This document shows, piece by piece, positions 1 through 64,000 of a stretch of 64,000 bases of DNA. Positions within the stretch are counted from its first letter, which is position 1, and every line of letters starts with the position of its first letter. The notes beneath the pieces were generated by a model. The model was not told the DNA's origin and searched no databases. It saw only the letters and a program-made list of their open reading frames with translations. This DNA comes from Bryum argenteum (Eukaryota > Streptophyta > Bryopsida > Bryales > Bryaceae), in contig CM073326.1 in assembly GCA_037043015.1 (NCBI GenBank), forward strand, positions 2,480,001 through 2,544,000. Reading direction: 5' to 3'. The position numbers and the translations under genes are program-made.

Positions 1-1356
1 ATTATGTTCTGTAATAGTTAGCGATGTATATAAATTGTTATTGGGGGTATTTATAAAAAATCCATCTATTAGGCTGGTTTCACTATAATTTTGTCCTCCT
101 TGTCTCGAATATACAGTGTTTGTTGGTATATATGTTAGTTGTAGGGAATTTGTGAATGCTCGCCAATCCTTGTCTTCTAATTGCGGTGGAGTTGTGTCTA
201 ATTCGTGTCGACGACCTATGAGAGCTATGTCTCTACTAAAATCCCCACATAATATTTGAATGTGGTTAGGGTGTGCTGTAATCTGTTGTGTTATTTGTAG
301 TTGTATTGTTTCTAAGTAAGGGGTGTCTTTGGATGTGTGGCATGTACATGTGTATAAGTAACCAAGGTTGTAGGGGTTCATTTTTTATTTTTATGATTTG
401 TAAATATGGTGATATTGCGGCGGGGGTTGGGATTTTGGTAACATTACCTGAGTATGTGTATTTGTTGTTTATAAATAACAAAAGGCCTCCTCTTGTAGGT
501 GTATATTCCATTCGTTGTTGCATGCATCGCGTTAGTGCGTGTGTGTTGTTGAAGATCATTTTGTGATTTGGAAATAGGTTTTGAAGGTATCTGGTAGATT
601 TTGTGGCAGTTAGTTTAGTTTTTTGTATTGCGATGATTGCAGGGCTTGTTGGAGTGTTAGTGATTAATTCATGTAGATTTGGGAGGGCGGTGTTGAGCGA
701 TGAGGCATTCCATGTGACTATATGTGTTTTATGGTTTGTGGTGATTGGTGTTGTATTTTGTGGGGGGGTACATCCGGTCTTTGGAGGATGGGAGTATTCG
801 GGGAAGAGGTTCGTTGAATTTTAGGGGCTTGTAAGTAGGTTCTCGGGTAGAAATGGGAATTTGTTTTTAGTTGTTCTTGATTGGGTGGTGTGTTGTTTTG
901 TTGAATGAATTCGTATAATTGTTTGTGTATGGTATTTGGGGGGTTTATTAGGTTACAATTTATGTTTTTGAATTGTGTATATGGGTGTGGGTTGTTAAGA
1001 TGTCTTTCTGGTGGGTTTTGAAGTGTGGCCATTTCGTTCAGTAATATAGTAGTCCAATTAGGATTTGTGGGGTGTTCAAGGATTCGATTTGCATGTTTAC
1101 GGTGATGGATTTATTGTTGTGATAAGAGCGTATAATATGCGAGGTCTTTGGGTGATGGTAGTTTTCATGGATGTAATTTGTAAGATATGGGTATTTTATT
1201 TGTCTTCGGATGTTGTGGGTGAGTATTTATGAGACATGGCGCGAATTGTGTTGATAGATGTTGGTATTCGGGATGTAGACTAATTGTGCATGGTATAAAG
1301 TAGTTTTTGCATCTACGTTTGTGAACGGATGGGTGTGTTTTAAGTATATTTGGCAT

Positions 1357-1385
1357 GGGCCCAGGTTAGTTTCGATATCACCGCA
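1357..1385 (-). other. 2A-like motif, second copy broken by a one-base deletion
   Basis: About 720 bp downstream in the element the same module recurs: CGDIETN, then PGPMPN in another frame. Comparison with the intact copy shows one C missing in the Asn-Pro codons (AACC-TGG against AACCCTGG). The flanks match too (YNDKYHLTR against YNDIHHLIK upstream, MPNI against MPNV downstream), so a whole module was duplicated, not just the motif. Confidence 0.72.
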
Positions 1386-2077
1386 TCGTGTTAAATGATA
1401 TTTGTCGTTGTATGTGTATTGGTAATTTTTGTAGTGTGGTTTGTTGATTTTGGTACTTTTGTAGATATAGTGTTGTTTGTGTGTGTTTTGTATGTTTTTG
1501 AGTTATTGATTTGTAGGTGAGTTGGAGAGGTCGGGTTTGTTTGTTTGTATGTATAGTGTATTGCGTAGCGTTTGTTGTTTTGAGGTTGGATATTTTAGTA
1601 TGTTTTGAGTGATGTAGTTGTTGTCTGTAATGGAATGTTTTTTTTTTTGTTGGGTTTATTTAGTTTTTGAGGCCAAATTATCGGTGTGGATGTAATGGTG
1701 TGTATTTGGATTTTGTATATTGTTTTTAGTTTATAGCGAGGTTTGGGAGGCCGAACTTGGTTTTTTATTTGGTTAGAATTGTGTGTGTGGTTTGTTTGTT
1801 TACTTATGGATATTTTATGGTATTTTATGTAGTGTAGATGTTCTCTTGTGACGAGGTATTTTTGTTTGTTTCTGTTAATTTGTTTTAGTTTTAGAAGCCC
1901 CATAAGTTGAGCTTTTTGTGTCTCTAACTTGGGTGTAATGGTGCGTGTGTGGGTTTTGTATGTTGTTTTTAGATTTGGTTTATAGGTGAGGCCGGGAGGC
2001 CGAGCTCGCATTTTCATGTTTAACGTGTTTTGTGTGCGGTTTGTATGTTTGGGGTGTTTTTCAAACACATTTGGCAT

Positions 2078-2107
2078 AGGGCCAGGGTTGGTTTCAATAT
2101 CCCCACA
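2078..2107 (-). other. 2A-like (ribosome-skipping) motif, intact copy
   Basis: The minus strand encodes CGDIETNPGP followed directly by MPN. It fits the established 2A consensus D-(V/I)-E-x-N-P-G-P, and the upstream HHLIK fits the hydrophobic/basic stretch usually found before it. In known 2A peptides the ribosome skips the Gly-Pro bond, separating upstream and downstream products. Here it would release about 30 residues or more from the front of the LINE ORF2 protein. The motif is seen directly. Activity is inferred from family knowledge and untested. Confidence 0.8.
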
Positions 2108-2239
2108 TTTGATTAGATGATGTATATCATTATATTTGTAATAATATGTGTTGAAAGTTCTCTTGGATACACTCATTGAGGTAGTGTTAAAAATAGTCTT
2201 TTTATCAAATTTGGTTTTGGCCAAGAAATATATTAATTG

Positions 2240-2354
2240 AAAAAATAGGTTATCTAAAAATAGGTTTTCTAAAAATAGGTCTTCTAAAAATATGTCTCTA
2301 AAAATAGGTTTTCTAAAAATATGTCTTCTAAAAATATTTTTTCTAAAAATAGAT
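2240..2354 (-). repeat. 15-bp tandem repeat keeping frame with LINE ORF2
   Basis: About eight units of a 15 bp repeat (plus-strand core TCTAAAAATAGGTTT with variants). On the minus strand each unit reads as a pentapeptide of the type E-(N/D)-(L/I)-F-L, and the frame runs on into the 2A-bearing ORF2. One unit is a base short (GAGAC where others have GAAGAC), which shifts the frame. The differences between units mostly keep residues similar. Confidence 0.7.
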
Positions 2355-2395
2355 TGATAATTAATTTAAAAATATTTGTATTTTTACTTAATTTT

Positions 2396-2449
2396 ATTAG
2401 TATTTCTATTTTTAGTAAGTCTATTAGTATTTCTATTTTTAGTAAGTCT
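2396..2449 (-). repeat. 27-bp tandem repeat, two copies
   Basis: Two perfect 27 bp copies (2396-2422 and 2423-2449) next to the 15 bp array. On the minus strand each reads DLLKIEILI in the same frame that leads to the pentapeptide repeats. This frame opens after a TAA near 2478 and has no ATG, so initiation would need another mechanism or lies further in. Confidence 0.75.
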
Positions 2450-2605
2450 ATTTTTGGCCTTCCTTTGTTTTATATTTGGAGTTCATTAATTTCTTCAAGT
2501 TGGTGGTATTTAGTAATACCTTATTGTTTTTTTTGTGTTTGTTATTAGTATAAAAATATACCAACAATAAAAACTTGTATCTTACCGCTGCGTTATTTGT
2601 CAAAG

Positions 2606-4207
2606 CTAGTTTGACGTGTCCATGTTTCCTTCGATCGCCAAAATATCTGATCTTTCCCCTACACTATCTATGCATTGCATTGTAGCTGCTAATTGTTGTT
2701 TGAGTAGAGCTAGCTGTGTGTTCAACTTCTTTGAAGATGTGTCCACATACTCTTTTGCTTCCTTGATCATTGACTCCTTCATGGTTCCAAGCTCTCTTCG
2801 TATCTCGTTATTGCCTTCTTTGACCGCATCTTTCATGAGTTTCTCAAGCTCTTGTTTTGAATAGCCCTTGTGTGGAGCATTTTCCATGGCTTCGACCGTG
2901 TTTGCTAATGCCGTGTTGACATCCGAAAACCCCAAAGATGTAAGTTCCTCTTGAGATGGTGCATTAATTCCATCAGGACTCTTAGGGTGAGGGGTAAATT
3001 CCACATATTTACCCAACATTTTTACATTCTTTTTTAAGTGTTTCTTATAAACAGCCGGATTTAGACACTGGACGTTACAACTTCCCACATGCTTTTTACC
3101 CTCAAGTCGGAAAAACACATTGACAACATTTTTCTCGCCCATATGTTTTTTAATCTCATACTCAATTTCTTGAGTACTTTTGACTTTGTTGAGATTTTTG
3201 ACTATGAGGATGAGTGCATTCTTTTGGGCTTTCTCTTTGTCCGTTAGCTTCTCTTTCATTGAAACTTTTGCCTCTAGGATTTCATTATCAACCGTGACTT
3301 TGTATTTTATGATCTTGTTATATTGTTCCGGTGATGTGGCAACAACCCATGCAAAGTTAAATTCTTTTTTCTTTTGGACATTAGTTATCTCATACTCATG
3401 ACCTCTATAAAACCCTTCCGCCATGGTTTCCTCTAAAACATCAAACCATTCTTTGCCCCTAAGGTTTTCGCTTGAAATCTTTGCTGAAAGGAGGTTATTG
3501 AGTGCAAGTGCGTCATACGACTTGCACACTTTACCCCTCCTCGAGACGTTATCATCCATAGTAAGGATGAACGCTCTCGTTCCTTGGAGGAGTGCCTTTC
3601 CATCCTTATGGGGCTCTTTCAAATGAATTTTAATTAGGCCATTCCAAGTCTTAGACTTGTGAAAACAAAAAATTGCTATGTTTTCACTGATTTCTTCTCC
3701 AACTTCTATCTTCATCTTTTTTAGTCTTTCTTTTGTTTTCTCCAATATCAAGTCTCTTGCCCATCTGTTCTCTTCTATTTCAAAATGGATGGCTATGTGG
3801 TAGTCAAATGAAAACCCTTGGTCGTCAACCTCAACATCAAACGGGATTTGAGTGAGGTTGAAGTGTTGGCCTTCCACCCCATCCTCCCTTTTGTAGGGCC
3901 ATTCTTCTTTGAATAACCCAAGGAAAAGAAGGGGTGGCGTTTAGGGTTTCCTTTGCCTCCTCATGTTCCATGCCACTTTTCATTAACTCATGCACACTTA
4001 CAAATCTATCCTTTGGTAAATTCTTTTTGCGATTGGTCCAATTTAGTGCTTGAAACCCAAGCCAAAAGGGAGGACGTGGTGCAATATGCTCCTTTCCTTA
4101 GCCTTCTTTTGGCTTGACGTTTCGTTCATTGCACTTAATCTCTTTTGTGAAGCACTCACCTCTTCCATACCAACATCTTTGGGGTTTGAGGAACTTGTAG
4201 ATGCCAT
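2606..4207 (-). pseudogene. LINE ORF1-type protein with C-terminal coiled coil, frameshifted
   Basis: The largest intact piece is 423 codons (3877-2606). Going upstream, the same protein continues in other frames to an ATG at 4207 (MASTSSSNPKDVG), with frame changes near 4073 and 3920. The middle is charged and Lys/Glu-rich. The C-terminal 85 residues (from about YSKQELEKLM) form a predicted coiled coil. It has no CCHC knuckle and no obvious RRM. It sits immediately upstream of and co-oriented with the endonuclease-encoding ORF2, separated by about 130 bp, as ORF1 does in two-ORF LINEs. ORF1 is usually a nucleic-acid-binding chaperone. I do not recognise this subfamily by sequence, so the call rests on position, coiled coil and decay. 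Confidence 0.68.
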
Positions 4208-5073
4208 CTGAAAATATAAACAATGTTTCTGTAAGGTTTGTAGAGGTTTGCTCTCTTTTACCTCTCTTCCATTCACTTCCCCCAATTTAATTTGAGGGCC
4301 TATGTGAATGGGTTTTGAGAGAGAGCATTTCAAATTATAAGGCAATGCAATCATTGACCTACTTAAACATCTACATATTCTAAGGTTTTTGTGCATTACA
4401 TGCAACCTTTGCAATTTATCATGTCCAATCATTCCCATTCTCTTATGTACTTTTAATGGTCTTTCCTCAATTTTCCAAGCCCATGCAGACCTATCTTCTT
4501 TACTAGGATAATCATCCACATAGAGACACCATCGCATGAGGGTTTGTTTCAATATAATAACTGTGGTGGAAAGTCTTCTTTCAAAATAAGAAAGACATTC
4601 TTTACTACTACAACATGAAATACCTTCTATCCTAGACATACAAACATGCATTTTATGTGAGACTTTGGTTTTAGTGTAGTTCACGTGATTATCTCTATAT
4701 GTTCTATTTACATTGCTACAATGGTAATCGTGCATACTATAATGAAGAACAATGAAGAGTACAAAGTTCGAAATAGTACCTGAAGTTGCTGCAACTGGAG
4801 TTGGCAGTTGGGACGGCAAGTATTGATTACACCAATGTTTTTTTATTTGGTTCGATCTTTGTTCGATTCTTGTCGATTATCGATCTTTCACTCCAGTCGT
4901 CATTTTCGCAGATCGGGTTTTCTTCCGCTTTTTCCTGGCGGATCGGCACTTCCTGGTACTCGCTCTTTCAGCTTTTGTGGGCTGCTGCAACGTCGTTACT
5001 TCAACTCTTGGCAGCGCCGACGGATACGACAAAACCTTCTCTACTACAGCGGCGGGAATCGACCGGTCGTCTT

Positions 5074-5189
5074 CTCGAATCGATCCGGTCGTCCTTTGAT
5101 TCCTCTCGTCACGGGACGCCGGGGGAGGAAGCGATCCGTCGTCCTCTCGAATCGATCCGGTCGTCCTTTGATTCCTCTCGCCACGGGAC
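5074..5189. repeat. 72-bp period tandem duplication
   Basis: A 44 bp stretch beginning CTCGAATCGATCCGGTCG at 5074-5117 recurs at 5146-5189 with one or two differences. A partial third copy (GACCGGTCGTCTTCTCGAAT) precedes the first. The sequence is GC-rich compared with its surroundings. Confidence 0.75.
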
Positions 5190-5869
5190 AGACGGTTCTA
5201 ACAACAAAACTGGATTCGCAAAGTTCGGATCCGTCACATTCATTTCATACAGTAGTGACAAGTTTTCCAAAGACATTTTCCAATCCGAGTACTTCCTATC
5301 AACAACGCCTCTTGCACATACCTACTACCTTTAACTTTGAACTCTATCATGCTAATACTAGGCAACAAGTGCAGTTAAAAGAAAACATTTCAAGTTCACA
5401 AATTCAAGAAAAATCGGTTTCGCACCTAGAAGTCGGGCCGACGATCGAGATACGAGGAGGCAATGAGCTTTCTCGAGCGTTGCTATAATGATTTGAGAGG
5501 GCATTCTAGTCTTGGTATCATGATTTATACTACTCTTCGTCGGACCGACATTCATTCTCGATCAAATTTCGATCGTCCATTGTTCGATTTCGTTTACCGT
5601 TATTAACTTTTCTAGGGTTTTTTGCAATTTTCATCTGCATGAGTGGTTGTGATCTCGATCTCGTAATACCGGATGCCAAAATTAGTCTCATATTTACGAG
5701 ATTCTTGAGATTAGGGTTTAGGCAACTTACCCGAGATCCGTTGAGGTAGCTTATCGCGGATCGCAGTGTCATTTGTGTCTTCTCTCGCTTGCTCTCCTTC
5801 TTCTCGAACCACCTCGGGTCCTCTTCGATTGGCGCCTCAAGTGATTCTCAGAGGTCTACTACATCGCTC

Positions 5870-6140
5870 GAACATGCTAGGGTCGTTCTCCCGATTTGAC
5901 GTTGCGGGCGATACTTCAATTCTCGTCTTTTGACTTCTAAGCTCCCGATCTTTCGTGACCGCTCGCACGAGGCTAGCATCGTTCTCCCGGACTTTGCGTT
6001 GCGGTGATACTTGAGTCGTCGTCTTCATCGATTTCTGTGAGTTTGGTTTGGTTTTGACTTCTCGACCGATCGATCTTCTCAGACCGCTCGCACAAGCTAG
6101 CATCGTTCTCCCGGACTTGACGTTGCAAGTCATACCGAAT
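5870..6140. repeat. Three diverged direct repeats of about 100 bp
   Basis: The core CTAGCATCGTTCTCCCGGAC (variant in the first copy) followed by TT(G)ACGTTGC occurs near 5874, 5971 and 6096. The second and third copies are preceded by GACCGCTCGCAC. Tandem units like these are common in LINE 5' UTRs, and this array lies upstream of the minus-strand LINE, but the link is inferred. Confidence 0.6.
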
Positions 6141-7077
6141 CCTCTTGTTCCTTGGTTTCTCGTAGCGAGATGATGTTTCGAGTTCTCAACTTCGATCGAC
6201 TTTGTCTTTTACATGCGCGTAGGTGTATTCGCGGCTCCTCGGATTGCCTTGATGAATGCGGTTTAAATCCTGGAGCGCTAAAGTCAGATTTTGCTTCCAT
6301 GGGCTGAAACTTTGTTTGGATAGCATCGTGAGTGTGATGGTGCCTCTCTTCTGCGGATCTTCTGTCTGCTCTTTAATATTGTCACATGTCCTAGTTTACA
6401 GAAAAATGTACCACCTTCATGCATATGGTTAGGCAAAACTATCCCTATATGCTCAATGTTATTATGAGCAGAGAGTGTATAGTATATTGTAAAGCCTAGC
6501 AAAAACAGCAATAGGAGATTGGTGTAAAAAAGCAGGTTAAGGAAATCAAGCTGTGAAAATCTCTTCTCATTGCTTCCAGTTGATGAAGTCATTGCAATGT
6601 GTTGTCCTTGTGTCTCTCGATGAGAGAGAATGGAGGGGGTGTTGACTTAGATCGTTTGATCTTGTATGTGGAGTTTTGAGGTTGTGTCGCACACACGCGG
6701 TCAGTTCGTATGTCCAGCTCATACAACCAGATCTGCCAACACATGGATGCAACACTCATCCCAGACCAAGCTTGGAAATTGTAAATCTAGATCTAGATCT
6801 GAAAGTTTGTGTAAGGGTGCTGACTTCACTAGTGCGAGATCTGTAAGTTTTTGTAGGTTTCCAAGCCTCCGTGTGTGTGCAACTGCATCCCAGCATGCCA
6901 ACCTCTTCTCCACTTACATTTACAAAGTTTTCATGTCAAACACAAGGGTGTGCGTCCAGAGACTAACACACCCTCTCTCCTCCTCTCCTCACCATGAAAC
7001 GCGGAGCTACTCTTTCCCCATCCCTGGTGTATCTATAGAATTTCAACATTCATATACTAGCAATGTACTTAGTATAA

Positions 7078-7310
7078 CTACTTCAAGAAGTACCTCGTAT
7101 GAAGCGACACACACAATGTCCTTCATTGACATGTACGTTTATCTTCACTCATTGAGTAACTAGAACATCAAAAGTCACATCCAAAAAATCACCACAAAAA
7201 GGATCACAGTAGCCAGCTTCGTCAACCTGACAATGCTGTTACAAACTGATAGGAGTATGCGACTGTAATCGCTTTGATCGAAAGGAATTCTCAGCCATAT
7301 AAAATAAAAT
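7078..7310 (+). repeat. Direct repeat A1 (second copy at 15372-15595)
   Basis: About 225 bp beginning ACTTCAAGAAGTACCTCGTA and ending near AAAATAAAAT is found again 8.3 kb away in the same orientation, with few substitutions and small deletions. The second copy lies just beyond the 3' end of the CRM-domain gene. No coding frame is conserved. It may be a duplicated gene tail or part of a transposon. Confidence 0.8.
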
Positions 7311-7659
7311 AGGAGTTGAGGCTAGCTCTAAGGATTTTACACTGTAAGCGAGGGCCAATAATATTCGAAGATATTTGTCTTCCACCAAATTTAGCACATG
7401 AATGTCACTAATATGGCTCCAAGTGAATGAAAATGAATCTCCCAAATGGTGGGTTCTTTACATCTCCTTGGAGACGATGTGAGAACAATAAATGCACTTG
7501 AGTCACCTTTTTATTCATGGCCCCAATGGCCCATTCACGTGCTACATGAGAGGGATTGGCATAACTTCCTATGTTGACTTCTGAGAAGGAACAACAAATT
7601 TTCTCGATGAATATATTGTACATAAGGGCACTCAGGGCTTGTTTACATTCTTGTGGTTT

Positions 7660-8520
7660 ACTTATTGGAGGTCATGTGGATCAGATCTTGAGTCAAAAGG
7701 CCTCGTAGATTGCGAGATTGCAATGTATTAGTACTAAAAATAGATAAAAGAATTTGTCATTTTCATTTTGAAGTAAAAATGCTACCTACATACTTGTTGT
7801 CACAAAAATTTACAAACTAAAAAGTTGTTTGCTTTTATCTCAAGGGGCACTCTTGAACCAAAAGAGGTCACCGGAAAATTTTCAATAGGTCAAATAATAG
7901 CCTTGCAATGATGGTAACCGCTCGAATATTACACAAAGGAAAAATGTCCAAAACTAGTTCTTAAATGGTTGTCATGTATTCCTCAACTCTTAAATGAGAT
8001 TGGGGTCTGTACCACATAAACATAAACTAGAGTGACCCACAAATTACAAATAAAGTTGAAACCCAACAGTGGATGAAGGAGAATCAACTCCACAATATCC
8101 ATGTTAGTTTTCAAATTATTTATCAAAGAAACAGTCATCATTGCAAATCCGATACAAATATGATCCAAATTTTAAAAATTCCAACTAAAAGTTGTTGATT
8201 TCATCTTAATATCGCCATCATGTAAAAACAATTCATGAAGAACTAAATTGAATTTCAGCGAAAACTAACTTGCAATAGTAAGACATGCCCCACGTTTGAT
8301 AACTTAATAACAAGAGCTGCTATCACTAAAATGCATGTCATTAATTGAAACTTACTTGGATGAGTTCAAAGTTTTTACCACATAAACTAGACTTGGTTTG
8401 AAAATCAATCCAAGCCACTTCATCCAAAACGGACTTTGGATGAAGAAGATATGGCTCTTCAAAGTTGCTGCTTGCCATCCAAAATATTGTTTTTCTACAT
8501 TTCTACGTTGCCTTTAGGGG
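7660..8520 (-). mobile_element. Non-autonomous repeat, family R, copy 1 (about 860 bp)
   Basis: This segment aligns by eye, in opposite orientation, with the TTAA-flanked element at 22250-23187. Shared landmarks include AAAATGTCCAAAACTAG, GTTGTTTGCTTTTATCTC and GATGAAGAAGATATGGCTC. Its right end reads TTTAGGGG then TCAA, a one-base change from the TTAGGGG-TTAA end of that element. The left end is blurred. It has no coding potential. Confidence 0.62.
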
Positions 8521-8524
8521 TCAA

Positions 8525-10050
8525 GTTATCATCACAACTTTCTCCATTACCATTAGTAGCATCTTATTGTTGAAGTAATGAACAGACAAAACAACATCTT
8601 TGATAGTCCACGGACAAAAGGATATCATGAATGTGCAATTTGACATTGTGATAAGTACGATGTTAAATTTAGCCTTCTCATTTGAGCATCTTGAAAGAAA
8701 ATTATTGCTCTTTTGTTGCCTGCAACTTGCACTTGAGCTCGTCTTTCTCATAACCACAAGGAGGACCTGGAATTCTCCCATGTGGGAATATGGAAAATCA
8801 GGCTCTCATACCCTCTAGGCAATTGAAATGAGGCCCTCGTACCCCTCATCACAAACAAGAACAAGGTGGGGGCATAATTCCCCTTTATGGCACAGTCCCT
8901 AGGTAATGGAAAAGTGGCCATTTTAAGGGTTGAGAAGAGGGGATTTGTTTAAATTTTTCTATGACTTTTGTCACAAGCTCCTTGTGAGCGATACTTTTAA
9001 ACATTAAGCGATACTCTACTCATAAATTTGATTTTGAAGCACTTTGTACATTGCCTCAAGAATCATGCTAATTTATCTCAAAACATTTCTTGGATGCACA
9101 TGCATGCAGTTGTTGTGTTTTCTAGAGCAAGTGGTGAAGGAAAAGGAGACACTTTTGAATGGAAAAGTGGGTGATGATTCATGCTTCATGAAAATTTAGC
9201 CGGGGTGGCGGTGCTGTGGGTGGGGCTGTGGATTTGCGCCGCCCGCGTCATCCCAGCAGCCAAACTGGCCAATTTCAAGGAAGTGTTAACCTTCACATTG
9301 GCTTGGAGTGATTTCTTCCTGCTCTTGTTTCTCGTCACCGTCAAGTCCGTCGATGATGCCTTCAACGATGTCATCGCTCTCAAACAGCATTTCAATCCAC
9401 TCTTTCTTTTCCTTTAGAAAAACAGCAATCTCAAGAGAGGTCTACTTTGATTGCTCTCAAACAACAATTTAACCCACTCCTCCTTTTTCTCTAGGAAAAA
9501 CAGCTTCGAAGAATCTCAAGGAACAACAATTCAATCCACTCGATCCTTTTTTTATAGGAAAAGCAGCTTTTGAAGAATCTCAAGGGGAGGTCTATTTTGA
9601 GTCTTTGGGAAAACCTGACTTGATGTGTGTGTTGCAGGGGTTGTAGATTCTTGAGTGATGGCTTGTTCAAAAGCTCATCTGATCGGACTGTTTGTCAGCA
9701 ATGAAAGAGAAATTCAAGTGACGTATCATCCACTTTGTTTCATTTCTTTTAAACTCTTCAAGAATCTGTGTTCGGTTTTGAGAGCTGGAATGGCGTATTG
9801 TTTTAAGCGCGTCCCTGGCTAAATTGTGCATTTACAAAGGATACTAGTCAGAGAAGATTGGGGTGTGAGTTTGTAGAATGTTAACATATTAATACTCAAA
9901 ACTGATCACAAAAATTCATTATGATCACTCTCAAGCGAAATTGCTACGATTGCTACGCATAGTTTACAGCGGAGCTTTTTTTAAAAAATATTTTGGGAAA
10001 TCACCCAAAAATATTTTTTGTTGTGAAAAGCAAGGCCCTTGAAGATTGTA
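8525..10050. other. Intergenic, with a three-unit tandem repeat; no gene seen
   Basis: AT-rich DNA. A 78-codon plus-strand frame at 9181-9417 runs into the repeat described next and looks accidental. Confidence 0.5.
9376..9600. repeat. Three degenerate tandem units of about 75 bp
   Basis: The unit has a core like TCTCAAACARCAATTT, then CCACTC, TCCTTTTTC, then TAGGAAAAACAGC and ends AATCTCAAG. It appears around 9376, 9453 and 9520 with increasing divergence. Confidence 0.6.
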
Positions 10051-10805
10051 AAGATTTAAGCTAATGGATGATTTGTTTTTTTGGCGTTAAAAAGTCACCA
10101 ACTAAGAAGTTGTTTACCTTCATCTCAAAAACCTCCTTCAACCAAAAAAAAAGATATACTATGGGCAAATAATGGCCTTGCAATAGTGAAAGCTGCCTAA
10201 ACTTTACGAAGGAAAAAATGTCCAAAAAACTTGACCTCTTGCACGAAAATGCATGCCGTGTATTTCTCATATATAGGATGGATATAAGGTTTCTAGCAAA
10301 GAAACATGATTCAAGTTGGCATCCAACCTTAGAAACAAAGGTGAAATTTAAATATGGATGAAGGAGTTATAACACTTCAAATGTCATCCATTTTGTCACA
10401 TTTTATTATTGTAGAAACATTGTAGCAATCCAATACTAGAACTATTTGGTTCAAAAACCTTCCAACTTGAGATTTGTTAGCATTCACCTCAACCGAATAA
10501 TTATGCGGAAAAAATTCATGCAAAAGTAATATTGATTTTACATATATGGCTTGCAATGGTAAAATGTGCCTAATATTTGAAAACCCAAAAATAGAGTTGA
10601 CTTCACTAAAATGAGTGTCATTATCTCAAACTTCATTGTCCGAAGCTCCAATTTTTACCACAAAAAATTGAGCTTAATTTGCAACCCAACTCCAGTGATA
10701 TTGTCCAAAACGGAGTCCCAATGAAGAAATTATGGCTCTCCATCCTTTCTGCCTTTCAATCAAAGTGTTGATTTTGATATGTGGCACGTCTCAGAGTTAA
10801 GTATG
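10050..10805 (-). mobile_element. Non-autonomous repeat, family R, copy 2
   Basis: Matches copy 1 over most of its length in the same order: GTTGTTTACCTTCATCTC, GGCCTTGCAATAGTG, AAAAATGTCCAAAA, GCATGCCGTG, then CAAAACGGAGTCCCAATGAAG. Ends are degenerate. The right end near 10800 reads CAGAGTTAAG where the intact element has AGGGGTTAAG. Confidence 0.55.
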
Positions 10806-11239
10806 TTAAGATTGACGGCATTACAAATAAGACTGCAATCATACTTTATTTCTAGGAGGTTCTAAAAATATCGATGAATGGGACCTTATTCTTCTATTTA
10901 AGTATTATAATTAATGTTGTAAAGCAACAAATGCACATCTATCGTAAATCATTTGCATACTACTACATCGTATGAGATGAATGACCAAATTAAGGGGTTT
11001 ATAGGACTTCCAAATAGTCTAAAAAAACTTCTTCTAGTTGAGTTTCCCATAAATTTACATTGCATTCACATTTCAAACATTCAAGTCAAGATTATCTACA
11101 AAAGTATATCTCATCAATTAAAAGAAATATTACAAAAACAACAAAATTTAAGAAATAAGAAATAACTCTTTATAGTGGCAAATAACTCTTGCCAAATACA
11201 AATGTGGTAGCACCATGCAAATAACATCTCAAGAACTTC
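10806..11239. other. Intergenic spacer 3' of the kinase gene
   Basis: AT-rich sequence between repeat R copy 2 and the kinase stop codon. It presumably includes the kinase 3' UTR. I see no other feature. Confidence 0.4.
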
Positions 11240-13179
11240 CTACAATGATTTGCACTCTAATTTTCCAATGACACAATATGGGTGGATGTTAAATCCACAT
11301 TCTCTACAACAATATATAATCTCCAAAGAATCAAGTTGTTTGATGCAATGCTCACATACTGGAGGAGGATTTCCTTCTTTAAAAATTGTAGATGTGTAAG
11401 TAAGTAGAAGCTCATGCTCCTCATGAAGGTTATGTGAAATGATTCTTGCATACTTTGCACAATGAATGTGCACATAAAATTTACACTCTTCCAAATGACA
11501 TGAGTAGTGATCGAAATACATGCCTTCCAAGACTTCAAGTCCACAAGCATTGCAAATAAACTTCACTCTTGGACTCATAATTTTTTTAGCATATAAAAGC
11601 AATCTATGAGGATGCATGAAAGAGTCCATACGTAGTGGAATAGTTGCACATTGCGGATGAAGGTCAAATTACTACATGAGCTACAATGATACGTTGCTCC
11701 ATTGCCTTGTTTAAAGCAAAGTTTACACGTGTAAACTCCACTATCATATGGCGCATGCTCCAAGAGTTCAAGGCCATGAGACGAGTCGTTGCAACCAAGA
11801 TGAGGATTTAGTTCTTCATTATTCCTCTTCATATTGAAAACATGACTAGCCTTTATGTATGGATTACTTGTATGAACTTTGATGGCATTGGATATTTCAT
11901 CAAATGTAGGTCTCTTCTCATTAGATTGCCAACACAATCTCAAGAGCTCACAAATCCAATCATCAACATATCCAGGCACTTCTGGTCTCTTCCCTTCAAT
12001 AATGAGATCTCGTATCACATACTGCCTTTCACTCTCGAGTTCATCCTCAAATGGAAGTTTTCCCGTCAAGATCTCATAGCATGTCATTCCATAACTATAC
12101 ACATCTGCTGCTCTACTAAACAACTCCGGTCTTTGGCTTGCATTCCCTTCTTTACAAGCTTGCAAAATCTGAGGGTCCCTCCAAAATCCAGTTCCAATTA
12201 CGCCAATGGAACACTCATAATCCGCCACATAACACCATCCATTTGTAACAAGTACATTGGATGATTTGAGGTCTCTATGAACAATATTGTGTTTGTGTAA
12301 CCAATCCATCCCTAATGCAATTTCGTATAGGAATCTCTCCATTGTCTCCTTTTTGAATGGACCGCAACCATGGCCACATTCACCTCTCTTACTTACAATC
12401 AATTTTCTTAAATCCTCATCTTCTTTTGTCATCATGAAAGCAAACTCTCCATTTGGCATCAATATTCCTCTCCCCACACAGCCCACGCTTGGTGTTAAGT
12501 GAAATACTCCGAGTCCAATATCCTTTCCCATCCATTGCAAGAATCCATGGGGCCATTGTACTTGTAATTTTTGTAACAAACTTTCCTTCTTGAACACTTT
12601 TAGCGCACACGTGATGTCTAGACCATCTTCCCACTTAAAAATAGCATTGAATATTTCAGCTTGTGCACCCTCTGCAAACTTTTCCCCCACCAAGAGTGAT
12701 GAACCAATTTCATTATAAGAAATGAAAAATTCACCCCACTGAGGATTCGTTTGAAGAGTCTTGAACACTTTCCTATTCTCCACTACAATTCGATTGTCCA
12801 TATAATACTTCACCACCTTTGAAAAAGCACCCCCAACGACCTTCTTGACTTTAGACAAGAGTTTGCCCTTCACAAAATGCGGTCGACGGACTCCACTCAT
12901 TGAAGAATTAATCTCGGACAGTTCACTCCAATGCACCTTTGACTCTTCGATGCTCTCAATCTCTGCCATTGTATTCTGAGAGCAAGATGCGGAAGAGGCT
13001 CTTGGAGGGACATGTGCATTCGTCGGTGGAGTTGAAAAACGTTCAAAATCACTTGTGTCCGCCATGCTCATGCTCACCAAAGTCTTACAAGCTCGATCTA
13101 GATGTGAGATCCTGTGTGTCAACTCATAATTGCACAATATCAAAACTCTGTCCATGTTCATTGCATTGCGAAATGACAA
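11240..13179 (-). pseudogene. Protein kinase with C-terminal DC1 zinc fingers, single frameshift
   Basis: An intronless gene. After a Ser-rich N-terminus (about 150 residues) comes a TKL-like kinase domain. It has a G-loop region GEKFAEGAQAEIF, a Lys in CALKVFK, HRDLKSSNVL as catalytic loop, then ADYECS where DFG would be, and RDPQIL in place of APE. Hence the Asp of DFG is kept but Gly and the APE motif are altered. A Cys/His-rich tail follows with three DC1-type repeats (from about CNDSSHGLELLEH). The frame breaks inside the first DC1 repeat at 11666-11668, where a run of T is one base short. Beyond it the second and third repeats continue in the next frame to a stop at 11240. This is either a young pseudogene, a functional kinase truncated of its fingers, or a sequence error. 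The start could be 13179 or the downstream Met of MADTSDFERF. Confidence 0.8.
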
Positions 13180-13794
13180 AGTATCTACTTCAGATTGAGC
13201 ATATACTCATAGTTGATGAATCCACACATTTTGACCACATGTGGGATACGTCGCTCAACCCAAGAATAACAAATTAAGTCTCATTTGAAAAACAAATGTT
13301 CCACTCTTTGTATGCAGAAGCTCTCTAATGTGTGAAGCAGTCTTAAGTTAATGAATACAGCCTTAGATTGTCACTCTTTGTGCCTCTCAAGATGACTGTC
13401 AAGTAGTGTGAGAATTAGTCTTTTTTAGAGTTACTATTGTGAAGACTTAGATCTTGGCAACATACTACAATCCCCAACTTTGTTAAATTGACGTCATTCC
13501 AATAAAATGGCACACTTCAACTTTCTAAACACTACTTCGTAAACCCTGTGACATTATAGAATACCAAGGTAATACTGTAGAACATAAAGGGTGTAAGAGT
13601 GATCTTGTAAAAAATCCGTGCTATTACAAAATACACCGTTGTGTAGGCATTTAAATGCAAATGCATAATTTGGTGTGACAAAATGGCATAGTGCCAGTCT
13701 AACGGAATGATTTTAGACCAACATCGTTCCTAAGAATCGACGATGACTCTAACATTAAACCAGCTCTCCTTGTTTCTACCAACTGTACAATGAA
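13180..13794. other. Intergenic; upstream region of the kinase gene
   Basis: No gene or repeat recognised. It probably contains the kinase promoter, but no clear TATA box or motif stands out. Confidence 0.4.
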
Positions 13795-15310
13795 AGTGCG
13801 ATGAGGCTCAGTTTCGACTATTTACAATACCTTAGTTATCAGATACAACAACAGTCACTCAGTATCATCACCTTTGCCATGTACTGACGGATCGGAAGCT
13901 CTTAGAGGAGGCTCACAACAAGCTCTCTCAATCGGGAGTGCTTGCAAGGCTAATCAATGCTGGCGCTACTTGCTACCACTACTGTTGATGTTATGATAGA
14001 TGTTATCTACCTTACGAAATAGGATGCTATAGCTACATATTGGAAACTGCTTTACCCCATGCCAACAAATCAGCGAGTGATTCAAATGAAGAGGTTTACT
14101 TACAAGCTCAATCGCTATGTCAACTCAGTGAGATGGTGCCCAGATGAAGACCCAGAGGAAGAGATTCAGCAATAACGCTCCCAGATACAAGGACCCGGCT
14201 GCAAGACAAAGCGCTGCTTGAGACCGCTGCCGAAACCAGTAATAAAATGAATTCGCCGTCGCTGCAAAGGGTAATGAGACCTCTCGGCTCAGGCAAAGTT
14301 GACATGCAAGGCGTGTTGCACAATACAGGCACTCGTGAAGCTCTATAGCTTTGGACAAAGGCAGCAAGAGGCTAGGGTTCCAGATCTACTGTGCACATCC
14401 ATTATTCCTGGAGCAAGTGGAGCCGGAGATTCTGGAAGCACGAGGACAGTCAGGCAAATAGAAATGAGTGGGTCCAACGTGCATTCTGTCTGCAAATGCT
14501 AAATTCTACCGTCTACTGCAGTCAGCAGCAAAGGAACAGTAAGAGGAATACAACTCTCCAGGGCTGCAGAAACAAGTACATACTTTAAAAGTATCTCATT
14601 GTTTCTGCCGTTTGCATCTATCAAGCGTGGAATAATAATGAGGACTTAGACTAATTACAAAACCTTATCAGATACATCAACACACTCAATATATTCATCT
14701 TTGCCATGTACTAACGAATCGGAAGCTTTTCAATGAGGCTCATAACAAGCTCTCTGAAAGGCAAGCTGGCGCTACTTGCTACCACTACTGTTGATGTTCT
14801 CTACGATACGAAACAGGATGCTACATATCGGAGACTGCTGTACCCCATGCCAACAAATCCAGCAAATGAGCCACATGGAGAGGTGTACTTACAAGCTCAA
14901 CCGCTGTGTCAAGTCGGTAAATTCGTGCCCCAAATGAAGAGATTCCGCAATAACGCTCCTGGATGTAAAGAAACGGCTGCAATACAAAGCGCCGCTTGAA
15001 ACCGCTGTCGTCGACAATAATGAGACGAAGCTCGCTGTCGCTGCAAAGAGCAAGACCAGCCTCACACAATGAAGACACCCAAGGCACTCGTAAAGCGCTA
15101 TGACTCTGGACAAAGGCAGCAAGAGGGTTCCAGCCATTTGCTGTGCACATGACTGGGTAGAACCACCGGCCTACATCCGCTATTCCAGGACCATCGGCCT
15201 ACATTTCATTATTCCAGGAGTATAAGTGGAGGGCCAGAGGAGAGTACTGTAGGTCCACCATGCATTTAGTCTGTAAAATCTAAAGTCTACGTTACAATAG
15301 TCGTCGTCGT
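13795..15310 (+). repeat. Tandem duplication of about 0.7 kb, two diverged copies (period about 840 bp)
   Basis: Copy A (about 13795-14525) and copy B (about 14635-15310) share long stretches: TTTGCCATGTACT, GGCGCTACTTGCTACCAC, CCCCATGCCAACAAATC, CAATAACGCTCC, GACAAAGGCAGCAAGAGG. Small insertions and deletions break every frame in at least one copy, so no protein is conserved between them. Copy B has an 88-codon plus-strand frame (14733-14999) that has no counterpart in copy A. The unit may be a non-coding gene, a promoter segment or a transposon. Confidence 0.8.
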
Positions 15311-15371
15311 TATCAGACTTCTAAGAAGGAACACCAGAGTCTCTCGAATTATTTACTGTATAATAGTATAA

Positions 15372-15595
15372 GCACTTCAAGAAGTACCTCGTACGAACCG
15401 ACACATGCAATGTCCTCCATTCATTGAGTAACTAGAACATCAAAAGTCACATCCAAAACATCACCACAAAAAGGACTTAGCTAGCTTCGTCAACCTAACA
15501 GTGCTGTTACAAACTGATAGGAGCATGCGACTGTAATCGCTTTGATCAAAAGGGGAATGTTGGAATTCTCAGCCAAATAAAATAAAACAAACCTC
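15372..15595 (+). repeat. Direct repeat A2 (partner of 7078-7310)
   Basis: Same order of landmarks as A1, including GAACATCAAAAGTCACATCC, AAACTGATAGGAG and GCGACTGTAATCGCTTTGAT. It lies 120 bp past the stop codon of the CRM-domain gene, so it could overlap that gene's 3' UTR. Confidence 0.8.
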
Positions 15596-15715
15596 TGGTT
15601 GGCAAAACCCAGAGGTTATAATTCTCTCAATGAAATCCTCAAAGCTTCTTACTCCACTAAGTCTACAAAGAAAAAGAAACAATGGTAGCTGATAATGGAC
15701 TTTCACAAATGGATG

Positions 15716-17204
15716 TCATCTTCTTCCTCTCGAAGCTCCTGAACTTGGTCTGCTACTTCTCTGCAATCAAAGAATAACACGTTTTAGTAAGCACATCACA
15801 CCTCTATAGGTCCTATTATACTAATAGAACCCACTTAATAAAAGCACCTACTTCATAAATCATATCGAAATTTGGTCCCACTTGACATCAAGCTATCATG
15901 TTTGCTATGTCTTAATGAAATGAATCGAAAGATAAAGCAATATCTACGTTGGTGTAACGAAGAGTCTTGAGAATGTGCTTTTTTTGATACTGTATTAGTC
16001 CAATCTTGTTCGTGCATGAGAAAAATGGAGATACTTGCATGAATTGAGAGCAGAGAAAGTTGATTACCCCTCTGGAGGCAAGCATGTTTTTCCTCTTTTG
16101 GTATTTGAAGGCCTTCTCTTCGGCTGCCTGGGTTGCTTTCAGCTTCCGCATGCTAGGTCGGTACAGCAACAACGTTCTACCTACCTTACCCACAATTTGA
16201 GCTCCCGTTTTGTCCTCGAGCTGGCTGGCCGTATCGTCAAGCTCTTCATCCAAATTGTCGAGTACCCTAATCTGCAACGATCCCAAAAATCAGATTCCTC
16301 TGCAGGCACTACATACATCCAAAACTTGCAAGGAATGTAAACTATCTGTTGAACATCATACAAATAAGTCCCACATCCACATCAAAAGACTCGGCAGTGA
16401 GATTGAAGGCATATCATGCAGAAAGAGGATCACCTTAACAAGTTCATTTGCTTCCAACGCATCACTAATAGCTGTAATGCAATTCGCAGTCAAGCCCCAT
16501 TTCCCTACCTGCAAACCAAAAGCACAGATATGAAAAATTTTGTATATATCTTTTGTTTAGAAGACATGAATAATTATTCGAATCATACAGAGTGTGAAGA
16601 TTGAAAAACCCTAAACCTTAATGATACATTCATGTACAATCCTAGAGTCTTTCTTTTGAACAGAACCGATAGACTCTTCATCGAAGCAGTCCGTTTGAAC
16701 ATCGAACTTGCTCTGCTCCATGCCAAGACAAAGGTACATATAATTGAAGACATGCTATTTTAGAAATGAAAGCATTGGAAGTGATTCTTGCACAGGCAGG
16801 TAAAGAAAGTCATGGATATTCCTTTTAGCAGAAGAAAAAGGTTCGAATTGCGAGAGGACCTGGTGCATGCAAATGTCATTGCCCAATTGATGAGCATAAG
16901 CGCGAAGCTCCTTCTTCTCCTTGTTTCCCAACAACCGAAACGTCCTCCTCACATTCGGACTCCCACTCGGAATCACCTCCTCTTCATCCTCTTCTTCTTC
17001 TGCACCGAATTCCTCCTCGTATAAAGACAAATCATCCTCGACTCGGGCTCCCGCAGCTAAAGGAACAAACCTCAATCCTTTCAAAGAGGGCGCCCATCTC
17101 AATTGCGAGGGCCGGAGGGTGACATTCTGTGGTGATAGTGACGAGGGTGATGCAATTTGCAAGCACGGAGGAAAAATCCGGTGTTGCAATGCGCTCATCG
17201 TCAT
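15716..17204 (-). CDS. CRS1/YhbY (CRM) single-domain RNA-binding protein, probably plastid
   Basis: Four exons by reading frames and GT-AG sites: 17204-16860, 16508-16434, 16271-16068, 15760-15716, giving about 222 residues. The N-terminus is Ser/Arg-rich and lacks acidic residues, like a chloroplast transit peptide. It is followed by an acidic stretch (EEEFGAEEEEDEEE). The CRM domain begins at LLGNKEKKELRAYAHQLGN, continues with QVGKWGLTANCITAISDALE (GxxG-type loop region), and ends with LLLYRPS. The C-terminus is basic (RSSRPSSGASRGRR). CRM domains bind RNA and act in plastid and mitochondrial intron splicing or ribosome assembly. A one-domain member of this size resembles the small YhbY-like proteins of plants. 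The last exon was chosen because it keeps phase 0. The neighbouring frame would end in an acidic tail instead. Confidence 0.88.
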
Positions 17205-17221
17205 TTTTGCTTACAGGTTTG

Positions 17222-17240
17222 CTTAAACCCTGAACCCTAA
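17222..17240. promoter_or_regulatory. Telobox-like motifs near the CRM gene start
   Basis: AAACCCTGAACCCTAATGG lies about 20 bp upstream of the ATG at 17204. AACCCTAA-type teloboxes are known near transcription starts of plant genes for ribosomal and organelle-expression proteins, which fits this gene. No experimental support. Confidence 0.4.
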
Positions 17241-18709
17241 TGGAGAATTTTTTTTCTTCGTGAAGAGGATAAGTTGGAGTGCACGAGCTTCCCTGTGGAA
17301 GATGCGGTGATGGGAGGCGGTACCGGTTGTAGGGGACTGATTACCTGGTGACCGTGGCAGAGGTAGGATATAACCGAGGTTCTGGTAAGGTCAGCCGGCC
17401 TATTCAAACTTTGAGTGGGTAATTTGTATTTGTTCATTGTTTTTTAAATGCCTTCTTTATTGTTAGATTTAGTATCTACATTTAAGCATATACTCTTGTG
17501 AAAAATGTTCAATCTCGTCTCCAAAAGAGTGTTTTTCCTTATCATCAAGTAATGTATTTAATGGTGTGAAATTGGACATTAATATTAGACAATTGAGAAT
17601 TCTTTAAATTATGACATTTAAAATTAATATTAAAGAAATGATGATTAATTTATGACTTTGGTTTAGTGTACATAAACATGTATGAGTTAGATAATAAAGC
17701 TCACGGCACATCACTAATTGAAGACGCTTAAGGCATACAAAAAACTTTACTTCTTAAATTGTATAGGTTTTCAATTTGAGAAACGAAGTATCAATAATCA
17801 ATTTTAATGTGGGATTCCTATAGGTACAATCTTCATGCTAATAAAAAATGTTAAGTATTTATTTCTTTTTCAAAAAGTGAGGAGAAAGTGTTGTCATGGA
17901 TATGTGATACGGTACTTGAGATTTTGAAGTGGTATAAGATTAAAACAAGCTCCTGTAAGTTAAAATGACATGACCTTAGTGGGAGTGGATGTTCAGGGAG
18001 TGGATAGTATAAGTTTGTAGCATAATGTACACTAGACTAAAAGAGTGTGAAGGGTCACAAGAATTGAACCATTCATCTCCCACAATATCCTTCAAGATCT
18101 TATAGAACATTAACGTCAACTATTTGATTTTTTAACACTTAAACCTTTCGAATGCAAATTTTATCTCATGTGTTGCGAAACTATCGCAGTACATTTTTTA
18201 TGATTATTAAAACTTTCCTTAAAAAAGCATGTTTGAAGGAAATAGAAATAATCCTGATAAACCGATCGGTGCTTATTAGAGTACCTTAAAGCTTGCACAA
18301 AACTCATGAAGAATAAAAAATCTTGTAGCGAACGAACTTTGAGATATTCTTGTTAGTTGTCGCCTTTAATGTCGATTGTCTCAAAAATAAATACTTCTAG
18401 AGCTTCAATGTATTGATTCTAGGTGACAAAAAGTTGACGTTGAGATTCCTTATTATAATTGTAAGAATTGGTTTAGTACTTGCGATAGAAAAGAATTCAC
18501 ATAAAATTGACAATTTCAAGACTAACAAGTTAAATTTGTAGTTAGTTAAGGAGACAAGCTCATAGAAAATACTCTAGATTTATGAATTTTAACTCATTGA
18601 AGAAATCAAATAGTTTAGAATAAGTAGATAATATAGTTGAGCTAAGCATTTTAGTCACGTTTGATTTACAAGTTCTTTGAAATACTATTGATTATATCAT
18701 TGAAAGCTT
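17241..18709. other. AT-rich intergenic DNA between CRM and SWEET genes
   Basis: Divergently oriented genes flank this stretch, so it should hold both promoters. No transposon ends or conserved motifs were recognised. Confidence 0.4.
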
Positions 18710-21762
<3,053 letters not shown>

Positions 21763-22245
21763 AAACCCTTAGAACTTAATGGTAGATTCCATTTCATGAA
21801 AACCACTATTTCAATCCCATTACTATGAGTGATGAGATTATACCATGAAGCTTTAGCTCATTGTTGTTGTGATCTTGCATCAATTTTTAATATCGAAGTA
21901 TCTACACCTTGTCTGCACGTGAGAGACAATTCACAACACATGTTGTGAAAATTCATATATTTTTTAATGCCATTCCTCATCATTTAGACTTTATAGTACA
22001 TCAAATCAAGTATAAACTTGTGAAAAAAATGCCATCTTAGTCTTTTGACAGTTAAATATGTTTACAGGAACATGATGACACGGAATCACTATTATGATGA
22101 CTTGGACAATTGAGTGCAACAAGGACAACCAATGCTTTATGTAAAGCAAGGACAACTTTTTGTTTTGTAGAATTCTGTAGCTCTACATTATTCAAAACTT
22201 GAAGTAATAGATCCTAATTAAAAAATTGATTACTATGGAGGGCTT
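21763..22245. other. Intergenic, 3' flank of the SWEET gene
   Basis: AT-rich, nothing recognised other than the presumed 3' UTR. Confidence 0.4.
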
Positions 22246-22249
22246 TTAA

Positions 22250-23187
22250 CCCCTATACGTCCTTAGTGTTGAAAAACTACATTTTGGATAAAGGACAAAA
22301 ACTTTGGAGAACCATAACTTCTTCATTCAGAATTTTTTTGGGACGAAATCACCTAGGTTGGGTCACAAATCAAGCCTGACTAGTTTTTGTGGTCAAAATT
22401 GCAGACCCATAAAGTAAAGTATGAATAAACGGCATGCATTTTAGTGAAGGGTTTTCAAACATTTGGCATGTTTATCATTGCAAGCCAATTATGTGAGGAC
22501 ATAATTGTTTTTTCCACAAATTGTCCTAAGTAGGTGTGATTTTTAAATGCATCTCCAAAACTTTGTAGTTGGAAGATTTTTGATCAAATAACTTTGGGTA
22601 TTGGATTTGCAACAATGTTTTTACGATGAAAAAAGTGAAAAGATGGATGATTTTTGAGGAGCTATATCTCCTTCATCCGTCATTAAATTTGACTTTATTT
22701 TTTGGGATGGTTTCAATTTAAATCTAGTTTTAGTGGTCGAAACCTTGACTCAATCAAAGATGTACTTAAGATAAGGCATGGATTTGAATGCAAGGGGTCT
22801 AGTTTAGGACAATTTTCCTTTGGAAAATGTTTGGCATTTTTCATCATTGCAAGGCTAATATTTGAGCCAAGATATTTATTTGATGAATGCTTTTGGTACA
22901 ATGGAGTCTTTGAGTTCAAGATAAACAACTCCCTTGTTGGTGAATTTTTTATTGCAACTTTCATGTTGGCAATATTATCACTTCAATGTGAAAATGATAA
23001 TATTTATTTTGTTGGTTTTGTGCACCAAAACAACATGATCTTGGAATCTACTAGGTCCCAAGAGTCAAGCTTTAGTACACATGATCTACAACAAGTTGGT
23101 ACAGTTGAAATCTGAATAGCCTATCATTGTTTTCATCTATGTCATTTTTTTCAAAAATGAGATTTCACTTAAAAGGATGTTTAGGGG
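22250..23187 (+). mobile_element. TTAA-flanked non-autonomous transposon, 938 bp (family R, copy 3)
   Basis: Both sides are flanked by TTAA (22246-22249 and 23188-23191). The ends are inverted repeats: CCCCTATACGTCCTT on the left, and CCCCTAAACATCCTT reading in from the right. A TTAA target duplication with CCC-starting termini is the signature of piggyBac-type transposition. Copies 1 and 2 of the same family lie at 7.7 and 10.1 kb in the opposite orientation. A 137-codon plus-strand frame (22702-23115) has no transposase motifs and is not conserved in the other copies, so the element looks non-autonomous. Confidence 0.75.
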
Positions 23188-23740
23188 TTAAGCTTCAATT
23201 CCATCATATTTGTCTTTAAATTGTTAAGCTTCATTTCCATCATATTTGTCCTTTAAATGTTTCATTTTTTTCATACTCTTATCTAACCTCACTACCACTA
23301 AAAAGGCGTTATTATGGTAAAGTGGCACTTTTTGGGGTGCTTGAAATGAAAAAAATAACGTTGGTTTTTGTCGAATTTTGACATAAGAGGGTAAATTATT
23401 TCTAACCCTGTTTCAAAAACATCAATGTTTTTGAACGGCCGTTCAGAAATATTGTTCTTTGACTATGTTTAAAGGTCAAAAACCATAAAAAATGTGTGAT
23501 ATTATGGAAATTTTAGTGATGTTAAAGAAATCATTTGATATTACGGGGTACATGTGTGAAATTAATAAACATGTCATTTTGCAAGCACAAATACTGCTCA
23601 ACTTTAATTCAGAAATATGCTTGTAAAATGGCACGTTTTAGAATGCGAGCAAAATGGCTCATAGGGGATTTGGCAGAATGGCACAAAGAATACGGCCATT
23701 TTAACGGAATTGAGGTTATTTGTATGTGCCATAAATCACC

Positions 23741-24076
23741 CTAGAGTAAACAATGGATTACAAATTTGATGTGCTTTGACCTTTTATGAAACTCCGGATT
23801 TAAAACCAATCTGATCGCTGATTGATTGTCAGAGTAAAGTGTAGTTGGAACCTGTTGCGTACAAGTGAAGACTTTAAGTAGCATGAGCATCGACACTACC
23901 TCCTTGCTTGTGGCAAAAGCAACCACATATTCACTTAATGTGGTCAATGTCGCAATACACGATTGCTTCATCCTATGCGAGAAAACAGGATTACCGTTGA
24001 GAAGCACGATACCGCTATAGCAACTTTTCTGGTCGTTTAGATCTCCACCATAGTCTCCGTCCGCGTAGGCCGTCAA
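23741..24076 (-). mobile_element. Ty1/Copia retrotransposon remnant (RNase H C-terminal part)
   Basis: The 111-residue frame starts TAYADGDYGGD, continues SCYSGIVLLNGNPVFSHRMKQ, then TLSEYVVAFATSKEVV, and ends with LYSDNQSAIRL and HKRSKHIKFVIH. These are the classic blocks of Copia RNase H. Reverse transcriptase, integrase and recognisable LTRs are absent nearby, so this is a truncated relic. Confidence 0.88.
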
Positions 24077-24215
24077 GATATGCTTGAGGTGGGGAGGCTG
24101 TCAAGACATGCTTGAGGCCGTCAATTGAGCTAATGTGAAAATATCACATGTGTAGGCCGTCAAGAGATGCTTGAGGCCGTCAATTGAGCTACCATGTGAT
24201 ATTTTCACATTCTAT
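24060..24215. repeat. Short tandem copies of the Copia-end sequence with an inverted repeat
   Basis: GTAGGCCGTCAAGATATGC, which encodes the start of the RNase H blocks on the minus strand, recurs twice more (near 24093 and 24153) together with GGCCGTCAATTGAGCT. Two of the copies are followed by AATGTGAAAATATCACATG and its reverse complement CATGTGATATTTTCACATT, giving an inverted pair at about 24141-24159 and 24192-24211. Confidence 0.7.
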
Positions 24216-25082
24216 GTAATAGTAGTGAGCATAAGTATACTCACAAGTTGTTTTGCAAATAAACTTCTGCCTTTCTAATCGCCAATTCATCGTGTTAATA
24301 TATATAAAAAGCAAAGAAAAGAAGAAGAAGAAAACTCAACAAGGTTGGGAATGAAATCACGCTTTTCCTTAAAGAATTTGTCTCCAAAATGCAAAATCCT
24401 ATTTAGTTGTAAACAAGGCACACTAACAAAATGGGATTGGGTATTTGTTTGTTCATAGTGGTTGTTGTAGGTGCAATTCGTTGAATGGAGTAAACATCCT
24501 TCCCTCTTTTAACTCAGATTGTGTCTTTGATTTTACATGGATACTCAAAAATGAATGTTGTAGCTAGTGCCTAAATTTCCACGAAATTATGAATTCACTT
24601 AATCAGATCTCATATCTCAGTCGAGCACTCAAACAAATACTAGTACAACTTTTTAAACATTAGTAAAGTACCGTACTTAAGAAGGTGTGAATCAAGTCAG
24701 ACTGCGGTTGTCACATGAATCAAATACTTATTTCTTCTCCCCCTATCCGAGGAAGAATTCCGCATACTCAACAATTCCCCACAAACATAACTGAGCGAGT
24801 CCCAAACCATTCCATCAAAAAAATCGAAACTGCACATACTCAATCAGTATCTATTAACACTGAATTCATATATGCTATTACATCACATCAAATGGTTTCT
24901 CTCAAATTCTCTTGTAGCTCCAACCTTTCTGTAAAACTCTAAGAGCACACACATGAATGCCCGGAAATCAACATAATGTACACTGACTCACATCCTGAGC
25001 ATCAATGATCGGATGACATAGACTCGGCAACAATTGCATGCCGAAGATGAAGATACAAGTACAGATTTGACCAGCATCATCA
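24216..25082. other. Intergenic, 3' flank of the first TMEM45 gene
   Basis: No gene recognised. Open frames here are short and featureless. Confidence 0.4.
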
Positions 25083-26018
25083 TCATCGTTCGAGGTCGAA
25101 GCCATCGAAGGGTTGCATCTCCATGGAATGCTGCGATTCAACAGCATGCGGGGAGCCTTCGACATCGTCCTGCTCCACGATCTTGAACGACTGCTCTTCG
25201 CTCAGATGCTGGTACTTCGGGGATTCGACGATCGAGAGCAGGAACATGAATGCTCCAGTGGCCACCACGATCGCCGCCAAGTGCCAACTGAACTGCAGAT
25301 TCGCGAGCGCTTTCGCGATGTGGGTGGAGTCGCCAGTGCACTCGACTGTGTCGTGGTCCGGGGTGTGCACCATCACGCACCCCTTCGGCAACAACGACGG
25401 GGTCCACAGCACCATCCCCATTTGGATGAACCAAGTTCCCTGGAACAGGATCGACATGCTCCGGATGATTGCTAGTACCGGAAGAGTGGTAACGTAAACC
25501 TCGATTATGAGGGTCAGTATCGCGGTGGCGATCGGGAGCTGCAGGAGCCAGTGGTAGTGGCCCTCCAGGCCCATGTGGTCGGCGGAGTGGAAGTGGAACA
25601 GCAGAAGCTCCTGCGAGAAGGCGATGGCGGCCAAGGAATGCAGCCACCCCTGCGGCAAGTGTACGTGGGGAGTGGCATCCGCCGCGAGTGCCAGCAGCGC
25701 GTAGAGGAGCATGAAGAGCGAGATCGTGGAGTGCTCGAAGTTGTTGAGGTGGTTGGGTGGGATGGACCAGTCGGCAGCCCATGGCTGGTGCGCTCTCGGG
25801 CAGATGAAAAGCTCCGCGGCGATCGAGAGACACGAGCCCATCATGATGAAGTAAAGCTCCATGTGACGGAATCGTCGTCGGCCTGAGAGTGGGAACCATG
25901 TGCGTGCCTTGTATTGCCATGGTGCGCGCACGTGGGATGCAATCGTGTTGTAGAGATGCCATAACCCCAAGAGGAGGAATCCTGCGCCGGGCAATACATG
26001 CCCGATGAACGTCCCCAT
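25083..26018 (-). CDS. TMEM45/DUF716 family membrane protein (single exon)
   Basis: 311 residues from MGTFIGHVLPG. The N-terminus GHVLPGAGFLLLGLWHLYNT is the hallmark opening of the TMEM45/DUF716 family. Seven hydrophobic segments follow, with conserved polar landmarks NNFEHSTISLFMLLY, FSQELLLFHFHSADHMGLEGH and FQGTWFIQMG. The C-terminal 45 residues are hydrophilic and acidic. The family is widespread in plants and animals and its biochemical role is not settled. The high GC of the coding region contrasts with the flanks. A 319-codon frame on the same strand is a shadow of this gene. A second family member with one intron lies at 42.5 kb, co-resident in the window but in the opposite orientation. 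Confidence 0.9.
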   Translation of the reverse strand: MGTFIGHVLPGAGFLLLGLWHLYNTIASHVRAPWQYKARTWFPLSGRRRFRHMELYFIMMGSCLSIAAELFICPRAHQPWAADWSIPPNHLNNFEHSTISLFMLLYALLALAADATPHVHLPQGWLHSLAAIAFSQELLLFHFHSADHMGLEGHYHWLLQLPIATAILTLIIEVYVTTLPVLAIIRSMSILFQGTWFIQMGMVLWTPSLLPKGCVMVHTPDHDTVECTGDSTHIAKALANLQFSWHLAAIVVATGAFMFLLSIVESPKYQHLSEEQSFKIVEQDDVEGSPHAVESQHSMEMQPFDGFDLER

Positions 26019-26139
26019 AGCTCGAAAATAAGTTTCTTACTGCGAAATTCCCAACACAGCCATGAGCATTGCAGTTCATGAGCTCCGGAACATCCAAGAA
26101 CTAGCTCAAAGTTGAAAGTCGATAGCAATTCAAGTTACT

Positions 26140-27210
26140 ATAACACTAGATCTTGATGGTCCATCGACCTATATATCATGCCAGAAGCGACCGTGGACAC
26201 AACGACCTCGGAAACAGAATACTGGAAGCAGTTGTCATATTGAAGCTCCGGAAGCGGAACAACCGAGAACACCCAGATTTGGAAATTGTTGACTATCACA
26301 CTAGCTCCGTTGATGATTTATCGACCTGCCAGATACGGCCATGGCCATAACAAACAGAAGACTGCTATATCGAAGTTATTGACACAATCGAGTTCCGTAG
26401 CCGGAACATCCGATTTCGCCGACTAGCTCTGGATGCATTATCGACATACATCAAACATGTACCGACCTTCCAGAAGCGGCCATGGATGCAATAGTAACCT
26501 CGGAAACAGTAAAGGGACTGAATATTATGAGCGCCCTGGGCGGGACATCCAAGAATTAGCCGATTTTGGATTTCGCTGGCATTTCAAGAACTTACAACGC
26601 TAGCTCTACTTGAACTATCTCCGACTTCGGAAACAGTACCGACTTTCTTAATTCCACAACTAGCCAGAAGCGGCCATAGACACGACAACCGCAGAAACTG
26701 GAAACTGCAACTGCAAACCCAGATATCGAAGCGGTTCATAACGCAGTTCCGAGCTTCCTGAGTAACGGATCATCCAAAAACTAAGCAATTTTGGATTCCG
26801 CTGCATTTCAACAACTAACACACTAGCTCGAACTTGAATCGTCATCAAGTTCCGTCTAAGCTGCTGAAGCGACCATAAGCACAACAACCTCGGAAACAAC
26901 ATCGAAGCAGCTGTCACCTCTCAGTTCTTCAGCTCCGTAATCGGAACATCCAAGAACTGCTTAAACCTTGAAATTCTCTGGCATTTCAAGCTGGCTCTGT
27001 GATTTACCGTCGACTGTACCAACCTTTTCGATCACACAGCTAGCACGACATAACAACCTCGGAAACAGAACAAAAAACCAAAGCAGTAGCTTCTCAAAAT
27101 CCATACTGCAACATCCGAGATCTGAAAGTCACTTGCATTCTAGATAGACAACTATCACGCTAGCTTTTACGAAACAGTGGCGGCCATGGACACAACTACA
27201 TCAAAAGCAT
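26140..27210. repeat. Degenerate tandem repeats upstream of the TMEM45 gene
   Basis: About seven loosely spaced units (150-200 bp) share a core like CCAGAAGCGGCCATGGACAC, then AACAACCTCGGAAACAG. Occurrences are near 26180, 26330, 26470, 26655, 26865, 27045 and 27175. They lie directly 5' of the gene that starts at 26018, so they could be part of its promoter region, or an old minisatellite. Confidence 0.62.
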
Positions 27211-28744
27211 AATTCCATTATTTGTGAAGTACCTGGCTGTTCGGAGTAAGCAACGAGGACACTAGCAAGCTAGCTCTTGAAAGAATGGTCTCGAAACACA
27301 GTCCAGCAATGTTGTACCATGACTGCAGACACAGATTCGATCAATAGATCGATCGTTCTAAAAGCTCGACGTCAAAATAGTGGACTGTTGTAGTTAGTTT
27401 GCGGCCGCCTTGTGGGGGACGATGATGTAAGACGTTCACTTTTGCTACCAACACTCCAATTCAAATTCCTTCTTCTGCAAGGCAAGGAGCAATTTCACCC
27501 ACTTTTTTTATTTATTCTTGCAGCGATGAAATTAAAGCTCAGAGATCGACAAGCAGCTTGCGATCGAAGAGGATCAGCTCCAAGTTCTGGAACTTATACT
27601 GCCCTGCAGCTTGACTGCCTGCAGCTTCCTCGGTCCCTGCCTTTCATCACTTACAAAAAAAACCACTTTTCTATTTCCTTCGTGTCTTTCAATCCAATAA
27701 TTCTTCACACGCCTCTTTAACTGTTGAATATGGGCCATTTAACCACAGGTTGACCAGGAGCAAATCTACCGAATCGGGTCGGCCGGGTTAAACAACATGA
27801 AAATATACCATACGAGAAATGGTTTTGAAAAAACACGAATTCAACCTCCAAGGTTACACACTTTTTGAAATGCGCATATCATACTTATGATCATTGTGAG
27901 AGTTGGTGTTTGTTTTGAAGACAATGAATCAATCTCATTCTGGGTAACTTAGTTGTTTACTAGAATGAACTTTCTAATCTGCACACGTAAGTCATGATCC
28001 CGCAAAGGAATGCCACAAATTTTTATTGGACTATATTAGTTTTGTTAGAAAATGTCGGTCTACCACAACTAAATGGAATGCAACGACATCGATAAATTGA
28101 TTGATAGCTAGCTAAGAGGGGGAAGTTGTCGTTGTTGAGGAGGTCTGGCTGCCCGCTTTTCGCCATGGCCGAAATTTCCATGGAGGCTTCCATTGCTGAT
28201 TCGACTGCCAACCAAAAACAAAACAAAAAGAAAAGAAGGATAGCAAGCATGAAAGAGGCATGAGGAGGGTGCATTGACCCAGTTAGTTGCATTGCAATTG
28301 CTGCAGTAACTGTTGCACGCCGCCAACCAATCTAGTCTGTGCACCTTCTCTCGAATCTTCGGACTTCCTTCTTCCCACGGTCGGCACTTTTCTTTACAAA
28401 AGTGGGACCTTCTTGTTGGGGAGCCTCCCTCGTTAGACATTCTAGAAACTCTCCAGGTGTTCACGTGCTCCCACAGAAAGAGTGTCGTTTTGCCTCATGA
28501 CTTGAGCCAAAAAAATTATTCAGTTTGTGAATGTCCTGTTCAAAGAAAAAGAGTATTATAATTTGAAGAGGGTTTTTTTTTGGATCACTGGAGAGCCTGG
28601 AGAATATATGCAGGAGTCACCGCTTTATGTGACTGCAGGGATGTTTTCCAAATACCAAAAAGAACAAATGAAAAAGAAGAGTGAGCTTTCTCAAAGCCAA
28701 GTTTTTTGGAAACGAAAGTGGTCCCGTAAGGTTGTGCACATGTA
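27211..28744. other. Intergenic; one weak small-protein candidate
   Basis: Apart from the candidate below, a 102-codon plus-strand frame at 27412-27720 and a 116-codon frame at 28527-28877 show no domain or composition that argues for coding. Confidence 0.35.
28023..28292 (-). CDS. Possible small secreted peptide precursor (89 residues)
   Basis: MQLTGSMHPPHASFMLAILL starts a short basic/neutral head and a strong hydrophobic core (FMLAILLFFLFCFWLAV), as in a signal peptide. The mature part would be about 60 residues and ends with YRCRCIPFSCGRP-type Cys/Arg-rich sequence. It matches no peptide family I know, lacks conserved neighbours, and could be a chance frame. A second frame overlaps it on the same strand. 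Confidence 0.28.
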   Translation of the reverse strand: MQLTGSMHPPHASFMLAILLFFLFCFWLAVESAMEASMEISAMAKSGQPDLLNNDNFPLLASYQSIYRCRCIPFSCGRPTFSNKTNIVQ

Positions 28745-30769
28745 CACTACCCTCCAACAAGTCTTGCAACCATTTTGTGAACTCTTGAAATTCTCTAATT
28801 CATTTTCAAAATGGGAGGATTTTATCAAATTTATCCTATTAAATCTTTTGTGTTATGGACCCTTCACGTGTTCATAAAATGTCAATGTTAAAAAACAAAA
28901 TCTCTATTTTTGATGAATTATTTTATCTTTTTCACTTAATTTCAAAAAAAATTAACTGAGAAATATATATGATGATTTTTTAAAATTTGATTGCACCAAT
29001 CTATAGGATATATCATTGTTCACATTCTTGGTATTACAAAGATGCATACTATGTAGGTAAAATTCTCCTCTATGTGGCTCTAAAGTATTTTCATAGTTTC
29101 CATTCATTCATATTCTAGGCTAAGGAAATCAAACTCATATATTAAATCAAAATTTGATCAAATAAAGTCAAATAAGGTATCATTACAAAGCTATAGTAGT
29201 ATAGAAGCCTAATATGATATGAAGTTTACAATATGTCTTACTCACTAACAAATATTCTACGAGAAATGGAACACCTACTACCATTGAGTGCTACCACCTT
29301 GAGTCGCTATTACGACTTTCATCCGGGTTGGCATTGTTGAAATCAACTTCTTGATGCTTTCTTGAGGTATATCCTCCCAAGCCAGATTGACTGATGTCCA
29401 CATTTCGTCTTTGTTTCGTGGTCTATTTCTCTGTTGCACTTGATCTTTAACTTGCTTCCAGACATTCTCTATAGGATTAGGGTCAGGAGAATTTGGTGGC
29501 CATTCAAGCTTTTTCAATCCAAGTTGCTGTCTCCAATCTTTTTGTATATTACTACCATGTAGTGGAGCACCATCCTCCATTAAAATGAGGTGCTCATAGT
29601 GGTCATGGTGCCAATAATAATGCTCTAATGCTCCTTGAGATACTATCTCTACAAAGTCTTTGGCAGTGCGTCTATTAGGAGGAATTAACACCAAATAAGA
29701 CTTAGAAGAGCCAGTGATAGCACCCCATACCATAATTGAAGTCCTTCCGGATTTGAATGTAGATGCTAAGCAATTGTAGTTGTAGCGTTCATATGCTTTT
29801 TCGCGGATTACGAATTTGGCGTGATGGTTTTCCAACTTCAAAGGATGACTCATCGGTCCAAATCACATTACTCCAATTGTCAATCGTCCAATGCAAGTGC
29901 CCCTTTGCAAAAGCCAACCTCTTTGCCTTGTGTATGTCACTCAAGAATGGTTTCTTCACTGCAATGCAACTGTTAATACCAAGCTCATGAAGCTCTTTAC
30001 GTAAAGTTGACATGCCCACGGAAGATGTCACATTCTTTGCACAGTGCCGCAAGAGGAGCACGACGATTACTACTAAGATCTCTATGGAGCCTTCTCCTAT
30101 CTCGATCACTCATGTTTTTCGGCCCTACCGGATCTACTTGTTGGCAATCTGACCCACTAATTCTAAATCGCTTGAGAATCCTTGAAATAGTCGATTTTGG
30201 CCTTCCTACAATGTTTCCAATTTCACTCACCGACATGCTAGCTTTCTGCATACCAACTATCATGTGTCGTATATCATTTGATACATAACTCCTTGTCATG
30301 GTGCACAATCCTCAAACAACACTTACATCCACAAAAAGTTTGATAAAAAGGTCCTAACAACAACACAGAAACGATATGTTTGACAAACAAGACTTGTTGC
30401 ACACAACTTTTCTAAGAAATGTGTACCATCAAGATGACTTACAAACAAGTATGTGTATCTCTGGACCCTCCCAAGCTCAAACATACTCAAAATCTGATAT
30501 CCCAGAGAAGAAGTGATCACATTAAGAAGGGTACCCTTTTCCAAGATTTTTAAGCATGATGGCAATTTTGGTAGACACATGGCAATGGATGCCTCTTTAT
30601 ATTTAGAAAATGCTTGGTGTATGAAGGTAACTGGAACACCTTTCATGATGCAAAAAATCTCATGGAGATGTGATGATTATCATGCCAATACCACCATTCT
30701 AAAACAGGCCATGGGATATGTTTTAAGTGAAAAAACAGAGTGTGTTGCAACACTTGTTGGAGGGTACTG
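28745..30769 (-). mobile_element. Tc1-type DNA transposon, complete ends, about 2.0 kb
   Basis: The ends are inverted repeats: CACTACCCTCCAACAAGTCT from 28745, and CAGTACCCTCCAACAAGTGT reading inward from 30769. TA lies immediately outside each end (28743-28744 and 30770-30771), the target duplication of Tc1/mariner elements. CAGT-type termini are also usual for the superfamily. The transposase reads on the minus strand inside. Confidence 0.85.
29278..30308 (-). pseudogene. Tc1-like DD34E transposase, two frameshifts
   Basis: Three overlapping frames make one protein of about 340 residues. The N-terminal helix-turn-helix region has MSVSEIGNIVGRPKSTISRI. The first catalytic Asp is in WTDESSFEV, the second in LMEDGAPLH, and the Glu in WPPNSPDPNPIENVW. 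Thirty-four residues separate the second Asp from the Glu, so it is DD34E, unlike the DD39D mariner elements usual in flowering plants. Frame changes occur near 30030 and 29835, so this copy is dead. The MEDGAP and PDxNPIENVW wording resembles fungal and animal Tc1 relatives. The source is not determined. Confidence 0.88.
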
Positions 30770-30771
30770 TA

Positions 30772-32049
30772 CTTTTCATTTAGACCATGGCTCGCATGTG
30801 GTTGTGTGATAGTTTTAGTTGAGAAAACTAGAGGAAGCATGATGTAGTTGTCATGTTTTGGTCTTCGTACAATATTTAAGTATTTTTTTTCTCTAGTTGT
30901 TGATGTCAAGTAGAGTGGTCCTCGATCAACACGAGTGCATACATACAATAGAGGTTTCCTTCATATGTGACCAACCAAGTAGTCCATGCTCTTGGTGAGG
31001 CTTGGTTACCATTGGCATGAATAGAACACCAATGAGATGAAGAATAATTTGAAGTACTTAGGATTCTTCAAATGCATTCTTGTAAGACACTATTGTGGAA
31101 GAGACTACCAAATTATCCTCTTAAGACACTCTTATCGAGAAGTGCATCACATTCCTGTTACTCTGATTAATTTGTCCAATAAGATTTCCAACAGAGGTGA
31201 AGGTAAAAGAATATTTTTAATCGTCCGTACTCTAATAACCTTGCCGTGTATTCCAGGCTGTACCAGACTGTACTGTACTGTACAATGGGTGATTGCTGTC
31301 CTCAATTGACCTAGGATTCTCCAAAATTGTTGCACAATCTTAAATTAAATTAAAATAAGAAAGTATAAGCAACAATGGGAAATGTGGAATAACAGCAAAA
31401 GGCTGTGAAGCAAGGCAGTTTCTCCTGAAAGTGAGGCTGGTGTGACTAGCGCATAGAAGTTTCGTATGGAACACTACGAACGAAAATGTAAACATCACTC
31501 TTTCAAGAAACCAAGCGACCTCGTACCCACCATGTGTTGCAAAATTGTTATTTAAAAGTTGTCCCATGTTCACTTGAATACAGAAATTATTCGTGATCCT
31601 TAAAAAACTGGAGGAAATCATGAGCGAATCAAACTTTTCAGCAATACCAATAAATGCAAAATCTAATCTTGGATACAATTTGTGTGCATGGGTGAAGTAG
31701 AAGATTGGGAAGTTGGTTGAGTTTCCAGATTTTCATTAACTGAAAAATTAAAAGTAATGATCATATTAAGCCAGTACAATCGATTCTGTTGATCGATTCA
31801 ATTGATTCCGCGGTAGGAAAAGATCGAATCTACACCAGACAATATAATATTACAGAAACGAATCAAGGGGACATTTGGAGTCACCACTGAAAAAAAGGTG
31901 GGTCAACCCTACGCATGATCCACCAATCTCATTAAAGGCGAAAAAACCACTCATAGTAGATTGAACATTCGTAGTGGCTTCGCAACACAATCTGCTAAGC
32001 TCTCTCATTAAATACTTACTGGCTATCAAAATCCATGGAACTCTTTAAC
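30772..32049. other. Intergenic between the Tc1 element and the MFS gene
   Basis: No gene seen. The right part should contain the 3' UTR of the minus-strand MFS gene. Confidence 0.4.
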
Positions 32050-35000
32050 TCAATCGACCTGAATACGCAGTTTGAGTGGTGAACTGGGCTGAGATGAACC
32101 TGGAGCATTCGAAGTCCGAGTGCGCATCATAAACCAGAAGTTGACGATGGCACTGAAGGCGCATAAGAAAGCCAGCACGAGTAGAGATGATCCAAAGCAG
32201 CCTGTGCCCATGCACGTATTCTCTGCTACGTGCAATGGCGCTTGGCTTCTGTATACTGCTGCTTGTCTGTCGTATAACGCACCGACTACCTTGGCAGACA
32301 GCAAGTATGCACCGATTGGAGCTCCGCAACTGCAATTTCCACACACAAAATGACATGAAGAAGTTGTTGAAAGAGCTAGATGCGAGAAGCAACAGCAAGC
32401 AATGAGTGTTCTATTCATTAATAAGAGTGTGTTAACAGATTGGAGCTGAGGAAAGCATGGACTTACGAGTTGATCTTGTACAACGTTGCGAAATGGTGAA
32501 GGCCAAAAACCTCAGCGAGAATCGGAGGCTGGATGCTCCAATGCGAGCCATACGCCATGCCTACCATGCACGAACCTACATACAGAAAAGGTACCCCTGG
32601 CATACCACAAAGCATGTAGGATCAGCAAGAATATAACCGAGTCGAGTGAGGATCAATGAGTGGTGGAGATATGAGAGGGGAAACTCACAGCCAGTTGAGA
32701 GAAGGAGACAGCAAGTGCTCATGAGAAGTTGCGCGATCAGCAAACAAAGTGGCCGTGGGTAGCCCCATTTCAACAGAACATCTGACCCCCATCTGTATCA
32801 CATCCACAAATCGCTAAATCAGAATCACATAAGCCGAAAATAGTTAATTGAGTCTAGAGGACTAAGATTTCGGGTTATGAGCTCAGATTTAAGGTCGTAC
32901 CCTCCCAGCAGACGGCCAAAGCAGCTCCAAACACTGATAAGCCCCACGTATACATCCACATTGCTGTCTCCAACTGCTTGTCCGATCTGCCAGGGAATAG
33001 TAAATCATCTGCCTGAGCATTCAATAATCATACAATGGACAAGATCACTCGCAAAAGGTGTTCACATGTAAGCATACTTTTAGAACCATGATCAGATATC
33101 TTTTTTCCATGGCCATCTGATTCCTCCAACTTCACAACTTTTTCTCAAAGCCCGTCCGAAACTGATACCACAAGAACATGCGAGTGTAGTTTGATATGAC
33201 TTGTAAGACAATGTCATTATGAGTAGAGACTGACCTGGGCAAAGTTGTTGATGATAGCAAGACCCGTGCCACCACCAATCGTAATTACTAACGTTATCAA
33301 CCTGCAGGCACAAACTTTTTTAGGATACCGAAATTTCAATATACGATGTGTCCTAAGCACATACTCTGAAGAGTGGCACTGTTCGATTCAATCGAGAAGC
33401 TCTCACCAGAAATCGATACCAAGCAAGCTCGACATCAAAGAGGGCTCCAGGGGCTTATTCTCGGCGGCGACAGCTTCACTCTTTCCACCTCTGAACACTA
33501 CAATGTCGTCCTCCTCGTCCGAATCTGAGCTCTTCAGAGATGCCGCCTCTTCCCCCTCGTGGATGTCCTCCAGTTCGGGACGGAACGGCTTCCTCTTGTA
33601 ACGTGAGCCTCGTCTGTGGTACTCCTTGAGCCTGATTCCTTCCACTGCATCTTCGGTCTCGTCACACTCTATCCATGAATTGAGATAATCCACTGGTCGC
33701 CGTATCAACTGTCACCCCATTTATAACCACGAAATTAAACAACAATCCAATCACATTGATCGTATTGAGGGAATTCATAAAATTGCTCTTCGGCAACGTA
33801 TACCATAACAGTATGTTGAGTCTGATAAGTGGAATATACATGGCAAGCTTATTACAAAATAGAGCTCATTTAAAACTATGCGAAGCTTACTTCAGAGTAG
33901 TTGAGTATATTCACACGACTACTAAGACTACATGCTCGTTGTTCATGATTTAAGAGAATCCTTAGCCAGAAGCAGAAACTGATGATTACTCACCGGAAAG
34001 ATGTACATGATAGACGCAAGGACGATCATGATCGACAAGAAGAATGCAAGCACAGGTCTGCCGGGATTGAAATAAGCCTGTCATCTCAGGTTAGCCCGTC
34101 AGTACTTCTTAGAAAAGCTCCATAACTGCATCTCATACTTGCGAAAAACGGAAATTTCAATAAAATAGAGGTTTACCTTGAATAAGATCACGAACATGAG
34201 AAAGACTCCAAGAATTATGAGCATACCCTGCAATCAGAACATTAGATAGAATCTGTTAAGAGTGAGGTTTATACACTATTTTAACAGTCATGACATAATA
34301 GAAAAGAGCTCTTTTCTACACAAGTTCCTTATTATCATATGATAATATTGACATTGCAGATTTGGGTACTTACGTAGGTCAAACGAAATCGTTGCCTGAT
34401 ATCCTCACTATCTTCGTCTTGATACTCGGCAGGAAAAGGTCTTGCTAAAAATGCAAGTGCGAAACCAGCGATTGATGGCGCCAATGCAACCAACAGGATA
34501 AAGAGGTTCACGTCGGGCGACATGAAGACCTCGTAAATCTGAACAATGGAGAGATGAGTTAGACTACCATCCAATGGATTCCCATAAGGATTCTGGCTTA
34601 TAAGATTGAATGAAATTCCCTTAAGCGAGTCATATATTGAGTTTTACAAAGACATGGAACAGAAAATGAACAAAAAAACTTCGTAAGGTACACTACTAAA
34701 TGGTGTTTTCGTGTCAGTTTGACGAATTAAGAGACTTACCAGGACGAACATAGCGCCACTCAGTCCCACTTGTGCTTTTAGCACGCCCATTGCTGTCCCA
34801 CGGTGATCTCCAAAGCTCTCTAATCTGAAGATAGCAGGAACTTCAGCCATTCAGAATTCCCCGATGATTCCAGAAAGTAGTATAAACGTGAGGACAAAGT
34901 AGAACTTGACTACTTCTTATGCAACGGAGTGAGAAGCTGTGTCAAAAATAGTATCCACCTTCCTGTTCGTTAGAGTCGAAATTTGAATGGTTCTGAATAC

Positions 35001-35926
35001 TCCATTGGATCTAGTGATATTAAGTTGACTCTTATTTGATCAATCCGATGGTCTTGTCTTAACATTGAATCTTTGATGAACAGTCAGCTTCTTGAGATTC
35101 TTCATATATAAATCTGGAAACCTCAAATGGTCTAAAGATTAGAGATTTTCTTACGTGGTTATAATGCAACCGGTATCAATGTAGCTGTCCCCGCCCACAC
35201 CGAGGGTAAAATACATACACAACTACCTTCCAAATCAACACACAACGTTGCTTGATTAGTTTCTGACTGATGTACGTGAACTTCCAAACATTCGCATCTC
35301 AATGTAATCGAATAACATCACTTCAAAACAGAATGGGAGTCAACACTTACAAGCCAAAATGACGGTGACACGGATCCAATGAGTGTTGCCCAAATCTGTA
35401 CACAAGTTCAAGACCAATCAAGTCTCATATATCCATCACAACATATCCAATCGTTCTTCAAAAGTAAACGAAACAAGACCCTTAGAAAAAACTCATGAAA
35501 CAAATGAAGAGAATCTCTTCCCTGTATAGAAAAAGTCAGTGACATACCATGCTGTATCCGAATAAGTGAAGCAAGGAGCCGATGCAAACGGTAACCCAAG
35601 GAGGGTAATAATTATAGAAGAAGCCCGAGAGAAGGCCTAGGACGGAGCCAAAGTCTTTGGCCGCTCCTACGTCGTCCGTTTGCTCTTGTGTGTAGTGAAG
35701 TACATCTTTCAGATGCCCACTATAAACTGCATAAGTGTACGTGAGCCCCCCACATGCCTGCAGCAAAAAATCGTAAAAACGTTACACCGACAATACAACG
35801 GAGAGGCACCGGTTGACAGATCAAATGGAGAGCACAAAAAGCTTGTGTTACCATGATGATCATGTTGGAAGAGAGGCCCAGCCACCGATCTACTCGGGGC
35901 ACACAACTCCTTGAAGTCGAACCCAT
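32050..35926 (-). CDS. Nodulin-like major facilitator superfamily transporter, 14 exons
   Basis: Exons by frame and GT-AG sites: 35926-35852, 35757-35548, 35395-35351, 35222-35155, 34824-34740, 34538-34374, 34227-34177, 34077-33994, 33708-33407, 33301-33235, 32986-32901, 32792-32689, 32596-32467, 32329-32050. All phases agree, giving about 583 residues with no break. The N-terminal Nodulin-like half has RWLGLSSNMIIMACGGLTYT, QEQTDDVGAAKDFGSVLGLL and RGTAMGVLKAQVGLSGAMF. A long charged cytoplasmic loop follows (exon 9, acidic DSDEEDD). The C-terminal MFS half has ITIGGGTGLAIINNFAQIGQ, LISVWSCFGRLLGG and GMAYGSHWSIQPPILAEVFG. Members are membrane transporters or channel-like proteins of plants. 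Substrates vary and are mostly unknown. The untranslated leader probably extends to about 36.9 kb. Acceptor-like sites there suggest 5' UTR introns. Confidence 0.92.
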
Positions 35927-37752
35927 CTTGAACTGCAATTGAATTGACAATCTTTCATAAGAGAACAAGACACCGAATCCGTCAAGATGTACGAGGTTGA
36001 GCTATTCAAAGCAGAAATGATGTAACTGAAAGTGCGCATGACTTTGACCGACTTTTGAATAAGAAATATGAAGACTTCAGCACCACATAAGCTAAAAATA
36101 TTCTAATCAGCAGAATTCAAGAAGAGAGAGCCATGATTACCGCGAAATGAACACCGTATATACGTTCCTACATAATAAAGCTCTCTCTAGCTGCAGTCTT
36201 CGGATACTTTCCGATCATTCAATTCAGTCAGGATCCTTCTGCTGTCACCTGATACTATGAAAACTTGCCACCTGCAGAAAGTAGCTCAATATCAGCAACA
36301 ATTACGGTGAAACAGAAAAACCAGTATATTCTCATAATCATGAAAACGGCATGTATCAACTACGAACTAGTACAGATCTAAAAAATGCCATCAAAAACAA
36401 ACGTGGAAACAGCTATCAAACCATCTCTACAATCTAGTACAGGTATGAAGCTCTACAGTCGGTGATTCAAAATGGCTCAGCTCCCTCATTCTTAATTCCA
36501 TGGTACACAAGCCGAATTAACGAGTGCAATAACTCACCTTGACGGAATTGCAGCAAAGAAACATTAGAAGATGAAACACCTGCCTCTGAAGCTGTAAACT
36601 GCACCAAAAGAGCCAGGGTTAGAAAACACCAACGATTTTAATTCAAGAGCTTGTCAGAGAGCGTAAGAAGATCTTACGGAGTTTCAATTGCAAGATGCGG
36701 CTGGGCGCCCTAGATCTGACAACCATAACTGCTACAATGGCGCTGATACTCCAATCTTCACACGAATTCCAGTGGCACAGGGCTCATTCAAGTTCAAAAT
36801 CGTGCAATAGTGCAACCCTAAGCGCCGGATCTAAGCAGGCTGAGATCTGAGCAGCTGAGGAAACTGCTGCCGACATGGGAATTGTTCAAGCGAGCGGATT
36901 GTTTTCAAGCGAGAAATGAGGTGAAAGTGATTGATGAATGAGTGGCGATCTGATTGATGAGTGTAGTGGAATGAGTGCGCGGGATGCTAGCGGCTCGTGA
37001 TGGAAATGGGTGAGCCAAACACGGACCGAAGCTCATAAGTTTAGAAGAGGAAGACTATTAGGAGGGAGGGAGAACGATCAAGAGTTGATGCCCGACCTTC
37101 TCCCCGAGTATCAATCGGCGGTGGAAAAGTTGCAGACGGCGGGGAGTTGATGACCTGGGGAGAAGGTCGGGTATCAATCGATCGGGGGAAGAAAAGGTGG
37201 GTCGTTTTTCCTTTACTGTATGTAGCCGACGACCAAAAAGGTGGGTGACAAGTTTGAACGCCGTAAATCATTCTCACTGTTTGCTTGTTTGAGTTTGTGG
37301 ACCCCAGTTTGGAGATTTCATCTAATCTTCTTTGAAAATGGTTGTACAAATTAGTGCAAGCCTGATGCATGTGAGCGTCTTTGTAGGATTGTTGACCCAG
37401 TGCGATTTTTAAGCACATGCCTAACTCACCTAACCTGGCAGCCATGAAAGTGGTTTGAAGGCTGCTAACCGAACACGTCCAACATGTACAGGAGGCGTAC
37501 ATTTCACCGCCTGGTGCCGGTACGAGGGCACATGGCAGCATTCCAGCATGCCGATGCCACTTGGCCTGTTTCCTCATGCAAAGCCTCCATCCCCCTTCAA
37601 GCGAACAATCCAAGGCCATTCGCATTCTGCAGTAGTACAATCAAGCTTGTAACAATTGCCGGTTAGCACCCACAGACAGGATTTGCGAGTGTGAGTGACA
37701 TTCTTCTCGTACAGGGAATCCGGGACAAGTTAGGATCGATCTGAGTAGCAAA
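35927..37752. other. Leader/promoter region of the MFS gene and spacer
   Basis: It lies between two divergent genes. An inverted pair CGACCTTCTCCCC (37094) and GGGGAGAAGGTCG (37157) brackets about 50 bp. A 199-codon minus-strand frame (37640-37041) lacks recognisable features and is probably accidental. Confidence 0.45.
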
Positions 37753-39651
37753 ATGAGGACGAGGATTTCGACGTTGCTGTACAGGTTGAAGCAAATCCAC
37801 ACCATCAAGGAAACCTCTAGGCCCATCACGGGGCTCACTCATAGTACTACTAGTATTTCTAGGGTACCTGCAGTTTCTAGTAGATGGAGCAATGCAGCAA
37901 GCGTGAGGTATATGGGCATCGGGAGTTTCAAGGAAGGCAACCGAGCTGGGCAGCATGGAGTCATGTACCCGCACGCCAAAGCCGATGGCTCGCCCGAGAA
38001 AGACGAGGTACACCTGGTTCTCAATTCTTCCTCTCTTCATGTACATTCGAATCCCACCGTCTACTTGTGCTGCTTGCATTCGAGGAGAGTGAGTCTTCGA
38101 TCAGGAGCAGGTCGAGGGGTTTTGGATTCGAGATTAGGTTGTGGCATTCCTGCTGTTCAAGTTGATGCTAGGGTGCATGATTTGTTGAGAAAGACGGTTG
38201 ATTCTTGCAGGCGGATGCGAGGAAGGAGTTTTTGGAGAAGGCGAAGGCGGAGTCGGCGGATCCGATGGAGGATGCGAGTGGGCAAGGCGGCACGGAGTTG
38301 CAGTTTGGGGTGCAGGACGGCAAGACCACGGGCGAAGCCATCGAACATGCTAGTGAAGAGCTCATCACTCGCTCCTCCATGAATGGTATGCAATCACCAC
38401 TCCACCTCAACAAAGTGAAACCTTTTTGAAGCAAATGTTACATATGCAGAAGTCCAGGAGTCTAAGTAATGACCTCTATTACAGTTCAAAGTTTGATTTT
38501 CCACCTTTGTGCATGATTCGTGGCACCATTTCTTAACCCTAACTTCACCGAAGAAGAAAAATACAGAGATGTCTTACTGTACTGATGCTCGGAAGTAAAT
38601 TCTCATACCACACTTAGTGCTCAATCACACCAATGAAATGATCGATGCATGCAACCACTTACAGTATGGTGCTCTAGATCCCCATCGAAATCCTTTCTGC
38701 ATAAAACAATGGACGAATATCCACCACAGCGACATGTGAACTATCTGGTGCTCTAGATGCAAGACGTACATACTCCATTTGCATAAAATAACACTACAAT
38801 ATCCAACACGGTGGAAGATTATCTCGTACAGAGATATCTGAATAGTTGATTGCACGGTCTAACTAATCTCTACAAGGTTAAGATCATGAAACAGTTGTGT
38901 TAGAGGCCATGAGGGATCAGAAGAGTTCCACTTTCTTTTGAAGAAGTCATGCTCCTGTCGGTGCCACTGTCTTTTAGTAGACACGAAACAAACAATAAAA
39001 CAAGGTGGTCTTCCGATGTGCAGCACAAAGGAGTGAGCCCGAAGAGACCAAAGAGGAAGACAAGCAAACGTACGCGGGGGTGTCCATCAACGAAGACCGA
39101 TCATGGGCAACTTCGCAGGAGAAAAACGCGGGCGAGACGAAAGACGACCACTCTCGGGACAAAGTGGATAACATGGAAGGGCGAGACTCGGAGTCTGTCA
39201 TGGAGGGTCAGCGAGGTGGGGAGACTCACAGTGATGAAGCCTCTGGTTCTGGAGAATCGGCTCGGAATAATATCGAGAAAACCAGGAGCGAAATGAAGGC
39301 TGGAAAACATCGCTCCCCACAAGCAGGTGCACAGCCCCACCCTAAACTAAATTCCCAATGACCTATTTACTGTACTTTTCCATGCATCTTCTCATGTCCT
39401 TGTTTTCTGCGCTTTGATGATTCCATCCTTCTTATTTGCATGACATGTTCTCTTCTTTATTTGCTTGAGCAGGTGTTATAGTAGGCAATGTTTCGTCGGC
39501 TGGTGCGAATGCGATCGAGAATGAGGACGATGTTCCACAGCTTTCGAAAGAGCAGCAAGAGACAGGAGATGAGACTCTGGACAACGCTCAGAAGGGGTTT
39601 GAGCAAGCCACCTCTGGATTCGGGACAGAAGGTGACAAGAATCGACCTTGA
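37753..39651 (+). CDS. LEA-like hydrophilic protein with mitochondrial-type presequence
   Basis: Four exons: 37753-38007, 38211-38385, 39024-39326, 39473-39651. All phases agree, giving 303 residues. The first 50 residues are Arg/Ser/Thr-rich without acids (MRTRISTLLYRLKQ), and VRYMGIGSF looks like a mitochondrial processing region. The rest is very hydrophilic, rich in Glu, Asp, Lys, Gly and Ala (DARKEFLEKAKAESADPMED, AIEHASEELI, QKGFEQATSGFG), with no hydrophobic core and no Cys, as in late-embryogenesis-abundant or seed-maturation proteins that protect membranes and enzymes during drying. No canonical 11-mer array is clear, so the LEA group is uncertain. A desiccation role is inferred. Confidence 0.78.
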
Positions 39652-42495
39652 AACCTCCATATCTCTACCTTTTTTCCATTGCTGTGGGGATCTCGAATAA
39701 CAAACTTTTGCATGGATTTATGCGAAGCAAATCTTTAACGGTTTGTTCGTACCTAGCTTTGGTTCAACAACCAATGTAGATGAAGCGAAGCAAGAAGAAG
39801 AAGAAGAAGCATCTGGTGGTGTTATTAGATCTATTGGGAAGCAGAGTCGTGGTACTTTTGTACCATTTTTGATGGACTTCATGGATAAGGTTGTACATTT
39901 TGAGATGGCAATTCGGATGGTGTTTACCATTACAGTGGTGTTTTTCTTTTTGGATTCATGTCTCATTGTTATCAGAAGTATGTGCAAAAAGGGTTTTGGG
40001 GTGCAAGGTTTGTAGACGTGATACATTTTAATTCCTGTTTTCTTATCACGCTGAGTAGTCATTTGCAGAGGAATTAGGGTTAGGGTGGTGTTTTTGAATG
40101 GTCGTTATTCATGTGTCACACTTCAAAAATGTGATATTATAAAGAGCTTGTGACAATGAGGTGGTTAGAATGTATTATTGATTGATTCAACATTATTTAA
40201 TTGTACATTGAGGTTCTTATAATACTTAGGAAGATGAGGTTAAATAGCTCAACAATAGCTCAAATCTTAACATGGGAATTTTGTAGTGAGTTTCACCATG
40301 CAAGAAATTTGTGTGCATCGGTAATGTAAATGGAAGATTGGAGATGGTGAAATTGTAATCATGAACATTAAAGATTGGGATATGTTATGAATTCTAGAAG
40401 TTGAACTTATGAGTGTTTTGAGAATGTTCATGGTTAATACACAAAAATTAGCTCTAGTAAGCTATTATCGATATTGTGCCCATTTAGAGCACCTTTTCTT
40501 AACCCCTAAAGTTCCATGAGACCCAATATGGGTTTTTGTAATTTTGGGCAGCTTAGATGAAGGTGTTGAAAGTAATATTTTTGCCAAAGATTTTCACTAG
40601 ATGTTCCAGATATTACAAAATGTTTGTGGTAAAATTTGCAAAGTCAAATTCTAATTATTGAGTCTTTTACTAGGACAATCCTTTGAGTTGCCATCGAATA
40701 TAAGGCAACCTAAGAAAGTAATTATTTTTGGATTTTTTCTTGGAAATCAAGATTGTTTGTCACGGATTGGGTCCCAAATCAAGTCTAGTATGATAAAGGG
40801 ACATTCAGCAGAAGTTAGTAGGACAAGAATGATATAGAAGGATTTAAATCCAAGGAATACTTAATGTAACAACCCTTATTCCCAACTACATTTAGCTTGT
40901 TTGTTGGGAATGCTTGAAATGTTTTTATGTTTTGTCATGGTGTGATGAAATACAGCATGGGGTGGAATATAGTGAGGACATTTGGGAGGACTGTTGTGGA
41001 AGGGTGTCATTCGAAAGAGTGCTAAATTTAACAACCCATGCTCTTTAAGTGCATTCAGTGAATCCCATTGCTAGTCTTGGGATGCTCTTAGTAGTCACAG
41101 TAAGCACCTCAAGTATCTTCTTGAAGCTTTTTATTGTGAGTTTTTCACATCTCTAATTTTGTATAGTGTAAATGTAAACGTAAAAACCCACGGGCAAGGA
41201 TGCAATAGAATTTGAGGGTGCCTCACACTCGTGAGGTCCCTCCCATAACCTCACAGGGATCCCTGTGAGGCATCCCTGTGAGGCTCCCTGTGAGGCTGCC
41301 CGTGGGTTTTTACGCCGAGGGAGGCCCTTTTGAGAGGGGCTCCCCCTATACTTTGCTCCTTTTCATCACATAGCTTTATTGCAAGGCAATACTTAATATG
41401 AATCTTTAAGATATAGGTTGAGCTTTTTCTTTTCATATTTTTGGCAACCTCTAGGTAATTTCTCAAAACTAGTATCACCCTTTCTAAGTTAGTCTTTCAT
41501 GATTTATATTTTGTTGAAACAATCAACGTGTTACGCATTTAAACCATCCCTTGATTGTTATCGATTGTTTCATGTGTTCTTCAAACGGCCCATTGAGTCA
41601 ATTGGGCTCATAGTGTGAGTGAATTGGCTTGGAGATTTGTTGGCCTTGACTCCCCTTAGGTTGGAGTTTCTCTTATTCTTCAGATTCCCAGTTCTGTCAG
41701 AGATCCAAATTTCACATCCTACCTACCCCTTACACCATATTCTATATATGCAAAATGAAAAATCTTTCAGAAGGGTACAGATTGAATCCACAACACACTA
41801 ATATTATCAACACAGAGCAAATCCATCGTGAATTAGCAATCGGCAAGAATAGCAGAGACTGACCTAAAGAAACCCCTGATAAAACTGGCACAAATGACAA
41901 AAAAGAGAGAACTCCAGGAGTCCAGGATCGAGGTGACATTACAGAGTACGAGTGTCGGCCCAGCCCCGAAATTCCGCAACGAACATCGAGAATAGAAAAT
42001 GAAGACTCTCATTCACATGCCTATATTTTTATTACTGGAAATGATTAGCTGATGCACTCACCGAATCTCGAAACGCGAAAGGGAGTGTACAAGGGCATCA
42101 CGTACCGTTTGACTCTGATGCACACGCGTTTTGCTGCAAAATTGATACAAAATGGTAGACCGTGCACAACTTCCAACCTTACGTGTGGTTGACATCTTCT
42201 TATTGTCCGCCTTTTTCTCAATTGATTCTGCAGGGTATGGCGGGCCACGATCACGCAACAGCAACTTGAGTAATGATCTCAACTTGAGTAATTTGATTGG
42301 TTCCTGCAGCCAGTTCATTTGATAGTTCTTGTGAATTCAAAATGAGCAGTTTTTGAGTCGGTGGGTTAGGGCTCGTGCTTCCTGGTACGCAAATTCTTGT
42401 GCGAGGCTTGGAATCGGGGATACTTAGGAGTGATTTTGAGCGCGTCTGATTGTTGGGCAAGAAGCTTGAGAGTGCATTGTGGTTGAGTTGCGGCG
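39652..42495. other. Intergenic, with a small hairpin element; no firm gene
   Basis: A 90-codon plus-strand frame without an ATG (39743-40015) has an acidic patch and one hydrophobic stretch (MVFTITVVFFFLDSCLIVI). It might be a relic of a membrane protein. TTAA followed by CCCCTAAAGTTCC at 40499-40515 resembles one end of the TTAA elements, but no matching right end was found. Confidence 0.4.
41179..41314. repeat. Small hairpin element with 18-bp perfect inverted ends
   Basis: CGTAAAAACCCACGGGCA at 41179-41196 is the exact reverse complement of 41297-41314. The 100 bp between are packed with TCCCTGTGAGGC-type repeats and a short palindrome (ACAGGGATCCCTGT). The size and structure fit a MITE. 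Confidence 0.7.
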
Positions 42496-43629
42496 ATGGG
42501 GTGGTTTTTGCCGAGTCATGTGGATCAGGGGTTCATCTTCGGGCTACTGGGGGTGTGGCACATGTACAACACGCTGCACAGCTACATCCGCTCGCCGTCG
42601 CTCTTCAAGAGCGCAACGTGGTTTCCAGCCAACCTTGGCAACCCACGATTCCGCTCCCTTGAGCTTTGGATTCTTCTCTCGATCATCATCATCTTCATAA
42701 TTAAGCAGCTCTCGCACGCCACGGGCGACATAGCCGCGGGGGTGATTCAGATGGAGCATCTGGGCCGCTTCCAGCACGTGACATTCTCGCTCTTCTTCCT
42801 CGTCTACGTCATCACCGGGCTCATCACCGAGTACACTTCCTTGCTCGAGCTTCCTGCTGGCGCCCTCCATTGCACTTTCGCCTCCGGGTTTCTTATGGAG
42901 CTTGTGGTGTTCCATTACGGCCACCACCCCGGCGATGATGTTGAAAGCTTCGTGCACATGTTGATGCAGCTCATTCTCGTCTTCCTTGTGCTGCTCATGT
43001 TGCTCGAGGTTCTGTGGCCCAGGAGCATCCTCGTGTCGGTGGCCAGGTGTATGATGCTGGTGTTCAAAGGGACGTGGTTTGCGCAGATCGGATTCATGTT
43101 ACATTACAAGAGCTTTGTGCCGGATGGGTGTTTCACCGATGAGACGCACGAGTACCCTGTTTGCCCCACGCACGAATCCATGATGAGGGCCAAGTCACTG
43201 CAGGTCCGGACAAGTTTTAACAAATGCTCTGAAGCAAGTTTGCAAATGAGTGGCAAATGAATTGGTGATTGTTTGGTGCAGGTGCTTATCTTCAACTGGC
43301 AATTGCTGTCTATACTCGTGGCGACGCTCCTGAGCTATGGAGTGATGATGCATCAGTCACGACGGAAGCCGGGGTCCGCAACGCCGCGCCCTATTCTGCC
43401 GAGCATTTTGACGCCGAAGACGAGGGCCGGCATGCCCACGCCGCGAACTCGCGAGAAGGAAGCGTCGGTGTACTTCCAAGTGCCCGACGAGGTCGAGGGC
43501 GAGCACGTAAGTGGCGAATCAGATGGCGATGGCGAAGTGGGAGAAAGCACCGTGCTGAAGAAAGCGTCCCTCGCTCGGCGCACGAGCAGTCGCAACGCGC
43601 GCCCTACTGCCCCTCACGACGACGAGTGA
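42496..43629 (+). CDS. TMEM45/DUF716 family membrane protein (two exons)
   Basis: Exons 42496-43203 and 43282-43629 with a 78 bp intron give about 351 residues. It starts MGWFLPSHVDQGFIFGLLGV, with the family landmarks WHMYNTLHSYI, MEHLGRFQHVTFSLFFLVYV, FLMELVVFHYGHHPGDDVE and FKGTWFAQIGFMLH. The C-terminal 90 residues are hydrophilic and Ser/Arg/Glu-rich, much longer than in the family member at 25.1 kb. Without splicing, the frame would stop 17 codons into the intron, so an intron-retained form would lose the last helix and tail. Confidence 0.9.
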
Positions 43630-44288
43630 TCGCCTACTGAACGATCATAGTAACTTTGCAGCTATCACGACGCTGATAACTTCGTTACCATTAGGCACTC
43701 TCCTGTCTAGTGCCATACATACCAACGAACTTTGGAATCCTGAATCGCAGCTGTAAATGCTTCACACGAGTAGCATGAGAGTGTACATTGTATTGTCCTT
43801 AGTGTAGGCATCGGTTGTTGCTACAACCGCTATCGTAGAGCAAGGCGAAAACACTCTACCTTAGATGAGCCATCTGTATTTTTAGAACACTTCGTTACTA
43901 GAATTCAATCGATACAATCTTCACAGATTCGTCCTAATTCGAATGAATTGATTAGTTGAGCAGACATTGTACCTTGCAGATTAGCGCTCACACACAGGTG
44001 TGGAGCAACAAGACTTGCAGGTTACAGCAGAGTGATTCGATAATCCTTGGTGTTACAAGAGCCGAAGTCATGAGATCGCGATTGCTAGGGATTCTACTCC
44101 GCGATTATTACATTTGCTCCAAAAATTGGGGCTAAAGAGGAACCCTGCGAGTGACATGACTTGCCAGTGAGCGAGATCTCGTAAAGAAGTTAACGGTAGT
44201 GTAACTATATGTAGAGCTGATAAACCACCTCGACCGCCAGCAGCGGTAGTTTGAATGCTCGGAGGGAGCTGAATTGGGTACGCGATCG
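43630..44288. other. Convergent 3' flanks
   Basis: This stretch lies between two convergent genes and presumably holds both 3' UTRs. Nothing else recognised. Confidence 0.45.
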
Positions 44289-45128
44289 TTACACGAACAC
44301 GGCAGAAAGTAGCAGAACTGCGAGCACTATGAAGCTCAGATGGGGTTCGGCTTTGGCTTGCGCGTTCCGGTATCCGTATGGAGCGTAAACTCCTGTACCA
44401 TTTCCACCACTCCCCCCGCTCCCCCCGGAGCTACCGGAGCCACCGTCGCCACCGTCGCCACCGTTACTCGAGCTCGACTGGTGGCCATAATTCACGTTCG
44501 TGACGGACCCGCCATTGGCGATGCAATCCGGGACTTCGCCGGTGTCGAGCTGGTTGTAGGAGAGGTCCAAGTACTTGAGATCCTTGAGGTCGCACAATTT
44601 GTCGGGGATGTCGCCCGTCAGGCTGTTGCCTTTGAGGTCCAGCGTTTGCAGGTGGCTGTTGCTGGCTATGCCGGAAGGGATGTCGTCTTGGAGGTCGCAA
44701 TTGTTGACGGTGAGCGCCACGAGGCTGTCGGAGAACGAGCTCCACTGCGAGGGGATCTTGGAGCTGAACTGCAGGTTCTTCAGCTTCAGCGTTTGCAAGT
44801 CCTTGAGCTTAGATAAGGTGTGGCCCGGCTTACCCGAGTAGCTCTGGTTGCTTGTCACGGCGTTGGAGCCTGTGCTCGCCGGCCCCTCCACGTCCAGCAC
44901 AGTTACGGCTCCGTCTTGACAGGTGATGCCTTTCCAACTGCAGCAGTCGCCGCCGTTGTTCCAGCTGGAAAACACTGAGCCGCTGGGGTCACTGAATGCG
45001 CTTCGGAATTCTACCAAGGCTTCCTCTGTGCTGGACGAACACGACGTATCTGCGCTGCAGCAGCTTGCGAACATAATTGCAACGATGACGAGATTCATGC
45101 AGCTCCATGAACTTCTGCTTGCTGCCAT
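44289..45128 (-). CDS. Small leucine-rich-repeat protein, secreted, GPI-type C-terminus
   Basis: Single exon, 279 residues from MAASRSSWSCMNLVIVAIMF; the upstream in-frame Met at 45224 would bury the signal peptide. The signal peptide is followed by an LRR N-terminal cap (ALVEFRSAFSDPSGSVFSSW, then CCSWKGITC). About four or five plant-type LRRs follow (LQTLDLKGNSLTGDIPDKLC, LKYLDLSYNQL), then a Gly/Ser-rich spacer and a hydrophobic tail (LSFIVLAVLLLSAVFV) with no basic stop-transfer after it, as in GPI-anchored proteins. It has no kinase. It is likely at the cell surface as a receptor partner or wall protein. Function not known. Confidence 0.86.
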   Translation of the reverse strand: MAASRSSWSCMNLVIVAIMFASCCSADTSCSSSTEEALVEFRSAFSDPSGSVFSSWNNGGDCCSWKGITCQDGAVTVLDVEGPASTGSNAVTSNQSYSGKPGHTLSKLKDLQTLKLKNLQFSSKIPSQWSSFSDSLVALTVNNCDLQDDIPSGIASNSHLQTLDLKGNSLTGDIPDKLCDLKDLKYLDLSYNQLDTGEVPDCIANGGSVTNVNYGHQSSSSNGGDGGDGGSGSSGGSGGSGGNGTGVYAPYGYRNAQAKAEPHLSFIVLAVLLLSAVFV

Positions 45129-46873
45129 TCTGTCAATTTTTTTACAGCAATTAATGATTCGAACCCTGCTGCCATTTTCATGCGCAAAATCATGGCAAAC
45201 CTTAACTCCAAACTCATACCACATTGAGGGGGAAAAGCATGAAGTCTGGTGTGCTTACTTCAACAGATGAGGATACTTCTCCCTCGAGTGCCGCCAACCT
45301 CCGAGATGGAAACACCACCGATTCTTATTGACTCATCGACGAGTAGCAGCCGACAACCTTTACGAGCCGCAAGCGCCAGTTATATACAAACAGGGCTCTT
45401 TCCACTTCGCTGGTACCTGCTTGTAATAGGAATCTGCGCGAGACCTCCAAAACAACATCATGGGTTCATTACCCAAGAGCAACTGATAGATCCCTGTCCA
45501 GACCAAGCTATTGCTAACCGTCTGCTCCAATTATTACTGGACAACAAGTACCGCAATCTAAAGCCTAGAGTTTAATGTAATGGCTACCGTATGTGACCTT
45601 CGAACACCCTAATTTAGCGGTCCCACTCCAGCGCGCCAGATGTTGGGTCTAAGGCTCGCCTAAGGTCCGTCTGAAGGTACACAGTCGTCAATCAATCACT
45701 GTAAGCAAACGACAAAGCATACGTAGAACATGGGGTTTGCGGGATTGTCAGGCGATAATTGAGGAGACGATGATGATGAACACCTTCATGTCAGGCAAAA
45801 AATGTTAGAAGTAAGCTAGGCGAAGGTGTGGTTTGTCTCAGGAGAACAATGATTTTCTCAAACAAGCGTGTGCGCAGCCATTATGTATATCAATCCCCGG
45901 CTCCAGCTTCAATTGCAACCTGACTTTAGATTATTACTTTCCTGTTGAGCCTTGAGGAATGAAGAAAGAATAAAACAACAACTATTACTAGTCAAACAGC
46001 CTACAATTCAGAGGATAGGCTAGAATAGATCCTGCAGGCGGGAATACACTTGCCAGTGGCATGATGAGTGTTAAGGATTCTGACACCACCAACCGCAGTT
46101 GAGTCATGCACCATCTTGAACTTCTCCGTTGTACTTGGACCTTCCGGTCTCAATTACTGACCAATCTAAAAGGTATAGTATGCGAAATCAGGTCATTACC
46201 ACCGTGTCATTCGTCACGCATTGCTTAACTGCCTTCTGAGTCTGTACACACAGTCACAGCGCAACTTAATACTCCAGTGCGTACAGTCTGCCTGCTCGTA
46301 CCTCACATTGTATTCGTCCTGGGCTTCTTAACCCCGTGAACTCAATCTAATCTGCAACAAGAATTTTAAACCCTAACCATCTCGTCGTGCTCCTGGTATC
46401 CACTCTACATACAGTACTGTATGTAGAGTATGTATTTGTCTCGAGAGAGGATGCTGACGCTGTTGTAGATGTTGTCATTATGTCGTACCGCAGGCCTACT
46501 TTCGTGAATCCATTATTTTACTCGAGAGGAGTCCACCATGTCGCTCTCAATCTCACGATTGTACTGCGGCAGTTGCAACACGCCAGATTGCAGGAACATG
46601 TCCCTCTCAATCTTAGGGCACTCTCAAAGGGGCTACTGCGTCCTTGTATTATGATAACCAGTATAGCGTATACTGGCTACCAACTAAGTTGAGTACTGGT
46701 TTTAATCCTCATAGTAGCTCACCAGACGAAAATTGGTTTCTGTACAGACATGTAATTAGTTAGAGACTGCTTTTTAGATGGACTACCACCCTCGAAGGAC
46801 GGCTATTAACCTCGACGGTTGAAGTCGATAGATTCAAACGTCCAATTAATGTGTGAGCCATTTCATTGTAGTC
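45129..46873. other. Intergenic with a long perfect palindrome
   Basis: The minus-strand LRR gene and the plus-strand gene at 46.9 kb diverge from here, so promoters are expected. AAACCCTAACC at 46370 is telobox-like. No gene seen. Confidence 0.4.
46402..46429. repeat. 28-bp perfect palindrome
   Basis: ACTCTACATACAGT is followed at once by its reverse complement, with no spacer. Confidence 0.95.
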
Positions 46874-47491
46874 ATGGCTATAGCAATGTGCACTTCCTCG
46901 AGTATCCTTCTCCCAATACACAGAAGTCACTGTGTGATCACGCGGCAACAAACCAAGTGCCTCAATTATCAGAGATCAATTGATGACCTACGACGAACAT
47001 ATGTGAGAGCGTCACATAGAGGAGATGGAAGAAAGGGAAATTGGAACAAAGAGACTGGAGTTGGAGATGCAAACACTGATGCGCCATCGTGTGGAGAAGC
47101 TCCTGAATCGAAGAGCCTGGGATATACAAATTCGCCAGAACCTGCGAAGGAGGAGCTGCGTGCGGGAAATGAGAAAGCAAAGCCATGTGCCGACAAATTA
47201 GGGTTTCAGAATGACACATCGAGATCAAAAAAGGATGATGTAAAGCCACAGCGGCAAAAACAGCAGCTACTGAAAGGAGAGACTGATATTCGCACGAAGA
47301 TGGTGAATTTTTGGCAAACGATGCGAAAACCGCAGAACATGTTGGCAGTGTTTTTGACCGGATTGTTGTTATACGCAATTGCCCTTTTCGGATGGCAAGT
47401 CATGGTGGTTGCTGTGGACGTTACTCTGTTCGTGTTGAAGTGCTCTTTTGTTGCCTTCATTTTTCTCCTGATTTACATATGCCTCCTTTGA
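46874..47491 (+). CDS. Unrecognised protein with N-terminal targeting region and two C-terminal membrane helices
   Basis: Single exon, 205 residues from MAIAMCTSSSILLPIHRSHC. The N-terminal 55 residues are Ser/Arg/Thr-rich and could be a transit peptide. The middle is hydrophilic and Lys/Glu/Gly-rich (about residues 55-140). The C-terminus has two hydrophobic segments (NMLAVFLTGLLLYAIALFGW and VDVTLFVLKCSFVAFIFLLI) preceded by KMVNFWQTMRKPQ. I do not recognise the family. Length, an ATG in good position and a structured composition suggest a real gene, possibly an organelle membrane protein. Confidence 0.6.
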   Translation: MAIAMCTSSSILLPIHRSHCVITRQQTKCLNYQRSIDDLRRTYVRASHRGDGRKGNWNKETGVGDANTDAPSCGEAPESKSLGYTNSPEPAKEELRAGNEKAKPCADKLGFQNDTSRSKKDDVKPQRQKQQLLKGETDIRTKMVNFWQTMRKPQNMLAVFLTGLLLYAIALFGWQVMVVAVDVTLFVLKCSFVAFIFLLIYICLL

Positions 47492-48358
47492 AAACGATTG
47501 AGTCGCGAAAGGAGGAAGCAGAGACGATCTGTGCCACATGAACACAAGACAGAAGGCTCAAATCTTCGAACGGAATCGATTGCAGAGGCGAAGAGTTTGG
47601 ATTGACTCACAATCTTAGAAGTCTGCCCCACAGCATGTGACGCCATCTGCAACTCATGGAATAAAACAACAGATGGAGTTGCGAATGATGATATTCAAGG
47701 CACCAGATGTTGCAATTTGTCAACTCCAAACCTCGTCAACATCCTGCACATTTAAAGTTCTGAAAGAAAATGCAGAGTCCAGCAATGTTAATCTAAGGAT
47801 TCATGACAGGTCGAGCAGGAATTGATATCCAGATAACAAAAGAAATACTTCGGAACGTTGGAAGCTGCAAGTGATAATTGAACAGTATAAAGTAGGATAG
47901 GGGCATAAATTGAGAGAGTTTCATGTCGTGTTAGAGAATTCAAAAAACTTGCTTGCAGAATCATACGTTCACAACTCATTGAACGTTGGCAAGTTCTGTC
48001 GTGCCGAACTAGAGGCACCAATCACGAAAATTGAGGAAATCAATTTGTTGCATGAAAGTGCTCAGGATACAAATAACAAAAACATGAACCAAAAGGAGTG
48101 AAAGACCTTTTGGTAAAACTCCTCAGTACTAGATCCTTCACTCTAGAAGATACGGCTCGTCATGAAGTATGAGATTGGGTAAATTACAAGTTTACCTACG
48201 TTCACCATACACCAACATTCCATCATGTAACTGCTTCTAATGGTAGCTTGGTGCTTTCACCAAGGATAATAGCTTTCCTTCCATGCGATGTTTCGTAACC
48301 GAGGCTACAACTCTGCAAAATAAAAGAACTTCGTGTAAAAGTTTGGGCTTTTCCAGTG
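47492..48358. other. Spacer between convergent units
   Basis: Holds the presumed 3' UTR of the preceding gene. Short open frames only. Confidence 0.35.
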
Positions 48359-49442
48359 CTAAACTGCACCTTCACAAAACGAGTACAAGGAACGAAGGCA
48401 AGGACCAGAACTCTCAGACATTTGCTTACTAGTTTTAACTGAAACATAATCTGGCGCAATAGGAAACACATCCCAGCTAAGTTGAATATGGTTTTCAACC
48501 GTCGACATTATGAGCCGTGTGTGCACAATTGAATCTAAATAACCTGGCATCACGACTGAAGGATTGAAAAAATAACTGGAGGACAGTTGCAGTCTGATAA
48601 TTCTTAGCAGAGTTGAGTTTACATTGGAGATTTTGTAGGAGAGATCACGGTATATACCTGATTTCTGTGAATCGACTATTTGTGGCTTCAAATCCATTGA
48701 GCCAACAATTCATCAGCTCCCTTCTCGTTCAATTGGAAGTGGAAGGTCCGAGGGACGCACAGATTTGTACTTCCCAAGTGAGTCGAATTTTGAACTGCCA
48801 TACCAATAGGGCTAAACCGGGTTGCCGATTTGCTCTCATAATCGAGAAGACGCTGCAGTTCAACCTCAAGGAACTCACGTGCAGTGGAAGTGATGCTATC
48901 ATCAGCTATGCACCGCTTCAAGATGCTCTGTGCACTCCGAAATGCATACTTCCAGCATTTGTTCGTGAAGAGGTTGTAATCAGATCGATTACTCAAAATC
49001 TTAATCAATTCTGCGATCTGCATCTGCACTCCCAAGAGATTCACCGTCTTGCCATAATGCCCGAATTCAGAATCAGAGCTTAGGACGGCCATGTAGATGC
49101 CAGCAGGTCTCAGTTTTGCTTTCCCCAATTTGTCTGCAAGATGAACTCCTCAGATGACAAGCCAACTACGATATTGACCGAGTCCCGGAATCAATAGTTT
49201 TCCGCTTCTTTCCAAGGCTCCAACGGAACTTAAAGGTCTCTGCATGATTGAAAGCGACGTCAAGGTAACATATGTGTTACCCATACTCTTTAAATCTGAA
49301 CTCACATATATATCTCCCGAGCTTGCGATGATCGAACACCTGACACCCATGTCGCACGGTGCGGCCAAATACCGTCTTGAGAACTTCACTTCAACCAAAC
49401 AGATTTCTGCGTAGCCACCAAAACTGTTGTGACTACTCAATC
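48359..49442 (-). pseudogene. Decayed gene of unknown family, in-frame TGA
   Basis: After an acceptor-like site (TTGGTTACAG at 49443) a frame runs GLSSHNSFGGYAEICLVEVK and on through LLIPGLGQYRSWLVI to TGA at 49152-49150. It then continues in the same frame with GVHLADKLGKAKLRPAGIYM, LLGVQMQIAELIKIL and YNLFTNKCWKYAFRSAQSIL to 48688. The TGA could be a CGA changed by one base. Past 48690 a further 110 residues are open in another frame (to 48359), by frameshift or an unseen intron. The block YNLFTNKCW recalls papain-like (LRAT/PPPDE-type) folds where a Cys follows an Asn-rich loop, but this is a weak resemblance. N-terminal exons were not found. Confidence 0.5.
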
Positions 49443-50037
49443 CTGTAACCAAATGAAATATCTGCATTTGTTCAACATACTCTTTGTGGTTAACAGAACA
49501 TTTTGTCTTATAGATGCCGTTACAAATGCAACACAATCCAAGTCTTATTTAAATTTGTCGAAAATTTTATTTCTGTTTAGAAGAATTTTTGCAACAAGCA
49601 AACTTCATGTGATGAGTTTGAAGACAACCATACCAATTTAAACGATCATGATAAAACATTTTGACTGAGACACGTAGAAATGGCCAAAAGCATCTTGAGC
49701 AAGACTAACTACCTTCAGAATCCATAATGGAACTGACTCAAAACAGAAGAAATTTGCAATGTGTGTCCAGCGGATTGAAAGATCTCGTACCTCAAGTGAA
49801 CCAAACTCGTGATACAATCCTGCAGAATATTGAATAAGCTCCTTACAAATTCTTCTCGAGTAAGCCGGCCAGCAAGTTCAAATGGAGTAATCCGACACGA
49901 ACTTCTGACGCACCAAGCTAACCTCGCTGATCTTGTCTAAGGAAGGTTTGTTGTTGTGACTCAGTTCTCCACGTCTCTTACGGACTTGAACTGACTAGCT
50001 GCAATCCATGGAGGAAGAAGCGGCGCTCGACGAATGT

Positions 50038-50070
50038 TAGATAATGCGGCACGGTGTCCCGCATTATCTA
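50038..50070. repeat. Hairpin with 12-bp perfect arms
   Basis: TAGATAATGCGG (50038-50049) and CCGCATTATCTA (50059-50070) with a 9 bp loop. No T-run follows, so it does not look like an RNA polymerase III unit. Confidence 0.85.
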
Positions 50071-50811
50071 GAATTGCTCATTCTTGTCTCTTGACTGATC
50101 ACTTTGATCTGCAGAAGTCCACAATGAATTCCGACACGCTCCAAATTCCATGAAAACATCAACGGGAATCAGCTCGTGAGCTCAAAAGCAATAATTCGTT
50201 GTCAATGTTTGCGATGGTCATGAACTCATGAGGTGCATTTGTCAAAGCATCGCGAAATCCTGTAGCCGTCTACTAATCTTAGACGAGGTAATAATTTCCG
50301 ACAGCTGCTAGAGCGACACACGTTTAATACGACAGGCCGCACAAGTCCACACGCGTTTTTCCACGTACAACGTAACGAGGATCTTCTAAATTATATTATT
50401 CTAAACTGTATTATACAGATTTCAATAGTGACCAGAGTTGCCTTCTTCGACAACTCGACAAAGCTCGACCGGCAGTTCACCGATCCGGTCGGCAAAGTAC
50501 GACCAGGTAGGCAAACTCCACTGGTCGAGTTGTTGGAGAATACAACTGTGGTGACAAGTGTGTTCACAAGAGATGCTTTTTTAGTCAAATTCACAATCTC
50601 GAAATTCATCGAAACATGACAACTGCCGCTGTCCATGTGGAGCTCCCGCATTCTCTGTGTGGCCTGTACGCTACGCAGAATCATTTCTACGTCGAAATTG
50701 TTCCTCGAACGGCTTCCGTGATGGTACGCTATCCCTAGGGTTAACAATCGGTCATACGGTATATCAACGTATATCACATGAAATTGAAGTACTCCTCACC
50801 TTTTGCGGAAA

Positions 50812-51190
50812 CTAACTACTCGGCAAACGATTTCCAGAGATCAAAATGCAGACTACGGAAAATCAGAGCATATCTTGATCAATTAACATGCAATAACGAA
50901 GCAGCTTCAGTGTTCAAATCTGATGCCGAGTCCGATTCCATTCAATTTCAAATGTTATTACCAGATGCAGATGCGCCGAATAGGAGACACAAATTTGCAA
51001 TATCAACTAATCGGCGAACGATGTCCAGAGCTTAAATTGCCTGAGGACTGAAAATCTGAAGCATATCTTGATCAATGAACATGCAACCACGAAGGAGCTC
51101 CACTCTTCAAATTTGCCACCGAATTTGAATCTTTTCAATCTGAAAGATATATAATCACCAGACGCAGATGCGTTCGAACAGTACTTACTA
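50812..51190. repeat. Tandem duplication, period about 191 bp
   Basis: ACTACTCGGCAAACGATTTC near 50815 and ACTAATCGGCGAACGATGTC near 51006 start two diverged copies. Both contain GCATATCTTGATCAAT, ACATGCAA and CCAGA(T/C)GCAGATGCG in the same order. Confidence 0.75.
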
Positions 51191-51971
51191 AAGATTGTGT
51201 TCGGCAGATCCGCGGGCTGAAAATGTACTGTAAATTTTGCAAGATTGAGCATGCATTCACTAGAAAGACATTGACGTGTTTGTTCCGAAGAAAATTTCAA
51301 AACATGGAGAATCAAACGCAACTGTTGAATGGTAATTAAACATCGACAGTGGAGACTCGCACTTTCTTCCGAGGTTGTTGATCATCTTCTTTGGCGATGG
51401 CAAGTATGTATTGTGGCTCGTACTTTGGGTACTTATACATGTTCCTGTTATTGTGATAGTATTGTAAGTGTATTCAAATTTGGTGTTAGTATTCTTGTTT
51501 GAAAATAGTTTAAATAGTAATATATTGAGTATAAATGATTGTGTTTATGTATGTGAGAATAATTAGAGTGATAAGTGGTAGAGGAGAGTGTTTGTTAAAG
51601 TACACAAAGAAAAACATTATGAAGTTGGAATATATAGGAGGAGCAAGTACCACGTTAATACATGTGATTTGAATAAACAAACTCAAATTTTGATGAACTT
51701 TGAAAGGAGAGTATTGTATGCAATATTATAATTAACTTCCCGTGTTATGATTTTTATGTATAAATATGACACCCTACACACGAGATTGATAAGTTGACAA
51801 CAAATGATTTCCGCATTCATATACATGAACAAGACATGGCCATGTGGTAACCTCTCATGAATCCATAGGTGATTAATTTGAATTTGGCTCAACCCCTAAA
51901 TTGTTATTGTTGTTTGCTTTACTTAAATGCCCGTTTGACTTACAACAACAAAAAAAACTATCCATATTGTC

Positions 51972-52076
51972 CCAACAACAACAACAAACAAACAAACAAA
52001 CAAACAAACAAACAAACAAACAAACAAACAAACAAACAAACAAACAAACAAACAAACAAACAAACAAACAAACAAA

Positions 52077-52109
<33 letters not shown>
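51972..52109 (+). repeat. (CAA)n-(CAAA)n microsatellite ending in about 30 A
   Basis: CAA units pass into more than 20 CAAA units and then a run of A. The structure resembles the tail of an inserted retroposon that has expanded, but no element body was recognised upstream. Confidence 0.95.
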
Positions 52110-52112
<3 letters not shown>

Positions 52113-55100
52113 GAACAATATTTGTCTCTAACAATTTACAAAATCCTCAAAATTCAAATTCGTCCGGCAGCTTCATGACATGTGTAGCCCTTGCATGAAG
52201 TCGTCAAGAATCATTAATCTAACGGACCTCCACATCATTTAGAAATGTCTGCGGATCATGATGAAACAACTTTACTCATCAGAAGCGATTGTTAAGGCGC
52301 GGTATCAAACCGCAGCAAGTAACTGAAGGGGGCACGACCACAAGTTTTGATAAGTGACCACCAACTTCTTTTAATGGGTTATTTCTACTGTCCGATTTTT
52401 GATGGGTACATGGAACCACTTTGTCTGCGACATTATGTGATGGGTACATGGAACTATAATATTGCGCTTGTCAATGAGTTAAGTGTCCATGTAACAAAGA
52501 TGTATCATTGTATGAATTGTAGCATTGAAGGACAATCACTCGTTAAAATTGTAGCAGTTTTGTCAATTCCATGTTGCACATTATTTTTTTCTTTGGCTAT
52601 AGACCACAATTTTGTCCAATATTTTCAGTTTCAAAATTGAATGCAATACAGGAAAACATGTGGAAATTGAGCACTTAGTACGGTATACACATGTCCAAAC
52701 GAGAACCTCGTCTACACAATTGACTTAAAGTGAAGTCCAAGCTTGGAATCAAATGTGTTTGGTCAAACATTCTTTGAATAAGCTAAGAAAGAAATACCAT
52801 TGGAAGAAAATGGTGTCCTTCACGACTTGTCCACAATGTACTCATTAGAGTCGTAGTGGACAAGTTTGGTTGCGGTGAACAAGTTGGAAAGAGCACCCAT
52901 TTTCTTCTAGTGTACACCATGAGAATGTTCAAAAGTCCACCTATGCAAGAGTCTACAAATGATGCAAAAACATCATAAAAACAAACTTACTCAAGTATGG
53001 ACGTGATTCATCTCCCTTTCGTTCATTGTAAAAGTACCACCCAAAGTTATTAAAAAGCCTCCTTCACCCTAGTCCACACCCTCCAAAAAACTCAAAACCA
53101 ACTTGAAACCTTATAAGTAGCTCTAGCAAATGCCAAAACCTGCAAAAATAGTGGTTGATCACTTCATTGCAATGTTATCCCCTAAAGATCCAAGAAAGCC
53201 CGACTGACTTTTTGAGCAAATTTCACCGAACTTTGACCATTATAATTTCAGAAACAAAGAAGAATCAATGGTTCAAATTTATCATGTGAGTAAAAAGTTA
53301 GATTGACTATAAGATTCTACAGTTGGATCGTGTTAATAATTCTTAGATTAGGATCTTTGTGGCTTCAAGTAAACGAAGGTAATTTTGATGATTTAGGGAC
53401 TTTTGCATCAAATGGGTGCCACACCATTATTTTCATAGGTAGCACATCCCGCGTTCACCCCAAACACCTAAACCGTTTCCGAAACAACCGTAAACAAACC
53501 GATTCCGGACGAATTTGGACACATTTCGGGAATTACTAAATTGAAGGTGGGGCCGTTATTTCTTCGGGCGGGACGTGGCAGCTAAGATCCGGCATGTACA
53601 GCCATTGACTAGCAAGGGCCATTTTATCGGGGTCCCATTCATGCGCGTCCTAGTCATACACCCCCTGCCATGTTAGTATTAATAGTTGGTGTTGTCTTTG
53701 GTCGTAGTGCGCGAAGGTAAAGTCACACAAAGAGAAGAGTACCAATTGATGGTTCACCTTTTATACTTGAATTGGATTGATTGATGCCATGGAGCTACTT
53801 TCTTACAATGGTGCTTTGGTTCCCCATTTGCGTGTGTGACAGCTTTCCCCGTATCGTATCACGGATACTTGATGGATATCGTGATGTATTGCGTACATTG
53901 AATCCCAAATACTTTTAGTATGTACAATTATTGGCTCCTTGTAACTTAATATTGCGAACTTGTAAGCTAAAATTATGCATACTTTATCATCGCACTTGCG
54001 AACATTGTTTATTCTTTCAATGGAAGGGAACCACAATGTTGTGCACTATATGATCTAAGGGCTAACCAACGTTCGGCTTTGTTCATGCGACAAGTGGAAT
54101 ATGTTGTTAATCCATGTGGTCGTAGTGGCACATGAGGTTTTTTTGAGGGCGAATGAAATGAGGCCTCTAGGTGGATATCTCATCTAAGAAGTGGTTAACA
54201 TCATGGTCCAAGAGGGTTGATCATGGCGCTCTAATTAGCTCCTACGACATTCGGGCACCACAAATCTTAGCTTGGTTGTTAAAGCTCATGGCCCCCAATG
54301 AGGAGGTCGTTGGTTTTATTCCCCATGTTAGCGTGGTGCTCACCACCATAGTCCACCCAATTGTGGTAGAAGGTTCGTAGACCTCGTTCTATGGGTACCT
54401 CAAAGCCCTTTGGGAGTATACCATGTCGGGTATCTCTAAGGCACTAGTGGCTAGGTAGGAACTAGCATAGTGTTCACCCCGAGAGGGGTTAGTAGTCTTG
54501 CCATTGGTGTGATGACATCCAGGCATACATCCAAGGATTGGTCGAACGAACACTCTATTCACGTCGGCGCATAAATAGTTTGGAGTTTCACTTCTTCTTC
54601 TCCCATGACTTCCTCCACTAATCGCATATTTTAGAGGGTTGTGATCACTTTTCATGATCCATAGTGTAAAACAACCCTAATTGAATTTACCCAAACACTA
54701 GCAAAGTTTGTGATCGAGAATTATGTATTCCTTCATGATTGAAATTTTCAAGTACATAATCTCGTTGAATATTATGCGTGTTCTTGTATACATACATTCT
54801 TCTTTTTGTCTATATGGATTCAATGCACAAACAATAATGCTCCAACAATACACATGGTTTCGTTTCCTTTCCCAATTCATTAAAGAGCAAGATCCAATCC
54901 CGGCGTTTCCACATTGTTTTGAATCAATAAATGCCCAAAACGTGTTTCATTGGACCCATGGAGCAACAACTAGGATATACATTCTTTCCGCTATGCTTGC
55001 TAGCTCGCTCTTCCTTTACGCATAAATTGACATAATTGTGCGAGCATCATAAGTTAGCTGATCATCTGGGTATTGATGGCACCCAATCATCAAAGGAGAG

Positions 55101-56432
55101 AATGTGAGTGCCTGCTTCCTGGGAATAATGTATGATACTCATTTGTAGGTCTACTTTTAAACATTCCTTAAACTCAATTCCAAGGAAATTGCTATGGCTT
55201 CACCCAATCGACCAATGATCGGGAAGAACCAACTGTTCGTTCATTATCAGTCGATGGAAATAACCCATTTGCCGGTTGATTCTTTGAAAACACTAGCTAA
55301 AACAGATGAAATTTACAAGAAATTTTATATCCTTAGTGTAAAATGAGACAATTGCTTGGATAGTTTCACCTAAGAACCGATTGAACAAGGAAACTATTAG
55401 CTAGTAAGGATGAAATTATTTCCGGAACCTTGCACAATGTTCATGCTTTGTGCAATTTGAAGAATTCCTATGGAAACATATCAAGACCAAAGGTTTTGAG
55501 GCGTTAAATCATGCGGTGTTGAACTTATTACTAAATTAACATACATGTACAGCGTAACTCTAAGTGAATGGTTTCCACTAGTATGAAAGTTGTTGTTGTT
55601 CTCATCATTTGTCACCGTCAACAACGATGTTGAGTTGGTGTACCGAACACCATGATTTGAACTCAAATTTGTTGTCAAGAAAATCATTAATTGTGAGCCT
55701 TACGAGAAAAATTGAAAGAATAATAACTCTCAACCTATTTTGAAGTCAATATTCAGTTTGTTTGACCTAACCTTGGATGTAACCTTATGCCCAAAGATCA
55801 AAATAGCAATGGTCCATGTATACTTTTATTTCATTGTAGTGGCTTGAGAATGGCGACAACTCAAAAATCTATTGTTTTTCTTACTTTATTTCAACCAAAT
55901 AACGAAGGAAAACTACTGCATAAAAACAAGCAAGATAGTAGGAGAAGAAATGAAATGTATTATGCCATCCACTTGCTACGAAAGCTTCATGTGCATTTAC
56001 CTCTTAAGTACCAACCCTTAAAATAACTCAACTCTCAAAGCTTGAATTGCATAAACAACATCCTTGAGGAGATTTTCATTTTTGATACCAAATTTTGGGT
56101 TCAAGGTACAAGGAATATACAATGAAATTGCTTAGATGAAAGTCTCACATGTAGTATATGATATGAAATAAAAATGGGTTATTTCGATCTTATAGTTATC
56201 AAATTGTTGTCTAAATTTTTAATGCATTTCAAGTAGAATAAGACATTATTCATCCGACTTGTAAGATGGGGCTCTTTAAAGTATCGGTAGGATCAGACTA
56301 GTCAGTGATTGTTTGCCTTACAAGTGGGTGCATGTTAGTCAGAGGGGTCTGATTAAAGCCAAGATAAAGCACCACCTTTAGGAAGCAAGTCCAAGGACTT
56401 GTTGAAGGAAATCGAATCATTTACAAAGTACT
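52110..56432. other. Gene-poor, repeat-derived DNA
   Basis: No convincing coding region. An imperfect hairpin lies at 52803-52908 (GAAGAAAATGG on one side, CCATTTTCTTC on the other, with CTTGTCCAC / GTGGACAAG inside), and one TTAA-type element copy is listed next. Open frames up to 100 codons are scattered and featureless. Confidence 0.45.
53179..53425 (+). mobile_element. Degenerate copy of the 261-bp TTAA element (partner at 61873)
   Basis: It starts CCCCTAAAGATCC after TTAT. It shares CTTTGACCATTAT(A/G)AT, TTCAAATTT and TTAGATT(A/G)(G/C)GAT with the 61873-62133 element in the same orientation. The right end is worn. Confidence 0.6.
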
Positions 56433-56653
56433 ACACTAAATAGGTAGATTAGTGTTAGATACACTAATTTATATAAACATGTTATAAGTTTTTACTGTTG
56501 GTCAATATTTTTACCCTCTACATCCGTCAAGATGGGGATCGTTACAAAATATTGGAATCAATACTCTTAGTAATTTTTCTTTATCAAAAGTAAAAACTTA
56601 CAGCATTTTCAAATCTTATAAAAATCTAACACTAATCTACCTATTCAGTGTAG
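56433..56653. mobile_element. MITE with CTACACTA termini, 221 bp
   Basis: The terminal inverted repeats are about 28 bp: CTACACTAAATAGGTAGATT on the left, and CTACACTGAATAGGTAGATT reading in from the right. A second, interrupted copy is at 61673-62161. The CACTA wording is close to CACTA-type ends, but no clear 3 bp target duplication is seen. Confidence 0.75.
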
Positions 56654-57343
56654 CTTGGTATGGAAATCAATTGACTTTGCACTTGAAGTGTAATATGTTG
56701 CCATTTTTCAAATTAACCTTGCAAGACATAATTTCTTATTTTATTTTATTTAAACTTAAAAAAAGGAAAAGAAAAGAGAAGAAGGAAGGAGAGAGAGAAT
56801 AGTAAACCCTATAATTTTTTTGTAATATGAATGAACTTGAATTAGGATGGTCGGTAGCAAGAAAAATACAAGTGCATGAAGAAGAATAGAAGAAGAAATG
56901 CAAACCTATATTGAGACAAACTGTTCGTTTGACCTACGCCTCGAGGTCGTGACATCAATGACATGACTACTAATCCCTCTTGGAATGAACCACGTACAAA
57001 TGAGCTATCACTCTAACTTACGATTCATTCTAAAGGCTCAGTTGCATGGAACTGGAAAACATCGTTCCTAGAGAAATTTACAGCCAAAGAAGTTGAATAT
57101 CCACATTCAAGTTTAGTAACAAAGTGTGGCATTTCGACGAAGCAAAAATGGCACATTCCACCACAATGCTTGGTGCAACAATAAAAAGCTTGGTAGAAAT
57201 ACCACACCTTTTCAATAGTGCAAAATAAATCTAATACTTGACCAACACTCTCGTTTTCTTCTTTGACCTTAGTATAACAACTTATCTAGCCTAGGTTGGT
57301 TTCTCGAGCTGAAACTTGCATGCATCATGATCTTAACCCTTAA
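56654..57343. other. Spacer between MITE and foldback
   Basis: AT-rich with a purine-rich stretch near 56757-56800. No gene. Confidence 0.4.
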
Positions 57344-58195
57344 CCCCTAAACGCCCAAGGGGGGGTAAAGCTCCTAACAATTGGTAATAATGCTGATTTT
57401 TTCAAAACTACGTAAAAACAAATAAAAGATGAAAATGGAAAATCCAACCGTAGGATCTTCTTTGGAGCATGGCAATTAGTATGACTACCAAGTTGCATGC
57501 CATTTGGAGGTATGGATTTCAAGATCCATGCAAAAAAGGGGTGAAGATCACACCACCAAAACTTTCATGAAAAATCTCTTTCGCCCACTCTCACAAATTG
57601 AGGATCAAGGTTTTTACTATTTATCCAAGGAGGGAGTAGAGTAAACCCACCGAGGAGTTGAGCAAAAAAAACGGCGGATGAAAAATCGATGGGATGAAAG
57701 CGGGGTTGTGCACCAAAGACGGAGCCTCACATCCAAAATGTCGAAAAACGACACCGTGGGCGCTTAAGGGTTAAGTGCCCAGAGTGTCGTTTTTCGACAT
57801 TCTGGATGTGAGGCTCCGTCTTTGGTGCATAGCCCCGCTTTCATCCCATCGATTTTTCATCCGCCGTTTTTTTTGCTCAACTCCTCGGTGGGTTTACTCT
57901 ACTCCCTCCTTGGATAAATAGTAAAAACCTTGATCCTCAATTTGTGAGAGGGGGCAAAAGAGATTTTTCATGAAAGTTTTGGTGGTGTGATCTTCACCCC
58001 TTTTTTGCATGGATCTTGAAATCCATACCTCCAAATGGCATGCAACTTGGTAGTCATACTAATTGCCATGCTCCAAAGAAGATCCTACGGTTGGATTTTC
58101 CATTTTCATCTTTTATTTGTTTTTACGCACTTTTGAAAAAATCAGCATTATTACCAATTGTTAGGAGCTTTACCCCCCCCTTGAGCGTTTAGGGG
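57344..58195. mobile_element. Large foldback of a TTAA-type MITE, arms about 420 bp
   Basis: The left arm (57344-57762) and right arm (about 57779-58195) are reverse complements with only a few mismatches, separated by a loop of about 15 bp. TTAA flanks both outer ends (57340-57343, 58196-58199), and the termini read CCCCTAAACGC inward from each side. The loop contains GCGCTTAAGGG-TTAA, itself like an element end. The structure is therefore best read as one 427 bp MITE with an inverted second copy beside it that lost its first few bases. A transcript would form a long hairpin RNA. Confidence 0.88.
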
Positions 58196-58199
58196 TTAA

Positions 58200-60097
58200 G
58201 AAATCTATGTGACTTTGGAGTTGCGTACTACCTTGAAAGTTGAAAAAAACTCACATAATACACAAACTTCATGATACCTAAATAAAAAAATTTAAAAATA
58301 AAAACTAGACCCATCTGGGTTGGCGTAAATATAGTGTCCGTTCGACCTACCCTTGATGATATGCCCACAGGGATACATAAAAAAGACAAGCGACAACTCT
58401 ACAAAGAGTACTCGTGAGTACTCGACACCACCTGGTCCTTAGCGGGTAGCACAACATAACAACCTGAAATAATTCTCCAAAGAAAAAAACAAAAGTTCTC
58501 AAACATTTGTGCTTGGAATGTTGCTCCTTTATGAATAGGAGATAATAATCATAAACAAATGATGCAGGAGGTCAAAACTTCTACCAGGAAAAAGTAGGCC
58601 ACTGTAAGTTCAACAAACTCCGAATAACTTTGACCCCCCAATTGCATGCGCTTTTGTTCAACAAACTTCCGGCCTGATTGATCTGAAAAAGTCCAAGCCC
58701 CCATTCCGCTAAACCAAAATCTTGACCCAATGTTGACCGAACAAGCTCCCGAATAGTACAACTTAGTAAGTAAGTACGTTGGACCATGTATGTATGTATG
58801 ATGGATTTAGTCTTTACTCTTAAGTATCATCGCGCAGATTTGCCATTACGTACATTCAATGATTTTGATTGGGAGTTACACAACTTAGTCATGATCGTCT
58901 TGACATATGTATGATATGGTGTTGTCGCGTTGTTATTGCTATACTTAGTGTACCTCTCCACGAGCACCATTCAATGTCGTTCATAAGTAGAAATCCATTG
59001 TAATAATCGTGAGGTCGTTCGAGGTATTTATGAGATGTTGTGCAACATTTCACATTGATCAACTAAAGTTGGTGCGAATGAGGCCAATGTGCCCTTCATA
59101 ATATTGGTCTCTTTCTTACTTTGCTTGATTAGAGAGTGGCTCTCAACAAAGTTTTTGCTTGAAGCGTGAGCTCTTTTTCTCACCCAATAGCTTGTTTAAT
59201 TCAAATAGGTGAGTTCAAATAGTTTAGAAGAGCATGATGCAAACGCGTGTGGAGGGTCATCCTCGTGACACCCATGGCTCCGCGAGAATTGGATGAGATA
59301 GAGTTCTTGCGTACGATATCTTAAACAAAATAGCAACCATACCAGAGAATAGAGACCCCGACGTTTGCGAGAACCTCTAGGCCGCAGCAGATGTGAGTGC
59401 GCAAGCAACTTTCTAGGCATATACCACAAAGAAAGTCCCCTCTCTCTTTCCATGTAATGTTTCATTATGTAATTTTCCCCAAAAAGGGCTTTCTATACAA
59501 GCGCACGTGGATGCACAAAGGTGGAGTGTGTTGATTGTTGTTGATGTTGAGGCACAACGCGCTGGAATGGATTTTCAAGACTTAAGTACAAGGACACGCT
59601 GGAGTGGGAGTCTTGCTTTGTTAACATAGGCTTGGCGTTAAGTGCCCAACCTAAGAATATCCTCAGAGCACCACCACTTCACACAATCGCTCCCACAATG
59701 CGACATTTGTGCACAGGTGCACTCCAAGCAAAGGCCACACTTTGTCCTTACAACCTGACTCTACCTCCACGCTCCTTCAAAACCATCTCTCACAATCTCT
59801 TTTGCCAATAATCATGCTTCCTCCATAGCACTTGCTCAACTTCTCTCTTGTTAATTCTATACTTTTTACATATTTGTGCATATAACAAACATAATTGACC
59901 CTAAAAGAAAATTCCCAATAGACATGGAACTCCAATCTTAATATCAACACTCCCTAAATGAGTGGTGAAGCTCCAAGACACTAAGGTAAATACCGTTCAT
60001 TCACTAATATATATATGCAGGCTCACTTGACCAAGTGGCACAAAAAGTCCAGTCTTCGGCGTATACTCCCTCACTCTCCTCAGACCACATATACATC
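58200..60097. other. Gene-poor spacer
   Basis: Only short open frames. No repeats or RNA genes were recognised. Confidence 0.4.
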
Positions 60098-60288
60098 ACA
60101 CAAGAGTTGTTGATTAGTGTTAACTTTTTTTCTAGATCCCAAATTACTAAAATTTTCTACTCTTAACATAAATTTTCTTTACATCATCTGAAAATTCCCA
60201 ATATTGAAGATAAATATATCGATCAATAGCAAAAATTTACAATATGTTTATATAAATTAGTGCATGTAACACTACTCAAAAACTCTTG
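60098..60288. mobile_element. MITE with CACAAGAGTTGTT termini, copy A (about 190 bp)
   Basis: Left end ACACAAGAGTTGTTGATTAG. The right end, read inward, is CAAGAGTTTTTGAGTAGTG. Its inner part (TTTACAATATGTTTATATAA) resembles the CTACACTA-type MITE, so the two families share subterminal sequence. Confidence 0.6.
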
Positions 60289-60586
60289 AAAAAGGAGAGG
60301 AGGTATTTGCAAAGATACCACAATGATTGCTATGGATTGAAAATGCTTGTGAATACATATATGCCGATTTTACATGTGGTGATTTTCACTCATAATGGTA
60401 AGTTGTCGGGATGTGGTGATGGGGTTCTCATAAGTCAGCTGTGGCTTCTTGTCTGGAGTTTGTGGAGGGGAGCCTGCCCTTGGCTTTACGCTTCCGGCAA
60501 GTGTAGCACAATCATCAACCACAAAGCCTGCCTGCTCCTAGCTAGCTACCGGATATATATATATATATATACACTCCATCGTCAGT

Positions 60587-60870
60587 ACACAAGAGTTGTT
60601 ACAAACGTTAATTGCAAACTGTAACACTAAATGTCAGCATAGTGTTACAGCACTAATCGGCCAAACTGTAACACTGAAGGTGAGAGCATGCAAACTTTCT
60701 TGCAAGCGGAAGAATCTATTGGGAGTAGTGGAAGAAAAGACGAGGAACATTGATTGTTGTGGCGCTTGAAAGTAAACACTAATCCCAAGAGTGTTGGGAG
60801 ATAGTGCTATTTACCAAACACTCACATGTTACACTAATTTTCATGTAACACCGATTAACAACTCTTGTGT
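60587..60870. mobile_element. MITE with CACAAGAGTTGTT termini, copy B (about 285 bp)
   Basis: Left end ACACAAGAGTTGTTACAAAC. The right end, read inward, is ACACAAGAGTTGTTAATCGG. It contains an internal hairpin TGTAACACTA / TAGTGTTACA near 60620-60650. It is longer than copy A and differs inside. Confidence 0.68.
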
Positions 60871-61672
60871 AGTAATTGACTATAATAAATGTTTTTGTGC
60901 TACTTTACCATGGAGGTTTGGAACACAATGCCAAATTATGTGCGTAGGGTAATCCCCTATGACGAGGGTGATACGAAAAGAAATTCTGTGACGAGAAGAG
61001 GGGAGCTTGATCGGGAGGACAAAGCTCGACGAGGAGGGAGATTTATTTTTGTATCATCCGGCGCGGCGTACATGTTTGCAATAATGAGTGATAAACATAA
61101 ATGAATCATTGAAGAAATGGATGATAAGTGGTTAGATGGATGGAATCCGTGTAATCCATGGCTACGAGGAATTACAAGTTCTGATTGGTCCAAAGAATGA
61201 ACGGAAAATTTTCTTGTGGGTGTGTACGAAATGGTAATTCACTTTATGATAATAATGTCAAAGTATGGGAGGAGGCTCAAAAACCAAACAAGATCAAAAA
61301 TTGTTGACTATGGGCATCCAAAGACGAGGTTCATTGTAGCTTTTAACTTCAAATTTGGATGAATCCATATTGTACATCTAGAGTGAGTAATTTTTGTTTG
61401 CATTTGTTGCTCCCACTCCATACTTTCTTGAATCAATCAATATGAATGCAAAATTAATGATTTCAATTGGTCAATCTACATACTTTGCAAACTTCCAAGT
61501 TTGATTTTCTTGACCACTTTCCACATATCTATTCAGGTTTACTCATTTCCAAAAAATTGCCGAAATTTCGTCCACCTTTGTAATTTAAAAACTCTTGCTA
61601 AAAAAGGGGGTAGAAATTCTATTGCAAAGTTGGAGGTTCATGAAGGCTACTTGAATGAGGGTTGAACACGCA
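60871..61672. other. Spacer
   Basis: No gene recognised. A 71-codon plus-strand frame at 60889-61104 is unremarkable. Confidence 0.4.
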
Positions 61673-62161
61673 CTACACTAAATAGGTAGATTAGTGTTAA
61701 AGTTTTAAAAGATCTGAAAATGCTATGAGTTTTTACTCCTCACGAAATCATTTACTGAGAGCGTTGATTCCAAAACTACTAAAGCTTCCCCATCTTGAAC
61801 AAAGTAAAGGGTAAAAACAATGGCCAATAGTAAAAACTTACAACATGTTTATATAAAATTAGTGTATCTCAACCCCTAACTTTCCTTAAAACCAGAAACA
61901 GGTTTTGAAGGTTCTCGCATGAGAAAAAGTCAGTCAACTTTGACCATTATGATCTCACAAATGAAGAGGAATGAACGATTCAAATTTGGTATGTGAGAAG
62001 AATGTCAAGTGAACTTTGAGATCTTACGGGTTGAATGTTTTAAATAATGCTTAGATTGCGATTATTTGAACTTAATCTTAAGGAAGGTCAAATTTTGTGA
62101 CTTAGACCGTTTTGCAACAAGGAAATTTAGGGGTTAACCATAATCTACCTATTTAGTGTAG
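61673..62161. mobile_element. CTACACTA-type MITE interrupted by a TTAA element
   Basis: The outer ends CTACACTAAATAGGTAGATT (61673) and ATCTACCTATTTAGTGTAG (to 62161) match the intact copy at 56433. Without the insert (61873-62133) the length would be about 225 bp, the same as that copy, and the internal order agrees (AAAACTTACAACATGTTTAT next to the right end). Confidence 0.82.
61873..62133 (+). mobile_element. TTAA-type element, 261 bp, nested
   Basis: It begins CCCCTAACTTTCCTT after TCAA (61869-61872) and ends AAGGAAATTTAGGGG before TTAA (62134-62137). The ends are inverted repeats of about 15 bp. The left target copy differs by one base from TTAA. It is nested in the CTACACTA-type MITE, so it arrived later. 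Confidence 0.78.
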
Positions 62162-62421
62162 TAGAAAAGTGACTTCAGAACACCATGGCACTATCCAACA
62201 TGTGGCAATTTACATTCAAGGTGGGTGTAAAACACCTCATTTGCATTTAATTGGGGTCTATACTCAAGTCACTTTTCTTCAAGGGACAAAAAGTTGCAAA
62301 AAAGAACAACGGCATTGTTGTGACTTGTTTGGAACAACATTATTATTTATAGGTTGCAAAAATTAAGCCCTAATATGAGGTCCCATTGTGCCCCAATGCC
62401 CGAACTCCTCCAACTGTTGTT

Positions 62422-62453
<32 letters not shown>

Positions 62454-63087
62454 CACCCAAAAAATTAGGGTCCTAGTTCTTTATGGGGACACACCCCATT
62501 TAAGGCATTTGGTGAAAAGGCTAGAAAGTAAATCAACCCCATTTTAGGATCTTCAATCTTTTTGGCTCCTATAAATTTGGCAAGTGCCTTGGAACCAACC
62601 CTACCAATTCTGCTAGCTTCTGGGTAGCCTTATTGGTTCTTAGCCATTTTTATATATGTGTACCTAGAGATTTTCCACGTGGCATTTGTCATTATTTGTG
62701 CCATTTGGGGGGACGTTACTAAAAGTTAGCATGGTGATTGTAAATTCACATGTGGGAAGCATTAACTCCATAAAGTTTCTTCTAACAATATTGTCCAAAA
62801 AGGAGCCTTTATTTGGAAAAAAGTTGTTGTCTCAATTTTGAGGGCTGACTAGAGTTATATCTAAAGTAGATTGAATTTTACGTTCTTATTTAGGCCGATT
62901 TTTAACTTCAATGTTCTTCCTTCAATATTTTCAAGTATACAAGTGCCCACCTCGTGAAAGTGTTTGGCAACCAATTGTTGAGATGCTAGTTACTTTGTAT
63001 CCTTTTTCTTTTTTGTATCATAGGATATAACTTAGTCCATTTGCAAGACGTTTCGTGTTGAGAGCATTTGAAAGTTGAAGATTTTAA
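62162..63087. other. Spacer with a 31-base T tract
   Basis: A T run at 62423-62453 may mark the minus-strand tail of a retroposon. No body was identified. No gene. Confidence 0.45.
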
Positions 63088-63482
63088 CCCTTAAACGCCC
63101 ATGGGGTGTGAAAACGGGCTGCCCAAAATTGGATCACAACATTTTTTTTGAACTTGGGCATCATGCATAGTGCACTTTTTGAACTTGGGCATCATGAATA
63201 GTACACTTTTTGAACTTGGGCATCATGAATGACCAATCAATGATGAGCTTGCAACCTCCTACAAGGTTATATACAACCCCAACCTACCTACCACAATCCT
63301 TTCAAAGCACAAAATCATTCATACAAATTGTGATTTGAATTGTGAAATTTCACTTTTTGAATGCATCAGAAGAAGGTGACCAGTTTGACGTCAAAATATA
63401 AGTGAAATTTTGAGTACAGTGAGAGCTACAGGGAAGATTGTGTTGGAATCATGCCCCTCGGGCTTGCTTGGGCGTTTAAGGG
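63088..63482. mobile_element. TTAA-type MITE, 395 bp, perfect target copies
   Basis: TTAA lies on both sides (63084-63087 and 63483-63486). The termini are CCCTTAAACGCCCATGGG on the left and CCCTTAAACGCCCAAGC reading in from the right. Inside, a unit of about 31 bp containing TTTTTGAACTTGGGCATCAT is repeated three times (about 63146-63228). Confidence 0.85.
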
Positions 63483-63486
63483 TTAA

Positions 63487-64000
63487 GTAACCTCTATTGC
63501 CTATCACTCATTCAAAATATACACATAGTTTGCTGAGAGCTTAAAAAAATTTGTAGTCCCACTTCAATTGGTCTCCTACAAGCTTTACACATGTCTCTAA
63601 AATTTCCCCCTTAGCGGTTCCAAATAAAAAGTACAATCCTTACATATTATCAAAACCATCATATTACAACTTATCCACGTCTTAGAGGAAACAATGAATT
63701 ACCTAAATTACACTAAAATAGTAATTTCCTCCCTACACAAATGGGTTTTATCGATTAAAAAAATATCATGCGTATCACATTAACATGGACGTTTTAAAAT
63801 ATTGTTTTTTCCTCCCTAATATGTCACACCCCAAGCTTTATTTAACTAAGCTATAGAACTTACCAAGAATCTAGTACAACACAATCACTCTATAGTGTAT
63901 TGTACTTTGTCAATTGTGCCAAATATTGAAACCTAAATAACCACATAAGGCACAAACTTTCCTTACAAAAATGGTGTATAAAAACTTGTGCAATACACTA
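63487..64000. other. AT-rich end of window
   Basis: No gene, repeat end or RNA gene recognised. Confidence 0.4.

Follow-up and report, generated by a model that had tools for sequence, protein, structure and literature searches.

A conserved 2A-like motif ahead of the endonuclease-reverse transcriptase protein of a Dualen-like LINE superfamily in a plant-like genome

Peptides of the 2A type are reported, in the parts of the literature drawn on here, from viruses, from non-LTR elements of trypanosomes and animals, and from animal NLR proteins. Animal and trypanosome non-LTR elements that have an APE and a 2A (Odon 2013, Heras 2006) reportedly belong to CR1, L2, Rex1, Crack, and Ingi, and such elements are reported to tend towards the loss of ORF1. 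A 2A (or StopGo) peptide releases the upstream chain, after which translation continues with proline, and it works in plants when introduced (sections of PMC12846837, PMC12371167, and PMC4981915). In PMC12846837, natural StopGo is described as mostly limited to viruses and as very rare among the coding sequences of cells, and no evidence is reported that plant viruses use it naturally. The Dualen/RandI elements, which are listed from green algae (sections of PMC3747384 and PMC8226300), are defined by an APE together with a second, restriction-like endonuclease and also have an RNase H (sections of PMC4640811 and PMC3636483). The initial annotation of the locus described here knew of no well-described plant LINE with a 2A, and none was reported for a plant LINE or a Dualen-like element among the papers listed by our searches of the open-access literature.

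The window (the whole stretch of 64,000 nucleotides that was analyzed) lies on contig C6 of an assembly that has 25 contigs and totals 258.8 Mb; this assembly was the genome searched. Direct reading of the minus strand gave CGDIETNPGP at positions 2107-2078 (core octapeptide at 2101-2078), an intact and full match to the 2A consensus, within a leader frame of 256 open codons (1595-2365, minus strand). The core of 2A/StopGo, (D/G/C/N)(V/I)ExNPGP, is present in this peptide and in many of its relatives. A second 2A copy at about 1385-1357 of the same strand starts 722 bp downstream of the first, and across 42 bp of flanking sequence the sites are 76% alike; the second copy is one base short in the window, which breaks its frame. 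These readings bear out the initial annotation, which had described a full consensus match, a second copy with similar flanks about 720 bp on that lacked one base, and an AP endonuclease downstream. When the back-translated pattern D-(V/I/L/F/M)-E-x-NPGP was searched in the window's own genome (259 Mb), 165 exact matches were obtained compared with 0 for the reversed control, and chance is thus excluded.

The window element lies on the minus strand throughout. Its most upstream feature is an ORF1-like frame of 444 codons (2606-3940) with a coiled-coil-like C-terminal part, which had no Pfam match and whose sole PDB match was weak (E 0.0022, residues 363-412, to a circular tendon repeat protein). 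Downstream of it, low-complexity repeats of 15 and 27 bp occupy 2241-2455 in the leader, and the leader frame contains the first 2A and a basic region of RPPGL repeats, which lies between the two 2As at 1637-2017. The second 2A (1357-1385) is followed by the first part of a domain of about 200 amino acids that is present in all subfamilies aligned (832-1365, frame broken) and by an AP endonuclease domain (1-739, also frame broken); the domain names were taken from the relatives L041 and L043. Because the element extends past the window start, its later domains were taken from a longer copy, L021, in which matches to a reverse transcriptase (RT), a PCIF1-like domain, and RNase H lie downstream of the AP endonuclease. 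Strand asymmetry is extreme at window positions 1-2000, where the plus strand has a GC skew of 0.565 and an AT skew of -0.379, which means that the coding strand of the element is A- and C-rich. The genes seen around the element are of plant type (an LRRNT_2 repeat protein, two DUF716 genes, and a kinase), and a DDE_3 transposase fragment lies at window 29281-29862 of the minus strand.

For comparison, we used 23 stretches of about 10 kb (L021-L043), which were picked from motif and leader matches and are thus a non-random set; 11 of them are of the window type. The ORF1 protein is up to 97-99% alike in other window-type copies, and lower where their frames are broken, and it is about 45-54% alike in L028, L029, L031, and most of L032. 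Open relatives are long (2889 codons in L041 and 2286 in L043) and give the order of domains after the 2A as about 200 conserved residues, AP endonuclease, RT, a PCIF1-family domain, and, in L041, RNase H. The residues directly after the 2A are conserved in the 12 copies aligned, and their predicted model is mostly helical, with middling confidence (pLDDT 60.5). In L041, the AP endonuclease was matched by PF14529 (E 8.3e-7) and PF03372 (E 1.2e-6), RNase H by PF00075 (E 6.3e-13), and the PCIF1-family domain by PF12237 (E 8.2e-12), the last falling below the curated cut-off in L043. The PCIF1-family domain is placed between RT and RNase H, at residues 2139-2266 of L041:1334-10000 (minus strand). 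Where the known cap methyltransferase has NPPF, the copies show AHPH, AHTH, or AHPY, and this PCIF1-like domain may be inactive.

The RT profile ranked R2 (1.3e-34) ahead of L1 ORF2p (1e-19) among solved structures, and this ranking gives no support to membership of the plant L1 group. The initial annotation had spoken of a plant LINE ORF2; a LINE with APE and RT in a plant-like genome is indeed what we find, and what lacks support is a standard plant L1, the RT being nearer R2. No RT relatives were confirmed in the bacterial/archaeal and viral collections. Near the C terminus, L041 and L036 have a CX2CX9HX4C stretch followed by RPD or KPD...E...K..KY, which by eye resembles, and is possibly, a restriction-like endonuclease of the kind in R2 and Dualen. 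A search for such an endonuclease gave no PDB match with a single sequence and no Pfam match, and a profile returned just an unrelated match at E 0.7; the predicted model of this C-terminal part was poor (pLDDT 32.8). We refer to the element as Dualen/RandI-like, which falls short of proven membership and is based on comparison with Dualen/RandI by description.

To determine how widely the 2A is kept, we used two anchors that were chosen without regard to the motif, namely the domain after the 2A and the RT, whose samples overlap and are not independent. The motif listing was complete for contigs C1-C4, which hold 85 of the 165 genome matches. With the domain as anchor, 150 of 319 candidates were scored, and 79 matches lay on C1-C4. 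Of these, 75 extend to the place of the motif, where the exact 2A is present in 61 and missing in 14; two further exact sites at matches that start later bring the count to 63 of 79. Divided by identity, the exact 2A was found in 22 of 24 among the most diverged copies (mean 50%), in 28 of 36 in the next class (mean 68%), and in 11 of 15 in the closest (mean 79%), compared with 0.2, 2.5, and 2.9 expected if, as a simple model has it, the seven fixed residues changed in the way the other residues do. With RT as the anchor, 95 matches were listed (94 of 556 candidates scored), 47 of them on C1-C4; an exact motif was found on the same strand within 6 kb upstream in 34 of the 47 and in none of the remaining 13, and its distance to the RT match was 2084-2129 bp in 30 of the 34. 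Conversely, 81 of the 85 motif matches on C1-C4 fall within the family (63 at the domain and 18 at leader matches or in an examined locus), and four are unplaced, one of these 864 bp before another 2A. Each of the D, E, N, P, and G residues uses two to four codons in the 47 of 165 matches tabulated, which, as the search pattern fixes those residues, shows merely that silent change is common.

Because the motif is exact in 34 of 47 RT matches and 61 of 75 domain matches, the most diverged copies included, we conclude that the 2A is, as judged by these anchors, a conserved part of the LINE superfamily. That a LINE of a plant-like genome has a 2A/StopGo motif ahead of its APE-RT protein is thus upheld by the genome matches and by both anchors. 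The check for family members elsewhere that lack the motif, which the initial annotation had suggested, did not refute this, as other members have the motif at the same place. Further, we note that the upstream context of the L041 type, FLLLCG-DIESNPGP, fits the published L-rich class in which p12 is D and p15 is S (sections of PMC12846837), and that the HLIKCG context of the window type is merely similar to the published hexapeptide class.

We then considered what lies upstream of the 2A. The initial annotation had put the motif at the front of ORF2; it does precede the APE-RT protein, but in related copies it follows an open leader and stands directly before the conserved pre-APE domain. In eight stretches, the leader is open for 40-759 codons from the last stop, and some of these frames may start in non-element sequence. 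The leaders carry RPPGL-type or low-complexity repeats, with a separate ORF1 further upstream in many copies, and the five tested have a G content of 7-11% and are rich in A and C or in A. Five leaders, which were selected because they are open and have 407-759 codons, each exceed the longest frame in 500 Markov shuffles. In a pairwise comparison of L031 with L038, dN/dS was about 0.56 for the leader with the 2A and 0.12 for the domain after it, and the latter domain gave 0.09-0.22 in three other pairs. This combination of unusually open frames and weak constraint suggests that the leader is probably translated and loosely constrained. In some copies, the frames are open on both sides of the 2A. 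The leaders of L043 and L039 also contain decayed 2A-like sites (CKDIESNRDP, NKDIESNRDP) upstream of the intact 2A, which hint at older rounds of 5' exchange.

Taken together, we consider it probable that the element in the window is a decayed member of a large LINE superfamily with many domains and that its 2A works as follows. The ribosome would first translate the leader; once ...CGD(I/V)E-x-NPG occupies the exit tunnel, formation of the Gly-Pro bond would be prevented and the leader released, and translation would then resume to yield a replication protein beginning with Pro-Met. The 2A/StopGo would thus free the leader polypeptide and the APE-RT-RNase H protein from each other as they are translated. 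Both that skipping occurs at the family 2A and why the separation would be useful are inferred.

How ribosomes enter the leader bears on this proposal, and one route would add to it rather than replace it. In this route, which we regard as rather unlikely, -1 frameshifting from the end of ORF1 reaches the leader and ORF2, and the 2A then frees the replication protein in a gag-pol-like manner. The leader frame of L031 opens in the -1 frame 22 nt before the end of the ORF1 stop and has no AUG for 247 codons (L031:2290-2400, oriented), and, when counting starts 54 nt ahead of the ORF1 stop, all 11 window-type copies have 24-365 open codons in the -1 frame, compared with 17 and 21 for the other two frames. 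However, inspection by eye showed no clear slippery heptamer, the 11 copies are so closely related that they amount to one observation, and indels make the frames vary further down. The possibility that the ORF1 stop is read through was set aside, as the window sequence has another stop in the same frame one codon on.

An alternative to skipping, which we hold to be improbable, is that the 2A-like peptide is unused, that the replication protein starts at the invariant Met after it, and that the octapeptide is either a remnant or maintained for some other reason. A Met directly after the 2A proline is found in all 12 aligned copies, which leaves an independent start there possible, and the absence of an early AUG from the L031 leader frame points the same way. 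Against this, the octapeptide is exact, with silent codon change, in those 22 of 24 copies that are merely about 50% alike beside it, codons ahead of a start would not be expected to retain just the residues that a 2A needs, and some leader frames are open far beyond chance.

The double 2A of the window type was examined by mapping each side of it onto single-2A relatives. On the 5' side, L021 2682-3049 is 92.7% like L036, with a likeness of just 67% further on, and L023 2806-3050 is 96.3% like L036. On the 3' side, L021 3041-9888 (to the end of the stretch) is 96.8% like L031 and 96.5% like L028, whereas 5' of the junction its likeness to L031 and L028 is confined to pieces of 66-73% or is absent. 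The change from L036-like to L031-like sequence falls at a short A run at window 2052-2060 (minus strand), which is common to all 11 window-type copies, with changes beside it in L030, and most of the low-complexity repeats at 2241-2455 are within the L036-matching stretch. No ORF1 match was present in the examined stretch of L036, so that only roughly 370 bp before the junction can be traced to the L036 type. By this mapping, each of the two 2As matches a different subfamily, with a sharp junction where the two meet, and the arrangement is better explained as a chimera of two related elements. That the second 2A arose instead within a single element by tandem duplication, in line with the repeated module and the "mobile or tunable cassette" of the initial annotation, is very unlikely and was rejected, as the two sites share the 76% flank likeness over 42 bp but each side of the junction is far closer to its matching subfamily than the sites are to each other, and L036 and L031 bear one 2A apiece in the examined stretches.

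The simplest reading of the chimera is that it arose once, when a 5' end from one subfamily was joined in frame to another subfamily, probably by RT template switching, and that it spread afterwards. Among the 11 window-type copies, the first 2A is exact in 10, the second in six (L023, L025, L027, L033, L034, and L035), and both in five. Both sites lie in one open frame in two of the 11, namely L023, where the frame has 585 codons, and L022 if its V variant at the first core place of the second site is counted; V at this place is reported to be active (sections of PMC12846837). The two 2As of L023 differ at four of 23 bases, all silently. An intact double copy would give three pieces, with an RPPGL peptide of 242 residues (counted on L023) freed between the leader and the replication protein. 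When the second site was aligned across the window copy, 10 other double copies, and four single-2A copies, the window had a substitution in common with L024 and L030, and its one-base loss was not shared with any of the other 14, L026 having lost another base of these codons. In their 3' parts, the double copies are about 2-3% different from L023, as is L031.

Further, double arrangements are not confined to the window type. L039 joins a 5' part of the L043/L037 type (91%, up to 3191) to a body of the L041 type (75%, from 4386), with unplaced sequence between them, and L040 resembles it. L042 (genome C5:2174255-2179069) has a frame of 2489 codons in which the post-2A domain occurs three times, twice with an exact 2A before it, and is, as read from this frame, a nested or concatenated chimera. 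These arrangements suggest that 5' exchange recurs. A broader proposal, that this is a land-plant superfamily of dual-endonuclease LINEs in which skipping is ancestral and conserved, possibly after -1 frameshifting, and in which multi-2A polyproteins arose repeatedly through 5'-end swaps, is one that we put forward tentatively, as possible rather than probable. If the proposal of a working 2A holds, its conservation in an abundant plant retrotransposon would mean that plants meet native ribosome skipping, plant-derived 2A peptides would be available for multigene expression, and a route would be apparent by which LINEs can gain polyprotein plans through exchange of their 5' ends.

Overall, the element shares features with several known systems. 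With the viral 2A/StopGo peptides, as described in sections of PMC12846837, it shares the core D(V/I)ExNPGP with G before D and, in the L041 type, the L-rich upstream stretch ending in CG and the S at p15, and it differs in that the peptide resides here in nuclear retrotransposons of a plant-like genome. Plant L1 LINEs have APE and RT in their second protein, as here, but the RT profile of the present element is nearer to R2 than to L1 ORF2p among solved structures. APE, RT, and RNase H are also found in Dualen/RandI, compared by description, and the C-terminal zinc-finger-like stretch and following RPD...E...K..KY of the present element look by eye like a restriction-like endonuclease; unlike Dualen/RandI, the present element has a PCIF1-like domain and a 2A, and its second endonuclease is putative. 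Finally, the 2A lies upstream of the APE-RT protein as it does in the non-LTR elements of animals and trypanosomes; those elements reportedly belong to CR1, L2, Rex1, Crack, and Ingi, with a tendency to lack ORF1, whereas the element described here has an RT nearer R2 than L1, keeps ORF1, and has an open leader before its 2A.
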